A stretch of 64,000 nucleotides of DNA, taken from positions 191,001-255,000 of the forward strand of contig NZ_OY776411.1 of assembly GCF_963675585.1 (NCBI RefSeq), given 5' to 3'. The translations under genes and the position numbers were made by a program. A model generated the notes under the pieces. The model saw only the letters and a list, made by a program, of their open reading frames with translations. It ran no database searches and had not been told where the DNA came from. Shown here one piece after another: positions 1-64,000 of the stretch. This DNA comes from an uncultured Draconibacterium sp. GTDB taxonomy: Bacteria > Bacteroidota > Bacteroidia > Bacteroidales > Prolixibacteraceae. How positions within the stretch are numbered: position 1 is the first letter of the stretch; every line of letters begins with the position of its first letter.

Positions 1-2368
1 TCGCAATCCTTCTACCAATTTCGTCTAATGTAATGTGCTTTTGAGTTCGCAGGCCTTGCTCACGTGCCAACTGTTCACGTTTATTGCTGATATTTCTGGC
101 TTCGCGCTCATTCTCCATAATGTTGAACTTGTCACCTGCCTGAGGAGCACCGTTCAAACCAAGAATAATTGCCGGTTGTGCCGGACCAACTTCTTCGATG
201 CGTTGGTTACGCTCATTAAACATTGCTTTTACGTGGCCAAAGTACTGACCTGCAATAATAATGTCGCCCACTTTTAAAGTTCCACTCTGAACCAATAATG
301 TTGAAACGAATCCACGACCTTTGTCCAACTCCGATTCAATAATGGTACCATGAGCATTTTTATTTGGATTGGCTTTAAGCTCTAACATTTCAGCTTCGAG
401 CAATACTTTTTCAAGTAATTCTTCAATTCCAATTCCGTTTTTAGCCGATATATCGTGCGACTGGTATTTACCACCCCATTCTTCAACAAGGTAGTTCATG
501 TTGGCCAGCTGCTCTTTAATTTTTTCGGGATTTGCTCCCGGTTTATCAATTTTATTAATTGCAAATACAATAGGAACACCAGCGGCAGCGGCGTGATTAA
601 TCGCCTCAATGGTTTGTGGCATCACATCGTCGTCGGCAGCTACAATAATAATTGCAATATCAGTAACCTGAGCACCACGGGCACGCATTGCAGTAAATGC
701 TTCGTGACCGGGAGTATCAAGGAAAGTAATATCTCTACCGTCCTCTAAACTTACGTGATAAGCTCCGATGTGCTGGGTAATACCACCGGCCTCACCGGCA
801 ATAACGTTGGTACTACGAATATGGTCAAGCAACGAAGTTTTACCGTGGTCAACGTGTCCCATCACCGTAACAATTGGGGGTCTCGCAATTAAGTCTTCTT
901 CTCTATCCTCAACCTCTTCAATTGCTTCCTGAATTTCAACACTAACAAATTCAACTTTAAAGCCAAATTCTTCTGCTACCACAGAAAGGGTCTCGGCATC
1001 TAAACGTTGGTTAATTGAAACAAACAGACCAAGACTCATACACGACGAAATAACCTGAGTTACACTAACGTCCATCATGGTTGCGAATTCGGCAACCGAA
1101 ACGAACTCGGTTACTTTCAAAATTCCTTGTTCGGCCATTTGTTGTTCCATGTCAGCCTGCATTCTTTCGCTTACGGCTGCACGTTTATCACGGCGGTGTT
1201 TCGATCCTTTCGATTTTCCCTTTGTAGTTAACCTCGCAAGTGTATCTTTAATTTGCTTTTGAACATCAACTTCGTTCACCTCTTTTTTCAGAGGACGACG
1301 TTTTTTACCTGCAGCACCCGGCACTTGTTTATTTACCTGGAATTTACCTTTTGGTCTGTCGCCCTGCGGTTTCTGTTGCTGCTGACGATCAACAGTAACT
1401 TTACCTGTTTCTTTATTAATTCTTTTGCGTCGTTTTTTGCGGTTGGCATTGTCATTTGATTCGGCCTTTTTCTCGGGTAAATCAATTTTCCCCAATACTG
1501 TTGGTCCGCTTAAACGGTCTGCTTTTGCTTTAATTACACCACTATCCTGGTCTTTTTCGTTTGAAACATCACCGGCTTTTTTAACTGTGATCTTCTGACG
1601 ATGTCTTTCTTTCCGCTCTTTGTCTTTCTCTTCTTTCGACTTTTTCGCAGGTCTGGTTTTCTGATTAATATTTTGAAGGTCGATTTTTCCAACCACCTTT
1701 ACTTCGTCTACTTTTGGCACTTGCATTTCCATTAATTCTTCAGGTGCTGGAGTTGGAGTTTCTTTCGGCGCTTCCACTTTTGTTTCAGCAACCGGTGTTT
1801 TTTCAACCTTTTTTTCTATCGGTTTTTCAACTGGTTTTTCGACAGCTGGAGTTTTTTCAACTGCTTTTTCTTCAACAACAACCGGAGCCTTTTCAACCAC
1901 AACTTCTTTTTTAGGCTCCTCAACCTTTTCTTCTTTTACGGGTTGTTCTTCTTTCTTTTTTGGTCTGTTTACCGAATCCAGATCAATTTTTCCTAATATT
2001 TTAACTGTTTCTTCCTTTTTAACAGGAGCTTGTACCGGCTCCGGAACAACAGTTTTCTTTTCCTCTTTTACTTCAGCAACAGGCTTTGCATCGGTAATTT
2101 GCTCTGTTTCTTCCTCGTCGTGTTCAATAGAAAGCACCTCTTTTTTAGGACGCTGACTCTTTAAACTTATTTTCTCCGACTCCTTCTTGATAGAAATATC
2201 TATTTTATACTCCTTTTCAAGCAGTGACACGGCCTCCGAGGTAACTTTAGTATTCGGATTTGAATCGATTTCAAAACCCTTCTTATGCATAAACTCAACA
2301 ATAGTGTGAATACCTACATTGAATTCTCTTGCAAGTTTACTAAGCCTTATTGATTTGCCTGCTACCAT
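1..2368 (-). CDS. infB: Translation initiation factor IF-2 (3' end outside window)
   Basis: IF-2 is the GTPase that brings initiator tRNA to the 30S subunit. The gene reads leftward from an ATG at 2366-2368 and stays open to the window edge, giving 789 residues; the C-terminal part (about 200 residues by family length) is missing. An IF2_N domain at the start ([16 protein letters not shown]) is followed by a long Lys/Glu/Pro/Val-rich linker to about residue 430, which is usual for Bacteroidota. The GTPase motifs GHVDHGKT (residues 504-511) and NKID (605-608) are both intact. It follows nusA by 69 bases in the rimP-nusA-infB order found in most bacteria, so it is probably transcribed from the rimP promoter. 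Identity is certain; only the C-terminus cannot be judged. Confidence 0.97.
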
Positions 2369-2437
2369 ATAAATTCTTTTTCTTTACTTTTTCTAAATAC
2401 CCGAATAACTCACTCTCAACTTCGTTTCTTCGGGGTT

Positions 2438-3673
2438 TTAATCAAATTCCGAATGCAGAACTTTTAGTACCTCATCAATGGTTTCTTCTTCCAGATCGGT
2501 ACGTTTTATTAATTCTGCTCTTGGAATGTTCAATACGTTTTTAGCTGTATCGCAACCAATACCTTTTAAAGCATCAATTACCCAGCTTTCAATTTCGTCA
2601 GCAAACTCATCCAGATTTACATCTTCGTCGTCTTCTTCCATTTCGCGGTAAACATCAATTTCGTATCCGGTTAACTGACTTGCCAATCGAATATTTAATC
2701 CACCTTTACCAATGGCAAGCGAAACCTCTTCCGGTTTTAAATAAACCTCTGCTTTTTTATCTGCTTCAATAATTTTAATTGAATTGATTTTTGCAGGATT
2801 TAATGCCCTTTTAATGAATAACTGAAGGTTGCTTGAGTAGTTTATTACATCGATATTTTCGTTTCTAAGCTCACGAACAATACCATGAATCCTCGATCCT
2901 TTCATTCCAACACATGCTCCCACCGGGTCAATTCTTTCGTCGTACGACTCAACAGCAACTTTTGCTCTTTCGCCCGGAACACGAACAATTTTTTTAATGG
3001 TAATCAAACCATCAAAAATCTCTGGAATTTCTAATTCAAATAATCTTTCAAGGAAAGCCGGAGCTGTTCTCGAAAGAATAATTAGCGGGTTGTTGTTACG
3101 CAACTCCACTTTATATACAATTGCTCTTACATTATCGCCTTTACGGAAATAATCAGATGGAATTTGTTCTGATTTTGGAAGAATCAATTCGTTGTTTTCA
3201 TCGTCAAGAATCAGAATCTCCTTTTTCCAAACCTGGTATACTTCACCTGTTACAATGTCGCCAATTTTGCTTTTGTACTTACCATAGATATGGTCTTTTT
3301 CCAATTCCAAAATTTTACTGGCTAAGTTCTGGCGCAAATTTAAAATTGCTCTACGACCAAAATCTACCAACTTAACTTCATCGGTAACTTCTTCACCAAT
3401 TTCGTAGTCTTCGTCAATTTTCAGCGCATCGGTTAAGGTAATCTGCAAATTCGGATCTTCCAATTCATCGTCGGCAACAACGGTGCGGTTTCTCCATATT
3501 TCAAAGTCACCTTTGTCAATATTAATAATGATATCGAAATTATCATCCGATTCAAACTGGCGGATAAGTACACTGCGGAAGACTTCTTCCAACACACTCA
3601 TCATTGTTACCCGGTCAATGTTCTTAAGCTCTTTAAACTCGGCAAAAGTATCTATCAGGCTAATATTTTCCAT
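2438..3673 (-). CDS. nusA: Transcription termination/antitermination factor NusA
   Basis: NusA binds RNA polymerase and nascent RNA and modulates pausing, termination and antitermination. The 411-residue product has the N-terminal polymerase-binding domain (about 1-110), an S1 domain starting near KIGDIVTGEVYQVW, and two KH domains; the second carries the GKGGLNIRLASQLTGY loop. The C-terminal 60 residues are acidic and then helical (IDALKGIGCDTAKNVL), like a single helix-hairpin-helix repeat, not the two acidic repeats of E. coli NusA. It starts 9 bases after the rimP stop and precedes infB, so the three form one operon. Length and domain order match the Bacteroidota family. Confidence 0.97.
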   Translation of the reverse strand: MENISLIDTFAEFKELKNIDRVTMMSVLEEVFRSVLIRQFESDDNFDIIINIDKGDFEIWRNRTVVADDELEDPNLQITLTDALKIDEDYEIGEEVTDEVKLVDFGRRAILNLRQNLASKILELEKDHIYGKYKSKIGDIVTGEVYQVWKKEILILDDENNELILPKSEQIPSDYFRKGDNVRAIVYKVELRNNNPLIILSRTAPAFLERLFELEIPEIFDGLITIKKIVRVPGERAKVAVESYDERIDPVGACVGMKGSRIHGIVRELRNENIDVINYSSNLQLFIKRALNPAKINSIKIIEADKKAEVYLKPEEVSLAIGKGGLNIRLASQLTGYEIDVYREMEEDDEDVNLDEFADEIESWVIDALKGIGCDTAKNVLNIPRAELIKRTDLEEETIDEVLKVLHSEFD

Positions 3674-3682
3674 CGTTCTTAC

Positions 3683-4147
3683 TTATTTAAATGAAATAAC
3701 CGCTTTCGCACTTTTTATTTCGTCGTATTTCAAACTATATTCTTTTACAACAAGTTGCTTTTTTTTGTGTCCTTCTACTTTTTCACGGCTCGAAGTTTCC
3801 AACACAATTCCTTCCTCATTCGATTCTTTCAGCAACCCTTCCAATTCAACACCTTCGGTTGTTTTTACCTCAATTTCTTTACCGGTATATTTTTCGTACT
3901 GTTGTTTAACTTTAAAACTTTGTGTTAAACCCGGCGATGATACCTGTAAAGAAAAATCTTCTTCTTCTCTGTCTAAATTATGCTCTACGTTTCTGCTAAC
4001 GCTAATGCATTGCTCAATCGTCATTCCGGCAAAGCTATCCACATACACACGAATATCATTGTACTCACTAATCGTGATTTCAACGATAAACATCTGATCG
4101 TCAAGCCTCTCCTTTACTAACTGTTCAACAATTTCTTTTGCAATCAT
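3683..4147 (-). CDS. rimP: Ribosome maturation factor RimP
   Basis: RimP assists maturation of the 30S subunit. The product (154 residues from ATG at 4145-4147, MIAKEIVEQLVKERL) has the N-terminal alpha/beta domain, including the segment SSPGLTQSFKVKQQYEKYTG, which matches the conserved SSPGLDRPL-type motif, followed by a C-terminal SH3-like domain. An in-frame ATG 31 codons upstream at 4240 would give 185 residues, but that start lies inside the promoter spacer identified at 4216-4247, so the transcript cannot include it if that promoter is used. The chosen start also gives the usual family length. First gene of the rimP-nusA-infB operon. Confidence 0.93.
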   Translation of the reverse strand: MIAKEIVEQLVKERLDDQMFIVEITISEYNDIRVYVDSFAGMTIEQCISVSRNVEHNLDREEEDFSLQVSSPGLTQSFKVKQQYEKYTGKEIEVKTTEGVELEGLLKESNEEGIVLETSSREKVEGHKKKQLVVKEYSLKYDEIKSAKAVISFK

Positions 4148-4215
4148 CCGTATTACATGTAACAAAATAGGGAACCAGAGGTCCCCTAAAAATTCATTTT
4201 TTAGAAAATTCTCCG

Positions 4216-4247
4216 CAAAAGTAGGAATAATATCCAACATTTACAAA
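4216..4247 (-). promoter_or_regulatory. Bacteroidota-type promoter for rimP-nusA-infB
   Basis: Read on the minus strand, TTTG (4244-4247) and TACTTTTG (4216-4223) are separated by exactly 20 bases. This fits the -33 TTTG / -7 TAnnTTTG promoter described for Bacteroides and Flavobacterium. Transcription would start near 4209, about 60 bases before the chosen rimP start, and this decides against the longer reading frame. Confidence 0.75.
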
Positions 4248-4418
4248 TATCAAAGTTCTCTTAAAGCACTGATTTTAAAGAGCAAAATACACAATCAGTT
4301 AACTTTCACTCTGAAAAGTTAATTTTATCCTTCAGGAATACTATTTTCGGGTAAAAGTTTGCTCATTTGTATTTCATAAATAGTTGTATTTTTAATCCAC
4401 ACGATCAAATCCAATTTT

Positions 4419-5675
4419 GTGAAACAACTTCAAATAAATAAGAAGAAAATAATTAACGACCCTGTATTTGGTTTTATCAATCTTCAGTCTGAAGTTGTTT
4501 TCGACCTGCTGGAAAACCCTGTTTTTCAACGACTAAGACAAATTAAACAATTGGGTTTATCGTACCTGGTTTTTCCGGGGGCAAACCACACCCGTTTCGA
4601 ACATGCCATTGGAGCCACCCATTTAATGCGACAAGCCATTGCAGTTTTGCGTTTAAAAGGGCACGAAATAAGCAATGAGGAAGCCGAAGCAGTAACCATC
4701 GCCATTTTATTACACGACATTGGACATGCTCCGTTTTCGCATGTACTCGAAAATTCGTTGGTAAATGTACCGCACGAAGAAATTTCGTTGCTTTTAATGC
4801 AAAAACTGAATCGTGAATTTAATGGGAAGCTGGATCTGGCAATAAAAATATTTACAAACCAGTACAAAAAACAATTTCTCCACCAACTGGTTGCCAGTCA
4901 GCTCGACATGGACAGATTGGACTACCTGAGCCGTGACAGTTTTTTTACGGGAGTTGCCGAAGGAACAGTTGGCATCGACCGTATCATTAAAATGTTAAAT
5001 GTTTACGACGACAAATTGGTTGTTGACATAAAAGGAATTTACTCCATCGAAAAATTCCTGATTTCGCGACGGCTGATGTATTGGCAGGTATATCTGCACA
5101 AAACAGTGGTTGCAGCCGAGTTTTTACTAATTAATGTATTAAAACGTGCGAAAGAATTAATATCGCGCGGAGAAACACTTTTTGCAACGCCAACCCTAAA
5201 AGTATTTTTAGAAAACAATATTTTACCCGACAGTTTCAGAAAGAACATTGAAATAAATGGTAAGGAAGTTTTAACATGGTATACTTTACTGGATGACAAC
5301 GACATTCTGATTTCGATAAAAGAATGGCAGGACCACCCTGATATAGTGCTTTCTACACTGGCAAAAAGCATAAGCAACCGAAAACTCCCCCGCACTTTAC
5401 TACGCGAAAAACCTTTGTCGGCAAAGGCCGAAGAAAAGTACCTGACCAAAATAACGGAAACAATCATACCCGATCCGGAACTTGCAAAATATTTCCTGAT
5501 GACCGGCGTTATTGCAAACAATGCATACGACAAATCGCACGAAAACATCTATGTATTAAACAAAGACGGATCAATAAAAGAAATAAACGATGCATCGGAC
5601 ATAAATCTTACAGCACTAACCAAGACTGTAACGAAGTATTTTGTGTGCTATCCGAAAGAATTGGACATTTATTAG
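4419..5675 (+). CDS. HD-domain phosphohydrolase (dGTPase-like)
   Basis: A 418-residue HD-superfamily metal-dependent phosphohydrolase of the SAMHD1/dGTPase-like branch. The metal-binding residues are visible: H in GANHTRFEHAIGATHL, the HD pair in ILLHDIGHAPFSH, and the downstream D in SQLDMDRLDYLSRDS. These proteins are expected to hydrolyse (d)NTPs or similar phosphoesters; the substrate of this branch is not known to me. The frame begins with GTG at 4419. The same gene is commonly found just before lpxD in Bacteroidota, and here the lpxD promoter lies in its last codons. Whether it has any role in lipid A synthesis cannot be told from sequence. Confidence 0.9.
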   Translation: MKQLQINKKKIINDPVFGFINLQSEVVFDLLENPVFQRLRQIKQLGLSYLVFPGANHTRFEHAIGATHLMRQAIAVLRLKGHEISNEEAEAVTIAILLHDIGHAPFSHVLENSLVNVPHEEISLLLMQKLNREFNGKLDLAIKIFTNQYKKQFLHQLVASQLDMDRLDYLSRDSFFTGVAEGTVGIDRIIKMLNVYDDKLVVDIKGIYSIEKFLISRRLMYWQVYLHKTVVAAEFLLINVLKRAKELISRGETLFATPTLKVFLENNILPDSFRKNIEINGKEVLTWYTLLDDNDILISIKEWQDHPDIVLSTLAKSISNRKLPRTLLREKPLSAKAEEKYLTKITETIIPDPELAKYFLMTGVIANNAYDKSHENIYVLNKDGSIKEINDASDINLTALTKTVTKYFVCYPKELDIY

Positions 5676-5691
5676 TTAAAAGCTATATTTG
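5661..5691 (+). promoter_or_regulatory. Bacteroidota-type promoter for lpxD operon
   Basis: TTG at 5661-5663 and TATATTTG at 5684-5691 are separated by 20 bases, an exact match to the TAnnTTTG consensus. The promoter overlaps the end of the HD phosphohydrolase gene (stop at 5675) and would start RNA near 5698, just ahead of the lpxD ATG at 5713. It excludes an in-frame TTG at 5689 as the start of lpxD. Confidence 0.75.
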
Positions 5692-5712
5692 CATCGCCAA
5701 AAAAGACAGAGA

Positions 5713-6753
5713 ATGAATTTTAAAGCTACAGACATTGCCGCTTTTTTAAACGGTGAAATCGTTGGAGACGGGGATGTTCAAGTATCTAATGTTTCGAAAA
5801 TTGAAGAGGGAAAACCGGGAACACTGGCTTTTCTTGCCAATCAAAAATACGAGAATTACATTTATTCGACCAAAGCCTCAGCTGTTTTAGTAAATAAAAG
5901 TTTTACTCCAAAAGAAGAGATAAGCGCAACTTTAATTAAAGTAGACGATGCCTACGAAGCATTTGCGTCGCTACTCGATTTATACGTACAATCAAAAGCC
6001 GATTCGAGACAAGGTATTGAGCAACCCAGCTATATTTCCGACAAAGCAACCATTGGTGAAGACATTTATGTTGGAGCTTTTGCTTACGTTGGGAAAAATG
6101 CCCAAATAGGAAATAATGTAAAAATATATCCGCAAGTTCACATTGGTGAAAATGTGAAAGTTGGCGACGACTGTATCATTTACGCCGGAGCAAAAATATA
6201 CGACGACTGTGTTATCGGCAATCGCTGTATTATCCACTCCGGAGCAGTTATCGGATCGGATGGATTTGGTTTTGCCCCGCAAAAAGACGGATCGTACAAA
6301 AAAATACACCAGATAGGAAATGCCGTGCTCGAAGATGATGTGGAAATTGGAGCCAACACAACAATCGACTGTGGAACAATGGGTTCTACAATTATTCGCA
6401 AAGGTGTAAAACTCGACAACCTTGTTCAGGTAGCCCACAATGTGGAAATAGGTGAAAACAGTGTTTTTGCTGCTCACACAGGAATTGCAGGTTCGGCTAA
6501 AATTGGAAGCAACTGTATGTTTGGAGGCCAGGTTGGAGTAGCCGGACACATTACAGTTGGAAACAATGTTTTGGTGGGAGCACAAGCCGGAGTTAACAGC
6601 AATGTTAAAGACGGTGAAAAGCTGCTTGGATCACCGGCCATCGACATTAGAAAAGCCTTGCGGGCATACGGATTAATTAAAGACCTTCCCGACATTAGAA
6701 AAGATGTGCTTCAGCTCAAAAAAGAGATGAACTCGGGAAAGAACAATAAATAA
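5713..6753 (+). CDS. lpxD: UDP-3-O-acylglucosamine N-acyltransferase LpxD
   Basis: LpxD transfers the N-linked 3-hydroxyacyl chain from acyl-ACP to UDP-3-O-acylglucosamine, the third step of lipid A synthesis. From the ATG at 5713 the product is 346 residues ([12 protein letters not shown]). It has the N-terminal uridine-binding domain (to about residue 100), then a long left-handed beta helix of hexapeptide repeats (for example [16 protein letters not shown]), the VAHNVEIG segment that carries the catalytic His, and a short C-terminal helix. It is followed 15 bases later by lpxC/fabZ, so lpxD, lpxC/fabZ and lpxA form an operon. Length is typical. Confidence 0.96.
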
Positions 6754-6768
6754 AAGCAGATATTTTAT

Positions 6769-8151
6769 ATGGTTGTTAAGCAAAAAACGCTTGAAAATTC
6801 ATTCAAGATTGAAGGAGTTGGACTTCACACAGGAGTTAATGTAACAATGAATTTTCTTCCGGCTCCGATTAACCACGGATTCAAATTTAAACGTGTTGAT
6901 TTAGAAAACCAACCAATTATCGACGCCGATGTTGATTTGGTAATTGACACTTCGCGAGGCACACTTCTTGAAAAAAATGGTGCTCGTATTGGAACAATTG
7001 AACACGCACTTGCCGCATTAATCGGTATGGACCTGGACAATGTCCTTGTTGAGGTAGACAATGAAGAAGCTCCAATTATTGACGGCAGCTCGAAATACTT
7101 TGTTGAAGCGATTGAAAAAGCGGGCATTGTAGAACAAGATGCAGAACGTGAGTATTTCGAAATAACTGAAAAAATTGAAATTAACGACGAAAAATCGGGT
7201 GCACACATTCTGGCATTACCCGATAACGATTACAGTTTAAATGTAATGATATCGTTTCCGTCGGCAGTTTTGAACAACCAATATGCAACGCTCGATTCAA
7301 TTAGCGATTTTAAAGAAGAAATTGCCAATTGCCGCACCTTTGTATTTTTACGCGAAATTGAATTTTTGCTGAATCACAATCTTATCAAAGGTGGAGATTT
7401 GAACAATGCAATTGTTATTATTGATAAGGAAATCAGTCAGGAAGAACTGGATCGTTTGGCAGATCTAACAAATCATCCCCGCGTTACGGTGAAACCACAA
7501 GGCATTTTAAATAACCTCGACTTGCATTTCGACAACGAATGTGCGCGTCACAAACTACTTGATGTTATTGGCGACCTTGCTTTGTGCGGGAAACGCATTA
7601 AAGGTCGGATTATAGCCTCGAAACCGGGTCACGGACCAAATACAATTTTTGCAAAAGCCTTAAAAAAACAGTGGAAAAAAGAAGCTGCCAGTGCTCCAAA
7701 ATGCGATCCAAACAGCGCTCCGTTAATGGATGTAAATCGTATTAAGGAACTTTTGCCACACAGGTACCCGTTTCTATTGGTCGACAAAATTGTATCAAGC
7801 AGCCACGAAGAAATAATCGGGATTAAAAATGTAACGGTTAACGAACCTTTTTTTCAGGGACATTTTCCTGACGAACCGGTTATGCCGGGAGTATTGCTGG
7901 TTGAGGCCATGGCACAAACCGGCGGCCTGTTGGTTTTAAGTCAGCAAACAGGTAAATTTTCAACCTATTTTATTCGTATTGACAATGTTAAGTTCAGAAA
8001 AAAAGTTGTCCCCGGCGATACTCTGATTTTCAAATTAACATTAACTTCGCCGATCAGAAGAGGAATTGCCAACATGAAAGGTGTTACTTATGTAGGTGAT
8101 AAAGTTGTTGCTGAGGGCGAATTTATGGCCCAAATTGTAAAACAGAAATAA
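6769..8151 (+). CDS. lpxC/fabZ: Bifunctional LpxC deacetylase / FabZ dehydratase
   Basis: A natural fusion of two enzymes, 460 residues. Residues 1 to about 307 are UDP-3-O-acyl-GlcNAc deacetylase (LpxC), the zinc enzyme of the committed step of lipid A synthesis; visible motifs are GVGLHTG, the zinc-site EHALAALIG and CARHKLLDVIGDLAL. Residues from about 318 are (3R)-hydroxyacyl-ACP dehydratase (FabZ), with LPHRYPFLLVDKI and the catalytic GHFPDEPVMPGVLLVEAM. FabZ dehydrates the 3-hydroxyacyl-ACP that LpxA and LpxD would otherwise consume, so the fusion joins the branch point between phospholipid and lipid A. This fusion is widespread in Bacteroidota and is therefore not novel here. Confidence 0.97.
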   Translation: MVVKQKTLENSFKIEGVGLHTGVNVTMNFLPAPINHGFKFKRVDLENQPIIDADVDLVIDTSRGTLLEKNGARIGTIEHALAALIGMDLDNVLVEVDNEEAPIIDGSSKYFVEAIEKAGIVEQDAEREYFEITEKIEINDEKSGAHILALPDNDYSLNVMISFPSAVLNNQYATLDSISDFKEEIANCRTFVFLREIEFLLNHNLIKGGDLNNAIVIIDKEISQEELDRLADLTNHPRVTVKPQGILNNLDLHFDNECARHKLLDVIGDLALCGKRIKGRIIASKPGHGPNTIFAKALKKQWKKEAASAPKCDPNSAPLMDVNRIKELLPHRYPFLLVDKIVSSSHEEIIGIKNVTVNEPFFQGHFPDEPVMPGVLLVEAMAQTGGLLVLSQQTGKFSTYFIRIDNVKFRKKVVPGDTLIFKLTLTSPIRRGIANMKGVTYVGDKVVAEGEFMAQIVKQK

Positions 8152-8163
8152 ATTAGAAAATAT

Positions 8164-8946
8164 ATGAAACAACCATTGGCATACGTTCATCCAGATGCAA
8201 AAGTTGCCGATAATGTAGTTATCGAGCCTTTTGTTTCAATTGATCATGACGTAGTAATTGGAGAAGGAACACGAATTGGCTCAAGCGTTACCATTTTACC
8301 AGGCACACGAATCGGTAAAAACTGTAACATTTTCCCCGGAGCTGTAATTGGTGCAGTTCCGCAGGATTTAAAATTCAGAGGTGAATATTCAACAGTTGAA
8401 ATTGGAGACAACAATGTTATTCGCGAATATGTAACCATTAACCGGGGTACTTCTGCCAAAGGCAAAACAGTGGTTGGCAGCAACTGCCTGATTATGGCCT
8501 ACGTACACATTGCTCACGATTGTGTAGTTGGAAACAATGTAATTTTGGTAAACAGCACTCAATTGGCCGGCGAAGTTTGCATTGACGACTGGGCAATTAT
8601 TGGTGGCATGTCTGCAATTCATCAATTTGTAAGAATCGGTTCTCACGTAATGATCTCTGGTGGTTCACTGGTTCGTAAAGATGTTCCTCCTTATATTAAA
8701 GCCGGTCGCGAGCCGCTTTCTTATGTTGGAATTAACTCAATTGGATTACGCCGCCGCCAGTTTAACAACGAAAAAATCAGAGAAGTACAGGACATTTACC
8801 GGTACATCTACCAAAAAGGGTTAAATACAGCTCAGGCAGTTGAAATTATTGAAGCAGAGATGCCTGCAACTCCTGAACGCGACGAAGTTCTTCTTTTCGT
8901 AAAAGACTCAAAACGTGGTATTATTCGTGGTTATTTCCCCGATTAA
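8164..8946 (+). CDS. lpxA: Acyl-ACP--UDP-GlcNAc O-acyltransferase LpxA
   Basis: LpxA carries out the first step of lipid A synthesis, acylating the 3-OH of UDP-GlcNAc. The 260-residue product has the expected left-handed beta helix of hexapeptide repeats, the active-site segment YVHIAHDCVVGNNV with its catalytic His, and the C-terminal helical tail (LRRRQFNNEKIREVQDIYRY). It begins 12 bases after lpxC/fabZ and is closed by a strong terminator, so it ends the operon. Length fits the family (about 255-265 residues). Confidence 0.97.
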   Translation: MKQPLAYVHPDAKVADNVVIEPFVSIDHDVVIGEGTRIGSSVTILPGTRIGKNCNIFPGAVIGAVPQDLKFRGEYSTVEIGDNNVIREYVTINRGTSAKGKTVVGSNCLIMAYVHIAHDCVVGNNVILVNSTQLAGEVCIDDWAIIGGMSAIHQFVRIGSHVMISGGSLVRKDVPPYIKAGREPLSYVGINSIGLRRRQFNNEKIREVQDIYRYIYQKGLNTAQAVEIIEAEMPATPERDEVLLFVKDSKRGIIRGYFPD

Positions 8947-8961
8947 TTACCTGCAAAAAAT

Positions 8962-9005
8962 AAAAAAGAAAGCCACTCTGATTTTTCAGAGTGGCTTTCT
9001 TTTTT
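8962..9005 (+). terminator. Intrinsic terminator of the lpx operon
   Basis: Perfect 20-bp inverted repeat: left arm 8962-8981, TTTT loop 8982-8985, right arm 8986-9005, ending in a run of T. Its right arm and the bases after it were duplicated by the neighbouring insertion sequence, but this copy is intact. Confidence 0.9.
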
Positions 9006-9040
9006 ATTTCTGATCTCAGTATGTTAACTCTTTCCTTTTT
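8988..9040. repeat. Left copy of 53-bp target-site duplication
   Basis: These 53 bases are identical to 10681-10733 on the other side of the insertion sequence. The repeat begins inside the right arm of the lpxA terminator (agagtggctttc) and ends at the first base of the element. Such long target duplications are a known trait of the IS1634 group. Confidence 0.92.
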
Positions 9041-10680
9041 CCTGTTTTCGACACTGGGTCACCCAAAATTGAAAAGCTGTGCTAATTTCTTCTGTTGATC
9101 GTTAATCAGTAAAATTTGAGCCACAGATTTGCCTTTTACAGTTGCTTTTATCTGATAAATTGTTTTGGCAATTTCGATGGCTTTTTCGGGGCTTAATTTT
9201 GAGTTCAGACTTTTCAATTGCCTTTCCAATTCTTTGTAGATTTTATAGGCTACAAACGAGATACAAATGTGTGCTTCAATCCTTCGTTGTGCCCGGTGGT
9301 AAATTGGCCTGATTTTTAAATCAGTTTTTGATATGCGGAAAGCTTTTTCGATTTGCCACAAATGTCCATAGTTTTCAATTATTTCATCTTTTCCCAGAAA
9401 GGCATTTGAAATGTACCCTTTTAAACCATCCCAGGCTGCATCGGCATTATATTTTGTATAGTCGATTTCAATATTTATCTCACCATCCATTTTGAGGTAT
9501 TTGTTATATCCACGGTTGTTGATACTTGACTTGGTCAGCTTTCCTGTCTTTATCCGCTTTTCTAACTTTTGGAGTCCCTTTTCCCGGTTTTGGCTGTCTT
9601 TCTTAGCCCTGCTGTCAGAATAAGTTACAATTAGTTTTAACCCATCTTTTTCGATAACCGCGCTTTCCCCATTTTTCAAACTTAAAGCCAGTATCTGTTC
9701 CTGGATTTGCTTCTTTTCATTTTTGATTCGGGCACCAAGGATAAATTCATAACCTTTTTCCTGTAATTCTTCAATATTGGCATTGGACAGAAGGCCAGAA
9801 TCGGCAATGATAACCAGTTGGTCCAACCTGTATTTTTCTTTGAATGCGTCCAGCACAGGTAGCATGGTGTGTCCTTCAAATTTGTTCCCCTCAAAAATGT
9901 CATAGGCAAGCGGATAGCCGTTGCGGCTCACTAAAAGCCCCAATACGATTTGCGGGTTCTGGTGTTTGCCCTCTTTGGAAAAACCTGTTTTTCTGAGAGT
10001 ATCTTCATGGTCTATTTCAAAATATAAAGTAGTTACATCATAAAATACGATGGTTACCTGCCCTCCCAGTACATGTTTTGTATGCTCATAACTAATCTGC
10101 TGCACAAGTTCCTTTTGGGTGGAATGCAGTTTGTCCATGTAACGGTAGATTTGTTGCACCGGATATTCGAGGTCATGGTATTTTTCAAGATAATCGCTTG
10201 TTTTAAGCTTGCTTACCGGGTAGGTTAAACGCGAAAGGACAAGCTGCCTGAAAATCTGGTCGTCAATAACATTAAAGCCAATATCATCGAAAATCTTACC
10301 CAATAGCAGTTCTGTGCCAACTTCAGTGTGTGAATCGATTTGCTGAAAAACAGATTGAATCAAATTTGTTTCATCAGAAAAATCAAGTGCAGTTTGACCG
10401 CTAAAAGTTGCAATGTAATGATGGCCTTTTTCTGTTAATTCTTTAATGGTCTTTTCATCACGGGAACTACCTATTGTTTTTATCAACTTTGGTTTCCCAT
10501 TTATTTTGGCAATAACCTGCACGCTGATAACACCACTTTTATTTGGCTTTTTCCGGACAAACATGCCATAAAGGTATAAAAACAGCTCCTGAGTCACCCA
10601 AAAATCGCCTCGAAAAACACTTAACTAACAGACGGAATGAGAGTTATGAAATCGAAATATTTAGTTGTGTCGAAAACAGG
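9041..10680 (-). mobile_element. IS1634-like insertion sequence (IS4-superfamily)
   Basis: A complete 1640-bp element. It is bounded by exact 14-bp terminal inverted repeats: CCTGTTTTCGACAC at 9041-9054 and its complement at 10667-10680. It carries one transposase gene on the minus strand and is flanked by the exact 53-bp duplication. An 11-bp direct repeat, gtcacccaaaa, lies just inside both ends (9058 and 10593). The perfect ends, perfect duplication and intact reading frame point to a recent insertion. Confidence 0.93.
9059..10564 (-). CDS. IS1634 family transposase
   Basis: DDE transposase of the IS1634 group, 501 residues from the ATG at 10562-10564 (MFVRKKPNKSGVISVQVI), which is how family members usually begin; an in-frame ATG 11 codons further upstream is also possible. 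The acidic triad is visible: D in VFYDVTTLYFE, D in LVIIADSGLLSNANIEEL, and E in HLWQIEKAFRISKTDL, followed by the usual C-terminal region (RRIEAHICISFVAYKIY). The gene fills almost the whole element, with its stop only 18 bases from the left end. The frame is intact, so the element may be active. Confidence 0.93.
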   Translation of the reverse strand: MFVRKKPNKSGVISVQVIAKINGKPKLIKTIGSSRDEKTIKELTEKGHHYIATFSGQTALDFSDETNLIQSVFQQIDSHTEVGTELLLGKIFDDIGFNVIDDQIFRQLVLSRLTYPVSKLKTSDYLEKYHDLEYPVQQIYRYMDKLHSTQKELVQQISYEHTKHVLGGQVTIVFYDVTTLYFEIDHEDTLRKTGFSKEGKHQNPQIVLGLLVSRNGYPLAYDIFEGNKFEGHTMLPVLDAFKEKYRLDQLVIIADSGLLSNANIEELQEKGYEFILGARIKNEKKQIQEQILALSLKNGESAVIEKDGLKLIVTYSDSRAKKDSQNREKGLQKLEKRIKTGKLTKSSINNRGYNKYLKMDGEINIEIDYTKYNADAAWDGLKGYISNAFLGKDEIIENYGHLWQIEKAFRISKTDLKIRPIYHRAQRRIEAHICISFVAYKIYKELERQLKSLNSKLSPEKAIEIAKTIYQIKATVKGKSVAQILLINDQQKKLAQLFNFG

Positions 10681-10733
10681 AGAGTGGCTTTCTTTTTTAT
10701 TTCTGATCTCAGTATGTTAACTCTTTCCTTTTT
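10681..10733. repeat. Right copy of 53-bp target-site duplication
   Basis: Identical to 8988-9040. Because the duplication started inside the lpxA terminator, this copy holds only the 3' arm and T-run of the hairpin and cannot terminate transcription by itself. Confidence 0.92.
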
Positions 10734-10734
10734 T

Positions 10735-10853
10735 AGCCCAGCATAAAAGCTGTTTTCCCTTTTTAGGGAAGTAAGATTTCGAACGGCGTTGCACTTCATG
10801 GGATCTAACTCACATCCCCGTTGGTGTTTCCCGGGAATCATGTGTGTTTTTTT
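10735..10853 (+). other. Hairpin-rich intergenic segment of unknown role
   Basis: Between the insertion sequence and thiL, a chain of short inverted repeats can be read on the plus strand: CAGC/GCTG (10739-10752), TTCCC/GGGAA (10755-10770), GGGAT/ATCCC (10800-10818) and the palindrome TTCCCGGGAA (10828-10837), ending in seven T (10847-10853). It is richer in G and C than the intergenic DNA around it. It could be a small structured RNA, a remnant of another element, or neither; I recognise no family. Confidence 0.3.
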
Positions 10854-10875
10854 CGTTACTTCTATGATTGAATAT

Positions 10876-10957
10876 CCAATATTGAATAATTAATAATCAA
10901 TTCCCAAAATTGAGCTTTTAAGATTCTACATTGAAAATTGATTCTTGGATATTTTCA
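10876..10957. repeat. Dispersed AT-rich intergenic repeat, copy 1
   Basis: Begins CCAATATTGAA and contains ACATTGA and TTGGA-ATTTT blocks in the same order as 56284-56358. The two copies have diverged but share their start and overall architecture. No coding capacity. Confidence 0.5.
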
Positions 10958-10962
10958 TCCTT

Positions 10963-12003
10963 CTAACTCTTCCCGTGATTCCATCCCTGTGCCTCAAGCG
11001 GAATAGCCGATCCGGCATTTGTTATCAGATTTATTCCTTCAGCAGCTTCGGTCATGTGACCAATTATCGTAAAATCAGGATCATTTTTTACTTTCTCATA
11101 ATCGTCTAACGAAATGGTAAATAGCAGTTCATAATCCTCGCCTCCATTTAACGCGGCCACAATCGGGTTTATACTAAATTCTTCGGCCATTTGTTTGGTC
11201 TGGTTGTCCATGGGCACTTTCTCCTCAAACAAACTACAACCTACTCCCGAATTTTTGCATAGGTGCATAATTTCCGATGAAAGCCCGTCAGAGATATCAA
11301 TCATTGACGTAGGTACAATTTCAAGTTTCTTTAAAATTGCTGGGATATCCTGTCTGGCTTCGGGTTTTAACTGGCGTTCAAGAATGTAATCGTAACCGGC
11401 CAGCTGCGGTTGCATATTCGGATTTACTTTAAAAACTTCATTTTCGCGTTCCAGCAACTGCAGCCCCATATAGGCTCCACCTAAATCGCCGGTAACACAA
11501 AGTAAATCGGTAGGTTTTGCCCCACTTCGTTTTACAATCGTATTTTTTTCTCCCTCGCCAATGGCAGTAACACTAATTACCAAACCGGTTAGCGAACTTG
11601 TTGTATCACCACCCACCAAATCAACATTGTACTTTTCGCAAGCCAAATGTATTCCGGCATACAATTCATCCAGTGCTTCCACCGAAAATTTTCCAGAAAC
11701 AGCAATACTTACCGTTATCTGCTTTGGTATTGCATTCATGGCGTAAATGTCAGAAATATTTACAACCACTGCTTTGTAACCCAAGTGCTTTAAAGGCACG
11801 TACATCAGGTTAAAATGTATTCCTTCAGTTAACAGATCAGTAGATACAACCACCTGCTTATCCTTGTAATCGAGCACAGCAGCATCATCGCCAATACCTT
11901 TAACGGTACTCTCATTTTTTATCTCAACATCTTTTGTTAATCGGTCAATCAGGCCAAACTCACCCAACTCCGAAACACTGGTTTGATTTCTTTCTTTACT
12001 CAT
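10963..12003 (-). CDS. thiL: Thiamine-monophosphate kinase ThiL
   Basis: ThiL phosphorylates thiamine monophosphate to thiamine pyrophosphate, the last step of de novo thiamine synthesis. The 346-residue product shows the PurM/ThiL-type fold: GIGDDAAVLDY near residue 40, STDLLTEGIHFN with the metal-binding Asp, VGGDTTSS, the VTGDLGGAYMGL loop, IDISDGLSSEI and the substrate-binding LNGGEDYELLFT. It stands alone on the minus strand with its own promoter (12048-12078), facing away from the suf genes. A thiamine pyrophosphokinase for the salvage route lies about 7 kb away (19137), so both routes to the cofactor are present. Confidence 0.95.
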   Translation of the reverse strand: MSKERNQTSVSELGEFGLIDRLTKDVEIKNESTVKGIGDDAAVLDYKDKQVVVSTDLLTEGIHFNLMYVPLKHLGYKAVVVNISDIYAMNAIPKQITVSIAVSGKFSVEALDELYAGIHLACEKYNVDLVGGDTTSSLTGLVISVTAIGEGEKNTIVKRSGAKPTDLLCVTGDLGGAYMGLQLLERENEVFKVNPNMQPQLAGYDYILERQLKPEARQDIPAILKKLEIVPTSMIDISDGLSSEIMHLCKNSGVGCSLFEEKVPMDNQTKQMAEEFSINPIVAALNGGEDYELLFTISLDDYEKVKNDPDFTIIGHMTEAAEGINLITNAGSAIPLEAQGWNHGKS

Positions 12004-12047
12004 TATTAAATTCGGACAAAATAGTATGTATTAAACGAACTGTTCGG

Positions 12048-12078
12048 CAAAAATACCTATACTTTTATATCTTTACAA
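12048..12078 (-). promoter_or_regulatory. Bacteroidota-type promoter for thiL
   Basis: On the minus strand TTG (12076-12078) and TATTTTTG (12048-12055) are 20 bases apart, matching the -33/-7 consensus exactly. RNA would start near 12041, about 38 bases before the thiL ATG. Confidence 0.7.
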
Positions 12079-12155
12079 TTTTAATTTTGAACAGGAAGAA
12101 AGAAGCTTTGTTATAGTTGCTAACATGTTGATTAGCTTTTAGAGGGAAGAAGAAA

Positions 12156-13601
12156 ATGGAAGAACAAGATAAAATATTGAATGACATAACTCAGGGCGAT
12201 TATAAATATGGTTTTGTAACTGATATAGAAACCGATATAATCGAAAAAGGACTGAATGAAGACGTAATTCGACTGATTTCTGCCAAAAAAGGAGAACCTG
12301 AATTTATGTTGAATTTCAGGTTGGATGCTTTTAAAAAGTGGCAGAAAATGAAAATGCCAAACTGGGCATATTTAAAAATTCCACCAATTGATTTACAGGC
12401 AATAAGTTATTACGCCGCTCCAAAAAAAGGGCCGAAATACGAGAGTATGGACGAAGTTGATCCGGAATTGATCGATACGTTCAACAAACTTGGGATTCCG
12501 TTGGAAGAACAAAAACATTTGGCAGGTGTAGCCGTCGACGTTGTTATGGATAGCGTTTCGGTTAAAACTACATTCAAAGAAACGTTGGCTGAAAAAGGAA
12601 TTATTTTCTGCTCGTTTAGTGAAGCTGTGGAAGAACACCCCGACCTGATAAAAAAATACCTCGGACAAGCTGTTCCGGTGGCCGACAATTATTTTGCAGC
12701 CTTAAATTCGGCAGTATTTAGCGACGGATCGTTTTGTTACATCCCGAAAGGAGTTCGCTGCCCCATGGAGTTATCTACTTATTTTAGGATTAACGCAGCA
12801 AATACCGGCCAGTTTGAACGCACATTAATTGTTGCCGACGACGACAGTTACGTAAGTTATCTGGAAGGTTGTACCGCACCAATGCGCGACGAAAATCAAT
12901 TGCACGCAGCAGTGGTTGAAATTATTACCATGGACAGAGCCGAAGTAAAATATTCAACGGTTCAGAATTGGTACCCGGGCGACAAAAACGGGAAAGGCGG
13001 AATTTACAACTTTGTAACAAAACGTGGAATTTGCCGCGGTGTATCTTCAAAAATTAGCTGGACTCAGGTGGAAACTGGTTCGGCGATTACATGGAAATAC
13101 CCAAGTTGTATTTTAATGGGCGACAATTCAGTGGGAGAATTTAACTCGGTGGCTGTTACCAACAATTACCAGCAGGCCGACACCGGATCAAAAATGATCC
13201 ACATCGGTAAAAACACAAAATCAACCATTGTATCAAAAGGCATTTCCGCTGGCAAAAGCGAGAACTCGTATCGGGGGCTGGTAAAAGTAATGCCCAAAGC
13301 AACCGGTTCGCGAAACTTTTCGCAGTGCGACTCGCTATTGCTTAACGACACCTGCGGTGCTCATACTTTTCCATACATCGAAGTGGGAAATAAATCATCA
13401 GTGGTTGAGCACGAAGCAACCACCTCGAAAATTGGTGAAGACCAGATATTTTATTGCAACCAACGGGGAATCGACACGGAAACGGCCATTGGAATGATCG
13501 TTAACGGATATGCAAAAGAAGTGCTTAACAAGCTTCCAATGGAATTTGCGGTTGAGGCACAAAAATTATTACAGATTAGCCTCGAAGGCAGTGTAGGATA
13601 G
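12156..13601 (+). CDS. sufB: Fe-S cluster assembly protein SufB
   Basis: SufB is the scaffold component of the SufBCD complex on which iron-sulfur clusters are built. The 481-residue product is full length and carries the family signatures [40 protein letters not shown] and, near the end, the beta-helix core with [14 protein letters not shown] (the Cys expected for cluster building) and the [12 protein letters not shown] segment. It is followed by sufC (64-bp gap), sufD (1-bp gap) and sufS. No isc genes are seen in this window. A candidate -7 box TAATTTTG (12082-12089) lies upstream but has no good -33 partner. Confidence 0.97.
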
Positions 13602-13665
13602 ACAATATAAAAACAACAATACGAGTAGATGAATACATCTTCACTGCTCACAACTCAGTACAAAA

Positions 13666-14418
13666 ATGTTATCAATAAAAAATTTATATGCTTCCGTTGA
13701 AGGAATGGAAATCCTGAAAGGAATCAATCTTGAAATTAAACCGGGCGAAGTGCACGCGATAATGGGACCAAACGGTTCAGGGAAAAGTACCCTTGCCAGT
13801 GTTTTAGCAGGAAAAGAAGATTATGAAATTACTGCAGGCGAAGTTACATTTCTTGGCGAAGACCTTTTAGAAAAATCGCCGGAAGAACGTGCTAAAGACG
13901 GATTATTCCTGAGCTTTCAATACCCGGTGGAAATTCCCGGAGTACCAATGGTTAACTTTTTGAAAACTTCGGTAAACGAGCACCGCAAGCACAAAGGTTT
14001 GAAAGAGCTCACAGCCGGTGAATTCCTAAAGCTAATGCGCGAAAAAATGGATTTGGTTGACATGCACACCAAACTTACCAACCGCATGGTAAACGAAGGT
14101 TTCTCGGGTGGAGAGAAAAAGAAAAATGAAATATTCCAGATGGCGATGCTTGAGCCAAAACTTGCCATTCTCGACGAAACGGATTCAGGGCTCGACATTG
14201 ATGCACTCAGAGTAGTTGCAAATGGTGTTAACGCATTAAAATCGCCCGATACGGCGGCAATTGTGGTTACCCATTACCAGCGCCTGCTCGATTACATTGT
14301 TCCTGATTATGTGCACATTCTTTACAAAGGGAAAATTGTAAAAACCGCAGGAAAAGAATTGGCATTGGAGCTGGAAGAAAAAGGATACGACTGGATTAAA
14401 TCAGATAACGAAAATTAA
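13666..14418 (+). CDS. sufC: Fe-S cluster assembly ATPase SufC
   Basis: SufC is the ABC-type ATPase that drives conformational change of SufB-SufD during cluster assembly. Its 250 residues show Walker A GPNGSGKSTL, the Q-loop in LSFQYPVEIPGV, the signature FSGGEKKKNE and Walker B AILDETDSGLDID, followed by the switch His in VVTHYQRLL. The KKKNE after the signature is characteristic of SufC. It lies between sufB and sufD; its stop is one base from the sufD start, suggesting translational coupling. Confidence 0.97.
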   Translation: MLSIKNLYASVEGMEILKGINLEIKPGEVHAIMGPNGSGKSTLASVLAGKEDYEITAGEVTFLGEDLLEKSPEERAKDGLFLSFQYPVEIPGVPMVNFLKTSVNEHRKHKGLKELTAGEFLKLMREKMDLVDMHTKLTNRMVNEGFSGGEKKKNEIFQMAMLEPKLAILDETDSGLDIDALRVVANGVNALKSPDTAAIVVTHYQRLLDYIVPDYVHILYKGKIVKTAGKELALELEEKGYDWIKSDNEN

Positions 14419-14419
14419 G

Positions 14420-15787
14420 ATGAGCGTTTTAGTTGACAAAGCAGATTTATCGCTAAAATACACGGCACACTACACTCAGGTAAAAGAGCAGCTTTTTGAA
14501 GGCTCTTCTGAGATACTGAACGCTCAGCGAACAAAAGCGTTTCAGGATTTTGTGATGCAGGGTATTCCCACGCGAAAAAACGAAAATTACAAATACACCA
14601 ACCTCAATCCTTCCTTTCTTCCAAATTTTGATTTCGTTCATACAAAAGAAGAAAGAAAGGCAGATTTTAGTGAAGTTTTTCGTTGCGATGTACCACAGTT
14701 AAATACCAATTTAGCACTGGTTTTTAATGGTTGGTTTTATAAAAACGAAAACGAAAAAGGCGATCTGCCGGAAGGAGTAATACTGGATAGCTTAGCAAGC
14801 ATTGCAAAAGAAAAACCGGAACTTTTGGAAAAGTATGCCAGCATTGCAAAAACCGACGAAGATCCGTTGGTTGCATTAAATACGGCCTATGCAAAAGATG
14901 GTTTTTTTCTCTATGTTCCCAAAAATGTAGTGGTTGAAAGCCCTATTCAGGTAATTAACCTGTTGCAAAACGAGAAGGACACATTCAATACTCAACGAAA
15001 TTTTATCCTGGTTGAGGAGGGTGCCAAGGTACAGGTTCTGTTGTGCGACCACACACTCAATTTAAACCAGTACTTAAGTAATTCGGTTACCGAAATTTTT
15101 GCTGAAGACAATTCGGAGCTTGAGTTTTATACCTTACAAAACCAGCACAACCGGGCCACAAATCTGAACTCGATATTTATTGAGCAACAAAAAGATTCGA
15201 GAGTAACAACTCATACAGCAACTTTGCACGGTGGTCTTATCCGCAACAACCTGAAATTTATTTTGAACGGTGAAAATGCGGAAGCCAACATGTTTGGCAT
15301 GGCATTTATGGACAAAAAACAGCATGTAGATAATTTTACTGAAATTATTCATGCAAAGCCACATTGCCAAAGCAACCAGGTTTATAAAAATGTACTCGAC
15401 GAAAGTTCAAGTGGTGCATTTTCGGGAAGAATACACGTGGTTCGCGATGCGCAAAAAACCAATGCATTTCAGCGAAACAACAATTTGTTGCTTACCGACG
15501 AGGCCAATATGCAAACAAAACCGCAGCTGATTATTGATGCCGACGATGTTAAATGTAGTCACGGAGCCACCGTTGGACAAATTGATGAAGAAGCATTGTT
15601 TTATTTGCGAGCACGCGGAATTAACGAGGACAAAGCGCGTTTAATGATGATGAATGCATTTGCACACGAAGTTGTAAAAGAAATAAAACTGGAACCGCTT
15701 CGCGACAGAATAGACGAGCTGGTTGACAAACGTTTGCAAGGCGAAGTTGCCCGCTGCCACGATTGTGCTTACAACTGCGATTGTTAG
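14420..15787 (+). CDS. sufD: Fe-S cluster assembly protein SufD
   Basis: SufD is the SufB paralogue of the SufBCD complex and helps bring in iron. The 455-residue product has the divergent helical N-terminus (TRKNENYKYTNLNP), the central beta-helix core and the conserved C-terminal helices with DDVKCSHGATVGQIDEEAL and YLRARGINEDKARLMMMNAF. It ends in an unusual Cys/His-rich tail, RCHDCAYNCDC. The tail could bind metal, but this is speculation. A hairpin with a T-run follows its stop, before sufS. Confidence 0.95.
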   Translation: MSVLVDKADLSLKYTAHYTQVKEQLFEGSSEILNAQRTKAFQDFVMQGIPTRKNENYKYTNLNPSFLPNFDFVHTKEERKADFSEVFRCDVPQLNTNLALVFNGWFYKNENEKGDLPEGVILDSLASIAKEKPELLEKYASIAKTDEDPLVALNTAYAKDGFFLYVPKNVVVESPIQVINLLQNEKDTFNTQRNFILVEEGAKVQVLLCDHTLNLNQYLSNSVTEIFAEDNSELEFYTLQNQHNRATNLNSIFIEQQKDSRVTTHTATLHGGLIRNNLKFILNGENAEANMFGMAFMDKKQHVDNFTEIIHAKPHCQSNQVYKNVLDESSSGAFSGRIHVVRDAQKTNAFQRNNNLLLTDEANMQTKPQLIIDADDVKCSHGATVGQIDEEALFYLRARGINEDKARLMMMNAFAHEVVKEIKLEPLRDRIDELVDKRLQGEVARCHDCAYNCDC

Positions 15788-15810
15788 AAATACAATAAAA
15801 TGAAATTTTT

Positions 15811-15844
15811 GAAACCAGATAGTTTAACTATTTGGTTTCTTTTT
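15811..15844 (+). terminator. Terminator-like hairpin between sufD and sufS
   Basis: Arms 15811-15823 and 15827-15839 pair over 13 bp with one G-T pair and a 3-base loop, followed by TTTTT. It would end or reduce transcription from sufBCD before sufS, allowing separate or graded expression of the desulfurase. Confidence 0.7.
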
Positions 15845-15876
15845 CTCTAAGAAACAAATTTCACTACCTTCGTTTT

Positions 15877-17094
15877 ATGACTTACGATATTCAAAAAATA
15901 AGAAGCAACTTCCCCATTTTAAAACAGGAAGTATACAATAAACCATTGGTTTATCTCGATACGGCAGCTTCGGCTCAAAAACCCATCCAGGTTTTAATGA
16001 AACAAGAGCAGTTACACAACGAATATTACAGCAACATTCACCGTGGTGCTCATTTTATGGCCGATAAAGCAACACTGGAATACGAACAGGTTCGCGACCA
16101 GGTTGTAGCTTTTATGAATGCCAAATCGCGTAAGGAAATCATTTTTACAAAGGGAGCTACCGAAAGTATAAACCTTGTTGCAAGCTCATTTAGCGAGCGA
16201 TTTATAAACGAAGGTGACGAAATTATCGTTTCGGAAATGGAACACCACTCCAACATTGTTCCCTGGCAGCTGGCTGCCGGAAAAAGAGGAGCAAAAGTGG
16301 TAAAACTTCCGTTTAACGATTTGGGAATTTTAGAGATCGACAAATTGCCGCAACTGATTAACTCCAAAACAAAACTGATTGCTGTCAACCATGTATCCAA
16401 TGTTTTGGGAACGATAAATCCAATTGCCGACATAATAAAACTGGCACACGAGAACAACGTTGCGGTTATGATCGACGGGGCTCAGGCAGCTCCACATATT
16501 ACACTCGATGTTCAAAAACTTGATGTTGATTTTTATGCCTTTTCCGGTCACAAAATATACGGCCCAAACGGAGTTGGTGTTCTTTATGGAAAAGAAAAGT
16601 GGCTGGAAGAAATGCCTCCGTACCAGGGCGGTGGACAAATGATTTCGGAAGTGTCGTTTGACGGTACAACTTTTAATGAACTGCCCTATAAATTTGAAGC
16701 AGGTACACCCAATATTTCCAGCCTGGCTGCCTTTGGCTCGGCGCTAAATTTTGTGAATGAAATTGGCCTTGAGAATATTGCCAGACACGAACACGAATTG
16801 CTGGTTTACGGAACATCGAGATTAAAAGAAATTGAAGGCCTGAAAATATATGGTGAAGCTCCGAACAAATCGGGTGTACTTTCATTTAATATCGATGGCA
16901 TTCATTTTTACGACCTCGGAATGATGATCGATAAAATGGGAATTGCAATTCGTACTGGACACCACTGTGCCGATCCGATTATGCAACACTTTAACATGCA
17001 GGGATGTGCCCGTATTTCGTTTGGGATGTACAACACCAAAGAAGAAATAGATGCATTTATGGATGCTTACAACAAAGTTAAAGTGATGTTCTAA
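15877..17094 (+). CDS. sufS: Cysteine desulfurase SufS
   Basis: SufS is the PLP enzyme that takes sulfur from cysteine and hands it to SufE for cluster assembly. From the ATG at 15877 (MTYDIQKIRSNFPIL) the product is 405 residues, the usual size; a longer frame from 15832 starts inside the preceding terminator hairpin and is rejected. Seen motifs: YLDTAASAQKP, EMEHHSNIVPWQ, DGAQAAPH, the PLP lysine in FSGHKIYGPNGVGVL, and the active-site Cys in RTGHHCADPIM. A weak -7 candidate TACCTTCG (15865-15872) lies just ahead. Partner SufE is encoded at 18329. Confidence 0.95.
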   Translation: MTYDIQKIRSNFPILKQEVYNKPLVYLDTAASAQKPIQVLMKQEQLHNEYYSNIHRGAHFMADKATLEYEQVRDQVVAFMNAKSRKEIIFTKGATESINLVASSFSERFINEGDEIIVSEMEHHSNIVPWQLAAGKRGAKVVKLPFNDLGILEIDKLPQLINSKTKLIAVNHVSNVLGTINPIADIIKLAHENNVAVMIDGAQAAPHITLDVQKLDVDFYAFSGHKIYGPNGVGVLYGKEKWLEEMPPYQGGGQMISEVSFDGTTFNELPYKFEAGTPNISSLAAFGSALNFVNEIGLENIARHEHELLVYGTSRLKEIEGLKIYGEAPNKSGVLSFNIDGIHFYDLGMMIDKMGIAIRTGHHCADPIMQHFNMQGCARISFGMYNTKEEIDAFMDAYNKVKVMF

Positions 17095-17128
17095 TCCATC
17101 CGTTAACGAAAAATAAAACGAATCTGAT

Positions 17129-17362
17129 TTATTTTTTAGCCTCTGTAACTTGTTGCGGGTTTTCTTTCGACTTATCTTTTTTAGGACTGTTTACAAAAAC
17201 ATACCCCAATAAGGCTCCATAAAGAGTGCTACTTTGCCAGTGCGATTGAATTGGGCATGTTCCGGACGTACAGCCAATGTAGTAGTAATACGCATATCCT
17301 GCCACTGCCCCAATTGCTGTTCCAACAATCTTCCACTTGTACTTTTTAACAAATTCGTTCAT
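17129..17362 (-). CDS. Small membrane protein, DUF6132-like
   Basis: A 77-residue protein with a hydrophobic first half (KIVGTAIGAVAGYAYYYYIG), then a Cys-containing motif GCTSGTCPI, a second hydrophobic stretch (STLYGALLGYVFV) and a charged tail. The GCxSGxCPI motif between two short membrane segments matches the DUF6132 family of Bacteroidota as I remember it. Function is unknown; the Cys pair could be redox-active or metal-binding. It lies opposite to the suf genes, between sufS and rubrerythrin. Confidence 0.75.
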   Translation of the reverse strand: MNEFVKKYKWKIVGTAIGAVAGYAYYYYIGCTSGTCPIQSHWQSSTLYGALLGYVFVNSPKKDKSKENPQQVTEAKK

Positions 17363-17541
17363 TCCTGATTCTTTTGTGCGAAGAAACAGTTCTAACGGCT
17401 TATTTGCTGTGACTTTAATTACAAACTACTTTGAGGTTTCAAACAGTCGCAAAAATGTGTAGTCCATTGAATTTCGCTTTAAGAAGCGGAACTCAGTTCA
17501 GTGGTAAATAAATGTAGCTTTGAATAAAAAAATGGCATAAA

Positions 17542-17571
17542 AAAAATCCGGCTCTCACGAACCGGATTTTT
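17542..17571 (-). terminator. Terminator of the rubrerythrin gene
   Basis: Arms AAAAATCCGG (17542-17551) and CCGGATTTTT (17562-17571) with a 10-base loop; on the minus strand the stem is followed by a run of T. It lies 18 bases past the rubrerythrin stop. Confidence 0.8.
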
Positions 17572-17589
17572 AATGGTTTATATCGATTT

Positions 17590-18165
17590 CTAATAGTTCG
17601 ATTCTTTGATTTCGAAATACGATTGTGGGTGCTGGCAGGCAGGACACATTTTTGGAGCCACTGTTCCTTCGTGAATAAATCCACAGTTGCGGCATTTCCA
17701 AACTACTTTATCACCGCGTTTAAATACTTTACCTTCTTCTAAATTTGTATATAAAGTACGGTAACGTTCTTCGTGTGCAGCTTCCACTTTTGCAATCATT
17801 TTAAAAGCAATGGCTATTTCTTTAAAACCTTCCTCTTCGGCAACTTTTGCAAACTCCGGATACAACTCGGTCCACTCTTCGTTTTCGCCTTCAGCCGATG
17901 CTTTCAGGTTCTCCATGGTAGTACCGATTTTACCGGCCGGATATGTGGCAGTAATTTCAACCATGTTGCCTTCTAAAAATTTAAAGAAACGTTTTGCGTG
18001 TTCCTTTTCGTTCATCGCTGTTTCTTCAAAAATAGCTGCTATCTGTTCTAAACCTTCTTTTTTTGCCTGCTTTGCAAAATAATCGTAACGCATTCGTGCC
18101 TGCGATTCGCCGGCAAAAGCTTTTAATAAATTCTGTTCTGTTTTTGTTCCTGCTAATGATGCCAT
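17590..18165 (-). CDS. rbr: Rubrerythrin
   Basis: Rubrerythrin reduces hydrogen peroxide in anaerobes and microaerophiles. The 191-residue product has the ferritin-like diiron domain (to about residue 140), with ligand segments [34 protein letters not shown] and [10 protein letters not shown], and a C-terminal rubredoxin domain with two Cys pairs, [10 protein letters not shown] and [12 protein letters not shown]. It lies in the gap between sufS and sufE on the opposite strand, with its own terminator. A peroxide scavenger beside cluster-assembly genes makes biological sense, but there is no direct evidence of co-regulation. Confidence 0.95.
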
Positions 18166-18328
18166 GTTTAAAAATTTAAAGTTGATTTTCTTGAAGATTA
18201 AAATTAAGTAAAATTGATCATAACATTAAACGATTTTAACAATTTTGAAAGTTTCTTAATAAGCTGACTTTTATTATTGCCAGTACTTAAAAAATTACGA
18301 CATTTACAACCTTTAAAGCTTTTATTGT

Positions 18329-18751
18329 ATGACAATTGAAGAAATTCAGCAGGAAATAATCGACGAGTTTTCAATGTACGAAGACTGGATGGATAAATAC
18401 GGCTACCTGATAGAACTGGGAAACGAACTGGAAGATCTGGATCCGAAAGACAAAAACGACCAGAATATTATAAAAGGTTGTCAGTCGCGGGTATGGCTGG
18501 TTGCCGACCTTGTTGACGGAAAAATTAATTTCCGGGGAGAAAGTGATGCCGTTATTGTAAAAGGGCTCGTAGCCTTACTTTTACGTGTGGTTAGTGGAAG
18601 AACACCGCAAGAGCTTATGGAAAACGAGCTGCATTTTATCGACGATCTTGGATTAAAACAACACCTGTCGCCAACCCGCTCAAACGGTTTGCTGGCTATG
18701 GTAAAACAAATTCGCTTATACGCTGTTGCTTATAGCAGAATTGCAGGATAA
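18329..18751 (+). CDS. sufE: SufE sulfur acceptor protein
   Basis: SufE accepts the persulfide sulfur from SufS and passes it to SufB. The 140-residue product matches the family in length and carries the acceptor Cys in NIIKGCQSRVWLVADL, plus the conserved FRGESDAVIVKGLVALLLRV block and the terminal MVKQIRLYA helix. It is followed 14 bases later by sufT, so the two form a small suf operon separated from sufBCDS by two minus-strand genes. Confidence 0.95.
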   Translation: MTIEEIQQEIIDEFSMYEDWMDKYGYLIELGNELEDLDPKDKNDQNIIKGCQSRVWLVADLVDGKINFRGESDAVIVKGLVALLLRVVSGRTPQELMENELHFIDDLGLKQHLSPTRSNGLLAMVKQIRLYAVAYSRIAG

Positions 18752-18765
18752 AGGAGAACAAGAAG

Positions 18766-19071
18766 ATGGATACAAGAATCGACTTAATAATAAATAACCT
18801 GAAAGAGGTTTACGATCCGGAAATTCCGGTTAACGTATACGATTTAGGCCTGATTTATAATGTTGACGTTGACGAAAACAACAATGCCAATATTTTAATG
18901 ACTTTAACGGCACCGGGCTGCCCGGTTGTTGATGTACTTGTTGACGATATTACACAAGCTGCCAAAGCAGTTGAAGGTGTTGAAGAAGTAAATGTAGAAC
19001 TTACTTTCGAACCGCCCTGGGACAAATCAATGATGAGCGAGGAAGCCCGCTTGGAGCTGGGATTCTTTTAA
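18766..19071 (+). CDS. sufT: MIP18/DUF59 family Fe-S assembly protein SufT
   Basis: A 101-residue protein of the MIP18 (DUF59) family, which in SUF-containing bacteria helps mature iron-sulfur proteins (SufT). The family features are clear: EVYDPEIPVNVYDLGLIYNV at residues about 14-33, MTLTAPGCPVVDVL with the conserved Cys, and VNVELTFEPPWDKSMMSEEA near the end. It directly follows sufE and is closed by a terminator at 19080-19110. Confidence 0.93.
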   Translation: MDTRIDLIINNLKEVYDPEIPVNVYDLGLIYNVDVDENNNANILMTLTAPGCPVVDVLVDDITQAAKAVEGVEEVNVELTFEPPWDKSMMSEEARLELGFF

Positions 19072-19079
19072 GAACAAGA

Positions 19080-19110
19080 CCCTAAGGGAATTTTAGAACC
19101 TTAGGGTTTT
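19080..19110 (+). terminator. Terminator after sufT
   Basis: CCCTAAGG (19080-19087) pairs with CCTTAGGG (19099-19106), 11-base loop, followed by TTTT. It separates sufE-sufT from the thiamine pyrophosphokinase gene. Confidence 0.75.
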
Positions 19111-19136
19111 GCGTATTTTTACGCTTTCGATAAACT

Positions 19137-19775
19137 ATGAATCAGATAAAATTCAAATCGAACGTTGTTATTTTATGCGATGGAACTTTCCCCTCTCATC
19201 CAATCCCATTATCGTATTTAAATAGTGCCGAACAAATTATTTGTTGCGATGGTGCGGCAGACAAATTAATTGAATACGGACTATCGCCAGGTTATATTGT
19301 TGGTGATATGGATTCGGTTTCGGAAAAAACAAAAACCGATTTTGCCGACCGAATTATTGCCAGTACCGACCAGGAAACCAACGACCAAACAAAAGCTGTA
19401 GATTTTGTTTCGCAAAAAGGGTACAAAAGTGTTGTAATACTTGGTGCCACAGGGAAGCGCGAAGATCATACCATTGGCAACATATCCTTACTTTTGGATT
19501 ATGCCAGCAAACTCGATGTTGTTTCCATCAGCAATTCGGGTTACTTTCAGCCCGTATTAAAATCACAAAAATTTGATTCGTTTAAAGGTCAGCAGGTTTC
19601 CATATTCTCCATTGGAACTCCAACTGAAATTACTTCACAAAATTTAAAATACCCGCTAAATAAAAGCACCTTAAGTTCATGGTGGAAGGGTACATTAAAC
19701 GAATGTATCAGCAATACTTTTTCACTTGAGTTTTCAAACGGAAGATTTATCGTTTTTCAAAAATTTGAAAGATAA
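19137..19775 (+). CDS. Thiamine pyrophosphokinase
   Basis: This enzyme transfers pyrophosphate from ATP to thiamine in cofactor salvage. The 212-residue product has the Rossmann-like N-terminal domain with CDGAADKLIEYG and the substrate-binding YIVGDMDSV, then the STDQETNDQTKAVDF motif and the conserved LGATGKREDHTIGN block, followed by a beta-sandwich C-terminal domain. It is preceded by the sufT terminator, so it is probably transcribed separately, and shares a terminator region with the convergent lon gene. Confidence 0.92.
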   Translation: MNQIKFKSNVVILCDGTFPSHPIPLSYLNSAEQIICCDGAADKLIEYGLSPGYIVGDMDSVSEKTKTDFADRIIASTDQETNDQTKAVDFVSQKGYKSVVILGATGKREDHTIGNISLLLDYASKLDVVSISNSGYFQPVLKSQKFDSFKGQQVSIFSIGTPTEITSQNLKYPLNKSTLSSWWKGTLNECISNTFSLEFSNGRFIVFQKFER

Positions 19776-19791
19776 ACTTCAAAAACAGCAT

Positions 19792-19820
19792 AAAAAAAAG
19801 GTACCCAAAAGCACCTTTTT
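19792..19820. terminator. Bidirectional terminator between thiamine pyrophosphokinase and lon
   Basis: AAAAAGGT (19795-19802) pairs with ACCTTTTT (19813-19820); it has A and T runs on the two sides, so it can serve both convergent genes. Confidence 0.65.
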
Positions 19821-19847
19821 ATATCTTCATCATTTAAAAATATTCAA

Positions 19848-22301
19848 TTACGAAATCTTTAACGGTTTATCCACCTTTGCTTTTAAAAGCGCTATTTCCA
19901 ATACATCCATAACCGTACTTACAAAGTGGAACTTCAAACCTTTTAAATAATCGTCTTTAATGTCCTCTAGGTTCTTTTTGTTTTGCTCCGACAAAATAAT
20001 CTCGGTAATTCCGGCCCGTTTGGCGGCCAGTATTTTTTCTTTAATTCCACCAACAGGAAGCACTTTTCCACGAAGCGTAATTTCACCGGTCATTGCAATG
20101 TTCTTTTTCACTTTGCGCTGTGTAAAGCCCGATGCCAGCGAAGTTACCATGGTAACACCAGCCGATGGTCCGTCTTTCGGGATGGCTCCTTCCGGCACGT
20201 GAACATGCACATTCCAGTTGCCAAACACTTCAGGATTTAAATCCAGATCTTCAGCATGCGACTTCAGGTATTCCAGCGCCAGCATTGCCGACTCCTTCAT
20301 AACATCGCCCAGATTTCCGGTTAAGGTTAATGCACCTTTTCCTTTGCTTAGGCTGGTTTCAACATAAAGTATCTCGCCACCAACTGCTGTCCAGGCCAAA
20401 CCGGTAACAACACCGGCAAAATCGTTGCCCTGGTATTTTTCTTTCGAGTATTCAATTACCCCCAAATACTCGCGAATATCAGCTTTGGACAGCTTTTTAT
20501 TGTACGGCTCTTCAAATGCAATTTTCTTTGCAATCCTGCGAACTACTTTTGCAATCTTTTTGTCCAGCTCACGTACACCCGACTCGCGCGAATATCCATC
20601 AATAATCAGTTCAATTACCTCTTTTGGGAAGGTAACCTGCGATTTTTTCAGACCGTGATTTTCCAGTTGTTTTGGAATGAGATGACGTTTTGCGATTTCA
20701 ATTTTCTCTTCTACCAGGTAACCACTTACTTCGATCAATTCCAACCTATCGCGCAGTGGCGGTGCAATTGTACTTAATGAATTGGCAGTGGCAATAAACA
20801 TTACTTTCGAAAGATCGTAGTCTTGCTCCACATAATTGTCGTGGAATTCGCCATTTTGTTCCGGATCAAGAACTTCTAATAAAGCAGACGCCGGATCGCC
20901 ATGAAAATGTTTCGAAACTTTATCTAATTCATCCAATATAAATACCGGATTTGATGATTTTGCCTTTTTAATATTCTGAAGAATTCGGCCAGGCATAGCA
21001 CCAATGTATGTTTTCCTGTGTCCGCGAATCTCCGATTCATCACTCAAACCACCCAAACTAACACGGGCATATTTTCGTCCTAAAGCGCGGGCCACCGATT
21101 TACCAAGCGATGTTTTTCCAACTCCAGGAGGGCCGTACAAACAAAGGATTGGCGATTTCATGTCGTTTTTCAACTTCAATACCGCCAGATGTTCCAATAT
21201 ACGTTCTTTCACTTTCTCTAAGCCATAATGGTCTTCGTCGAGCACTTTACAGGCATGTTTTAAATCGAAATTATCATCGGTGTATTCGTTCCACGGAAGA
21301 TCGAGCAAAGTTTGACAGAACGTAAACTGCACCGAATATTCTCCGGCCGCCGGATTTAATCGTCCCAGTTTCCCAACTTCTTTGTCAAAAAACTTCGAAA
21401 CATCCTCGTTCCATTTTTTATCTTTTGCTTTTTCCTTTAGTGCGTTAATTTCCTGCTCAACCGGATTTCCACCCAGTTCATCCTGAATGGTTCTCATTTG
21501 CTGGTTTAACATGAACTCACGCTGTTGACGGTCGATATCAGTTTTTACCTTTTTCTGAATATCGTGTTTCAACTCAAGCATTTGCACTTCTTTTACCAAA
21601 AAGCTGATGGCCTGAATACCCCTGTCTTTCATGCCTTCAATCTCCAACAGCTTTTGTTTGTCTTCCACATTTAAATCGGTGTTAGAGCAAATAAAGTTGA
21701 TGAGGAATGTGGAGTTCTCGATATTTTTTACTGCAAACGTAGCTTCTGGTGGAACATTGGCCGAAAAGTGAGCAATTTTTATCGACAGGTCTTTTAGCGA
21801 ACCAACAATGGCGTTAAACTCATTGTCGTCTTTCGAACTTACATCTTCCAGCGGTTCAATAGCTGCTTTAAAATAAGGTTCTTCGCTTATAAATTCCCTG
21901 ATCTGGTATCTTCGTTTTCCCTGAATGATTACAGAAGTTGAACCATCGGGCATTTCCAAAACTTTTAAAACTTCAGCAACAGTTCCAATATCATATAAAT
22001 CTTCCTTTTCAGGACGATCAACCGTATAATCTTTTTGCGCAACGGTTCCCAGCAATTTACTGCCTTTGTTTACATCGCGAATGAGTTTTAATGAACGTTC
22101 ACGACCAACCGTAATCGGAAGTACTACTCCCGGAAAAAGGACCGTGTTACGTAACGGAAGAATAGGAAGCACACTTGGCACATCCACATTTTTTAAATCT
22201 TTGTCGTCGCCATCGGCAATAATCGGTAAAAACTCCGATTCATCGTCCATCATGCCGCTTGCGAATATATTTTGAAATGCTGAATTTTTAAATTTCCCCA
22301 T
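19848..22301 (-). CDS. lon: ATP-dependent protease Lon
   Basis: LonA degrades damaged and regulatory proteins in the cytoplasm. From the ATG at 22299-22301 (MGKFKNSAFQNIFASGMM) the product is 817 residues, normal for the family; a frame extended 43 codons upstream (to 22430) has a hydrophobic, Cys-containing N-terminus unlike Lon and is rejected. Seen in order: the N-terminal substrate domain (VLPILPLRNTVLFPGVVLPI), Walker A in LYGPPGVGKTSLGKSVAR, Walker B VFILDELDKVSK, and the protease domain with the catalytic Ser in KDGPSAGVTMVTSLAS and the Lys in GIKEKILAAKRAGI. It is transcribed towards the thiamine gene. Confidence 0.97.
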   Translation of the reverse strand: MGKFKNSAFQNIFASGMMDDESEFLPIIADGDDKDLKNVDVPSVLPILPLRNTVLFPGVVLPITVGRERSLKLIRDVNKGSKLLGTVAQKDYTVDRPEKEDLYDIGTVAEVLKVLEMPDGSTSVIIQGKRRYQIREFISEEPYFKAAIEPLEDVSSKDDNEFNAIVGSLKDLSIKIAHFSANVPPEATFAVKNIENSTFLINFICSNTDLNVEDKQKLLEIEGMKDRGIQAISFLVKEVQMLELKHDIQKKVKTDIDRQQREFMLNQQMRTIQDELGGNPVEQEINALKEKAKDKKWNEDVSKFFDKEVGKLGRLNPAAGEYSVQFTFCQTLLDLPWNEYTDDNFDLKHACKVLDEDHYGLEKVKERILEHLAVLKLKNDMKSPILCLYGPPGVGKTSLGKSVARALGRKYARVSLGGLSDESEIRGHRKTYIGAMPGRILQNIKKAKSSNPVFILDELDKVSKHFHGDPASALLEVLDPEQNGEFHDNYVEQDYDLSKVMFIATANSLSTIAPPLRDRLELIEVSGYLVEEKIEIAKRHLIPKQLENHGLKKSQVTFPKEVIELIIDGYSRESGVRELDKKIAKVVRRIAKKIAFEEPYNKKLSKADIREYLGVIEYSKEKYQGNDFAGVVTGLAWTAVGGEILYVETSLSKGKGALTLTGNLGDVMKESAMLALEYLKSHAEDLDLNPEVFGNWNVHVHVPEGAIPKDGPSAGVTMVTSLASGFTQRKVKKNIAMTGEITLRGKVLPVGGIKEKILAAKRAGITEIILSEQNKKNLEDIKDDYLKGLKFHFVSTVMDVLEIALLKAKVDKPLKIS

Positions 22302-22537
22302 AGTAAACAAATAATTAATGACAATGTGTCGCAACAAAAATGCCACAACATACCGACACCCTGTTTTGCAATAGCCGTGCCATTTAAATAGAATGAAAAC
22401 TATGTCGGTTTGTTCAAAAGGAACGCACAAAAACGCGACAAAATTTCACCCTTTACTTTTTCTCCTGATATGAGATAAAAATGCCAACGCTTAAATTTGA
22501 ATGAAAAAGCATTTGAAAGCTTCTGGTAAACATTGGC

Positions 22538-22569
22538 AAAAAAAAACATCCGCCACTTGACGGATGTTT
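22538..22569 (-). terminator. Terminator of rpmE
   Basis: AAACATCCG (22544-22552) and CGGATGTTT (22561-22569) pair perfectly; on the minus strand a T-run follows. Confidence 0.8.
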
Positions 22570-22590
22570 CTTTAATATCGTTAAGAAGAA

Positions 22591-22854
22591 TTATTTCTTC
22601 CTGTTTTGCATGTGTTTTCCGTAACGGTTCATAAACTTATCAACACGTCCGGCAGTATCAACCAATTTAGTTTTACCGGTGTAAAACGGGTGAGAAGTAT
22701 TCGAGATTTCCAATTTGAATACTGGGTATTCTACACCGTCAACAATCTCAGTTTCTTTGGTATCAACAGTAGAGCGAGTAAGAAAAACATGTCCGTTCGA
22801 CATATCTTTAAATGCTACCAATCTGTATTCCTCTGGATGAATGTCTTTTTTCAT
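22591..22854 (-). CDS. rpmE: Ribosomal protein bL31, zinc-independent type B
   Basis: Large-subunit ribosomal protein bL31. The 87-residue product begins MKKDIHPEEYRLVAFKDMS and has the C-terminal SNTSHPFYTGKTKLVDTAGR block typical of type B. It contains no cysteine, so it lacks the zinc ribbon of the type A form. In other bacteria type B is induced under zinc limitation, but many Bacteroidota seem to have only this form, so zinc regulation is not implied. It has its own promoter and terminator. Confidence 0.95.
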   Translation of the reverse strand: MKKDIHPEEYRLVAFKDMSNGHVFLTRSTVDTKETEIVDGVEYPVFKLEISNTSHPFYTGKTKLVDTAGRVDKFMNRYGKHMQNRKK

Positions 22855-22938
22855 TTTGCTTTATTTTTAGTTGAATGGTTACATTTCTTTTATGCAATCC
22901 ATCCTTAAAATTATTATTTCAACCTAAATTTCGGGCTG

Positions 22939-22969
22939 CAAAGATATATATAGTTTGTAAATTTCCAAA
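22939..22969 (-). promoter_or_regulatory. Bacteroidota-type promoter for rpmE
   Basis: On the minus strand TTTG (22966-22969) and TATCTTTG (22939-22946) are 19 bases apart, a full match to the consensus. RNA would start about 78 bases before the rpmE ATG, leaving a leader in which an autoregulatory site could lie. Confidence 0.75.
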
Positions 22970-23005
22970 AAACTTATACGTTTTATTTGCTTATTAACTA
23001 AGTTG

Positions 23006-24172
23006 TTAATCCATGCCTATTATCGGAGCTTTTGTTACTTTCTTTGTACGATCGAACATGTAGCGCATTGTATAATGGGTTTTGGCCTTTTTTGCTCCGG
23101 TTGCTTCGTAAAGTGCAATTACTTTTGGATTAAAATCGCCTGCCCACGACAATTCTACTTCTGTATACTGAGGTTTCTTTTGCATTAGTTTATTTTGGTG
23201 CCAAAAAATCCCCGATTCGATTCCCGACCGCTGGTATTTTGCATCAACACCCATTAAGATAATCCGGGTGCGGGTCATGGTTTTTGTTTTTTTGTAATAC
23301 AAAAATTTTAAGATCCCACAGAAATTCAATTTGCCGTTTAATTTTCTCAGAATTTGATTAATGTCGGGAAGCATCACAAACATGGCAATCGGTTTTTCAT
23401 TGTCGTAAGCAAACCAAATCATTTCAGGATCGAGTATCGCTTTCGACTCGGTAATAAAATCCAGTAAATCTTCCGGATCAAGCGGTTTATAATGTTCGTG
23501 CGACGACCATGCTCCATCATACACTTCACAAAAATCTTTGACGAATTTGTCGGTTTCGTTAAAATCAAAATGTTTGAATTTAAACTGCGGTTTTTTGGCA
23601 ATCCAACCTGCAATTTTCCAAAAACGTTCAGGAAACGGCACTGTATAATCCAAATGAAAACAATACTGTTCGAAATAGACTTCGAAACCAAAATTTCGAT
23701 AAAGCTTTTCGTAGTACTTTGGATTATAAGGCATTCCGTACCCCTGCGGCATAAAACCATCAACCAAAAGACCATGATTCACAAAGTTTTCGCCAAAATT
23801 CATTGGACCGTCCATGGCTTCCATTCCATTTTCTTTGTTCCATTTCACAGCGGCTTCAAACAGTGTATTTGCGGCTTCCTGATTGTCAATACATTCAAAA
23901 AAACCACAACATCCGGTTGGTTGATTGTATGTTTTTGCAAGGTTAAAATTTATAAAGGCTGCAATCCGCCCAATTGTTTGGTTATTATCATCTTGTAAAA
24001 TCCAGCGAATGGCTTTTCCGTTTCGAAATGTTTTATTTTTTTCAGGATCAAAAATGGCCTCGACCATGCCTTGCAACGGGGCAGCCCAATTTTTATCGTT
24101 TTTATAAATCGAATAAGGAAATGTGTGAAATTGTTTCCTTGTACTTTTATCGTTAACCTCTATTAATTGCAT
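23006..24172 (-). CDS. YghO-like GNAT-fold protein (second of tandem pair)
   Basis: A 388-residue protein resembling the uncharacterised YghO-like family with a C-terminal acetyltransferase (GNAT) fold. Conserved blocks include IGRIAAFINF, QPTGCCGFFECIDN, MDGPMNFGENF, MPYNPKYYEKLY and the GNAT-like acetyl-CoA region VDAKYQRSGIESGIFW. It is a clear paralogue of the gene just upstream (24234-25397); the two are collinear over their whole length and roughly half identical by eye. Substrate unknown. The 61-bp spacing and shared direction suggest one transcript. Confidence 0.7.
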   Translation of the reverse strand: MQLIEVNDKSTRKQFHTFPYSIYKNDKNWAAPLQGMVEAIFDPEKNKTFRNGKAIRWILQDDNNQTIGRIAAFINFNLAKTYNQPTGCCGFFECIDNQEAANTLFEAAVKWNKENGMEAMDGPMNFGENFVNHGLLVDGFMPQGYGMPYNPKYYEKLYRNFGFEVYFEQYCFHLDYTVPFPERFWKIAGWIAKKPQFKFKHFDFNETDKFVKDFCEVYDGAWSSHEHYKPLDPEDLLDFITESKAILDPEMIWFAYDNEKPIAMFVMLPDINQILRKLNGKLNFCGILKFLYYKKTKTMTRTRIILMGVDAKYQRSGIESGIFWHQNKLMQKKPQYTEVELSWAGDFNPKVIALYEATGAKKAKTHYTMRYMFDRTKKVTKAPIIGMD

Positions 24173-24233
24173 AAAACAGCCTTCTTTTTGATTGCGATGA
24201 AATTAGTGTAAAGAAAGCACAAAAGAACAAATT

Positions 24234-25397
24234 TTAGTCAATTATTGGTGCTTTAACAAATACTTTTTCACGATCGAATAAATAACGCATGGTGTTGTGC
24301 GTTAAGGTTTGAGTGGCTCCAAACGATTTAAATAAAGCATTCATTTTCGGATTAAAATCGCCCACCCAGCTCATTTCCATTTCGTTGTACCACCATTTTT
24401 TTTGCATCACCTTTTTTAAGTGGTAAAAAATACCCGATTCAATTCCTTTGCCCTGGTATGCCGGAATAACTCCCATAACAATTACCCGGCATCGAGTTAT
24501 TACTTTACGTTTTTTGTAATACATCAATTTTAATGCTCTCCAAAAATTCAGGTGCCCCGATTTCAATTTCTGAATAATTTGATTTAAATCGAGAATTTGC
24601 ATGTAAAAAGCAATGGGTTTGCCGTTGTGATACACATACCACATAAACTCTTCATCCAGAATAATCTTTGCATTTTTTATTAAACCTTTCAACAGTTTAT
24701 ACTCAATGGGTTTGTAATTCCCGTGCCCGCCCCAGGCTTTTTTATGTATTTCGATAAAATCGTTAATGTATTTGTCTTGATTTTTAAATGAAAAATGCTC
24801 GAATGAATACCCCGGTTTTTTCGATACCCACTCGGCAATTTTCCAAAAACGACCGGGCAAATCGGGATTGGTAATATCGAGCGCATAACTATACTGTTCG
24901 TAATAGGTTTTAAAACCGTATGCTTCAAACAGTTTTTTGTAGTAGTTGGGATTGTATTGCATTCCAAAGGTTTGAGGTTTAAAACCGTTGCTTAATAAAC
25001 CCCAGTAAAAGAAATTTTCGTCGAAATTTACCGGCCCGTCCATGGCTTCCATGCCGTTTTCTTTCAACCATTTTTTTGCAGTATCAAAAAGTTGAAATGC
25101 TGCAGCCTCATCATTAATGCATTCAAAAAAGCCACAACAACCGGTTGGTTGGTCATACGAAACCGAATAATTTTCGTCGTAAAAAGCTGCAATACGACCA
25201 ACATACTCTTCATTTATTTTTAATAACCAACGACGGGCATCACCTGTTTTAAAACGGACATTCCTTTCCGGGTTAAATGTATTTTCAATCATCATCCGAA
25301 GGGTTGGAATCCAGTTCGAATCGTTTCTGTAAATTTTTTCGGGTACTTTATGAAATGCATCTACCGTTTTTTTATCGGTAACCGGAATAACTTCCAT
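24234..25397 (-). CDS. YghO-like GNAT-fold protein (first of tandem pair)
   Basis: A 387-residue paralogue of the 23006-24172 product, starting MEVIPVTDKKTVDAFHKV at the ATG 25395-25397; with this start the two paralogues have the same length and aligned N-termini, so a frame extended 13 codons upstream is rejected. It shares VGRIAAFYDE, QPTGCCGFFECIND, MDGPVNFDENFFYWG, MQYNPNYYKKLFEAYGF and the acetyl-CoA-type loop IPAYQGKGIESGIFYH. Function is not known; the fold suggests N-acyl transfer to an amine. The pair probably arose by local duplication. Confidence 0.7.
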   Translation of the reverse strand: MEVIPVTDKKTVDAFHKVPEKIYRNDSNWIPTLRMMIENTFNPERNVRFKTGDARRWLLKINEEYVGRIAAFYDENYSVSYDQPTGCCGFFECINDEAAAFQLFDTAKKWLKENGMEAMDGPVNFDENFFYWGLLSNGFKPQTFGMQYNPNYYKKLFEAYGFKTYYEQYSYALDITNPDLPGRFWKIAEWVSKKPGYSFEHFSFKNQDKYINDFIEIHKKAWGGHGNYKPIEYKLLKGLIKNAKIILDEEFMWYVYHNGKPIAFYMQILDLNQIIQKLKSGHLNFWRALKLMYYKKRKVITRCRVIVMGVIPAYQGKGIESGIFYHLKKVMQKKWWYNEMEMSWVGDFNPKMNALFKSFGATQTLTHNTMRYLFDREKVFVKAPIID

Positions 25398-25451
25398 GCC
25401 AAATAATTTAGAGTTCAATGAAACTCTAAAATACAATTTTGATTAGAAAAC

Positions 25452-25495
25452 AAAAAAAGGACTTCCTCTGAATTCGATGAGAAAGTCCTTTCTTT
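25452..25495 (-). terminator. Terminator after Bax-inhibitor-1 family gene
   Basis: AAAGGACTT (25456-25464) and AAGTCCTTT (25483-25491) pair, with a further CTC/GAG inside; the A-run on the plus strand gives a T-run for minus-strand transcription. Confidence 0.7.
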
Positions 25496-25515
25496 TATAT
25501 TATTTTAAGTATTCG

Positions 25516-26283
25516 TTAATCGCGACTGGCCAACTTCGATAAGAGTCGTAAAATTTCGAGGTACAACCAAATTAGCGTTACCATTAACCCAAAAGCACCG
25601 TACCATTCCATGTACTTTGGTGCACCCGATGCAGATGCATTTTCGATGAACGAAAAATCAAGGATCAGGTTTAATGCAGCAATGGCCACAACAAACAAAC
25701 TAATGCCGATGCTCAGGTTGCTGTTGCCGTATAAAAAGGATGCATTCATGCCAAAAAAGCTGCCAATAAAACTAAACAGGTACACCAGTGCAATTCCTCC
25801 GGTAGCAGCAAATATTCCCATCTTTAGTTTTTGTGTAACCTTAATTGCTCCCGAACGGTACAAAAAAAGCATTACCACAAATACTGCCAACGTTAAAGCA
25901 ACAGCGCGCATAACAATGCCGGAATACTGCATTTCGAAAATGGCAGAAATTCCACCTAAAAACAAACCTTCGAAAATGGCATAAATTGGTGCCGATATTC
26001 CGGAACTTTGCGGGCGAAACACAGTAACCAATACGGTAATAAATCCCCCAATGGCGCCAACAGCAAGCCATGGAGCAACTGTCGCCATCCCGCTTTCAGG
26101 ATTTAATGCAATGGCGTCAAAAAATTTATTCCAGGTAAAAACTGCCGAAGCTACTACCAACAAAAGTAAAATCGACGTTTTATTCATGGTCCCGTTTACA
26201 GTCATTACTTCCGACTGTGAGATATAATCGCGGTTAAAAACCTTTTCCTTTAAAACCGGATTTGATGATTTTGTAAGATTCAT
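25516..26283 (-). CDS. Bax inhibitor-1/YccA family membrane protein
   Basis: A 255-residue integral membrane protein of the BI-1/YccA family (Bax1-I type). From the ATG at 26281-26283 (MNLTKSSNPVLKEKVF) it has a short polar N-terminus and about seven hydrophobic segments, beginning with TSILLLLVVASAVFTW; SGISAPIYAIFEGLFLGGIS and the terminal YLEILRLLSKLASRD are typical of this bacterial branch. Family members include calcium-leak channels, but the role of this subgroup is unproven. The frame extended 25 codons upstream has no family resemblance and was not used. Confidence 0.88.
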   Translation of the reverse strand: MNLTKSSNPVLKEKVFNRDYISQSEVMTVNGTMNKTSILLLLVVASAVFTWNKFFDAIALNPESGMATVAPWLAVGAIGGFITVLVTVFRPQSSGISAPIYAIFEGLFLGGISAIFEMQYSGIVMRAVALTLAVFVVMLFLYRSGAIKVTQKLKMGIFAATGGIALVYLFSFIGSFFGMNASFLYGNSNLSIGISLFVVAIAALNLILDFSFIENASASGAPKYMEWYGAFGLMVTLIWLYLEILRLLSKLASRD

Positions 26284-26387
26284 ATTCCTAATTTCTGTTT
26301 TAATTATTACGAAAGTCACTTTAAAACAATTTCCCTGCCAGTAAAGTTTTACTGACATGTTTGCAGTTAATCCTCTTTTTGAAAGAA

Positions 26388-27092
26388 TTACGATTTAATA
26401 CTATCCTGAAAATAATCGCTGGTCAGCTCCTCAAACAAATCTTCGCCAAGTTTGGCAGCAGTTTCAGAATTGCTCAGCTGAAAGGTTTTTGCCAATTCGA
26501 TGCATTGTTCGTGTAAAAATTTAGAACGCGTCCCCATTGCAATAATTGCCCGATATAAAGGAGTATATAATTTGGCATCTTTTGCCAAAGTTGGCAGTTC
26601 GTCGAAAAAAGGTTCAAACATTTCGTCGATGGCAAGTTTTTCGGTGATGGCAAGGCGTCCCATTAAATGTACTCCCGAAAAGCGAACCAAATGCTTTTTA
26701 CCACGGCACCACTCCAGTGCTTTTACAAAAGCAAACTTACTTTTTACCCATAAATTAGTTGATGCCTGTTCTGCAATCTCGCTGTTTTCAAACGACTTTG
26801 CCCAAAAATCCATTTGCTCTTCAGTAAGCTCTTTCACATCGTCGAGGAGAGTGGCTAAAATCATGGTTTCGCGCCACTGTTTGTTCCAGAGTTTTAAAGC
26901 AAGTAAATGATCGGGCTCGTAGCTTTTTGCAATTTCACGTAAATCGAGAATTGAAACACCCCAGTTCAATTTGTACAAAATTCCCTGCTGTTTCATGGCA
27001 TCAGAAACTTCGCCGTTTTTTCTCAACTTTATTACTTTCAGAATTTGCTGAAACTTTTGTTCCACCTCTTCATTATCGAGTATAAAATCCAT
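26388..27092 (-). CDS. AlkD-like DNA alkylation repair family protein
   Basis: A 234-residue all-helical HEAT-like repeat protein resembling the DNA alkylation repair (AlkD) family: LNWGVSILDLREIAKSY, ALKLWNKQWRETMILATLL and NLWVKSKFAFVKALEWC are consistent with the family core. AlkD is a glycosylase that removes bulky alkylated bases without flipping them. I cannot confirm the catalytic Trp/Asp/Arg set by eye, so this may be one of the non-catalytic relatives. Its start lies 4 bases after the stop of the upstream flippase gene, so the two are probably co-transcribed. Confidence 0.7.
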   Translation of the reverse strand: MDFILDNEEVEQKFQQILKVIKLRKNGEVSDAMKQQGILYKLNWGVSILDLREIAKSYEPDHLLALKLWNKQWRETMILATLLDDVKELTEEQMDFWAKSFENSEIAEQASTNLWVKSKFAFVKALEWCRGKKHLVRFSGVHLMGRLAITEKLAIDEMFEPFFDELPTLAKDAKLYTPLYRAIIAMGTRSKFLHEQCIELAKTFQLSNSETAAKLGEDLFEELTSDYFQDSIKS

Positions 27093-27096
27093 TCTT

Positions 27097-28398
27097 TTAA
27101 AAAATTAGTTCGGTAAAAATAAAAATTACAATTATTCCGAAAGAATACAATGTGTAATTTCGGATGGAAAGGTACTCGGAAAGCTGAATATTTAACTTGC
27201 GCCGCACAAGTACTACCAGGTAAATTTTTTCGAAAAGATAGGCAACGAATGTAGCCATTGCAATTCCAGCTATTCCCCAAAACTGCACAAACACCAGACT
27301 CAGAACTACATTTAAAACCAATTCGAGAAAAGATGCCGATAGTATTGGCTTCGAAATTTTTAAACCGTTTAAAATGGTTTGTGGCATTAACAACCTGCTT
27401 ATCACCAACAAAAGATAAATATTAAAGATGGTTGCACTTTCGGTAAAATCAGGATTAAACAAAACGGGGAAAACCGGTTTTGAAACGATCAGCAAGACTG
27501 CTGTAATCGGGAATAAAATCTGCATTAATTTCGACACACTTTTTTTTAATTGCCGCAGATTTTCATGTAAGTTTTCCTTGTTGGCAAAAGCCGGAAGCAT
27601 GGCACTGCTTAATGCATTTGCCAAAAGCATGGCCAGTGGAAGCTCCCGCGCACCGTAACGAAATACTGCAAAAGTCTCTTCATCGAATTTGGAGGTAACA
27701 ATAAAACCATCGACAAACTGTGCCGACCCGCTTAAAAGTGTTGCTGCAATTAGTGGTCCTCCCAAATTAAGGTGCTCTTTTACAAAATCTTTCGAAAAAC
27801 TAATTTCGCGTTTGGTTATAAAAACAATGCACAACCATACATATTTTAGCAGCGACGACAGCACCAAACCCTTTAAAACCAGTTGAATGCCATATCCAAA
27901 TAAAACGGGCAACACAACCAAAACAAATTGCAGAAAAAAGGAGAGCAAGCCATAAATTAGAATTGCCTTATTTTGTTTTTTAATGAGGTAATAATACTCT
28001 ACCAAATTAGCCGGCACGCCAACTACCACAAAAAGCAGAAGCAAGTTAATTTCCGGAATTGCCTTATCGTTTAATAAAAAGCCGGAGAAAAAAGGTTGCA
28101 AAAAGTACAACAGCAAAGCAGCCAGCACACTAAAAATCTGAATAACCACAAAGGCACTGAAAAAAGTTTTTTGCCCCGTGTTTTCCGTTTCCGACGAAAG
28201 AGGCAACAGCGCTTTTAGCAAACCATTCAACCAAAAAAAGCTGACAGCACCGGCGATAAATACAAAGGTTTCGTATTCGCCAATTGCTGTTTGAGTTAAT
28301 GTGGTTTTGGTAAAAACAATCCCAATTAAAATCAGGGTTGAGTAACGCAGCAATTGGAAAAACTGAAATGCAGAAATGGTATTTAAATACTTCTTCAC
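27097..28398 (-). CDS. Polysaccharide/oligosaccharide flippase family protein
   Basis: A 433-residue polytopic membrane protein with about 12 hydrophobic segments and a MATE/Wzx-like layout, consistent with the oligosaccharide flippase family that moves lipid-linked sugars across the inner membrane. Segments such as FFWLNGLLKALLPLSS and FRYGARELPLAMLLANALSS fit the family. No glycosyltransferase genes are near, which is unusual for a capsule or O-antigen flippase; it sits with an AlkD-like gene instead. The substrate cannot be inferred. Confidence 0.75.
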   Translation of the reverse strand: MKKYLNTISAFQFFQLLRYSTLILIGIVFTKTTLTQTAIGEYETFVFIAGAVSFFWLNGLLKALLPLSSETENTGQKTFFSAFVVIQIFSVLAALLLYFLQPFFSGFLLNDKAIPEINLLLLFVVVGVPANLVEYYYLIKKQNKAILIYGLLSFFLQFVLVVLPVLFGYGIQLVLKGLVLSSLLKYVWLCIVFITKREISFSKDFVKEHLNLGGPLIAATLLSGSAQFVDGFIVTSKFDEETFAVFRYGARELPLAMLLANALSSAMLPAFANKENLHENLRQLKKSVSKLMQILFPITAVLLIVSKPVFPVLFNPDFTESATIFNIYLLLVISRLLMPQTILNGLKISKPILSASFLELVLNVVLSLVFVQFWGIAGIAMATFVAYLFEKIYLVVLVRRKLNIQLSEYLSIRNYTLYSFGIIVIFIFTELIF

Positions 28399-28595
28399 AA
28401 ATTGAATTTGGTTCTAAAATTATAAAAATTGAGGAAGAAGAATCTTTTCGGATTAAAAATGAAAATTAAATTCGCATACTCAGTTTGCATACAACTGAAT
28501 TAATAGAAAAACAAAACAGCCATTAACAAACCTACCCATCTTATTTAAAACCACTTACAAAACCCACAACAGCATAAAAAATCCAATTCTTTCGA

Positions 28596-28626
28596 TTTGA
28601 TTGAGCCACATTTTAAATTATATTTG
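28596..28626 (+). promoter_or_regulatory. Bacteroidota-type promoter for AI-2E family gene
   Basis: TTTG (28596-28599) and TATATTTG (28619-28626) are 19 bases apart. The ATG follows 14 bases after the -7 box. The rest of the 242-bp divergent gap shows nothing else I can support. Confidence 0.75.
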
Positions 28627-28640
28627 TTAAAACTGGAAAA

Positions 28641-29765
28641 ATGATTCAACTGAAAGGGTGGACACGTAACACACTATTGGCGCTCGGATTTCTGTTTATC
28701 GCTTTTTTACTTTGGTATTTTAGTGCAATAGTTACCTATATTTTAATTTCAGTTGTTTTATCATTTATTGGCAGGCCATTAATTCGCTGGCTTTTAATGG
28801 TGAAATACAAAAGTTTCCGAATTCCGAAAGGTTTGGCCGCATTTATCACATTAATTACAATCTGGATCGTCTTCATTAGTTTCTTTCGTTTTATAATTCC
28901 GCTGTTGATCAGCGAATTGGAAACACTTTCAAAAATCGACTTCACGTTGGTACTCGATTCAATAGAAGAACCTTTGTTGCGCCTTTCTCAGATCTTTAAC
29001 AAAGATCCTCTTCCAATCAGAGATCAGAATTTTCTGAATATTATGACCGAAAATCTGGGTGCTAAAATAGATTTTTCGCAGGTATCGAACTGGTTTGGAC
29101 TTGTGGCCGGAACAATCGGAGAATTGCTTGTCGCATTCTTTTCGGTATCTTTTATTACGTTTTTCTTTTTAAAAGACGAAACCATGTTTCGCGAGTTTAT
29201 TATTCTGTTGGTGCCCACAAATGTTGAAACAAAAGTAATTCACATACTCGACTCCATCTCCTTTTTGCTTCGCCGTTATTTTATCGGCCTGGTGTTCGAA
29301 GTGTTTATGGTAATGTTGCTCGATACCATTGGTTTAACAATAGTAGGAATTGCATTTGAACATGCCGTTGTAATTGCACTGTTTTGCGGACTGTTTAACG
29401 TAATTCCCTACCTCGGCCCCTGGATGGGAGCCGCACTTGGATTGCTAATTGGAGCTGCACTGCACATAAATGCAGATTTTATGTCTGTAACACTTCCTTT
29501 ACTTGGTTGGATGACATTGGTTTTTGCGTTGGTTCAGGTAGCCGACAACATTCTGTTTCAGCCACTAATTTATTCAAGCAGTGTTAAGGCTCATCCGCTC
29601 GAAATTTTTCTGGTAATACTGGCTGCCGGAAGTATGGCTGGTATAATCGGTATGATTCTGGCTATTCCGGTTTACACAATTGTTCGGGTAATAGCGAAAG
29701 AGTTTTTCGACAATATGAAAATAGTTCGAAAAATCACAAAAAATTTAAAACACGAAGAAGTCTGA
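28641..29765 (+). CDS. AI-2E family transporter
   Basis: A 374-residue membrane protein of the AI-2E transporter family (TqsA/PerM/YtvI-like). Two or three hydrophobic segments open the protein (TLLALGFLFIAFLLWYF), a soluble amphipathic middle follows, and a C-terminal cluster of segments carries the conserved GLFNVIPYLGPWMGAALG and DNILFQPLIYSSSVKAHPL motifs. Members transport autoinducer-2, cations or other small molecules; specificity is not predictable. It has its own promoter and is monocistronic as far as can be seen. Confidence 0.92.
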   Translation: MIQLKGWTRNTLLALGFLFIAFLLWYFSAIVTYILISVVLSFIGRPLIRWLLMVKYKSFRIPKGLAAFITLITIWIVFISFFRFIIPLLISELETLSKIDFTLVLDSIEEPLLRLSQIFNKDPLPIRDQNFLNIMTENLGAKIDFSQVSNWFGLVAGTIGELLVAFFSVSFITFFFLKDETMFREFIILLVPTNVETKVIHILDSISFLLRRYFIGLVFEVFMVMLLDTIGLTIVGIAFEHAVVIALFCGLFNVIPYLGPWMGAALGLLIGAALHINADFMSVTLPLLGWMTLVFALVQVADNILFQPLIYSSSVKAHPLEIFLVILAAGSMAGIIGMILAIPVYTIVRVIAKEFFDNMKIVRKITKNLKHEEV

Positions 29766-29981
29766 ATTTATTGGTCATTTGTTTACAAACAGAGCCCCAC
29801 TTTCCGCTAACAATCTGATATAAATACAATTAATATCTCATAATTAACTCAACTTCAAAGCAGAGAAACTACTTTTTGTCGCAAATATTTTGTAATATTA
29901 ATAGAACTTTAGTGCCAGCTTATTGTTAAGGAGAATAAATCTAAATAAGAAGGCCTTTGTTTTACTACTAAACTAAACAGA

Positions 29982-31142
29982 ATGAGAGAATACTTCCTGG
30001 GGGGAAACTTTAAGGCAAAAAGATCTATTTTCCTTTCCCTGCTTGTTTTTGTTGCTTGTTTTATTTTATCAACTAACGTTTATGCCGAAACAAATGAATC
30101 TGTTGTTTCCGACGGCCATTCACATGAAGACATCGCTCGTGGAGAACGTTTTTTTAAGGGATTGCTTCCTTTTGACAGAAAATATTCTTCCTGTGTTTCG
30201 TGCCACAATTTAAAACAAGTTGACACATTAAACTGGAATCCATCGGCAATGGACATTGCCATGAAATTTGTAAACAAAGATTACGAGAGTTTTCAGTCTT
30301 CAGTATTAAATCCGTCAGGCAAAAAGATGGAAGCTTCGCATGTTAATTTCAACATTGCCGAAGAAGATTTAAAAACCGTAAAAGTATATTTAGATGATCT
30401 GGCTCACCACGGAACTCATCCTGTTAAGCCAACTTTTAACAACTTAATTCTATTTCTGTTTCTTGGATTATTGATTACCTGGGCAGTTATAGAACTTATC
30501 TTTTTAAAGAAAATTAAACTCAAATTTATTCCGGTTCTTATTCTTTTAGGCGCTTTTGGCTGGCAGGTAAATATGATTGTTACCGATGCTATCCGCTTAA
30601 GTCGTCAACAGGATTATGCTCCCGACCAACCCATAAAATTTTCGCACAAAGTACATGCCGGCGATAACGGTATTGATTGTTTGTATTGCCACACTACTGC
30701 TGAGCAAGGCAAATCGGCCGGAATTCCGGCAACCAACCTGTGTATGAATTGCCACGTAATAATTCGGGAAGGAACAAACAGCGGAAAATTTGAAATTGCC
30801 AAAGTAGTGGATGCCGCCGAAAATGGTAAACCGGTTGAATGGAACCGCATTCATAATTTGCCTGACCATGTATTTTTCAGTCATGCAGTGCACGTTGGCT
30901 CGGGAAAACTCGACTGCGCTCAATGCCACGGTGCTGTGGAAGAAATGGATATCATGCGACAAGAGAGCGAACTATCGATGGGATGGTGTATCAACTGTCA
31001 CCGCGACACTGAAGTTGACATTATGAACAATGGATATTACCAACACCATGTAGAATTGCAAAAAGAATTACAATCCGGAGAACGCGATAAAGTTACAGCA
31101 AACGACGTGGGAGCCAACGACTGCATGCGTTGCCACTACTAG
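29982..31142 (+). CDS. actA: Alternative complex III subunit ActA, multiheme cytochrome c
   Basis: ActA is the multiheme cytochrome c of alternative complex III, which oxidises menaquinol and reduces a periplasmic acceptor. The 386-residue product has a signal sequence (SIFLSLLVFVACFILSTNVYA), an N-terminal domain with one heme site (CVSCH, residue about 71), two membrane segments (about 150-195), and a C-terminal region with five more sites: CLYCH, CMNCH, CAQCH, CINCH and CMRCH at the very end. Six sites are thus present; the C-terminal five correspond to the known pentaheme unit. First gene of the act operon, 216 bp after the preceding gene; no convincing promoter was found. Confidence 0.93.
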   Translation: MREYFLGGNFKAKRSIFLSLLVFVACFILSTNVYAETNESVVSDGHSHEDIARGERFFKGLLPFDRKYSSCVSCHNLKQVDTLNWNPSAMDIAMKFVNKDYESFQSSVLNPSGKKMEASHVNFNIAEEDLKTVKVYLDDLAHHGTHPVKPTFNNLILFLFLGLLITWAVIELIFLKKIKLKFIPVLILLGAFGWQVNMIVTDAIRLSRQQDYAPDQPIKFSHKVHAGDNGIDCLYCHTTAEQGKSAGIPATNLCMNCHVIIREGTNSGKFEIAKVVDAAENGKPVEWNRIHNLPDHVFFSHAVHVGSGKLDCAQCHGAVEEMDIMRQESELSMGWCINCHRDTEVDIMNNGYYQHHVELQKELQSGERDKVTANDVGANDCMRCHY

Positions 31143-31186
31143 TTTAGAGTTAAAAGTTCGGAGATAAAAGAAGAATCAAACTGACT

Positions 31187-34129
31187 ATGACAAAATATTG
31201 GAGAAGTTTAGACGAATTAAATAATCCGGTGGAGTTTAAAAAGAATGAAATTAAACTTGAACTGGATGCCAAACGTGCCGTTTTAAAAAAAGCTTCCGGC
31301 TCGTCGCGACGCGATTTTCTGAAAACATTTGGTTTTAGTGTTGCTGCAGCAGCGGTAGTTGCCAGTTGTAAACGCCCGATTGATAAAGCAATACCTTATC
31401 TGGTTAAACCGGAAGAGGTAACTCCCGGAATGGCAAACTACTACGCCTCATCGTATTTCGAAGGAAATGAGTATTGTAGCATTTTGGTAAAAGTACGCGA
31501 CGGACGCCCCATTAAGATTGAAGGGAATAATCTTTCCTCTATTTCGCAGCAGGGAACTTCGGCCCGGGTGCAGGCTTCGGTATTAAATTTATACGACGAT
31601 GCCCGTTTTAAAACGCCGCTAAAAAGAGGTGAAGCCACAAGCTGGGAAGAAATCGACAGTTATATTTCAAAAAAATTAACGCAGTTAAATGCCGATAACA
31701 AAAAAGTAGTTTTACTTTCTTCTACACTTATTTCTCCTACAACAAAAAAAGCAATTGCCGATTTTCAAACACGATTCCCCAATGTTGAAGTGGTTCAATA
31801 CGATGCTGTTTCGGCAAGTGGTATTTTAAAGGCAAACGAACTGTCCTTTGGGAAAGCAATTATTCCTGATTATCGTTTTGAAAAAGCCAAAGTAATCGTA
31901 AGTTTTGGAGCTGATTTTCTGGGAACCTGGCTTTCTTCTACTGAATATACCAAAGCTTATTCTGCAGGACGCAGGATTTTGCAAAAGGACGATAAAATGA
32001 ACCGTCATTATCAGTTTGAAACGGGAATGACGCTGACAGGATCGAATGCCGACGTTCGTTTTCCGATAAAACCATCGGAAGAAAAAACAATATTAACCGC
32101 CTTATTTTACCAGCTTCAACAAGCCAAAGGAATGATGACCATTGCAGCTCCGGGAAGTCCGGTTGATGTAAAAGGGCTGGTTGAAGATTTACTGGACAAC
32201 GAAGGCAATTCGCTGGTTGTTTCGGGCAGCAACGATGTGAATACACAGTTAATTGTAAATGCCATTAACAACCTGCTTGGAAATTATGACTCTACAATTT
32301 CACTCGATAAAACATTAAACACCAATCAGGGAATCGACGATAATTTTGAAAACTTGTTGTCGGAATTAAAAAGCAAAAAGGTAAGCGGCATTTTATGCTG
32401 GGGAGTAAATCCTGTTTACAACCACCCCAAAGGCCAGGAAATTAAAGAACTAATTTCGGGAGCCGAACTTTCTGTTTCGTTCGCCGACAGAAACGACGAA
32501 ACAACAGCTGCATGTCATTGGGTTTGCCCCGAGCCACATTATTTGGAAGCGTGGAACGATGCAGAACCAAAATCAGGTGTATTTAGTTTGGTACAACCTA
32601 CCATTTCAAAATTATTCGACAGCCGTCAGGCACAGGAGTCCTTATTAAAATGGGCAGGTGTTGAGTCTCCTGATTATTACGAATACTTAAAATCAAACTG
32701 GCAGAATAATTTTACAGGATTGCAGACCGAATTTGCAGACGCCCGGATTTTCTGGAATGATGTGTTACAAAAAGGAGTTTTTGAAGTTGAATCAGAAAAC
32801 CAGGATTCTTTTGCTTATTCCGAAAATGGATTAGATGCTGCTATCTCACTTTCAAGCGAAAATCCAGGTGGTTGGGAAGTAGCCTTTTACCAAAGTGTTG
32901 CTTTGGCCGATGGTAATTTTGCCAACAATCCATGGTTGCAGGAATTACCTGATCCAATTGCAAAAATAAGCTGGGATAACTTTGCTGCTGTTCCGGTAAA
33001 ATGGGCGGAAGAAAATGGCCTCCAGAATGAATCGATGATTACAATAAATGGTGTTGAGTTACCCGTTTATATTCAGCCCGGACAAGCTCCCGACACCATT
33101 TCAGTTGCGCTGGGTTATGGCCGCGAAATTGCCGGAAAAGTAGGTGATGGTGTTGGTAAAAATATGTATGCCCTTTCGACAATTGAGAGTGGCTCCAAAA
33201 AATTATGGATTTCGAATGCTGATATAAAAACAACAGCAAAAACTTTCGAACTGGCGCTGTCGCAAACACATCATTCGATGGAAGGGCGCCCAATTGTTCG
33301 CGAAACAACATTTGACGAGTGGCAATTGGATCCGGCAGCTGGAAACGAACTAAAAGAGGAACACGAAAAACATGATGTATCGCTTTACCCGGAACCTGAA
33401 TTTAAAGGGCACCACTGGGGAATGGCAGTTGATTTATCGTCGTGTATCGGCTGCGGAAACTGCTCGGTTTCGTGCCAGGCCGAAAACAATGTGCAGGTAA
33501 TTGGGAAAGAGCAGGTGCGTAACCGCAGAATAATGCACTGGATTCGTATCGACCGTTATTTTACTAACGATGCTGAAAACCCGGAAGTGTATCACCAACC
33601 GGTAATGTGCCAGCACTGCGACAATGCTCCATGCGAAAACGTTTGCCCGGTTTCGGCCACACCGCACAGCGACGAAGGATTAAATCAGATGGCCTATAAC
33701 CGTTGCGTGGGAACAAAATATTGTGTAAACAACTGTCCATACAAAGTGCGTCGTTTTAACTGGTTCCAGTACGTACAAAATCCCGAATTCGATTATGCTT
33801 CAAACAGCGATTTGGGCAGAATGGTTTTAAATCCTGACGTAACGGTTCGCTCCCGTGGAGTTGTTGAGAAATGTTCGTTCTGTGTTCAACGTATTCAGGA
33901 GAAAAAAGCAGAAGCTCGCGTTGCAGGACGTAAAATCGAGGATGGAGAAATACAACCAGCTTGCGTTCAGTCCTGTCCTGCCGATGCTCTTGTATTTGGC
34001 GATTTAAAAGATCCGAACAGTAAAATTTCGAAATATTTTAAAAACGAACGGAATTATCATTTGCTGGAAGAGCTGCACACGCTGCCTTCAGTGGGATATT
34101 TAACCAAAGTAAGAAATAAAAAAGCATAA
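31187..34129 (+). CDS. actB: Alternative complex III subunit ActB, Fe-S molybdopterin-like protein
   Basis: ActB is the large periplasmic iron-sulfur subunit. The 980-residue product has a Tat-type signal (SSRRDFLKTFGFSVAAAAVV) set in from the N-terminus, as in the TAT-variant family, then a molybdopterin-oxidoreductase-like domain, which in this complex is known to lack the cofactor, and a C-terminal ferredoxin-like domain. The latter shows four Cys groups: CIGCGNCSVSC, CQHCDNAPCENVC, CVGTKYCVNNC and CSFCVQRIQ with CVQSCPADA. Six bases separate it from actC. Confidence 0.95.
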   Translation: MTKYWRSLDELNNPVEFKKNEIKLELDAKRAVLKKASGSSRRDFLKTFGFSVAAAAVVASCKRPIDKAIPYLVKPEEVTPGMANYYASSYFEGNEYCSILVKVRDGRPIKIEGNNLSSISQQGTSARVQASVLNLYDDARFKTPLKRGEATSWEEIDSYISKKLTQLNADNKKVVLLSSTLISPTTKKAIADFQTRFPNVEVVQYDAVSASGILKANELSFGKAIIPDYRFEKAKVIVSFGADFLGTWLSSTEYTKAYSAGRRILQKDDKMNRHYQFETGMTLTGSNADVRFPIKPSEEKTILTALFYQLQQAKGMMTIAAPGSPVDVKGLVEDLLDNEGNSLVVSGSNDVNTQLIVNAINNLLGNYDSTISLDKTLNTNQGIDDNFENLLSELKSKKVSGILCWGVNPVYNHPKGQEIKELISGAELSVSFADRNDETTAACHWVCPEPHYLEAWNDAEPKSGVFSLVQPTISKLFDSRQAQESLLKWAGVESPDYYEYLKSNWQNNFTGLQTEFADARIFWNDVLQKGVFEVESENQDSFAYSENGLDAAISLSSENPGGWEVAFYQSVALADGNFANNPWLQELPDPIAKISWDNFAAVPVKWAEENGLQNESMITINGVELPVYIQPGQAPDTISVALGYGREIAGKVGDGVGKNMYALSTIESGSKKLWISNADIKTTAKTFELALSQTHHSMEGRPIVRETTFDEWQLDPAAGNELKEEHEKHDVSLYPEPEFKGHHWGMAVDLSSCIGCGNCSVSCQAENNVQVIGKEQVRNRRIMHWIRIDRYFTNDAENPEVYHQPVMCQHCDNAPCENVCPVSATPHSDEGLNQMAYNRCVGTKYCVNNCPYKVRRFNWFQYVQNPEFDYASNSDLGRMVLNPDVTVRSRGVVEKCSFCVQRIQEKKAEARVAGRKIEDGEIQPACVQSCPADALVFGDLKDPNSKISKYFKNERNYHLLEELHTLPSVGYLTKVRNKKA

Positions 34130-34135
34130 AAGCCT

Positions 34136-35521
34136 ATGTATAATTCAGCGGTAAGGGGAAGATTAATTGATGGCGATAAGAGCTTAGGCCAGATATCGCA
34201 GGAAATTATTAAACCCATTCATGCAAAAACACCACTTTGGTGGTATGCAGCCATGTTGGTCAGTCTTGGATTGTTTGGTTTCGGATTGTATTGTAAATAC
34301 ATTACCATTTCAACCGGAATTGGAACCTGGGGCGTTAACAACTCAGTTGCCTGGGGTTGGGCCATCATTAACTTTGTTTGGTGGATTGGTATTGGTCATG
34401 CCGGTACTGCGTTCTCCATTTTCCTGCTAATATTGAGGCAAAAATGGCGTACAGCAATTAACCGGGCTGCAGAAGCAATGACAGTTGTTGCTGTATTTTG
34501 TGCCAGTTTGTTCCCTTTGTTACATATGGGAAGACCGTGGTTATTTTTCTATATTTTTCCGTATCCAAACACAAGAGGACCGCTTTGGGTAAACTTTAAC
34601 TCACCACTATTCTGGGACTTTGTGGCAATTTCGGCTTACCTGCTTATTTCAGCCAGTTTTTGGTATTTCGGAATGGTACCTGATTTTGCGACCATCCGTG
34701 ATACGGCCAAATCGAAGATTAAAAAAGCAGTGTATGGTTTCTTCTCTTTCGGCTGGACCGGTTCGAGCAAAGAGTGGTTGCGATTTGAAGCTTTGAGTTT
34801 TGTACTTGGAGGAATTGCAGCCGTTTTGGTGGTTTCGGTTCACTCCATTGTATCAACCGACTTTGCTGTTTCGGTAAAACCCGGCTGGCATACAACTATT
34901 TTTCCACCGTATTTTGTGGTTGGAGCAATTTTCTCGGGATTTGCCATGGTACTCACGCTTGTGATTACAATGCGCGGATTATACAAAATGAATGATTTTA
35001 TTACCGATTCGCATGTTGATGCAGTTTGTCGTGTACTTATTTTTATTTCGCTAATTATGGGAACCGCCTATATGACAGAAATATTCATGGCCTGGTATTC
35101 CGGTTCTGATTACGAAACTTATCTGTTTTTCCGAACACGTCTATTTGGTGAATATGCCTACCAGTTCTGGATCATGTTTGTGGCGAACGCAGTAGTTCCA
35201 CAGTTGTTCTGGTTCAAAAAAATGCGCCGCAATATGTTTGTGGTATTTACCATCTCTATCATTATAAATATTGGAATGTGGTTCGAGCGTTATAACATTG
35301 TTGTTACATCGTTAAGCCGCGACTATCTTCCCTCGGGATGGGCACCTTACTCACCTACCTGGGTTGAAATAGGGTTCTTCATCGGAACACTGGGAATGTT
35401 TATCGCCGGGGTTCTGCTGTTCTTCCGCTTCATCCCGATGATTGCGATTTCGGAATTAAAAAGTGTGGCCAAATTTGATAAACCAAACAATGGAAAATTA
35501 AAAGCTACAAGTCATGAGTAA
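34136..35521 (+). CDS. actC: Alternative complex III subunit ActC, NrfD-like
   Basis: ActC is the NrfD/PsrC-like membrane subunit that forms the main quinol-binding site. The 461-residue product has about ten hydrophobic segments; WWYAAMLVSLGLFGFGLYCK, WGVNNSVAWGWAIINFVWW and GIGHAGTAFSIFLLILRQ are characteristic. It lies 6 bases after actB and its last 8 bases overlap the actD start, indicating tight coupling. ActF further down is its paralogue. Confidence 0.95.
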   Translation: MYNSAVRGRLIDGDKSLGQISQEIIKPIHAKTPLWWYAAMLVSLGLFGFGLYCKYITISTGIGTWGVNNSVAWGWAIINFVWWIGIGHAGTAFSIFLLILRQKWRTAINRAAEAMTVVAVFCASLFPLLHMGRPWLFFYIFPYPNTRGPLWVNFNSPLFWDFVAISAYLLISASFWYFGMVPDFATIRDTAKSKIKKAVYGFFSFGWTGSSKEWLRFEALSFVLGGIAAVLVVSVHSIVSTDFAVSVKPGWHTTIFPPYFVVGAIFSGFAMVLTLVITMRGLYKMNDFITDSHVDAVCRVLIFISLIMGTAYMTEIFMAWYSGSDYETYLFFRTRLFGEYAYQFWIMFVANAVVPQLFWFKKMRRNMFVVFTISIIINIGMWFERYNIVVTSLSRDYLPSGWAPYSPTWVEIGFFIGTLGMFIAGVLLFFRFIPMIAISELKSVAKFDKPNNGKLKATSHE

Positions 35522-36011
35522 AAATTATATCCTTGGCGTTTTTAACGATGAAGCAACCCTGGTTGATGCTTTCGAAAAAGTGAAAGAAAAAGGAATTCAG
35601 CCCGTTGAAGTGTACACTCCTTATCCGGTTCATGAAATTTTGGAAGGAATGCCCACCAGAACACGCATTACGCATGCTGCCTTTTTCTACGGGTTGCTTG
35701 CAGCAACCGGAATACTGAGCTTTCTGACGTATGCAGCTGTTATCGACTGGCCTCTTCAATATGGAGGAAAACCGTTTAACGCTTTTCCGTCGTTTATTGT
35801 GGTTACCATTGTTGCTACTATTTTATCAATCACCTTATTAACGCTTTTTACCTTTTCGGCACGTGCACAAATTTTCCCGGGAAAGAAACCGGAGATTTTC
35901 CACGAACGGGCTACCGACGATAAATTTGTTATGGTTATTGACAAAGAAAGTATGGGCGATAAAAGTAAAGACATTGAATCCATTATTTTGGAATTCGGAG
36001 AAATTGAATAA
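35514..36011 (+). CDS. actD: Alternative complex III subunit ActD (DUF3341)
   Basis: A 165-residue membrane subunit of the DUF3341 type: a cytoplasmic alpha/beta N-terminus (YILGVFNDEATLVDAFEKV, with the family motif VEVYTPYPVHEI), two transmembrane segments (about residues 61-82 and 96-118) and a short tail. In the solved complex ActD packs against ActC. The start overlaps actC by 8 bases. Confidence 0.93.
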   Translation: MSKNYILGVFNDEATLVDAFEKVKEKGIQPVEVYTPYPVHEILEGMPTRTRITHAAFFYGLLAATGILSFLTYAAVIDWPLQYGGKPFNAFPSFIVVTIVATILSITLLTLFTFSARAQIFPGKKPEIFHERATDDKFVMVIDKESMGDKSKDIESIILEFGEIE

Positions 36012-36031
36012 TTGTGACTAATTAAGATACT

Positions 36032-36607
36032 ATGAAGGTAGAAAAATACATACAAAAAGGACTGGGTTTTGCCTTTCTGCTTTTGACATTTGCCCTGATA
36101 TCGTCGTGCGATTTTAACCGAAGAACAACCGGCTACGAATATTTCGACGACATGGCTCACTCATCAGCTTATGAAAGCTACACCAAGAATCCAAACTTTT
36201 CTGACAATAAAACCATGCAACCTCCTGTGGCAGGTACCATTCCGCGTGGAAGTATTCCGTATGCATATCAAAAAACCGACGAAGACCGGGCTTTGGCTGC
36301 AGCAACGCTTGTAAACACATTGGAAGCAACAGCAGAGAATCTGCAACGCGGAAAAAGAATGTATGGCATTTATTGTTTGCAATGCCACGGCGAAAATGGA
36401 GATGGTAAAGGTTCGTTGTATGTAAATAAAAAATACCCTTATCCGCCGGCAAGTTTGTTGAGCGAAAAAATGATGGCTAATCCGGATGCCGATATTTTTC
36501 ATGTAATAACGGTTGGCCACGGAATTATGGCCGAACACGGATCGATGATACGCTCGGAAGACCGCTGGAAAATTGCGATGTATATTAAAAACGAATTACA
36601 GAAATAG
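36032..36607 (+). CDS. actE: Alternative complex III subunit ActE, monoheme cytochrome c lipoprotein
   Basis: ActE is a lipid-anchored monoheme cytochrome c on the periplasmic face of the complex. The 191-residue product has a lipoprotein signal ending in LISSC (Cys at about residue 28), a region that packs on the complex (PVAGTIPRGSIPYAYQKT), and a cytochrome c domain with one heme site CLQCHGENGDGKGSLY and the distal Met in GIMAEHGSMI. It lies 20 bases after actD. Confidence 0.94.
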   Translation: MKVEKYIQKGLGFAFLLLTFALISSCDFNRRTTGYEYFDDMAHSSAYESYTKNPNFSDNKTMQPPVAGTIPRGSIPYAYQKTDEDRALAAATLVNTLEATAENLQRGKRMYGIYCLQCHGENGDGKGSLYVNKKYPYPPASLLSEKMMANPDADIFHVITVGHGIMAEHGSMIRSEDRWKIAMYIKNELQK

Positions 36608-36625
36608 ATTTCAAAACAGTCTGAT

Positions 36626-37786
36626 ATGGAAGAGAGATTAGTTATTTCCAATAAGTTTAAAATGGTTAGTTACGCATTTATTGCCATTGGTGTAATTTCG
36701 TTTGCACTGGGATTTATTTTTGATGCCGAACGCACCTGGGCAAACTACCTGTTAAACAACTATTACTTTGTTTCTCTGGCAATTGGCGCTGCATTTTTCG
36801 GAGCCATCCAGTACATTACACAGTCGGGCTGGTCGGCAGGTTTTAAACGCATTCCCGAAGCCATGGTTGCCTGGCTGCCTTTTGCTGCCATATTCTTTGT
36901 TATCCTGTATTTCGGAATGCATTCTATTTTTGAATGGACACACCAGGAAGAAGTGCAACACGATCATTTGTTGCAATTTAAATCGCCCTATTTAAATGTA
37001 CCTTTCTTTTTTGCACGTGTTGTGGCCTTTTTTGCTGCCTGGATTATTATGTCGAAACTATTACGAAAAATATCATTAAAAGAAGATGAAGTTGGAGGAA
37101 TGGAATATTTCGAAAAATCAGAATTCTATTCAAAAATTTTCATTTTTATCATCGCCTTCACATTCAGTCTTTTTTCGGTTGATATGTTAATGTCGCTTGA
37201 GCCACATTGGTTTAGCACCTTATTTGCAGGGAAAAGTTTTATAGCGGCTTTGTTGCATGCTTCATCAATAATTGCATTGATTGTAATTGTATTGTCGCGC
37301 ATGGGTAAATTGCAAATCCTGAACAGAAGTCACCTTCACGATTTTACACGGTATATTTTTATGGCCAGCATTGTTTGGGGCTACTTTAACTTTGCCGAAT
37401 ACATGTTAATCTGGTACGGAAATATTCCGGAAGAAACAACATGGTTTGTACATCGCTCGCATGGTGTTTACCAGGTATTGTTCTTTGTAAACATTGTATT
37501 AAACTGGGCTGTACCTTTCTTTATTCTTATGCCGCGAAAATCATCACGCTCAAAACTAATCATGTTCCCGGTAATTCTTATTCTGATTATTGGTCAGTAC
37601 ACCGAACTGTATTACATCATTTGGCCGGCAACCGTTCACGAGGCAAAATTTGGCTTACTCGAAATTGGAACTTTTATTGGATACCTGGGTTTCTTTTCGT
37701 TGGTAGTGGCTACTACTTTGGCCAAAGCCAGCCTGGTTCCCAAAAACCATCCTTACCTGGAAGAAAGTATTCATCATCATTTTTAA
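36626..37786 (+). CDS. actF: Alternative complex III subunit ActF
   Basis: ActF is a polytopic membrane subunit related to ActC, often annotated quinol:cytochrome c oxidoreductase quinone-binding subunit 2. The 386-residue product has about ten hydrophobic segments, with FSVDMLMSLEPHWFSTLFAG and NFAEYMLIWYGNIPEET as recognisable blocks. It is the last gene of actABCDEF. In many Bacteroidota cytochrome oxidase genes follow; here the next gene is an unrelated NfeD-like gene 130 bp downstream. Confidence 0.93.
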   Translation: MEERLVISNKFKMVSYAFIAIGVISFALGFIFDAERTWANYLLNNYYFVSLAIGAAFFGAIQYITQSGWSAGFKRIPEAMVAWLPFAAIFFVILYFGMHSIFEWTHQEEVQHDHLLQFKSPYLNVPFFFARVVAFFAAWIIMSKLLRKISLKEDEVGGMEYFEKSEFYSKIFIFIIAFTFSLFSVDMLMSLEPHWFSTLFAGKSFIAALLHASSIIALIVIVLSRMGKLQILNRSHLHDFTRYIFMASIVWGYFNFAEYMLIWYGNIPEETTWFVHRSHGVYQVLFFVNIVLNWAVPFFILMPRKSSRSKLIMFPVILILIIGQYTELYYIIWPATVHEAKFGLLEIGTFIGYLGFFSLVVATTLAKASLVPKNHPYLEESIHHHF

Positions 37787-37862
37787 AACTTCATTTTTCG
37801 TTTAATTACACCAAAAAAACGTCCACTAACCTATAAATTTCATTTATACAAACAATCATTCG

Positions 37863-37892
37863 TTGGTTAAAGCTTGATATTATGTAAATTTA
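37863..37892 (+). promoter_or_regulatory. Probable promoter for NfeD-like/flotillin pair
   Basis: TTG (37863-37865) and TAAATTTA (37885-37892; seven of eight consensus positions) are separated by 19 bases, 25 bases before the NfeD-like ATG. Confidence 0.5.
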
Positions 37893-37916
37893 AATCATAA
37901 ATCAAAATTTAATCCA

Positions 37917-38513
37917 ATGCTACTAAATTCAATCCTTCCGAACTGGTCCGAAATAGGCGTATTCGAACAAGTATTCTGGGCAATAACCGTTCCGGCAACT
38001 GTAATTTTCCTTCTTCTTCTGATTCTCACCGTTTTTGGTGGCGATGCTGACACAGATGTAAACACCGATGTTGATGCAGATATTGCTGACGGCGATTCCA
38101 TTCCATTTCAATTTATCTCGTTAAAAAACATAGTCGCATTTTTTACCGTTTTTGGATGGTCGGGAATTGGCTTTATAAACCTGGGATTCGATCCGCTTAA
38201 CGTGATTGTTTTTGCAACCATTTGTGGTTTACTAATGATGTTTCTTATGGCTTCCCTGTTCTATTTTATGTCGAAACTGGCTGAAAGCGGAACATTAAAA
38301 ATGCAAAATGCAATTGGCAGATTAGGGGAAGTATATCTTGTAATTCCGGCAAAACGAGGAGGTATTGGCAAAGTTCAGTTAAATGTTCAAGGCTCGGTAC
38401 GTACTCTCGATGCGATCACCGATGACCCGGAAACAATCCCAACGTCATCGATTATTGTGGTTCAGAATGTAATTGACGACCACATTCTATTAGTTAAAAA
38501 ACAAGGCAATTAA
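37917..38513 (+). CDS. NfeD/YqiJ-like membrane protein with OB-fold tail
   Basis: A 198-residue protein with one N-terminal membrane segment (ITVPATVIFLLLLILTVFGG), an acidic Asp-rich loop of alternating D/T/V residues, two more membrane segments (NIVAFFTVFGWSGIGFINLG and VFATICGLLMMFLMASLFYF) and a C-terminal beta-rich domain resembling the NfeD OB fold (AIGRLGEVYLVIPAKRGG). It lies 21 bases before a flotillin gene; NfeD-like proteins and flotillins are commonly encoded together and cooperate in membrane microdomains. The exact subfamily is inferred. Confidence 0.75.
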   Translation: MLLNSILPNWSEIGVFEQVFWAITVPATVIFLLLLILTVFGGDADTDVNTDVDADIADGDSIPFQFISLKNIVAFFTVFGWSGIGFINLGFDPLNVIVFATICGLLMMFLMASLFYFMSKLAESGTLKMQNAIGRLGEVYLVIPAKRGGIGKVQLNVQGSVRTLDAITDDPETIPTSSIIVVQNVIDDHILLVKKQGN

Positions 38514-38534
38514 TAACCCTTTAAATTAAATTTT

Positions 38535-39971
38535 ATGAACGATTATTTTGTGATTCTGATTACAATTATTGCATTATTTATTTTTATCATCATTGTTGCA
38601 ATGATGAGGCGTTACAAACGGTGTCCTTCCGACCGCATCCTGGTTGTATACGGAAAAATCGGACGAGGTGCCGACCAGCAGGCCCGTTCAGCGAAATGTA
38701 TCCATGGTGGTGCCTCTTTTATCTGGCCAATCATTCATTCGTATGCATTTCTTGATTTAACGCCAATTTCAATCGAAATCAACCTGACAAATGCACTGAG
38801 TAAGCAAAACATCCGTGTTGACGTTCCATCTCGTTTTACAGTAGGTATTTCTACCGAACCAAACGTTATGAACAATGCTGCGGAAAGGCTTCTGGGTTTA
38901 TCGCAGGAATCAATTAGCAACCTGGCCAAAGATATTATTTTCGGGCAGTTGCGTTTGGTAGTGGCCACCATGGAAATTGAAGAGATCAACAGCAACCGCG
39001 ATCTGTTTCTTGCTGCCGTTTCGTCAAACGTTGAAGCTGAATTGAAAAAAATAGGTTTAAAACTGATCAACGTAAACGTAACCGATATTAACGACGAGTC
39101 GGGCTACATTGAAGCATTGGGTAAAGAAGCAGCAGCAAAAGCCATAAATGATGCGAAAAAAAGTGTGGCCGAAAAGAATCGTGACGGAGAAGTTGGACAG
39201 GCAATGGCTCATCGCGAACAACGTGTTCAGGTTGCCGGCGCCGATGCAACTGCAGTTGAAGGTGAAAACGTCGCCAAAGTTACCATCGCAAATTCGGATG
39301 CCGACCGTAGAGAAAAAGAAGCAGAAGCAAACCGCCGTGCTGTTGCCGCCGAAAAAGTGACCGATGCACAAGCATTACAGGAAGCTTATGCTGCAGAAAA
39401 ACTGGCCGAGCAGGTTCGTGCCGAAAGAGATAAAGCAACACAAACTGCCAACATTGTAGTTCCTGCCGAAATTGACAAACAAAAAGTTGAAATTGACGCA
39501 GAAGCTATGGCTGAACAAACAAGACGAATTGCAAAAGGGGAAGCGGATGCAATTTACATGAAAATGGCCGCTGAAGGAAAAGGTATTTACGAAATATTAA
39601 GCAAACAAGCTGAAGGTTTCGACCAACTGGTTAAGGCGGCAGGTAACGATGCACAGAAAGCAGTGTTAATGATGATTGCCGACAAATTGCCCGAATTGGT
39701 TAAAACACAGGTGGAAGCCATTAAAAACATCAAAATTGATAAAGTTACTGTTTGGGAAACCGGGAATAGTAAAGATGGCAAAACATCAACCGCCAATTTT
39801 ATGCAAGGCATGTTAGGTTCTATTCCTCCACTCGACGATATATTCAAATCGGCCGGAATGGAACTCCCCAATTACTTGAAAGGTGAGGTTAAACCTGCAG
39901 ATGAAACAAAGAGCTCAGAAGATGAAAATGATGCATTTGAAGAGGTAACAGAAGTTACACCTAAAGAATAA
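38535..39971 (+). CDS. Flotillin family (SPFH domain) protein
   Basis: Bacterial flotillin of the YuaG/FloT type, 478 residues. One N-terminal membrane segment (YFVILITIIALFIFIIIVAM) is followed by the SPFH domain (about residues 30-210, with IRVDVPSRFTVGISTEP and KLINVNVTDINDESGYIEALG), then a long Ala/Glu-rich coiled coil with repeated EA patterns (about 210-360), and a disordered acidic C-terminus. Flotillins organise membrane microdomains and affect fluidity and protease localisation. Paired with the NfeD-like gene upstream and closed by a terminator at 40001-40030. Confidence 0.93.
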   Translation: MNDYFVILITIIALFIFIIIVAMMRRYKRCPSDRILVVYGKIGRGADQQARSAKCIHGGASFIWPIIHSYAFLDLTPISIEINLTNALSKQNIRVDVPSRFTVGISTEPNVMNNAAERLLGLSQESISNLAKDIIFGQLRLVVATMEIEEINSNRDLFLAAVSSNVEAELKKIGLKLINVNVTDINDESGYIEALGKEAAAKAINDAKKSVAEKNRDGEVGQAMAHREQRVQVAGADATAVEGENVAKVTIANSDADRREKEAEANRRAVAAEKVTDAQALQEAYAAEKLAEQVRAERDKATQTANIVVPAEIDKQKVEIDAEAMAEQTRRIAKGEADAIYMKMAAEGKGIYEILSKQAEGFDQLVKAAGNDAQKAVLMMIADKLPELVKTQVEAIKNIKIDKVTVWETGNSKDGKTSTANFMQGMLGSIPPLDDIFKSAGMELPNYLKGEVKPADETKSSEDENDAFEEVTEVTPKE

Positions 39972-40000
39972 GTAATTTCATCATGAATTAAATATTGTTT

Positions 40001-40030
40001 ACCGGTTTTCTTTGGGAAACCGGTATTTTT
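40001..40030 (+). terminator. Terminator after flotillin gene
   Basis: ACCGGTTT (40001-40008) pairs with AAACCGGT (40017-40024), 8-base loop, followed by ATTTTTAT. Confidence 0.75.
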
Positions 40031-40109
40031 ATACCTTATTTAAAAGTAAGTTTAATCGTAATCCTGTAATTTGTACAGGAAAATTCATACTATTTGTAAA
40101 ATAAAATCA

Positions 40110-41033
40110 ATGGAATTATTTGAAGCGCGAAATGTAGAAAAGGTTTTTGCATCGACCAAAGCCTTAAGCGATGTTAGCATTTCAGTACAGGAACAAAGCA
40201 TCTTTGGTTTACTTGGGCCAAATGGAGCGGGAAAAACCACTTTAATACGTATCATCAACCAAATAACGGCACCCGACAAAGGCGAGATATTTTTAAACGG
40301 AAAACCAATGACCCGGGCCGATATTTCGCAAATTGGTTATTTGCCCGAAGAGCGGGGTTTGTATAAAAAGTTAAAAATTGGGGAACAAGCCATCTACCTG
40401 GCTCAGTTAAAAGGGATGTCGCAGCGCGATGCCCGAAAAAACCTCAAATACTGGTTCGAAAAATTTGAAATAATGGCCTGGTGGAACAAAAAGGTAGAAG
40501 AGCTTTCAAAAGGGATGCAGCAAAAAGTACAGTTTATTACAACTGTAGTTCACAAACCAAAACTCTTAATCTTTGATGAACCGTTTAGTGGTTTCGATCC
40601 GATAAATGCAAACCTCTTAAAGGAAGAGATTCTTAATCTGAAAAAGGAAGGCGCTACCATCATATTTTCTACACATAACATGGGTTCGGTAGAGGAATTG
40701 TGCGACAACATTGCACTTATCAACAAATCGGTGAAAATTGAGGACGGTCCGACCGATGCCATTCGCGAAAAATACAAGTCGAATATTTATGACATAAAAT
40801 ACCGGGGCGATTTTAAAAATGTTGATCTGGCCCTTGGTACAGCTTACGAAATTATTAGCCATTCCGAAAGCCCAAAAGGCAACAATCTAAAAGTTCAGTA
40901 CCTGAATGGTAACTCGAACAATGATTTACTACATGCCCTTATGCAGGCTGCCGAAATCATTTCGTTCGAGGAAGTTATACCAAGTATGAACGATGTATTT
41001 ATTAAAGCCGTTCAGGAATCAAATAAAAACTAA
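40110..41033 (+). CDS. ABC transporter ATP-binding protein (NatA-like)
   Basis: ATPase of an ABC-2 type exporter, 307 residues from the ATG at 40110 (MELFEARNVEKVFAS); a longer frame from 40071 lacks family resemblance in its extra 13 residues. Walker A GPNGAGKTTL, the Q-loop near QIGYLPEERGLY, signature ELSKGMQQKVQF and Walker B LLIFDEPFSGFDP are intact. The YLPEERGLY sequence and the C-terminal extension after residue 220 are typical of NatA-like ATPases for Na+ or drug export. It overlaps nothing and its stop is 7 bases before the permease. Confidence 0.92.
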   Translation: MELFEARNVEKVFASTKALSDVSISVQEQSIFGLLGPNGAGKTTLIRIINQITAPDKGEIFLNGKPMTRADISQIGYLPEERGLYKKLKIGEQAIYLAQLKGMSQRDARKNLKYWFEKFEIMAWWNKKVEELSKGMQQKVQFITTVVHKPKLLIFDEPFSGFDPINANLLKEEILNLKKEGATIIFSTHNMGSVEELCDNIALINKSVKIEDGPTDAIREKYKSNIYDIKYRGDFKNVDLALGTAYEIISHSESPKGNNLKVQYLNGNSNNDLLHALMQAAEIISFEEVIPSMNDVFIKAVQESNKN

Positions 41034-41040
41034 AATTACC

Positions 41041-42381
41041 ATGAGCAATACATTTCTAATTTTAAAGCAAGAATATTTAAAACGGGTTAAAAAAAAATCG
41101 TTTATTATTTTAACCATTTTAATGCCCTTTTTGATTGCAGGAGTTTATGGCCTGGTAATCTATTTTTCGATTAAAGACGATACCGAAGAACGTACCATAG
41201 CCGTGTACGACGAATCAACTTTGTTTTTGGGCGAATTTAGCGACCAGGGAACAACCAACTATCATTTTATTCCAAAGGAAGAATACACTCAGTTAAAATC
41301 AAAAATTAAAGGAAGCGAGTACTACGCAGTACTATATATTCCCGGAACGATTTATACCAACAACCAGGCACAGTTATTTTCAGAAAAACAACTCCCCTTC
41401 GAGCTAACTGAACAAATCGAAAGAAAACTAAGTCGTTTTATTGAAAACGACAAACGGCAAAAAGTGATCGAAGATTCAGGAATTCCGGATTTGGAAGATC
41501 GTTTGGAAAAAACTAAAACATGGATAACACTTAACACGCTAAAAATTTCAGACTCGGGAGAAGCTAAAAAGAGCTCGTCGGTGGTTGCTTTTATAGCAAG
41601 TTATGCCATGGGTTTATTGATCTACTTTTTTGTATTTATGTACGGCGCCATGGTTATGCGCAGTGTAATGGAAGAAAAGAAAAGCCGCATAATTGAGGTA
41701 ATAATTTCCTCGGTAAAACCAAGTCAGTTAATGGCCGGTAAAATAATAGGAACTGCACTGGTTGGATTAACGCAGGTTGCCATTTGGGTGGTACTCGGCG
41801 GTGTTGGCCTTTTTATTGTCCAGGGATTCTTCTCTCCTGAATCGGCTCAGCAAATGAGTCAGAGTTTAATGGAAAGCCAGGGACAAATGAACCCTGCCAT
41901 GGCACAGGCAGCCGAACCAAATAAAGTAATGGAAATAATGGAAATGGTTGGCAACCTCAATTTGCCTCTAATCATGTTTTCATTTGTTTTCTACTTTTTA
42001 GCGGGCTACCTGCTTTACAGTTCGTTTTTAGGTGCAGTTGGTGCAGCTGTTGATAACGATGAAGACTCGCAACAGATGGTTTTCCCGGTAACTTTCCCTC
42101 TAATTCTTTCCATTATGCTCTTGTTTCCGATTGCACGCAACCCGGAAGGATCATTGGCATTCTGGTGTTCAATTATTCCTTTTACGTCACCTGTAGCAAT
42201 GATGGCAAGAGTGCCTTACGGACTACCTGCCTGGGAACTGTTGTTATCGATGGGCTTACTAATTCTAACTACAGTGGGTGCAATTTTTGCCGCTGCTAAA
42301 ATTTATCGCATCGGCCTACTCATGTATGGTAAAAAGGTCAATATCAAAGAATTAATAAAATGGTTGCGTTACAAGAATTAA
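41041..42381 (+). CDS. ABC-2 type permease (NatB-like)
   Basis: Membrane subunit of the exporter, 446 residues from the ATG at 41041 (MSNTFLILKQEYLKRVKKKS); the frame starting at 40993 would overlap the ATPase gene and was rejected. The topology fits NatB: one N-terminal membrane segment (FIILTILMPFLIAGVYGLVI), a large external domain (about residues 50-170), then five or so segments beginning with SYAMGLLIYFFVFMYGAMVM and the cytoplasmic MRSVMEEKKSRIIEVIISSV loop. A Met/Gln-rich stretch (QQMSQSLMESQGQMNPAMAQ) lies between segments. Substrate unknown. Confidence 0.9.
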   Translation: MSNTFLILKQEYLKRVKKKSFIILTILMPFLIAGVYGLVIYFSIKDDTEERTIAVYDESTLFLGEFSDQGTTNYHFIPKEEYTQLKSKIKGSEYYAVLYIPGTIYTNNQAQLFSEKQLPFELTEQIERKLSRFIENDKRQKVIEDSGIPDLEDRLEKTKTWITLNTLKISDSGEAKKSSSVVAFIASYAMGLLIYFFVFMYGAMVMRSVMEEKKSRIIEVIISSVKPSQLMAGKIIGTALVGLTQVAIWVVLGGVGLFIVQGFFSPESAQQMSQSLMESQGQMNPAMAQAAEPNKVMEIMEMVGNLNLPLIMFSFVFYFLAGYLLYSSFLGAVGAAVDNDEDSQQMVFPVTFPLILSIMLLFPIARNPEGSLAFWCSIIPFTSPVAMMARVPYGLPAWELLLSMGLLILTTVGAIFAAAKIYRIGLLMYGKKVNIKELIKWLRYKN

Positions 42382-42456
42382 CAGAAGACGCAAAAACATG
42401 ATTTTTTTCATATTTTTTATTTAGAATTAATAAAAATTACATATCTTGCAGCCAAT

Positions 42457-42531
42457 ATGAAAAACACCTGTTCCAATATGATGATGTGTTGTTGTTTCCT
42501 TGATTCAGGGAGGGGTGATATTTTTGTATAG
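42457..42531 (+). CDS. Cys/Met-rich leader peptide upstream of cysK
   Basis: A 24-codon reading frame, ATG at 42457 to TAG at 42529-42531. Its codons 8-10 are three consecutive ATG (Met) and codons 11-13 three consecutive TGT (Cys); codon 5 is also TGT. The peptide reads MKNTCSNMMM, then CCCFLDSGRGDIFV. Four Cys and four Met in 24 residues, directly before an intrinsic terminator and the cysteine synthase gene, is the signature of a ribosome-mediated attenuation leader. A weak -7 candidate TATCTTG (42442-42448) lies just upstream. No long protein is possible here. Confidence 0.75.
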   Translation: MKNTCSNMMMCCCFLDSGRGDIFV

Positions 42532-42589
42532 TTAAACAGCTAATATCAAAATAATGAAGACCTTCCTGAATAATCAGGAAGGTCTTTTT
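42465..42589 (+). promoter_or_regulatory. Putative cysteine-responsive transcription attenuator of cysK
   Basis: Segments found by hand: 1 = CACCTGTTCC (42465-42474); 2 = 42504-42517 (TTCAGGGAGGGGTG); 3 = 42557-42569; 4 = 42574-42586. Segments 3 and 4 form a perfect 13-bp stem with a 4-base loop and a T-run (42585-42589), the terminator. Segment 2 can pair with CCTTCCTGAA of segment 3 over 10 bp (one G-U), the antiterminator. Segment 1 can pair with 42508-42517 (one mismatch, two wobbles), which would free the terminator when no ribosome translates. A ribosome waiting at the Cys codons (42487-42495) would disturb segment 1 and leave segment 2 free. Confidence 0.7.
42557..42589 (+). terminator. 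Attenuator terminator before cysK
   Basis: Perfect 13-bp stem: AAGACCTTCCTGA (42557-42569) and its complement (42574-42586), loop ATAA, T-run to 42589. It lies 44 bases ahead of the cysK start and after the leader peptide stop. It could also be the terminator of the upstream exporter genes, but the leader frame between argues for attenuation. Confidence 0.88.
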
Positions 42590-42633
42590 ATTTGTAAAAA
42601 ACAGATTTACCGAAATAACTCAAAATAATAAAA

Positions 42634-43545
42634 ATGAAAGCACAGAACATTTTAGAGACCATTGGCAACACGCCACATGTAAAATTAAACCGACTATACT
42701 CTGATGATTACGAAGTATGGGTAAAAGTTGAGAAAACAAATCCGGGAGGAAGTATTAAAGACCGTATCGCACTTTCGATGATTGAAGATGCCGAACAAAA
42801 AGGCATTATCAAGGAAGGATCGGTAATTATTGAACCCACATCGGGAAATACTGGAATTGGCCTTGCATTGGTTTCGGCGGTAAAAGGATATCGCCTGATA
42901 TTAACCATGCCTGAATCAATGTCGCTGGAACGCAGAAAAGCATTGCTGGCACTTGGAGCAGAACTGGAGCTTACGCCAAAAGAAAAAGGAATGAAAGGAG
43001 CCATTGCAAGAGCAGAAGAATTGGCCGAAGGAATTGAAAACTCGTGGATTCCTTTGCAATTTGATAATCCTGCAAACGTTGAAATCCACAAAAAAACTAC
43101 CGCTCAGGAAATTTTAAAAGATTTTCCTGAAGGTTTTGATTACCTGATTACAGGAGTTGGAACCGGTGGACACATTACAGGTGTAGCCGGTGTTTTAAAG
43201 GAAAAGTTTCCAAACCTGAAAGTATTTGCAGTTGAACCCGATACCAGCCCTGTAATTGGCGGGAAAGGACCCGGTCCTCATGGAATTCAGGGAATTGGCG
43301 CAGGATTTATTCCTAAAAACCTCGATACTAATTTACTGGATGGAACAATTGAAATTAGCAAAGAAGAAGCTTTTGAATATGCACAAAAAGCAGCAAAACA
43401 AGAAGGCCTATTTGTAGGAATCTCATCGGGAGCATCGTTGGCAGCTGTTGCAAAAAAAATCAAGGATCTTCCAAAAGGATCGCGAATTCTTACCTTTTCG
43501 TACGATCATGGAGAAAGATATTTGTCGATTGACGGACTTTATTAA
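42634..43545 (+). CDS. cysK: Cysteine synthase (O-acetylserine sulfhydrylase) CysK
   Basis: Makes cysteine from O-acetylserine and sulfide with PLP. The 303-residue product has the PLP lysine in [18 protein letters not shown] (about residue 41), the substrate loop [16 protein letters not shown], the [20 protein letters not shown] phosphate-binding loop and [11 protein letters not shown] near the active site. Length fits CysK/CysM-type enzymes. No other sulfate-assimilation gene is adjacent. Its leader region contains the Cys/Met leader peptide and terminator described above, so its expression is probably tuned by charged tRNA-Cys supply. Confidence 0.95.
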
Positions 43546-43570
43546 ATCATATTGTTGAAAGTTGATGAAG

Positions 43571-43602
43571 AGGAGTTGTCCATTTGGATAGCTCCTTTTT
43601 TT
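43571..43602 (+). terminator. Terminator after cysK
   Basis: AGGAG (43571-43575) pairs with CTCCT (43592-43596), extended inside by TGTCC/GGATA with wobble pairs, followed by seven T. Confidence 0.65.
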
Positions 43603-43696
43603 ATTGAAATAGATTTTCTAAACAGCTGATTTAAAAAACTTATCAAACAAAACTCCTTAACTTGTTGTTTCTGTATTGTATTAAAATTGAAAAATA

Positions 43697-44167
43697 ATGA
43701 AAGGATTAACGCTGTTTTTAACAGGACTTATTTTAGGAGTTGCAGCCACCATTTTTATAATAGTTGCCATTTTGCCCAAACACATGTTTATTGAACATGA
43801 AAGCAAATTAAGTTTTAACGAGACTGTTGATGCTGTTGCAAATTCGGCAATCGAAAACAAATGGAGTATGCCTCATAAATACGACTTGCAGGCTACCATG
43901 AAAAAGCATGGACACGAAGTAAATCCGGTTACCGTTTTTTCATTGTGTAAACCGGAACTAGCCTACCAAATTTTAAAAAACAACGATGTACGATCAGCTT
44001 CGGCTTTAATGCCATGTCGTATATCGGTGTACGAAAAAGACGGAAAAACCTACATTTCGATGTTAAATGCCGGAATGCTTTCTAAATTGATGGGGAAAAA
44101 AGCTGGAAAAGTTATGGGAGCCGCCAGTGCAGGAAACGAAGAAATAGTAAAAACAATAATACAATAG
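43697..44167 (+). CDS. DUF302 domain protein, membrane-anchored
   Basis: A 156-residue protein with an N-terminal membrane anchor (GLTLFLTGLILGVAATIFII) followed by a DUF302 domain: NETVDAVANSAIENKW, the CKPELAYQIL segment and MPCRISVYEKDGKTYISM are recognisable. DUF302 proteins are often near thiosulfate, heavy-metal or redox genes; here the next gene encodes a heavy-metal-associated lipoprotein 43 bp downstream. Function is unknown. Confidence 0.8.
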   Translation: MKGLTLFLTGLILGVAATIFIIVAILPKHMFIEHESKLSFNETVDAVANSAIENKWSMPHKYDLQATMKKHGHEVNPVTVFSLCKPELAYQILKNNDVRSASALMPCRISVYEKDGKTYISMLNAGMLSKLMGKKAGKVMGAASAGNEEIVKTIIQ

Positions 44168-44210
44168 TTTAAATAACTTTGTAGTGAATAAAAACTAAAA
44201 ATCAAATAAA

Positions 44211-44522
44211 ATGAAAAAACTGTTCTTTCTGATCGCACTTTTAGGACTATTGTCCTGCAACTCGGGAAACGAAAAAAAACAAAATGAAACGACACAAAAT
44301 GTAGAGTTAGCCGAAACAACAATAAACATTGGTGGCTTGCATTGCGATGCATGTGTGGCTTCGGTAGAAAAAGGGATTAACGAACTGGAGGGGATTAAAA
44401 ATGTAGTTGTTACGCTTACCGATTCAACCGCAGTTGTTAAATACGATGCCGCAAAAGTTGAATTGGCCCAAATTGAAAAAGCCGTGGTAAAGCGCGGATA
44501 CACCGTTAAAAGTTCTGAATAA
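44211..44522 (+). CDS. Heavy-metal-associated domain lipoprotein
   Basis: A 103-residue protein with a lipoprotein signal (FFLIALLGLLSC, Cys at residue 16), a short polar linker and a heavy-metal-associated (HMA) domain with the metal site GGLHCDACVASVEKGI. The Cys-x-x-Cys site has His in place of the usual Met-x before it. The domain resembles copper chaperones such as CopZ and the N-terminal domains of metal ATPases. Anchored in the envelope, it may bind copper or mercury there. A -7 box TAACTTTG (44174-44181) lies 29 bases upstream, with a weak -33. Confidence 0.85.
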   Translation: MKKLFFLIALLGLLSCNSGNEKKQNETTQNVELAETTINIGGLHCDACVASVEKGINELEGIKNVVVTLTDSTAVVKYDAAKVELAQIEKAVVKRGYTVKSSE

Positions 44523-44598
44523 ATAGTTAATTCGTTTATTCACACCTTATTTTCAGGTTGTTTACCGTTATTTTTTAGGCATAGTTTTTGATAATCAC

Positions 44599-44630
44599 TT
44601 GCTTTGTAGTAAGCCACTAAAATAATTTTG
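44599..44630 (+). promoter_or_regulatory. Bacteroidota-type promoter for 50-residue protein gene
   Basis: TTG (44599-44601) and TAATTTTG (44623-44630) are 21 bases apart; the ATG of the small gene follows 10 bases later. Confidence 0.65.
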
Positions 44631-44640
44631 AAAGAAAACA

Positions 44641-44793
44641 ATGGAACAGAATTTTAACAACGGAAAATTAGGACTGAAAGAAGAGGGACCGGTTTGGACC
44701 GTTAAAATCGGAATTCTTTCAGGAGTTACGGAAAACAAAATCGAGGTTTTTGAAAAAGCCAAGAAATGGAAAATGAAAGTAATTTTAAACTAA
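44641..44793 (+). CDS. Small protein of unknown function (50 residues)
   Basis: A 50-codon frame (ATG 44641, TAA 44791-44793) encoding a soluble, Lys-rich peptide that begins MEQNFNNGKLGLKEEGPVWT and ends EKAKKWKMKVILN. It contains no cysteine and no membrane segment; the middle GPVWTVKIGILSG would suit a beta strand followed by a helix. It is flanked by a consensus promoter 10 bases upstream and a 15-bp terminator 3 bases downstream, so it looks like a genuine single-gene unit. I do not recognise the family. Confidence 0.6.
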   Translation: MEQNFNNGKLGLKEEGPVWTVKIGILSGVTENKIEVFEKAKKWKMKVILN

Positions 44794-44796
44794 AAT

Positions 44797-44829
44797 AAAA
44801 AGCTCCGATAAAATTATCGGAGCTTTTTT
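44797..44829. terminator. Bidirectional terminator between small gene and carB
   Basis: Perfect 15-bp stem (44797-44811 and 44814-44828) with a 2-base loop on paper, A-run and T-run on the two sides. It serves the small gene on the plus strand and carB on the minus strand. Confidence 0.85.
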
Positions 44830-44849
44830 ATGCATTGTATTTTAGCTTT

Positions 44850-47800
44850 TTATGCTTTGTATTCGTCCCAGCTCTTAATTGCAATATCATCAATCGTATA
44901 TTTACAAACTCCGTACAAGAAAGCACTTGCAACGCGGGCGTTTGTAATTAGTGGAACATTGTAATCAATCGAACTTCTTCGAATGGTATAACCATTTTCC
45001 AACTCGCGCGGTGTATGGTTTTTCGGAATATTAATTACCAAATCAATTTTCTTCTCCTTTATATAATCAATTGTATTTGGCGACTGGTCTTTCTCATCCG
45101 GCCAATACAGCAAGGTATTTTCAACCCCATTGTCGCTGAAGAATTTGTGTGTTCCTTCAGTAGCAAAAATATTAAAGCCTTTTTCTTTCAGCATTCGTGC
45201 ACTATTCAACAACTCTACTTTACCACGCGACGGACCCGACGAAATCAGGATGTTCTTTTTCGGGAAGGAGTACCCCACCGAAAGCATCGACTTCATTATT
45301 GCTTCGTAATAATTTTCACCAATGCAACCCACTTCTCCGGTCGACGACATGTCAACTCCCAAAACAGGGTCGGCTTTTAATAAGCGTGCAAACGAGAATT
45401 GTGGTGCTTTAACTCCCACATAATCCAGTTCGAACAAGGATTTATCGGGTTTTGGAACATCAATTCCCAACATCACTTTTGTGGCAATCTCAATCAGGTT
45501 GAGTTTCATCACTTTCGAAACAAATGGAAAACTTCTTGATGCACGCAGGTTACACTCAATTACTTTAATATCGTTGTCTTTAGCCAAAAACTGCATGTTA
45601 AACGGACCGGTAATTTCCAGTCCTTTTGCAATTTCGCGGGCAATCTTTTTCACTCGTCTGATTGTTTCAACATACAATTTCTGAGGAGGGAAAACAATGG
45701 TTGCATCACCCGAGTGAACACCGGCAAACTCCACGTGTTCAGAAATGGCGTAAGCAATCATTTCACCTTTATTGGCCACAGCATCTATTTCAATTTCTTT
45801 GGCCTGCTCTATAAATTCAGTTACAACAACCGGATGTTCTTTCGATACATTGGCTGCCATTTCTAGGAAATGCTCCAGCTGATCTGAATTCGAAACCACA
45901 TTCATTGCCGCACCAGACAGTACGTACGAAGGACGAATCAACAGGGGATACCCCACTTCGTCAACAAATTTATAAATCTCGTCGATGGTTGTAAGGCTTT
46001 CCCAACGTGGCTGATCCACTTTTAGGGTATCCAGCAACGAAGAAAATTTCTCGCGGTCTTCAGCATTGTCAATTTTTTTGGCAGTAGTACCTAAAATTGG
46101 CACATTCTGTCCATCCAGTTTCATGGCCAGGTTATTCGGAATCTGGCCTCCCACTGATACGATAACTCCGTGAGGATCTTCCAAATCAACAATATCCATT
46201 ACCCGCTCAAAAGTCAATTCATCAAAATACAGGCGGTCGCAGGTATCGTAATCGGTACTTACTGTTTCCGGGTTGTAATTGATCATTACCGAGCGGTACT
46301 TTTCCTTTTTAATGGTTTCAACGGCATTTACACTACACCAGTCAAACTCCACCGAACTTCCAATTCTGTAAGCACCTGAACCAAGAACGATAACTGATTT
46401 GTCATCATGTACAAAATCAATGTCGTGCTCCTGCCCACTATAGGTCATGTATAAATAGTTAGTTTGTGCCGGATATTCACCTGCCAGTGTATCAATTTGT
46501 TTTACAAACGGTAAAACTCCGTTTGCCTTTCTGTACTGACGCACTTTTAAGAGATCTTCATTTATGGCCTTATTTGAACTCTTCAAAACCAATCGTGCCA
46601 CCTGGAAATCGGAATAACCAGCTTGTTTAGCAGCTTTTAGCAATGGAACCGGAAGACTCTCCAATTCATTGATTTCAATTAAATCGTTATGAATTTTGAA
46701 AATATTATTCAGTTTCTGTAAAAACCAGCGGTCGATTTTTGTCTTGTCGTAAATCTCATCCACCGAATAGCCTTTATTAAAAGCTTCTGCAATTGCAAAA
46801 ACCCTTCTATCTGTTGGATTTATCAACTCTTCTTCAATTGCCTCAATTGTAATTTCTTCTTTATTGGCGACAAAACCGTGCATTCCGATACCCACCATTC
46901 GAATCCCCTTCTGAATGGCTTCTTCGAAAGTACGACCGATGGCCATAATTTCGCCCACCGATTTCATCGAACTTCCAATATTCTTCGAAACTCCAACGAA
47001 CTTGGTTAAATCCCATCGAGGTATTTTCACCACACAATAATCGAGTGCAGGTTCGAAACAGGCAGTGGTTACTTTGGTTACCGAGTTTTTAAGCTGGTGT
47101 AATCCGTAACCCAACCCAAGTTTTGCCGCAACAAATGCCAGCGGGTACCCCGTAGCTTTCGATGCCAGTGCCGACGAACGCGACAAACGTGCATTCACCT
47201 CAATAACGCGGTAATCTTCCGAGTGTGGATCGAGTGCATACTGAACGTTACATTCTCCAACAACTCCAACCCTGCGGATAATTTTTATGGCAATGGCACG
47301 TAGTTTATGGTATTCCGAATTGGACAAGGTCTGCGATGGCGCAACAACAATACTCTCCCCGGTGTGAATTCCCAGCGGATCGAAGTTCTCCATGTTACAA
47401 ACCGTAATGCAGTTGTCGTATTTATCGCGAACCACTTCGTACTCTACTTCTTTCCAACCTTTAATCGATTCCTCAACCAAAATTTGCGGAGAATAAGAGA
47501 ATGCGCTTCCTGCTAGTTTTTCAAGTTCTTCTTCATTTTCGCAGAAACCAGAGCCTAAACCACCAAGCGTGTAAGCTGCACGAATAATAATCGGGAAACC
47601 AACTTCTTTTGCGGCAGCTTTTGCTTCTGCCATATTTGAAGCAGCAATACTTTTGCAGGTTTTTACGTCAATTTCGTCCAGCATTTTTGCAAAAATGTCG
47701 CGGTCTTCGGTATCAATAATCGATTGAACCGGAGTTCCCACAACTTCAACATTGTATTTCTCAAGAACTCCTGATTCGAAAAGTGCAACTCCACAGTTTA

Positions 47801-48083
47801 ATGCAGTTTGCCCTCCAAATGCGAGAAGAATTCCCTGTGGTTTTTCCTTTTTTATTACTTCTTCCACAAAATGCGGAGTAACCGGAAGGAAATATATTTT
47901 ATCGGCAATGTTTTCCGAAGTTTGAATGGTTGCAATGTTCGGATTAATCAGAACCGTTTCAACGCCCTCTTCTTTCAGCGCTTTTAATGCCTGCGAACCC
48001 GAGTAATCAAACTCACCGGCTTCTCCGATTTTTAAAGCTCCCGAACCAAGAACTATCGCTTTTTTAATGTGTGTATCTATCAT
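44850..48083 (-). CDS. carB: Carbamoyl-phosphate synthase large subunit CarB
   Basis: CarB makes carbamoyl phosphate, the shared precursor of arginine and pyrimidines, using ammonia from CarA. The 1077-residue product has two homologous ATP-grasp halves: the first opens with KAIVLGSGALKIGEAGEFDY and has RAAYTLGGLGSGF, the second has VIVLGSGAYRIGSSVEFDW and RPSYVLSGAAMNVV. The MGS-like C-terminal domain follows (NILISSGPSRGKVELLNSAR). The initial LGSGALKIGEAGEFDYSGSQ differs from the more usual GSGPI-type sequence, as in many Bacteroidota. It follows carA by 26 bases. Confidence 0.97.
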   Translation of the reverse strand: MIDTHIKKAIVLGSGALKIGEAGEFDYSGSQALKALKEEGVETVLINPNIATIQTSENIADKIYFLPVTPHFVEEVIKKEKPQGILLAFGGQTALNCGVALFESGVLEKYNVEVVGTPVQSIIDTEDRDIFAKMLDEIDVKTCKSIAASNMAEAKAAAKEVGFPIIIRAAYTLGGLGSGFCENEEELEKLAGSAFSYSPQILVEESIKGWKEVEYEVVRDKYDNCITVCNMENFDPLGIHTGESIVVAPSQTLSNSEYHKLRAIAIKIIRRVGVVGECNVQYALDPHSEDYRVIEVNARLSRSSALASKATGYPLAFVAAKLGLGYGLHQLKNSVTKVTTACFEPALDYCVVKIPRWDLTKFVGVSKNIGSSMKSVGEIMAIGRTFEEAIQKGIRMVGIGMHGFVANKEEITIEAIEEELINPTDRRVFAIAEAFNKGYSVDEIYDKTKIDRWFLQKLNNIFKIHNDLIEINELESLPVPLLKAAKQAGYSDFQVARLVLKSSNKAINEDLLKVRQYRKANGVLPFVKQIDTLAGEYPAQTNYLYMTYSGQEHDIDFVHDDKSVIVLGSGAYRIGSSVEFDWCSVNAVETIKKEKYRSVMINYNPETVSTDYDTCDRLYFDELTFERVMDIVDLEDPHGVIVSVGGQIPNNLAMKLDGQNVPILGTTAKKIDNAEDREKFSSLLDTLKVDQPRWESLTTIDEIYKFVDEVGYPLLIRPSYVLSGAAMNVVSNSDQLEHFLEMAANVSKEHPVVVTEFIEQAKEIEIDAVANKGEMIAYAISEHVEFAGVHSGDATIVFPPQKLYVETIRRVKKIAREIAKGLEITGPFNMQFLAKDNDIKVIECNLRASRSFPFVSKVMKLNLIEIATKVMLGIDVPKPDKSLFELDYVGVKAPQFSFARLLKADPVLGVDMSSTGEVGCIGENYYEAIMKSMLSVGYSFPKKNILISSGPSRGKVELLNSARMLKEKGFNIFATEGTHKFFSDNGVENTLLYWPDEKDQSPNTIDYIKEKKIDLVINIPKNHTPRELENGYTIRRSSIDYNVPLITNARVASAFLYGVCKYTIDDIAIKSWDEYKA

Positions 48084-48109
48084 GATGCTTTTTAATTTCG
48101 GTGAATGAT

Positions 48110-49189
48110 TTACTTTTTCGATTCTGCAACGTTTTTCATAAACTCGTCGAACAAGAACTCTGTATCGGTTGGACCACTTGAAGCTTCCGGATGAAACTGA
48201 GTCGAAAAGAATGGCAGTGTTTTGTGCTTAATTCCTTCGTTGGTTTCGTCGTTAACGTTTGTAAAAAGTGGTACCCAATCTTCAGGTAAGGTTTCTGTTT
48301 TAACCGCAAATCCGTGGTTTTGCGAAGTAATGTAACACTTGTTAGTACCTTCCAACAAAACAGGTTGATTGTGGCTTCGGTGCCCGTATTTTAACTTGTA
48401 CGTTTCGGCTCCGGCAGCACGTGCCAAAAGCTGGTTGCCAAGGCAAATTCCCATAATTGGTTTTTCATCGCCAATGGCCGATTTAATGTATTTTACAGTA
48501 TCGTCGCACATGGCAGGATCACCCGGGCCATTCGATATAAATACTCCGTCGAATTCCTCGTTTGTAAAATCGTAATCCCATGGAACACGAATTACTGTTG
48601 CATTTCTATCGAGCAAACAACGTATAATATTGTTTTTTACACCGCAATCAATTAATACAACCTTGTGTTCTCCGTCTCCGTAAACCTCACGTTCCTTGCA
48701 GCTGGCAACGGCTACCAGGTTTTCTTTGTTGGGATCGTAGAAATCAATTTCCTCTTCAAATTCTATTTTTCCAAGCATCGAACCTTTTTCACGTAAAATT
48801 TTTGTTAAGGCTCGCGTGTCAATGTCAAAAAGACCCGGAACATTGTATTCTTTCAACCAATCGGATAAACTTTTTTCCGCATTCCAATGACTGAATTCGA
48901 ATGAATAATCAGAAATAATTAATCCGGTAATATGAAGTTTATGCGACTCATAATACTTATGTATTCCATTTTCCTTTTTATTGAATGGAACACCATAGTT
49001 TCCAATCATCGGGTAGGTTGAAACCAAAATTTGTCCGGTGTACGATGGATCGGTTAAACTTTCAGGATAACCTGTCATTGCTGTATAAAATACAACTTCA
49101 CCCGCCACTGCCGTTTCACTTCCAAACGATTTCCCGATAAAAACTGTTCCGTCTTCGAGAGTTAATTTTGCCTGTTTTACTTGTAACAT
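48110..49189 (-). CDS. carA: Carbamoyl-phosphate synthase small subunit CarA
   Basis: CarA is the glutaminase that feeds ammonia to CarB. The 359-residue product has the N-terminal CarA domain (AKLTLEDGTVFIGKSFGSE, MTGYPESLTDPSYTGQI) and the class I glutamine amidotransferase domain with FISNGPGDPAMC, the nucleophile Cys in PIMGICLGNQLLARAAGAE and the His/Glu pair in FFSTQFHPEASSGP. It is transcribed away from argR; the 224-bp gap holds a leader peptide, a terminator and ARG boxes. Regulation by arginine and possibly pyrimidines is therefore likely. Confidence 0.97.
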   Translation of the reverse strand: MLQVKQAKLTLEDGTVFIGKSFGSETAVAGEVVFYTAMTGYPESLTDPSYTGQILVSTYPMIGNYGVPFNKKENGIHKYYESHKLHITGLIISDYSFEFSHWNAEKSLSDWLKEYNVPGLFDIDTRALTKILREKGSMLGKIEFEEEIDFYDPNKENLVAVASCKEREVYGDGEHKVVLIDCGVKNNIIRCLLDRNATVIRVPWDYDFTNEEFDGVFISNGPGDPAMCDDTVKYIKSAIGDEKPIMGICLGNQLLARAAGAETYKLKYGHRSHNQPVLLEGTNKCYITSQNHGFAVKTETLPEDWVPLFTNVNDETNEGIKHKTLPFFSTQFHPEASSGPTDTEFLFDEFMKNVAESKK

Positions 49190-49204
49190 ATTCCGGTACT
49201 AATA

Positions 49205-49249
49205 TTAAAAAAAATGCGATAGCCCTAAATAAATAGTTCAATCGCATTT
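49205..49249 (-). terminator. Intrinsic terminator in carAB leader (putative attenuator)
   Basis: On the minus strand AAATGCGAT (49249-49241) pairs with ATCGCATTT (49220-49212) over 9 bp, with a 20-base loop, followed by eight T. It lies only about 20 bases before the carA ATG and after any upstream promoter, so unregulated it would block carAB. This position implies a leader-controlled decision. Confidence 0.7.
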
Positions 49250-49253
49250 CTCA

Positions 49254-49307
49254 TTATCTTATTTGCTTATTCCAATACACTTTACTTCCCATAAAAGGAT
49301 CTAACAT
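49254..49307 (-). CDS. Putative leader peptide of carAB
   Basis: A 17-codon frame on the minus strand, ATG at 49305-49307 and TAA at 49254-49256, followed directly by a TGA in the same frame. The peptide is MLDPFMGSKVYWNKQIR. Its stop lies 4 bases before the terminator stem, so a ribosome at the last codons (including the Arg codon AGA) or at the stop would cover the 5' arm and favour readthrough. A -7 candidate TATTTTTG is found at 49332-49339 (minus), with a poor -33. Translation is unproven. Confidence 0.4.
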   Translation of the reverse strand: MLDPFMGSKVYWNKQIR

Positions 49308-49314
49308 GATGTTA
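49302..49314. promoter_or_regulatory. Palindrome at the carA leader start
   Basis: TAACATGATGTTA is a perfect 6+1+6 palindrome covering the leader-peptide start codon. It may be an operator or simply part of a leader hairpin; no regulator can be named. Confidence 0.35.
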
Positions 49315-49361
49315 AAATCATTAATCGCTGCAAAAATAGTAAATATTCTGAAATTATACGC

Positions 49362-49390
49362 TTGTTATTAGAATAAAATGCATAAATTTG
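49362..49390 (+). promoter_or_regulatory. Promoter of argR
   Basis: TTG (49362-49364) and TAAATTTG (49383-49390) are 18 bases apart. The -7 box lies inside the first ARG-box-like palindrome, so ArgR binding would block the promoter. A start near 49397 excludes the in-frame ATG at 49378. Confidence 0.65.
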
Positions 49391-49413
49391 CATCACAAAT
49401 GAATATTTATTCA
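49378..49413. promoter_or_regulatory. Tandem ARG-box-like operators of argR
   Basis: Two palindromes: ATGCATAAATTTGCAT (49378-49393) and TGAATATTTATTCA (49400-49413). The second matches the core of the E. coli ARG box (TGAATwwwwATTCA) at every position and ends one base before the argR start codon. Two boxes side by side is how ArgR hexamers usually bind. Autoregulation of argR is the natural reading; an effect on divergent carA is possible. Confidence 0.7.
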
Positions 49414-49893
49414 ATGAAGAATAAAGTACAACGTCAACTTGAAATCAGAAAAATAATTCAAAAAGGCAACATTCACAGCCAGGATGAATTATTGGCTGAA
49501 TTAAAACATAAAGGTTTTGATTTAACGCAGGCAACCTTGTCGCGCGATTTAAAAGTTTTACAGGTGGCAAAAACAACACATCCGGCCAAAGGATATGTTT
49601 ATACCATCCCGGAAAACGGACAAAGCGAAACAAGCCACACTCAAAACCGGATAAATTATTTAGCCGAAGGATTTCTTGATGTACAGTTCTCGGGCAATTT
49701 GGCAGTTATTAAAACAATTCCGGGTTACGCAAGCAGTATTGCAGCAGTTATCGACCAAACAAATCCATGGGAAATAATTGGAACCGTAGCCGGAGACGAC
49801 ACAATATTATTAATACAAAGAGAAGGAATATCTAAAAAAGATCTGATAGCAGCATTGGTTTCAATTATGCCAAAGCTAAAAGGAAGAATATAA
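49414..49893 (+). CDS. argR: Arginine repressor ArgR
   Basis: ArgR senses arginine and controls its biosynthesis. From the ATG at 49414 (MKNKVQRQLEIRKIIQKG) the product is 159 residues. It has the N-terminal winged helix (QDELLAELKHKGFDLTQATL with the SRDL recognition segment) and the C-terminal hexamer domain with TIPGYASSIAAVIDQTNPWE and GTVAGDDTILLI, whose Asp pair binds arginine. Upstream in-frame starts at 49378 and 49399 lie in the promoter and operator region and were rejected. It is followed 11 bases later by the GNAT gene and the arg genes. Confidence 0.94.
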   Translation: MKNKVQRQLEIRKIIQKGNIHSQDELLAELKHKGFDLTQATLSRDLKVLQVAKTTHPAKGYVYTIPENGQSETSHTQNRINYLAEGFLDVQFSGNLAVIKTIPGYASSIAAVIDQTNPWEIIGTVAGDDTILLIQREGISKKDLIAALVSIMPKLKGRI

Positions 49894-49904
49894 TTCGGAG
49901 GGTG

Positions 49905-50600
49905 ATGAAGGAATTGAAGAACATAGATATTTTTGTAGCGGGCGAAGAGCACGTAAAATATATCGACGATATAAACGATGCGATTGATATGGCATCGAAA
50001 CAACGTGGAACTGGTATTGCCAGAAGAACGTTTGAATATTTGCAGGAAAAAATGATTGCCGGCAAAGCAGTTATTGCATTGGATAATGGCGTATTTGCCG
50101 GGTTTTGCTACATAGAAGCCTGGCAGGAAAAAGGATTTGTTGCAAACTCGGGATTAATTGTGGTAGAAGAGTACCGCGGAATGGGACTGGCAAAAGAGAT
50201 AAAAAAGAAAGCATTTCAATTGTCGCGAACGAAATACCCGAACTCAAAAATATTTGGATTAACCACCGGGTTGGCGGTTATGAAAATCAACCACGAACTG
50301 GGTTATCGTCCGGTTACCTTCTCTGAATTAACCGACGATGCACAATTCTGGAAAGGATGCCAAAGTTGTGTAAATCATGATATTCTGGAGAGAACAGGCC
50401 GAACAAAATGTTTGTGCACCGGAATGTTGTACAATCCCGAATGGGAAAAGCCGGATTTCAAAAGTGTAAATGGAATTAAAAAACGAAGCCTGCTGGAAAC
50501 CATTAAAGGATTAAGTTCTTCGGGAGCAAATAAAGGGAAAGGTTTCCTGGGTTTTAAAAAGAATGTAAAAACATGGATTGTTGCACTTCTTCCTTTTTAA
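49905..50600 (+). CDS. GNAT-family acyltransferase in arg operon (candidate N-acylglutamate synthase)
   Basis: A 231-residue GNAT protein between argR and argG. The acetyl-CoA-binding segment is LIVVEEYRGMGLAKEIKKKA, preceded by the strand AVIALDNGVFAGFCYIEAW. A four-Cys motif follows the fold, CQSC then 13 residues then CLC (about residues 150-168), suggesting a bound metal. No standard argA or argJ is visible in the window, and the operon position suggests it supplies the first step of arginine synthesis by acylating glutamate; this is inference. GGAGG six bases upstream supports the ATG at 49905, not the GTG at 49902. Confidence 0.75.
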   Translation: MKELKNIDIFVAGEEHVKYIDDINDAIDMASKQRGTGIARRTFEYLQEKMIAGKAVIALDNGVFAGFCYIEAWQEKGFVANSGLIVVEEYRGMGLAKEIKKKAFQLSRTKYPNSKIFGLTTGLAVMKINHELGYRPVTFSELTDDAQFWKGCQSCVNHDILERTGRTKCLCTGMLYNPEWEKPDFKSVNGIKKRSLLETIKGLSSSGANKGKGFLGFKKNVKTWIVALLPF

Positions 50601-50641
50601 ACAGGAAGCGTGCAGTACATACATAAATAAGATTTGATAAA

Positions 50642-51835
50642 ATGAGCAAAAAATTAGTTTTGGCATTTAGCGGAGGTTTAGACACTTCGTTTTGCGCAAA
50701 GTATTTAAAAGAAGAAAAAGGGTTCGAAGTGTACACTGCCATTGCCAACACCGGTGGTTTTTCGGACGATGAACTAAAAAAAATAGAAGAACGCGCCCTT
50801 GCTCTGGGAGCGGTTGAACATGTTACTCTTGACGTAACAAATGAATACTACGAAAAGTGTATTCGTTACATGGTTTACGGAAATATATTACGAAATAATA
50901 CCTACCCTATTTCGGTAAGTTCAGAAAGGGCATTTCAGGCAATTGCCACCATCGAATACGCTAAAAAAATTGGCGCAAAATACATTGCTCACGGAAGTAC
51001 CGGAGCCGGAAACGACCAGATTCGTTTCGACCTGACTTTTCAGGTACTTGCTCCCGAAATTGAAATCATCACTCCTACCCGCGATATGCTTTTAACTCGT
51101 CAGTACGAAATAGACTACTTAAAAGACCATGGTTACGTTGCTGACTTTACAAAAATGGAATATTCCATTAACCAGGGACTCTGGGGAACAAGTGTTGGCG
51201 GAAAAGAAACACTTACCACAAATAAAAACCTACCGGAAGATGCATATCCAAGTCAACTGGAAGCTACAGAAGAACGTACCATCGAATTGGGTTTTGAAAA
51301 AGGAGAATTGATTTCGCTTGACGGAGAATTTTACGAAAATGGCCCGGAAATTATTCGTGCACTGGAAGCCATTGCATCTAAATATGCCATCGGCCGCGAC
51401 ACGCACGTTGGCGACACAATTATCGGAATTAAAGGACGTGTTGGTTTTGAAGCAGCTGCTCCGCTTATTACAATTAAAGCGCACCACTTGCTCGAAAAAC
51501 ATACATTAACCAAATGGCAGTCGTACTGGAAAGAACAACTGGCAAACTGGTACGGCATGTTTTTACACGAAGCCATGTATCAGGAACCGGTGATGCGTAA
51601 CATTGAAACATTCCTTGAATCGACACAGGAAAATGTTACCGGGAAAGTAATTGTAAAATTAAAACCGTACCATTTTGAGTTGGTTGGAATTGAATCGGAA
51701 CACGATTTAATGAACTCAGGATTTGGGCAATACGGAGAAACAGTGGAAGCCTGGACAGCAGACGACATAAAAGGATTTACCAAAATACTTTCTAACTCAC
51801 TGAAAATTTACAACTCAGTAAATAAGAATTTATAG
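50642..51835 (+). CDS. argG: Argininosuccinate synthase ArgG
   Basis: ArgG joins citrulline and aspartate using ATP. The 397-residue product has the PP-loop LVLAFSGGLDTSFCAKYLKE at the start, the citrulline-binding AHGSTGAGNDQIRFDL, and the conserved INQGLWGTSVGGKETLTT region. The C-terminal part is typical for the Bacteroidota subgroup, including SVNKNL at the end. It lies one base before argC and 41 bases after the GNAT gene. Confidence 0.96.
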   Translation: MSKKLVLAFSGGLDTSFCAKYLKEEKGFEVYTAIANTGGFSDDELKKIEERALALGAVEHVTLDVTNEYYEKCIRYMVYGNILRNNTYPISVSSERAFQAIATIEYAKKIGAKYIAHGSTGAGNDQIRFDLTFQVLAPEIEIITPTRDMLLTRQYEIDYLKDHGYVADFTKMEYSINQGLWGTSVGGKETLTTNKNLPEDAYPSQLEATEERTIELGFEKGELISLDGEFYENGPEIIRALEAIASKYAIGRDTHVGDTIIGIKGRVGFEAAAPLITIKAHHLLEKHTLTKWQSYWKEQLANWYGMFLHEAMYQEPVMRNIETFLESTQENVTGKVIVKLKPYHFELVGIESEHDLMNSGFGQYGETVEAWTADDIKGFTKILSNSLKIYNSVNKNL

Positions 51836-51836
51836 G

Positions 51837-52805
51837 ATGATTAAAGTTGGGATTATAGGAGGAGCCGGTTACACCGCCGGAGAGCTGTTAAGAATTTTGC
51901 TAAATCATCCGGAAGCAGAAATTGGATTTGTGCAAAGTACCAGCAACGCTGGGAATCTGATTTCTGATGTACATATCGATTTATTGGGTGAAAGCGATTT
52001 GACATTTACCGACCAGATGCCTTTTAACGAGGTTGATGTAATTTTCCTTTGTATGGGACATGGTAAGTCACTGGAGTTTATGGCAGAAAACAAGCTGCCC
52101 GAATCACTTAAAGTAATTGATTTAAGCCACGATTTCCGTTTAAAACGAGAAGGCAATGATTTTATTTACGGGCTTCCGGAGTTAAACCGCGAAGCTATAA
52201 AATCGGCAAGTAAAATTGCCAACCCGGGGTGTTTTGCCACTGGTATTCAGTTAGCTTTGTTGCCGCTGGCGGCAAATGGATTATTGACAGACGAAGTCCA
52301 TGTTCAGGCCATTACAGGTTCTACCGGTGCCGGACAAAAACCTACTTCAACATCGCACTTTAGCTGGAGAAGCAGTAATGTTTCGGCTTACAAAATTTTT
52401 GAGCACCAACACGAAGGAGAAATTCTTCAAAGTTTAACGCAGCTTCAACCTGGTTTTAATGATGAATTCAATTTTGTACCGATTCGCGGAAACCACACCC
52501 GTGGCATTTTCGTATCGTGTTATACAAATTTTGAGGGCTCGCTGGAAGAAGCACAGAAAATATATAAAAACTATTACGCCAAACATCCCTTTGTTTTTGT
52601 AACCGATAAAAATCCGGGAGTAAAACAAGTGGTAAACACAAACAAAGGCGTTATCTATTTGGAAAAACACGGTAAAAAGCTGGTAATAATAAGCTTAACC
52701 GACAATTTAATAAAAGGTGCATCGGGTCAGGCCGTTCAAAACATGAACTTAGTATTCGGACTTGATGAAAAATCCGGCTTAAATTTAAAACCGGTCGCTT
52801 TTTAA
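51837..52805 (+). CDS. argC: N-acyl-gamma-glutamyl-phosphate reductase ArgC
   Basis: ArgC reduces N-acylglutamyl phosphate with NADPH to the semialdehyde. The 322-residue product has the NADP-binding GIIGGAGYTAGELLRILLNH, the active-site Cys in SASKIANPGCFATGIQLALLPL, the HFSWRSSNV segment and the catalytic His in FVPIRGNHTRGIF. It starts one base after the argG stop. In Bacteroidota with N-succinylated intermediates the same enzyme would act on the succinyl form. Confidence 0.96.
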   Translation: MIKVGIIGGAGYTAGELLRILLNHPEAEIGFVQSTSNAGNLISDVHIDLLGESDLTFTDQMPFNEVDVIFLCMGHGKSLEFMAENKLPESLKVIDLSHDFRLKREGNDFIYGLPELNREAIKSASKIANPGCFATGIQLALLPLAANGLLTDEVHVQAITGSTGAGQKPTSTSHFSWRSSNVSAYKIFEHQHEGEILQSLTQLQPGFNDEFNFVPIRGNHTRGIFVSCYTNFEGSLEEAQKIYKNYYAKHPFVFVTDKNPGVKQVVNTNKGVIYLEKHGKKLVIISLTDNLIKGASGQAVQNMNLVFGLDEKSGLNLKPVAF

Positions 52806-52814
52806 AGTTTTTTG

Positions 52815-52834
52815 TACCGTCCTTTAGGGCGGTA
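52815..52834. repeat. REP-like palindrome 1 between argC and argD
   Basis: TACCGTCC/GGGCGGTA (one G-T pair) with a 4-base loop. It lies close to a second, larger palindrome, an arrangement like REP/BIME clusters. Confidence 0.6.
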
Positions 52835-52855
52835 ATTAGGAGGTAGAAATCTTAA

Positions 52856-52895
52856 TGGCTTTAGCCGTTAACTATTAAATTAACGGCTAAAGCCA
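52856..52895. repeat. REP-like palindrome 2 between argC and argD
   Basis: Perfect 16-bp inverted repeat, TGGCTTTAGCCGTTAA (52856-52871) and its complement (52880-52895), with an 8-base loop. No T-run follows, so it is not a standard terminator. In RNA it would form a strong stem between argC and argD. Confidence 0.75.
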
Positions 52896-52982
52896 AGGAA
52901 TTAAATAAACAAAATTTGACACCAAGCTAAAGCAGGGTGCAAAACAAAAAAAGGAATGAAGGACTTTGGCAAGTGCGACAAA

Positions 52983-53013
52983 CTTCGTGCTTCCAACTTC
53001 CAACTTCTGACTT
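52983..53013. repeat. CTTC-rich repeat, copy 1, ahead of argD
   Basis: A 31-base sequence starting CTTCGTGCTTCCAACTTCC and made of imperfect CTTCC units. It matches 57679-57709 at 28 of 31 positions. It ends 6 bases before the aminotransferase start codon, so it occupies the ribosome-binding region. Confidence 0.75.
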
Positions 53014-53019
53014 AAAAAT

Positions 53020-54144
53020 ATGAAACTATTCGATGTATATCCATTATTCGACATCACTCCTGTAAAAGCAGAAGGATGTCATGTATGGGATTCTGAAGGA
53101 AAAAAATACCTGGATTTGTACGGTGGCCATGCGGTAATTTCAATTGGTCACAGCCATCCTGCTTATGTAAATAAAATTTCCGACCAGCTATCGCAAATCG
53201 GATTTTACTCCAACTCGGTACAAAATCCGTTACAACACGAATTAGCCGAAAAATTAGGCAAAGTATCGGGCTGCGAAGATTATCAGCTTTTCTTGTGTAA
53301 CTCCGGAGCCGAGGCGAACGAAAATGCGATTAAACTGGCATCGTTTATTACCGGAAAGAAGAAAATAATCTCATATAAAAAAGGATTTCACGGGCGAACT
53401 TCAGCAGCGGTGTCGATTACCGATAATCCAAAAATTATTGCACCGGTAAACGAAACAAGCAACGCCGTAATATTGCCATTTAACGACATTGATGCCACTG
53501 AAGAAGCTTTGAAAAACGGCGATGTTGCAGCAGTAATTGTTGAAGGAATTCAGGGAATTGGAGGAATCCATGTTCCCGACGAAGGTTTTTTAGTGGCATT
53601 GAAGAAGTTATGCGAGAAATATGTTGCGGCACTTATTTTAGACGAAATCCAGTCGGGTTACGGACGCAGCGGAAAGTTTTTTGCCTACCAGTATTCCGAT
53701 GTTAAACCCGACATAATTACCATGGCAAAAGGAATGGGAAACGGATTCCCGATCGGCGGAGTATTAATTCAACCTGAAATTGAGCCCTGGTTTGGTATGT
53801 TAGGAACTACATTCGGAGGAAATCACTTAGCTTGTGCTGCTGCAATTGCAGTGCTCGACGTTATTGAGCAAGAAAAGCTGGTAGAAAATGCACAAAAAGT
53901 TGGTTCTTACCTGATGGAAAAACTGGCAGCAATGAATGGTGATTTCGAAATTCGAGGTAAAGGATTAATGATTGGAATGGAGTTTAAATCTCCGATAAAA
54001 GAAATTCGCCAGAAATTGTTAAACGAATATGGAATTTTTACCGGAGTTTCGGGACTAAATATAATTCGATTATTACCACCACTAAGTTTGAGCATTGAAC
54101 AGGCTGACGAATTTTTGGATGCGTTTGCTGATGTTTTACAGTAG
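53020..54144 (+). CDS. argD: N-acylornithine aminotransferase (ArgD/AstC type)
   Basis: PLP-dependent aminotransferase that forms N-acylornithine from the semialdehyde. The 374-residue product (MKLFDVYPLFDITPVKAEG) shows DLYGGHAVISIGHSHP, the NSGAEANENAIKLA substrate loop, the FHGRTSAAVSIT segment, the LILDEIQSGYGRSGKFFAYQ motif and the PLP lysine in ITMAKGMGNGFPIGGVLI. In Bacteroidota it probably works on N-succinylornithine, as inferred for the carbamoyltransferase below. The 214-bp gap before it contains only palindromes and a CTTC repeat. Confidence 0.93.
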   Translation: MKLFDVYPLFDITPVKAEGCHVWDSEGKKYLDLYGGHAVISIGHSHPAYVNKISDQLSQIGFYSNSVQNPLQHELAEKLGKVSGCEDYQLFLCNSGAEANENAIKLASFITGKKKIISYKKGFHGRTSAAVSITDNPKIIAPVNETSNAVILPFNDIDATEEALKNGDVAAVIVEGIQGIGGIHVPDEGFLVALKKLCEKYVAALILDEIQSGYGRSGKFFAYQYSDVKPDIITMAKGMGNGFPIGGVLIQPEIEPWFGMLGTTFGGNHLACAAAIAVLDVIEQEKLVENAQKVGSYLMEKLAAMNGDFEIRGKGLMIGMEFKSPIKEIRQKLLNEYGIFTGVSGLNIIRLLPPLSLSIEQADEFLDAFADVLQ

Positions 54145-54194
54145 TTGGAAGAAAAATAAAAAATAGTGAATTGTCATTTAATAAATTAGACAAC

Positions 54195-54995
54195 ATGGGA
54201 AATAAAAAAATAGCAATTATTGGAGTTGGAAACATGGGAGGAGCCATCGCTGTTGGACTTATAAAGTCTGGTTCTGTATCTGCTTCTGATATTACAGTTG
54301 CTGACAAAAAAGAATCCACACTCAAAAAAATGAGTGATTTGGGTGTAAACACTTTTCATGATAATTTAGATGCAACCAAAGATGCTGATGTAATTATTGT
54401 TGCAGTAAAACCCTATCACATCGAAGGGGTTATCAACGAAATCAAACCGGTACTTTCTACCGAAAAAATATTAATTTCCATTGTTGCCGGAGTAAGTATC
54501 TCCGTAATTGAGGAAATGGCCGGAATCGACATTCCTATTTTCCGTGTTATGCCCAACACTGCCATTGCTTTACAAGAGTCGTTAACCTGTATTTCGGGAA
54601 GTTCAAAAACCGAAGCACACAACGATTATGTGGTGGAATTGTTTAATAAATTAGGCAAAACCGTTGAAATAGGCGAAGAATTAATGGCTGCAGCAACCGC
54701 ACTTTCATCGTGTGGAATTGCGTATGCACTTCGTTACATCCGCGCTGCGATGCAGGGTGGAATCGAAATTGGTTTTGGAGCTGAAATGGCACAGTTTATT
54801 ACAGCGCAAACGGTAAAAGGTGCCACCGAATTGGTTTTACAATCGGGTAACCATCCCGAACGCGAAATTGATAAGGTAACCACTCCAATGGGAGTAACCA
54901 TTACCGGATTAAACGAAATGGAACACAAAGGATTTAGCTCTTCTCTGATCCAGGGAATATTGGCGTCGTATAACAAGATGGGTAATTTGAAATAA
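54195..54995 (+). CDS. proC: Pyrroline-5-carboxylate reductase ProC
   Basis: ProC makes proline from pyrroline-5-carboxylate with NAD(P)H. From the ATG at 54195 (MGNKKIAIIGVGNMGGAIAV) the product is 266 residues, the usual size; an in-frame TTG at 54171 adds eight unrelated residues. The Rossmann GVGNMGGAIA motif and the C-terminal signature LALQ-type helix (GGIEIGFGAEMAQFITAQTV, VTTPMGVTITGLNEMEHKGF) are clear. It precedes proB by 3 bases and so joins the arg and pro parts of the operon. Confidence 0.95.
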   Translation: MGNKKIAIIGVGNMGGAIAVGLIKSGSVSASDITVADKKESTLKKMSDLGVNTFHDNLDATKDADVIIVAVKPYHIEGVINEIKPVLSTEKILISIVAGVSISVIEEMAGIDIPIFRVMPNTAIALQESLTCISGSSKTEAHNDYVVELFNKLGKTVEIGEELMAAATALSSCGIAYALRYIRAAMQGGIEIGFGAEMAQFITAQTVKGATELVLQSGNHPEREIDKVTTPMGVTITGLNEMEHKGFSSSLIQGILASYNKMGNLK

Positions 54996-54998
54996 ATT

Positions 54999-56105
54999 GT
55001 GCAAACACAATACAAAAAAATAACGATAAAAATTGGTAGCAATGTGCTGGCAAAAGCTGACGGAACATTAAATGTTTCGCGAATAGCACACCTTGTCGAT
55101 CAAATTGCTTTTCTTCATAAAAATGGAGTTGAAGTGGTTTTGGTGTCTTCGGGAGCGGTTGCTGCAGGACGTGCAGTTTTACAACCCGGAAAAAAAACCG
55201 ATGCTGTGTCGCAACGCCAGCTTTGGGCAGCCCTGGGACAGGTAAAGCTTATTTCGCGTTACTCCGATTTTTTCCACGAAGATGGTTTGGTTTGTGCACA
55301 GGTTCTTACAACAAAAGAAAATTTCTCGAGCCGCGCCCACTACCTGAACATGAAAAACTGCATTACCACACTACTCGAAAATAAGGTTATTCCAATTGTA
55401 AACGAAAACGACACCATATCGGTAACCGAGTTAATGTTTACCGACAACGACGAACTTTCGGGTCTGATCGCATCGATGGTTGATTCTGAAGCACTAATTA
55501 TTTTAAGTAATGTTGATGGTGTTTTTAGTGCCCATCCCGACAGTGCCGATGCAAAACTGATTGAGCGCATCGAGATTTTGGAAAAAGAACCTGAAAACGC
55601 CATTTCGTCAGAACAATCGAATTTTGGACGTGGAGGAATGCTAACCAAATTCAGAATTGCCAAAAAAGTTGCCGGCGATGGTATTGGTGTTCATGTGGCA
55701 AACGGCACCCGCGAGAATGTGCTCATCGATTTAATGGATGTTCAGAAAGAATTAAAACACACCTACTTTGTTCCAAACGAAAAATCATCAAGCGGAGTAA
55801 AAAAATGGATTGGTTATTCCGATGGATTTGCAAAAGGGCAGGTAATTGTAAACCAAGGCGCAATAAATGCGTTAAACTCTGAAAAAGCAGTAAGTCTGCT
55901 TCCTGTGGGAATTATTTCCATCGAAAGCGAATTCAAAAAAGGCGATCTGATAAAGATTTTAGATGAATCGGGCGATTTTGTTGGAATTGGTAAAGCAAGT
56001 TACAGTTCGGATAAAGTAGAAAATGAAAAAAAATCGGAGAAACAAAAACCGGTTATTCATTATGATTACTTGTATCTGGAAAATAAATTAAACGGAAGTT
56101 CTTAG
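54999..56105 (+). CDS. proB: Glutamate 5-kinase ProB
   Basis: ProB phosphorylates glutamate in the first step of proline synthesis and is usually feedback-inhibited by proline. The 368-residue product has the amino-acid-kinase domain (ITIKIGSNVLAKADGTLN, VLVSSGAVAAGRAVL, VNENDTISVTELMFTDNDEL, FGRGGMLTKFRIAKKVAGDG) and a C-terminal PUA domain (from about residue 270). The start is GTG at 54999, 3 bases after the proC stop; no ATG gives the full N-terminal strand. Confidence 0.95.
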   Translation: MQTQYKKITIKIGSNVLAKADGTLNVSRIAHLVDQIAFLHKNGVEVVLVSSGAVAAGRAVLQPGKKTDAVSQRQLWAALGQVKLISRYSDFFHEDGLVCAQVLTTKENFSSRAHYLNMKNCITTLLENKVIPIVNENDTISVTELMFTDNDELSGLIASMVDSEALIILSNVDGVFSAHPDSADAKLIERIEILEKEPENAISSEQSNFGRGGMLTKFRIAKKVAGDGIGVHVANGTRENVLIDLMDVQKELKHTYFVPNEKSSSGVKKWIGYSDGFAKGQVIVNQGAINALNSEKAVSLLPVGIISIESEFKKGDLIKILDESGDFVGIGKASYSSDKVENEKKSEKQKPVIHYDYLYLENKLNGSS

Positions 56106-56150
56106 AGCTAACAAAAGTTATCTCTTACAAAATATTGAAAATAAAAAAAA

Positions 56151-56260
56151 GCTCAGGGTATCCTAGCGTAGCTGCTATACTTCGGCAGCTATACTCACTC
56201 CCTTTTTTATGCCTTAATTTGAACTTATTCTGAGCTCCCTCTCCCTCCCCTGGGAGAGGG
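56151..56260. repeat. Multi-hairpin intergenic repeat between proB and proA
   Basis: Contains nested inverted repeats: GCTCAG (56151-56156) with CTGAGC (56230-56235); GTAGCTGC (56168-56175) with GCAGCTAT (56185-56192); and CCCTCTCCC (56237-56245) with GGGAGAGGG (56252-56260). It looks like a cluster of REP-like elements. It contains no sensible reading frame, and the 278-bp gap holds nothing else except the repeat at 56284. Confidence 0.6.
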
Positions 56261-56283
56261 TTTTAAATTTTAAAAAACAATAA

Positions 56284-56358
56284 CCAATATTGAAGACTCA
56301 ATATTCAATTTCAGAAATTGGAAATTTTACATTGAGCATTAATTTTTGGAAATTTTAT
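56284..56358. repeat. Dispersed AT-rich intergenic repeat, copy 2
   Basis: Begins CCAATATTGAA and shows the same succession of blocks (TCAATT, AAATTG, ACATTGA, TTGGA-ATTTT) as 10876-10957, with many substitutions and small gaps. Confidence 0.5.
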
Positions 56359-56383
56359 TCGTACAGACAGAAATAAAAATAGG

Positions 56384-57634
56384 ATGAAAATTGAACAACA
56401 ACTACAAAAAGTACTGGCTGCCTCACGTAAACTAAACATGGTGCAAGACAGTAAAATTGTGGCTGTTTTGCAGGAATTGGCAAATCAGGCTAGAGCAAAT
56501 TCAGAATTTATTTTAACTGAAAATAAAAAAGACCTGGACCGAATGGATGTAAACGATCCGAAATTCGACCGCTTAAAACTTACAGCCGATCGGATTGAAG
56601 GAATTGCCTCCGACATTGAAAATGTTGCCGGATTGCCAAGTCCGGTTGGAACTGTTCTTAAAGAAACAGAACGTCCGAATGGTTTAAAAATTAGCAAAAT
56701 AACGGTACCTTTTGGGGTAATCGGGATTATTTACGAAGCCCGTCCGAATGTTACTTTCGATGTTTTTGCACTTTGTTTGAAATCGGGGAATGCCTGTGTT
56801 TTAAAAGGTGGCAGCGATGCCATTTATTCCAACCAGGCCATTGTTTCTATCATTCAGGATGTGCTGAAAAAATTTGATCTGGACGAAAACACGGTGAGTT
56901 TATTACCTGCCGGGCGCGAAGAAACAAACGAAATGCTTCGTGCACATGGATACATCGATTTAATTATTCCACGTGGAAGCCAGGGACTTATCAATTTTGT
57001 TCGCGAAAATGCAACCATCCCGGTGATTGAAACAGGCGCAGGAATTTGTCACACCTATTTCGACAAATTTGGCGACGCCGAAAAAGGACGCGAAATTGTA
57101 TTTAATGCAAAAACACGACGCGTATCGGTTTGTAATGCGCTCGACTGCCTGATAATTCACGAAAGTCGTTTAAATGAACTTCCTGCTTTTGCTCAAAAAC
57201 TTGCTGAAGAAAAAGTGGTGATTTATGCCGACGATGCTTCATTTGAAAAAATAAAAGACATCTATCCTTCCGAAATTCTTTTCCCTGCTACTGAAGAATC
57301 TTTCGGAACTGAATTTCTTTCGATGAAAATGTCGATAAAAACGGTGGACTGCATTAACGATGCAATTGAGCACATTAATAAACACAGTTCGAAACACAGC
57401 GAGGCGATTATTTCTGAAGACAAAGACCGCATTCAGCTCTTCCAAAAAATGGTGGATGCTTCATCGGTTTATTCAAATACATCAACGGCTTATACCGATG
57501 GTGCTCAATTTGGACTGGGAGCAGAAATTGGGATAAGCACCCAAAAATTACACGCTCGAGGCCCAATGGCTCTGGAAGAATTGTGCAGCTACAAATGGAT
57601 TATTGAAGGAAACGGACAAGTACGTCCGAAATAG
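56384..57634 (+). CDS. proA: Gamma-glutamyl phosphate reductase ProA
   Basis: ProA reduces glutamyl phosphate with NADPH in proline synthesis. The 416-residue product has the aldehyde-dehydrogenase-type fold with [39 protein letters not shown], the [20 protein letters not shown] region, the active-site Cys in [17 protein letters not shown] and [20 protein letters not shown] near the end. It is separated from proB by repeat-filled DNA but keeps the same direction. Confidence 0.96.
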
Positions 57635-57678
57635 AAGGAATAAGGCAAATACAAGAATATAAATTACGGATGTTAAAG

Positions 57679-57709
57679 CTTCGTGCTTCCAGCTTCCGAC
57701 TTCTAACTT
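57679..57709. repeat. CTTC-rich repeat, copy 2, ahead of carbamoyltransferase gene
   Basis: Matches 52983-53013 at 28 of 31 positions and, like that copy, ends six bases before a start codon (57716). Confidence 0.75.
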
Positions 57710-57715
57710 TTTATT

Positions 57716-58663
57716 ATGAAAAAATTCACATCAGTAAAAGATATTCCAAGCATTAAACAAGCCTTGGAAACCGCATTCGAAGTAAAAAATAATCCGTTTG
57801 GATTTCAGCACCTGGGAAAAAACAAAACCATGGTTTTGGTCTTTTTCAACTCCAGTTTGCGTACTCGCCTGAGCACTCAAAAAGCAGCCATGAATTTAGG
57901 AATGAATACAATGGTGATGAATGTAAACGAAGACAGCTGGCAGTTGGAATCGGAAATGGGTGTAGTAATGGATGGCAACAATGCAGAACATTTACGCGAA
58001 GCCATTCCGGTAATCGGAAAATATTGTGATGTGATTGGAGTACGTGCTTTTGCTAAGTTTGAAAGCCGTGAAGCCGACTACTCGGAGAAAATATTGAGTC
58101 AGTTTGTTGAATACGCCGGCGTTCCTGTTGTTAGCATGGAAGCAGCAACTCGTCACCCTTTGCAAAGTTTTGCCGATTTGGTAACCATTGAAGAGCACAA
58201 AACCGTTGAACGCCCCAAAGTGGTTTTAACCTGGGCTCCTCATCCGCGTGCTTTGCCTCAGGCAGTTGCCAATTCGTTTGTTGAATGGATGAAGGAAACG
58301 GACTATGATTTAGTGGTTACTCACCCTGAAGGTTATGAGCTGGCTCCCGAATTTATGGGCGATGTGAAAGTGGAATACGATCAGAAAAAAGCATTTGAAG
58401 GTGCCGATTTTATTTATGCAAAAAACTGGGCTTCGTACACCGATTACGGAAAGATTCTTTCGAAAGATATGAGCTGGACCGTAAACGAAGAAAAAATGGC
58501 CCTTACCAACAATGCCAAATTTATGCACTGTTTGCCGGTTCGACGCAACGTTGTAGTTACCGATGGGGTTATCGATAGCCCTAACTCAATTGTGGTTGAA
58601 CAAGCCAAAAACCGTGAAGTAACTGCACAGGCAGTTTTAAAAATGATTTTGGAAGATAAATAG
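57716..58663 (+). CDS. argF': N-acylornithine (probably N-succinylornithine) carbamoyltransferase
   Basis: Transfers the carbamoyl group from carbamoyl phosphate to an N-acylated ornithine. The 315-residue product resembles B. fragilis ArgF' from end to end: FFNSSLRTRLSTQKAAMNLG (carbamoyl-phosphate site), SMEAATRHPLQSFADL, TWAPHPRALPQAVANSF and FMHCLPVRRNVVVTDGVI. The specificity position, Glu in acetyl-type enzymes and Pro90 in the Bacteroides succinyl-type enzyme, is Ala here (GNNAEHLREAIP). A small, uncharged residue fits succinylornithine. Carbamoyl phosphate comes from CarAB encoded in the same region. Confidence 0.92.
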   Translation: MKKFTSVKDIPSIKQALETAFEVKNNPFGFQHLGKNKTMVLVFFNSSLRTRLSTQKAAMNLGMNTMVMNVNEDSWQLESEMGVVMDGNNAEHLREAIPVIGKYCDVIGVRAFAKFESREADYSEKILSQFVEYAGVPVVSMEAATRHPLQSFADLVTIEEHKTVERPKVVLTWAPHPRALPQAVANSFVEWMKETDYDLVVTHPEGYELAPEFMGDVKVEYDQKKAFEGADFIYAKNWASYTDYGKILSKDMSWTVNEEKMALTNNAKFMHCLPVRRNVVVTDGVIDSPNSIVVEQAKNREVTAQAVLKMILEDK

Positions 58664-58668
58664 TTCTT

Positions 58669-58739
58669 CGTCATTCCGAACTTGATTCGGAATCTAAAAC
58701 ACCGGATGCTGAATCCGTCAGCTGACGGACAGCATGACG
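58669..58739. repeat. Large dispersed palindromic repeat between argF' and hisA
   Basis: Starts CGTCATTCCGAA and ends CAGCATGACG, so the ends CGTCAT and ATGACG pair; inside are further inverted repeats, CCGAA/TTCGG and CCGTCAGCTGACGG. This CGTCATTCCGAA... type is a familiar palindromic repeat in many bacterial genomes. No coding capacity. Confidence 0.75.
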
Positions 58740-58799
58740 TACTAATATTTACAATTCTCTAAAATTTGTTTCTTTGCGAATCAGACAGAAAAAGAAAAA

Positions 58800-59531
58800 A
58801 TGACAAACAAAATAGAAATTATTCCCGCGATTGATTTGATCGACGCCAAATGCGTGCGTCTTTCGCAGGGCGACTACAACCAAAAAACGGTGTACAACGA
58901 AAATCCGCTCGAAGTTGCAAAAATGTTCGAAGCAGCCGGAATTAAACGTCTGCATTTGGTTGATTTGGATGGCGCCAAAGCCAAACATATTGTAAACCAT
59001 AAAGTTTTGGAAACCATTGCCACAAAAACCAGTTTAGTAATTGACTTCGGCGGCGGATTAAAATCGGATAAAGACCTGGAAATTGCGTTCAACTCAGGTG
59101 CACAAATGATAACCGGCGGTAGTATTGCCGTAAAAGAAAAAGAAACCTTTTTAAGCTGGCTGGAAAAATTTGGAAGCGAAAAAATAATTCTGGGAGCCGA
59201 TGCAAAAGATGGCAATATTGCTGTTGGTGGATGGTTGGAAACCACTTCTCTTCCGGTTATTGAATTTATCGAAGAATTTTACAAAAAGGGAATAACAAAA
59301 GTAATTTCCACGGATATTAGCCGCGACGGAATGCTAAGCGGCCCTTCATTTGAGCTTTATGCTGAAATTATGAAAACACTTCCTGAAGTGGAAATTATTG
59401 CCAGCGGTGGAATTGCAACAATGGATGAGATATTAAAATTAGATGAAATGGGAGTGCCGGGTGTAATTACAGGCAAAGCCATCTACGAGAATCGAATATC
59501 TTTGAAGGAAATAGAAAAGTTTTTAAGATAG
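58800..59531 (+). CDS. hisA: ProFAR isomerase HisA
   Basis: HisA is the isomerase of the fourth histidine step, acting on ProFAR. The 243-residue (beta/alpha)8 barrel begins [20 protein letters not shown] with the catalytic Asp (AIDL), has HLVDLDGAK and the phosphate loops [16 protein letters not shown] and [19 protein letters not shown]; the second catalytic Asp is in [16 protein letters not shown]. It is transcribed with hisF and hisIE, but hisH, whose product feeds HisF, is not beside it. Confidence 0.95.
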
Positions 59532-59555
59532 GCAGAAGTTTCACAGGCAGAAGTT
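59530..59555. repeat. Left inverted-repeat flank of the four-helix-bundle gene
   Basis: Two direct copies of AGGCAGAAGTT (59530-59540 and 59545-59555). The complement, AACTTCTGCCT, occurs at 59943-59953 beyond the gene, so the gene is bracketed by inverted repeats. Confidence 0.65.
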
Positions 59556-59575
59556 AAAAGTAAAATCAAATTCGA

Positions 59576-59938
59576 ATGAAAACATACAGAGATTTATTTG
59601 TTTGGCAGAAATCAATGGATTTGGTAATACTGGTTTACGAAAAAACGAAGCAGTTCCCTAAAGAAGAAATTTACAACCTTACATCACAAATAAAAAGGAG
59701 TGCTGTATCGGTACCAAGCAACATTGCTGAAGGTTACGGAAGGAATAGCACCGGAGACTATATTCGCTTTCTTCAAATTGCCTGTGGTTCATTGTACGAA
59801 TTACAAACGCAACTTGAAATTAGTTTGCGCTTAGAATATTTGAGTGCTTAAAATTACGACAAACTAACTTCTATTAGTATAGAAATTGAAAAGATGACTT
59901 CAAATTTAATTTCCAAGGTAAAAAGCAGTCAAAAGTAA
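59576..59938 (+). pseudogene. Four-helix-bundle (S23/IVP) protein, interrupted by a stop codon
   Basis: Belongs to the four-helix-bundle family first found in 23S rRNA intervening sequences; typical proteins have about 120 residues. The frame begins MKTYRDLFVWQKSMDLVILV and has the hallmark SAVSVPSNIAEGYGRNSTGDY. TAA at 59849-59851 stops it after 91 residues, but the same frame continues for 28 more codons (NYDKLTSISIEIEKMTS...) to the next TAA at 59936-59938, and the total of 120 codons is the normal length. GAA to TAA is the simplest change. It is inserted between hisA and hisF. A 91-residue product might still be made. Confidence 0.8.
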
Positions 59939-59942
59939 TTTC

Positions 59943-59960
59943 AACTTCTGCCTTCTGCCT
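59943..59960. repeat. Right inverted-repeat flank of the four-helix-bundle gene
   Basis: AACTTCTGCCT (59943-59953), followed by TTCTGCCT, is the exact complement of the AGGCAGAAGTT copies left of the gene. Confidence 0.65.
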
Positions 59961-59986
59961 GGTTTACTTGATTAACTTAAAAGAAA

Positions 59987-60742
59987 ATGCTAGCAAAACG
60001 AATTATACCATGCCTTGATATCCGCAACGGACAAACCGTAAAAGGAATCAACTTTGTAAATATCCAGGAGGTGGGCGACCCTGTGGAACTGGGCGCAAAA
60101 TACGCATCCGAAGGTGCCGATGAATTGTGTTTTTTGGATATTACAGCCACACATGAAGGCCGTAAAACCTTTGTTGAACTGGTAAAACGAATTGCAGCTC
60201 ATATAAATATTCCGTTCACGGTTGGAGGAGGAATTAGTGAACTAGGCGATGCTGAGAAACTTTTGGCAGCCGGTGCCGACAAAATTTCCATAAATTCATC
60301 AGCAGTGCGAAATCCAAAACTGATCGACGATTTGGCACTGAACTTTGGAATTCAGTTTGTTGTGGTGGCCATTGATGCCCGTGGCGATGAAAACAACCAC
60401 TGGACAGTTACAGTAAATGGCGGACGTATCCCTACCGACAAAGAACTTTTTTCGTGGTCGAAAGAAGCAGAAAACCGGGGAGCCGGCGAAATTCTTTTTA
60501 CCTCGATGAACCACGATGGAACCAAAAATGGTTTTGCCAACGAACAGCTGGCGCAAATGGCCGATTCGCTTAAAATACCAATTATCGCATCGGGAGGCGC
60601 CGGTGCATCAGAGCACTTTGTTGATGTATTTACAAAAGGGAAAGCCGATGCTGGATTGGCAGCCAGCATCTTCCATTACAACGAAATTCCTATTCCTGTT
60701 CTTAAGAAATACTTAAAAGATAAAGGAATTGTGGTTCGATAG
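59987..60742 (+). CDS. hisF: Imidazole glycerol phosphate synthase cyclase subunit HisF
   Basis: HisF closes the imidazole ring, using ammonia from HisH. The 251-residue barrel begins [20 protein letters not shown] with the catalytic Asp, and has [55 protein letters not shown], and the second catalytic Asp in [17 protein letters not shown]. It lies 49 bases after the broken four-helix-bundle gene and 39 before hisIE. Confidence 0.96.
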
Positions 60743-60781
60743 CCAATCAATTTTTAACTTCGCAGCAAATTACTACAGATA

Positions 60782-61399
60782 ATGAAAACGTTAAAAGATA
60801 TTTCCCAGGTAGACTTCAATAAAATGGACGGACTTGTTCCGGCAATTATTCAGGATGCAGAAACGCAAAATGTATTGATGTTAGGTTTTATGAATGAAGA
60901 GGCACTTGCCAAAACTCAGAAAATTGGTAAAGTAACTTTTTATAGCCGCACTAAAAACCGCTTGTGGACAAAAGGTGAAGAATCGGGAAATTTTCTGAAT
61001 GTGGTTTCACTGGCTGTTGATTGCGACGATGACACTCTGCTCATTAAAGTAAATCCGGTAGGACCGGTTTGCCACAAAGGCACCGACACCTGTTTCGATG
61101 AAACAAATTCAGGATCTGAAATCCAATTCCTAAGCTACCTTCAGGATTTTATTGATAAACGTAAAGCAGAAATGCCAAAAGGTTCGTACACCACTTCGTT
61201 ATTCGAAAGAGGAACACGTACAATTACACAGAAAGTTGGAGAAGAAGCCGTTGAAACCATTATTGGTGCCATGGCCAACGACGATGAAAACTTTATTTAC
61301 GAGGCTGGAGATTTGCTCTATCACCTTATTGTTTTGCTTGCCCACAAAGGATACCGAATTGAGGATATTGTGCGGGAATTAAAGAAACGACACAAATAA
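60782..61399 (+). CDS. hisIE: Bifunctional phosphoribosyl-AMP cyclohydrolase / phosphoribosyl-ATP pyrophosphohydrolase HisIE
   Basis: Catalyses histidine steps 2 and 3 in one protein of 205 residues. The N-terminal HisI domain (to about 110) has LMLGFMNEEALAKTQ, TFYSRTKNRLWTKGEESGNF and the metal-binding DCDDDTLLIKV with GPVCHKGTDTCF. The C-terminal HisE domain has TRTITQKVGEEAVETIIGAM and EAGDLLYHLIVLLAHKG. The fusion is common. It ends the his gene group; no terminator was found in the following 200 bases. Confidence 0.96.
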   Translation: MKTLKDISQVDFNKMDGLVPAIIQDAETQNVLMLGFMNEEALAKTQKIGKVTFYSRTKNRLWTKGEESGNFLNVVSLAVDCDDDTLLIKVNPVGPVCHKGTDTCFDETNSGSEIQFLSYLQDFIDKRKAEMPKGSYTTSLFERGTRTITQKVGEEAVETIIGAMANDDENFIYEAGDLLYHLIVLLAHKGYRIEDIVRELKKRHK

Positions 61400-61641
61400 A
61401 TCCAACAGTCATTACATAAAATTTTGGGTATAATTTATTTCCCAATCAGTTCAGTCCATTTAAGTTTTGAACATTCGTAAAAGAACCTCTTCGAATATGT
61501 GAATCATATTCTATAACATGCTTGTGTAACATAGTTCCATAACATAACTGTAAAACATTGTAGATTACGCTCTTATAATTAGGTTTTATTGATTGGGAGT
61601 CCTTAGCTTTGTACCATCTTCTAACTTCAAAAAACCATTTT

Positions 61642-62322
61642 ATGGAAACTCTTACCATTTGTCCTACCAGTACGGCAACAATACTTGCGTGCCAAAAAAT
61701 TGCTAAAACCTTCAAAGAAAACATTTACGAATTATCAAACTTACGTTCCGAATGGGATCCCGAATACGCCACATCGCTTACTGTTTGGGTTGACGACACC
61801 ATTGAAAAACATTACAGCGACACATTGGATTCGCTTGAAGACGAACGTTACCGGCAATGGCACGAAATAATGATTGCAGGTTTGCAACACCTAAAAGTGT
61901 TGCGTGCATCGGTTAAAGTTGATTTTAAACACGATAAAGAATTTTTGAAAGACTTCTTTAAAAAAGTAGGATATACCGACTATTTCAGCGATGCAAAAAA
62001 TGGTGATCACCTTTGTTTGTACAAATTCTTAAAAACATTTGCCGAAAATATGGATGAAGCAACCCGGCAGAAAATTGTGGAGAAAGGCACGCTTGATTCT
62101 TTGTTTGATAAAATTTTAACCTGCTCAAACCGGGTAAACGATTTCGAAGATTGTTTTATAGCCCTGGAAGGTGAAAACAAATTAGACAATTACGGGAAAA
62201 ACGAAGTTGCTCAGATTTATGAAACCATTCAAGACATTTGCCGGATTGCAATTGCTTATTATCAGTTTGATCCCGCAATGCGCTCAAAATTCAGCTACTA
62301 CAAAGTACTCGTGAATTTGTAA
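61642..62322 (+). CDS. Hypothetical helical protein
   Basis: A 226-residue protein of unknown function, starting METLTICPTSTATILACQ at the ATG 61642; the frame could be extended to TTG 61609, but this lies within the -7 box TAGCTTTG (61604-61611). It is predicted mostly alpha helical and charged (EKHYSDTLDSLEDERYRQWH, KDFFKKVGYTDYFSDAKNGD), with no signal, membrane segment or clear motif. It is flanked by a terminator at its end. I do not recognise the family. Confidence 0.75.
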   Translation: METLTICPTSTATILACQKIAKTFKENIYELSNLRSEWDPEYATSLTVWVDDTIEKHYSDTLDSLEDERYRQWHEIMIAGLQHLKVLRASVKVDFKHDKEFLKDFFKKVGYTDYFSDAKNGDHLCLYKFLKTFAENMDEATRQKIVEKGTLDSLFDKILTCSNRVNDFEDCFIALEGENKLDNYGKNEVAQIYETIQDICRIAIAYYQFDPAMRSKFSYYKVLVNL

Positions 62323-62377
62323 ACCAAAACACACAAACTTATTTCGAACAGTTTTTTTTCAACTACGTAATAATTAA

Positions 62378-62427
62378 CAAAAAAACAGTCCGCCTGTCAA
62401 CTGACAAATGGACTGTTTTTCTTTTTT
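62378..62427. terminator. Bidirectional terminator before DUF4494 gene
   Basis: AAAAACAGTCC (62381-62391) pairs with GGACTGTTTTT (62410-62420), with an inner TGTCA/TGACA; A and T runs on both sides serve the two convergent genes. Confidence 0.8.
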
Positions 62428-62450
62428 ATCTCCTTTTACAAATCGAAATC

Positions 62451-63050
62451 CTATTCTTCGGTTTCCGGTTCATCAGTTTCTTCTTCTGAATCCTGATACT
62501 CATTTGCAGTTTCCTCCTCTTCATTTTCTTCAAATGGATTTATACCATCGGTAAAAATCGGATTTGTTTCTTCCTTTTTTAGAGGCACAAAACCTTCCGG
62601 TGCCTGAACAGATTCTGAAGGTTCGTAAGGAAATACATCGACAATGGTACTAACAGCCAAAGCAGAAGTTACAAAAGGAATAACCAGGTAACTTAAACTT
62701 TCATCCAAACGGGCCAAAGCTTCCTTAATGTCGTCGGCCATGATAAGATAATAAGTGCGAAGCTTCTTTTCCTTTCCGGCTTCTTCGTCAACTGTTACAA
62801 GGTTAATTGTAGCTTTAAACCACCACTCCCCGTCTTCGTATGGAAATACTTCAGCAATACGCGATTTTTTAATGTCAACTACCGAGAATTCTCCGCCACG
62901 CACCATTTCCTGCATTTTGCGTATGATCCGGGTTTCAGCATCGGTATAAGAAACTGCGTCTAATAAAAAATTTTCGGTTACCATTGTTTCGCTTCCGCTC
63001 TCGGAAACCTTCATATATTTTACTTTGGTTTCAAACCATGTTTGCATCAT
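62451..63050 (-). CDS. DUF4494 family protein
   Basis: A 199-residue cytoplasmic protein matching the DUF4494 family of Bacteroidota: it begins MMQTWFETKVKYMKVSESGS, and contains SYTDAETRIIRKMQEMV, the conserved VFPYEDGEWWFKATINLV and YYLIMADDIKEALARLDESL. The last 45 residues are a Glu-rich acidic tail, probably disordered. Function is unknown. The first two codons are both ATG, so the start is uncertain by one residue. A -7 box TATTTTTG lies 31 bases upstream on the minus strand. Confidence 0.85.
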   Translation of the reverse strand: MMQTWFETKVKYMKVSESGSETMVTENFLLDAVSYTDAETRIIRKMQEMVRGGEFSVVDIKKSRIAEVFPYEDGEWWFKATINLVTVDEEAGKEKKLRTYYLIMADDIKEALARLDESLSYLVIPFVTSALAVSTIVDVFPYEPSESVQAPEGFVPLKKEETNPIFTDGINPFEENEEEETANEYQDSEEETDEPETEE

Positions 63051-63196
63051 AACTTTTCAATTTTAGAGTCAGCAAAAATAGTTTTCCAAACCGAAATTAC
63101 TCCATAAAACCAGACATTATTTTTCATTTCAATCCTGTTTTTTCTCTCACATATAAAGTGATATGCTCAGTTCGAGTGAGGGTATTACTATTTCAT

Positions 63197-63228
63197 AAAA
63201 AAAAACCGGTTACAAAAAATGTAACCGG
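63197..63228 (-). terminator. Second, downstream terminator after amt
   Basis: CCGGTTACA (63206-63214) pairs with TGTAACCGG (63220-63228), loop of five, and on the minus strand is followed by nine T: a textbook intrinsic terminator. Confidence 0.8.
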
Positions 63229-63344
63229 CCTCCGATTTTTCTAATAATCTAACTAAACTAACTACAAACTACCCTTGACCTTAATTTGAACGTAAAATAT
63301 TGTATTATCCAGTTAATCATTATTTAGTGTTTGCAACTTCCTGA

Positions 63345-63371
63345 GAAAAGGCCCCGCCCACTGACGGGGCC
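63345..63371 (-). terminator. First terminator after amt
   Basis: GGCCCCG (63350-63356) pairs with CGGGGCC (63365-63371), 8-base loop, followed on the minus strand by CTTTTCTC. The GC-rich stem lies about 40 bases past the amt stop. Confidence 0.75.
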
Positions 63372-63408
63372 ATAAACAGACAGCTACAGACTTAAAAATT
63401 GAAGAAGA

Positions 63409-64000
63409 TTAGTTATAGGCTCCTTCTCCATGTTCATAGATATCGAGCCCCTCTTCTTCGACGCGTTTAGAAGCGCGTAGAACTTTTAATTTCTTTAATA
63501 TTGTGAATAGAATGAATCCACCGCCGGCAGCCCAAACAAAGAATGCAAGAACACCAATTGCCTGAATACCTAATAATTTAGCACCGAATCCATAAAATAA
63601 ACCTTCTGATGTTGAGAATAAACCAACTGCCAGTGTACCAAATGCACCACTTACACCGTGTACAGAGATAGCACCTACAGGGTCGTCAACTTTTAATATT
63701 TTATCGAAGAACTCAACTGCAAATGGTAAAATAATACCTGCAATTGTTCCGATAAGTACTGCTCCAACAGGATCAACAGCGTCACAACCGGCAGTAATAG
63801 CAACTAAACCAGCCAATGCACCGTTCAACGAAATTGATAATGCAGGACGTTTGTAGCGGAACCAAGAAACCAACATTGCAGCGATTGCACCAGCGGCAGC
63901 AGCCAGGTTAGTTGTAACTGCAATATGAGCAATAGCAACAGCATTGTCGGTACCGGCAGCAGCCAGCTGAGATCCGGGGTTAAATCCAAACCAACCGAAC
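63409..64000 (-). CDS. amt: Ammonium transporter Amt (5' end outside window)
   Basis: Ammonium channel of the Amt/Rh family; the start lies beyond the right edge. The visible 197 residues begin in FGWFGFNPGSQLAAAGTDNA and continue with the conserved ISLNGALAGLVAITAGCDAV, VLIGTIAGIILPFAVEFFDK, DDPVGAISVHGVSGAFGTLA and the terminal membrane helices, then a short cytoplasmic tail (EEEGLDIYEHGEGAYN) as in proteins that are gated by GlnK/PII. No glnK gene is visible downstream; it may lie upstream outside the window. Confidence 0.95.
   Translation of the reverse strand, partial: FGWFGFNPGSQLAAAGTDNAVAIAHIAVTTNLAAAAGAIAAMLVSWFRYKRPALSISLNGALAGLVAITAGCDAVDPVGAVLIGTIAGIILPFAVEFFDKILKVDDPVGAISVHGVSGAFGTLAVGLFSTSEGLFYGFGAKLLGIQAIGVLAFFVWAAGGGFILFTILKKLKVLRASKRVEEEGLDIYEHGEGAYN

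Follow-up and report, generated by a model that had tools for sequence, protein, structure and literature searches.

Ribosome-mediated transcription attenuation is well established for the trp, his, ilv, leu, thr and phe systems of E. coli, and the E. coli trp leader is a proven attenuator. To our knowledge, little is known about the control of cysteine synthesis in Bacteroidota. Cys leaders have already been published for mycobacteria and Rhodobacterales. In Mycobacterium, cys operons carry Cys-run leaders without terminators, according to the available text of PMC1262725, and leaderless, cysteine-responsive poly-Cys ORFs are described in the accessible parts of PMC4633059 and PMC9031893; the leaderless poly-Cys short ORFs of Canestrari 2020 are taken here as cited in the available parts of PMC9031893 and PMC13236596. 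In Rhodobacterales, the uORFC-8-2 motif lies ahead of cysS together with a terminator, as described in the accessible portion of PMC8632094. Within the Bacteroidota, leader-peptide attenuation was suggested for amino acid operons of Flavobacterium psychrophilum (PMC9723704), and sORFs were reported for Bacteroides thetaiotaomicron (PMC7366714); the available portions of these two papers mention neither cysteine leaders nor cysK or cysE. Term look-ups in the accessible text of PMC2965389 and PMC4833913, which deal with premature terminators and leader genes, returned no Cys leader in Bacteroidota. In our literature search, which covered few subscription journals, neither cysK nor cysE turned up with a Cys attenuator in this phylum, and an earlier prediction may exist.

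In the window, that is, the whole 64-kb stretch of DNA analysed here, the cysteine synthase gene cysK is preceded by a short leader that we read, from comparison of sequences and with a probability of about 0.88, as a ribosome-mediated transcription attenuator sensing charged tRNA-Cys. A Cys attenuator of cysK is strongly supported by the conservation of the leader, its gene context, covariation and the preference of the segments for their own partners. The same leader design recurs in other Bacteroidota, and the cysK enzyme is probably made only when ribosomes are short of cysteine. The features of the locus are as follows:

42420..42449, + strand: predicted promoter, with TTTAG at 42420-42424 (-33 region) and TATCTTGC at 42442-42449 (TAnnTTGY -7 box)
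42455..42474, + strand: segment 1, at the predicted transcript 5' end and covering the start codon; forms the 1:2 duplex with segment 2 at -18.9 kcal/mol
42457..42531, + strand: leader ORF encoding MKNTCSNMMMCCCFLDSGRGDIFV, from the ATG at 42457 to the TAG stop codon at 42529-42531; homologs at 31 of 32 close cysK orthologs
42478..42486, + strand: three Met codons (codons 8-10), lineage-specific and probably not a sensor; 12 of the 41 distinct leaders have the triple, 18 have no Met before the Cys run
42487..42495, + strand: proposed control codons, three Cys codons (TGT, codons 11-13), read directly; run common to relatives
42503..42529, + strand: segment 2; 42503-42513 pairs with the terminator 5' arm (2:3) and 42508-42529 with segment 1 (1:2)
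42557..42571, + strand: segment 3, the 5' arm of the terminator; its part 42561-42571 forms the 2:3 duplex with segment 2
42556..42589, + strand: intrinsic terminator (3:4), 14 pairs with a 4-nt loop and a U tract to 42589
42634..43545, + strand: cysK, cysteine synthase A (TIGR01139, PF00291), the proposed regulated gene

An earlier note on this DNA had described a 24-codon frame with three ATG codons followed by three TGT codons and a further TGT at codon 5. Direct reading of 42457-42531 on the + strand confirmed this frame, the extra Cys codon lying at 42469-42471. The 13-bp intrinsic terminator that had been placed ahead of cysK is present as well: 42557-42569 pairs with 42574-42586 around an ATAA loop followed by T's, and G42556-T42587 brings the stem to 14 bp. 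Likewise, the 10-bp pairing of 42504-42513 with 42561-42570, including one G-U, was recovered, and the best 2:3 duplex gains A42503-T42571, for 11 pairs and -17.5 kcal/mol. The proposed 1:2 pairing of 42465-42474 with 42508-42517 also exists and had been drawn too short, since it belongs to a longer duplex between 42455-42474 and 42508-42529 (-18.9 kcal/mol). The U tract ends 44 nt before the ATG of cysK at 42634, and the 303-residue product scores 405.2 bits against TIGR01139 (cut-off, 350.95). No tRNA genes were found within the 64-kb window. A gene encoding a heavy-metal-associated (HMA) domain protein lies further downstream.

As in trp-type attenuators, a conserved predicted ORF with tandem Cys codons, an intrinsic terminator, an exclusive antiterminator and an exclusive 1:2 protector are all found here. 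The likeness to trp extends to tandem codons for the product of the pathway, a stop codon placed so that a ribosome there would cover segment 2, mutually exclusive 1:2, 2:3 and 3:4 pairings, a terminator before a biosynthetic gene, and a similar profile of trpL and the cysK leaders in a stall-folding computation. The differences are the use of Cys instead of Trp, the predicted near-leaderless start, the control codons, which lie between segments 1 and 2 here and inside segment 1 in trp, and the position of segment 1, which is the predicted RNA 5' end here and often contains the start codon (30/46 leaders). The trp layout previously attributed to this locus thus holds for its logic and fails for its anatomy.

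The cysK leader stands out by its phylum, its predicted near-leaderless leader ORF and the placement of segment 1. With uORFC-8-2 it shares a short ORF, tandem Cys codons, an intrinsic terminator and a proposed tRNA-Cys transcription attenuation. The accessible description of that motif sets it apart, as it belongs to Alphaproteobacteria and cysS and has two Cys codons, usually at positions 14-15, located in the first stem. Location speaks against identity with uORFC-8-2, as the Bacteroidota leaders precede cysK, cysE-like or cysM-like genes and not Rhodobacterales cysS. The mycobacterial leaders may resemble ours in that a leaderless, cysteine-responsive poly-Cys ORF lies ahead of cysteine genes there, and a predicted near-leaderless Cys-run ORF lies here. 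However, as far as the available portions of those papers go, mycobacteria have no conserved terminator hairpins and use translation attenuation, whereas both an intrinsic terminator and an antiterminator are conserved here. An identity of the mycobacterial type, which lacks a terminator and acts on translation, is thus contradicted by the conserved intrinsic terminator. The F. psychrophilum and B. thetaiotaomicron work concerns the same phylum and, in the parts available, shares with our locus the suggestion of leader-peptide attenuation for amino acid operons.

A search of 61 genomes yielded 32 close cysK orthologs of the genus, one of them partial. Ahead of 31 of the 32 lies a leader in which two or more Cys codons are adjacent and which is succeeded by a terminator; L030 is the one close ortholog that lacks it. 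The leader frame and its Cys codons, whose conservation in close relatives had been proposed as a check, are thus kept. Among the matches listed, the closest named CysK records come from Draconibacterium, Maribellus and Mariniphaga, with identities of up to 88%, which suggests a Prolixibacteraceae-like bacterium as the source of the window. The leader frame tolerates insertions of 3 and 6 bases, and the Cys run is maintained while its codons switch between TGT and TGC, with at least four spellings in the genus. Together with 16 leaders found elsewhere, these 31 make a set of 47 leaders chosen for at least two adjacent Cys codons and encoding 41 distinct peptides. Across these 41, the peptides measure 20-31 residues and the longest Cys run comprises 2-5 codons and starts at codon 7-16 (codon 11 in 28/41). 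In the same genus, genome G031 has a paralogous second cysteine synthase-like gene (L050) with its own CCCC leader and terminator, in addition to its predicted cysK attenuator (L028). At three loci (L007, L013 and L016), an extra stretch between the terminator and cysK contains another short ORF starting with MKQVP or MTQVP.

The frequency of such arrangements by chance was evaluated on two scales. Within the 64-kb window, 72 short ATG ORFs contain a triple-residue run; a terminator comes after two of these ORFs, and Cys is the repeated residue only in the cysK leader. We then took 80 named CysK loci, the best 80 among the matches listed and not chosen for leaders, and scanned both strands of their 738,520 bases for ORFs of 10-40 codons that start with ATG, contain the same residue three times in succession and have a strong terminator within the next 75 bases. 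Cys runs accounted for 21 matches, all on the cysK strand: 12 directly ahead of cysK, 8 ahead of cysE in cysE-cysK operons and 1 (L082) between these genes. The same scan returned A 1, E 3, I 1, L 3, M 4, T 2, V 4 and 0 for the remaining residues, and the four M matches and three of the four V matches are ORFs already counted as Cys leaders. Since 9 of the 21 Cys leaders come from genomes already in the genus set, 12 are additional. The strict leader is present in only 21/80 named CysK loci, the majority being without it, and in 9 of the 46 that have a cysE-cysK operon. A more lenient scan for CC pairs was rejected as too permissive, with Cys pairs in 25/80 loci and Leu pairs in 24. In L082, the poly-Cys leader and terminator lie at 1813, between cysE and cysK (2001) and therefore inside the operon; such an internal leader would uncouple cysE from cysK.

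A covariance model was built from the 31 genus leaders and run on 295 genomes of the order, 119 of which gave matches at E<=0.01. Most of these were taken as chance terminators, given that a Cys-run leader with a terminator was held by 7 of the 30 loci scanned, namely, the window, G019 and five loci from other families (L133, L134, L137, L143 and L152). Cys codons are built into the model, but the genes downstream played no part in it, and all five other-family leaders precede a CysE-like gene followed by cysK. These CysE-like genes score 143-167 bits against TIGR01172, below its cut-off of 210.65, and 2/5 reach the cut-off of an EpsC-type model. The second genes, cut by the locus end, encode cysteine synthases with cysK or cysKM as the best model (278-296 bits). 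A second leader copy elsewhere in the genome was rejected, the next best match of the covariance model (35.4 bits versus 120) being within noise, and no Cys leader was found at the genome's own cysE. Among 30 CysE loci from the class, five were flagged for a Cys ORF and a terminator-like hairpin; three were accepted (L177, L194 and L206), and L188 and L189 were rejected by eye.

A pattern made of Cys codons and the core motifs of segments 2 and 3, and tied to no gene, matched 18 of 61 relatives, including 17 in the genus at the already known cysK leader, while its reversed control matched 0/61. The eighteenth match (G043) falls within a long open frame and was rejected. The window's own leader variant is not matched by this pattern. 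Across 395 genomes of the class, there were five matches, with one genome matched by the reversed control; a cysE leader (G566) and a leader of a cysM-like gene (L232) were accepted, and G095, G562 and G590 were rejected. The L232 locus (G467) contains, on the reverse strand at ~1470-1830, two tandem poly-Cys leaders, each with a terminator, ahead of the cysM-like cysteine synthase gene. Most sampled loci outside the genus have no leader. No convincing His-run leader was seen ahead of hisG in 20 genus loci.

Covariation was measured in an alignment of the genus leaders with 31 rows, 29 of them distinct. The terminator stem is paired in 99.1% of cells and has 34 double-changed cells versus 9.6 in shuffles, and both sides change in 5 of 11 pairs. 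The 2:3 antiterminator is paired in 93.1% of cells, with 25 double-changed cells versus 10.8 in shuffles, while its counts of changed pairs and of pair types are not above those of shuffles in the same alignment. Pairing 1:2 is weak column-wise, with 70.0% of cells paired and 4 double-changed cells versus 1.4 in shuffles; the position of segment 1 shifts among leaders, and a column alignment is unable to track this shift. The check for covariation in three stems that had been proposed thus came out positive for 3:4 and 2:3 and weak, column by column, for 1:2.

Duplex energies do not depend on such columns of an alignment and were therefore compared leader by leader. For the 31 leaders and 200 shuffles, the mean 2:3 energy was -18.3 kcal/mol versus -8.0 with a shuffled segment 2, and the mean 1:2 energy was -13.5 versus -9.2 kcal/mol. 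In 17 of the 18 distant leaders (L194 left out, L067 and L177 included), segment 2 paired with its own segment 3 at -16.1 kcal/mol, with the partner from another species at -11.7 and with shuffled sequence at -8.3; the corresponding 1:2 values were -13.2, -10.2 and -10.5. Partners were also permuted among 27 leaders, comprising 12 representatives of the 31 genus leaders and excluding the weak rows L067 and L177, whose 2:3 energies are -7.6 and -3.1 kcal/mol, respectively. In this set, 0/5000 permutations reached the observed mean, for 2:3 and 1:2 alike, and the 1:2 duplex with its own partner measured -14.4 kcal/mol versus -10.3 with other partners. In L177, a GGAAAGG segment lies 3' of the stop codon, outside the stretch tested for 2:3.

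The spacing of these elements was measured in 46 leaders. The distance from the last Cys codon to the first paired base of segment 2 has a median of 12 nt (range, 6-20), and segment 2 begins 16-30 nt upstream of the stop codon. A ribosome footprint extends ~12-15 nt downstream of the P site. From the position of segment 2 relative to the Cys and stop codons, a ribosome stalled on the Cys run would leave segment 2 mostly free, and one at the stop codon would cover it. In the window, the first paired base, A42503, lies 7 nt past the last Cys codon, and a ribosome waiting at codon 13 would thus overlap a few bases at the beginning of segment 2; the GGGAGG core (42508) starts 12 nt past the last Cys codon. 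In 30/46 leaders, two or more start-codon bases fall within the 1:2 duplex, and the fold adopted when no ribosome is present would therefore also silence translation of the leader. Sequence comparison thus shows the leader frame with its Cys run, the terminator, the complementarity of both 2:3 and 1:2, the spacing of the elements and the association with cysK, cysE and cysM genes.

Equilibrium folding with partition functions, in which the ribosome was placed on the Cys or the stop codons, hardly separated the states and favoured the terminator in the mean of each (0.95-0.99). A ribosome on the Cys codons left the terminator with a mean probability of 0.95, dropping to 0.45-0.6 only in L020, L024 and L026. 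The E. coli trpL control gave 0.98-1.00 in the same computation, and since this control behaves alike, equilibrium folding neither supports nor refutes the model, and kinetics must decide. Before segment 4 exists, the antiterminator region folds at -19.5 kcal/mol here and at -15.6 kcal/mol in trpL.

The promoter motifs suggest where the transcript begins. TTTAGA followed by TAnnTTGC occurs in 21/31 genus loci, and 35/47 leaders (27/31 in the genus and 8/16 others) have a TAnnTTTG or TAnnTTGY box that stops 4-10 nt short of their ATG, all other distances to ~110 nt before the ATG holding 9 boxes in total. In F. psychrophilum, SM5 promoter boxes span -12 to -5, according to the accessible part of PMC9723704. 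Applying this spacing would put transcription initiation 0-6 nt upstream of the leader ATG, at ~42454 in the window with a 5'UTR of about 3 nt, and implies a near-leaderless leader ORF. Such a leader would be unusual, as leaderless mRNAs represent 5.5% in F. psychrophilum (PMC9723704) and 5'UTRs under 10 nt ~3.7% in B. thetaiotaomicron (PMC7366714), as given in the available portions of both papers. No -7 promoter box was found between the terminator and cysK in 31/31 loci, and, together with the kept frame and the covariation of 2:3, this means that none of the three outcomes named as refuting in the earlier note was encountered. A further box occurs at 42519-42526, within segment 2 of the window.

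We infer the steps that link these elements: where transcription starts, that the ribosome stalls, that polymerase reads through, and in which kinetic order the RNA folds. Transcription would begin ~3 nt upstream of the leader ATG, with a ribosome initiating on the near-leaderless start codon. When Cys-tRNA is scarce, the ribosome would wait at codons 11-13, between segments 1 and 2, thereby blocking 1:2; the GGGAGG core of segment 2 would remain free and pair with segment 3 while segment 4 is still to be transcribed, so that the terminator would fail and cysK would be transcribed. When Cys-tRNA is plentiful, the ribosome would reach the stop codon and cover segment 2, and 3:4 would terminate transcription. 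These two states follow the known logic of trp attenuation. With no ribosome loaded, 1:2 would form, hiding the start codon in many leaders, and 3:4 would again terminate.

The earlier note had proposed an attenuator sensing both Met and Cys. The Cys half is strongly supported by conservation, gene context, covariation and pairing; the Met half is not. Stalling at Met codons 8-10 under Met scarcity, which would also switch cysK on, finds its argument in the three Met codons directly preceding the Cys run in the window and near relatives. However, a triple Met before the Cys run occurs in 12/41 distinct leaders, all from the genus, with one Met in 11 and none in 18, and the cysE and cysM leaders examined have no triple Met, which makes a joint sensor improbable. 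Slightly less probable is that what the Cys run senses, by way of the nascent peptide, is redox state or a thiol-reactive metal and not tRNA-Cys charging, with the terminator switch unchanged. Poly-Cys peptides can bind metals, and the HMA-domain protein gene lies in the same window, but distant leader peptides share little beyond a Cys run that itself varies between 2 and 5 codons, the identified target genes make cysteine, and the distance from the Cys codons to segment 2 fits codon stalling.

Two further explanations concern the switch itself. Attenuation could act on translation or RNA stability instead of termination, as reported for the leaderless poly-Cys ORFs of mycobacteria in the accessible part of PMC9031893. 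The conserved intrinsic terminator with its covarying stem and competing antiterminator argues against this, as do the U tract ending 44 nt before cysK in the window and the lack of such conserved hairpins in the mycobacterial cys leaders, as far as the available text of PMC1262725 describes them; we hold this explanation to be very improbable. The least probable of the four is an incidental leader ORF, with a protein or small molecule binding the RNA to control the terminator. Stem-loops alone could indeed serve a riboswitch or an RNA-binding protein, but an Rfam scan of the window for known riboswitches, T-boxes and leaders found no family that reaches its gathering score (the best sub-threshold matches in the leader included PyrR, with 34.9 of 54 bits, and Phe_leader, with 26.2 of 55), the Cys run is kept despite TGT/TGC changes, and Cys runs recur amid different flanks.

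The preferred reading, transcription attenuation through charged tRNA-Cys, offers a concrete and testable mechanism for the control of cysteine synthesis that recurs in Prolixibacteraceae and other Bacteroidota families. It would be a likely case of attenuation in a phylum without Shine-Dalgarno-led initiation, and a leaderless leader ORF could let the ribosome load as soon as the RNA emerges. We see an even chance that these leaders form a scattered, phylum-wide Bacteroidota class of near-leaderless poly-Cys attenuators of cysK, cysE-cysK and cysM, in which the start codon lies in the protector segment and one helix would block both the antiterminator and leader translation. Such a class would be unlike trp and would represent a case of convergence with mycobacteria, but acting on termination.

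Additional motifs were seen around the promoter. The TAnnTTGY box, which is SM5-like and an alternative motif in F. psychrophilum, is found in most genus leaders, and several leaders from other lineages use the ordinary TAnnTTTG. Upstream of the promoter, an inverted repeat (ACATGA-N6-TCAT) at 42396-42411 of the window is possibly an operator. The motif is present in 15/31 genus loci, and its place is taken by another palindrome in L007, L013 and L016.
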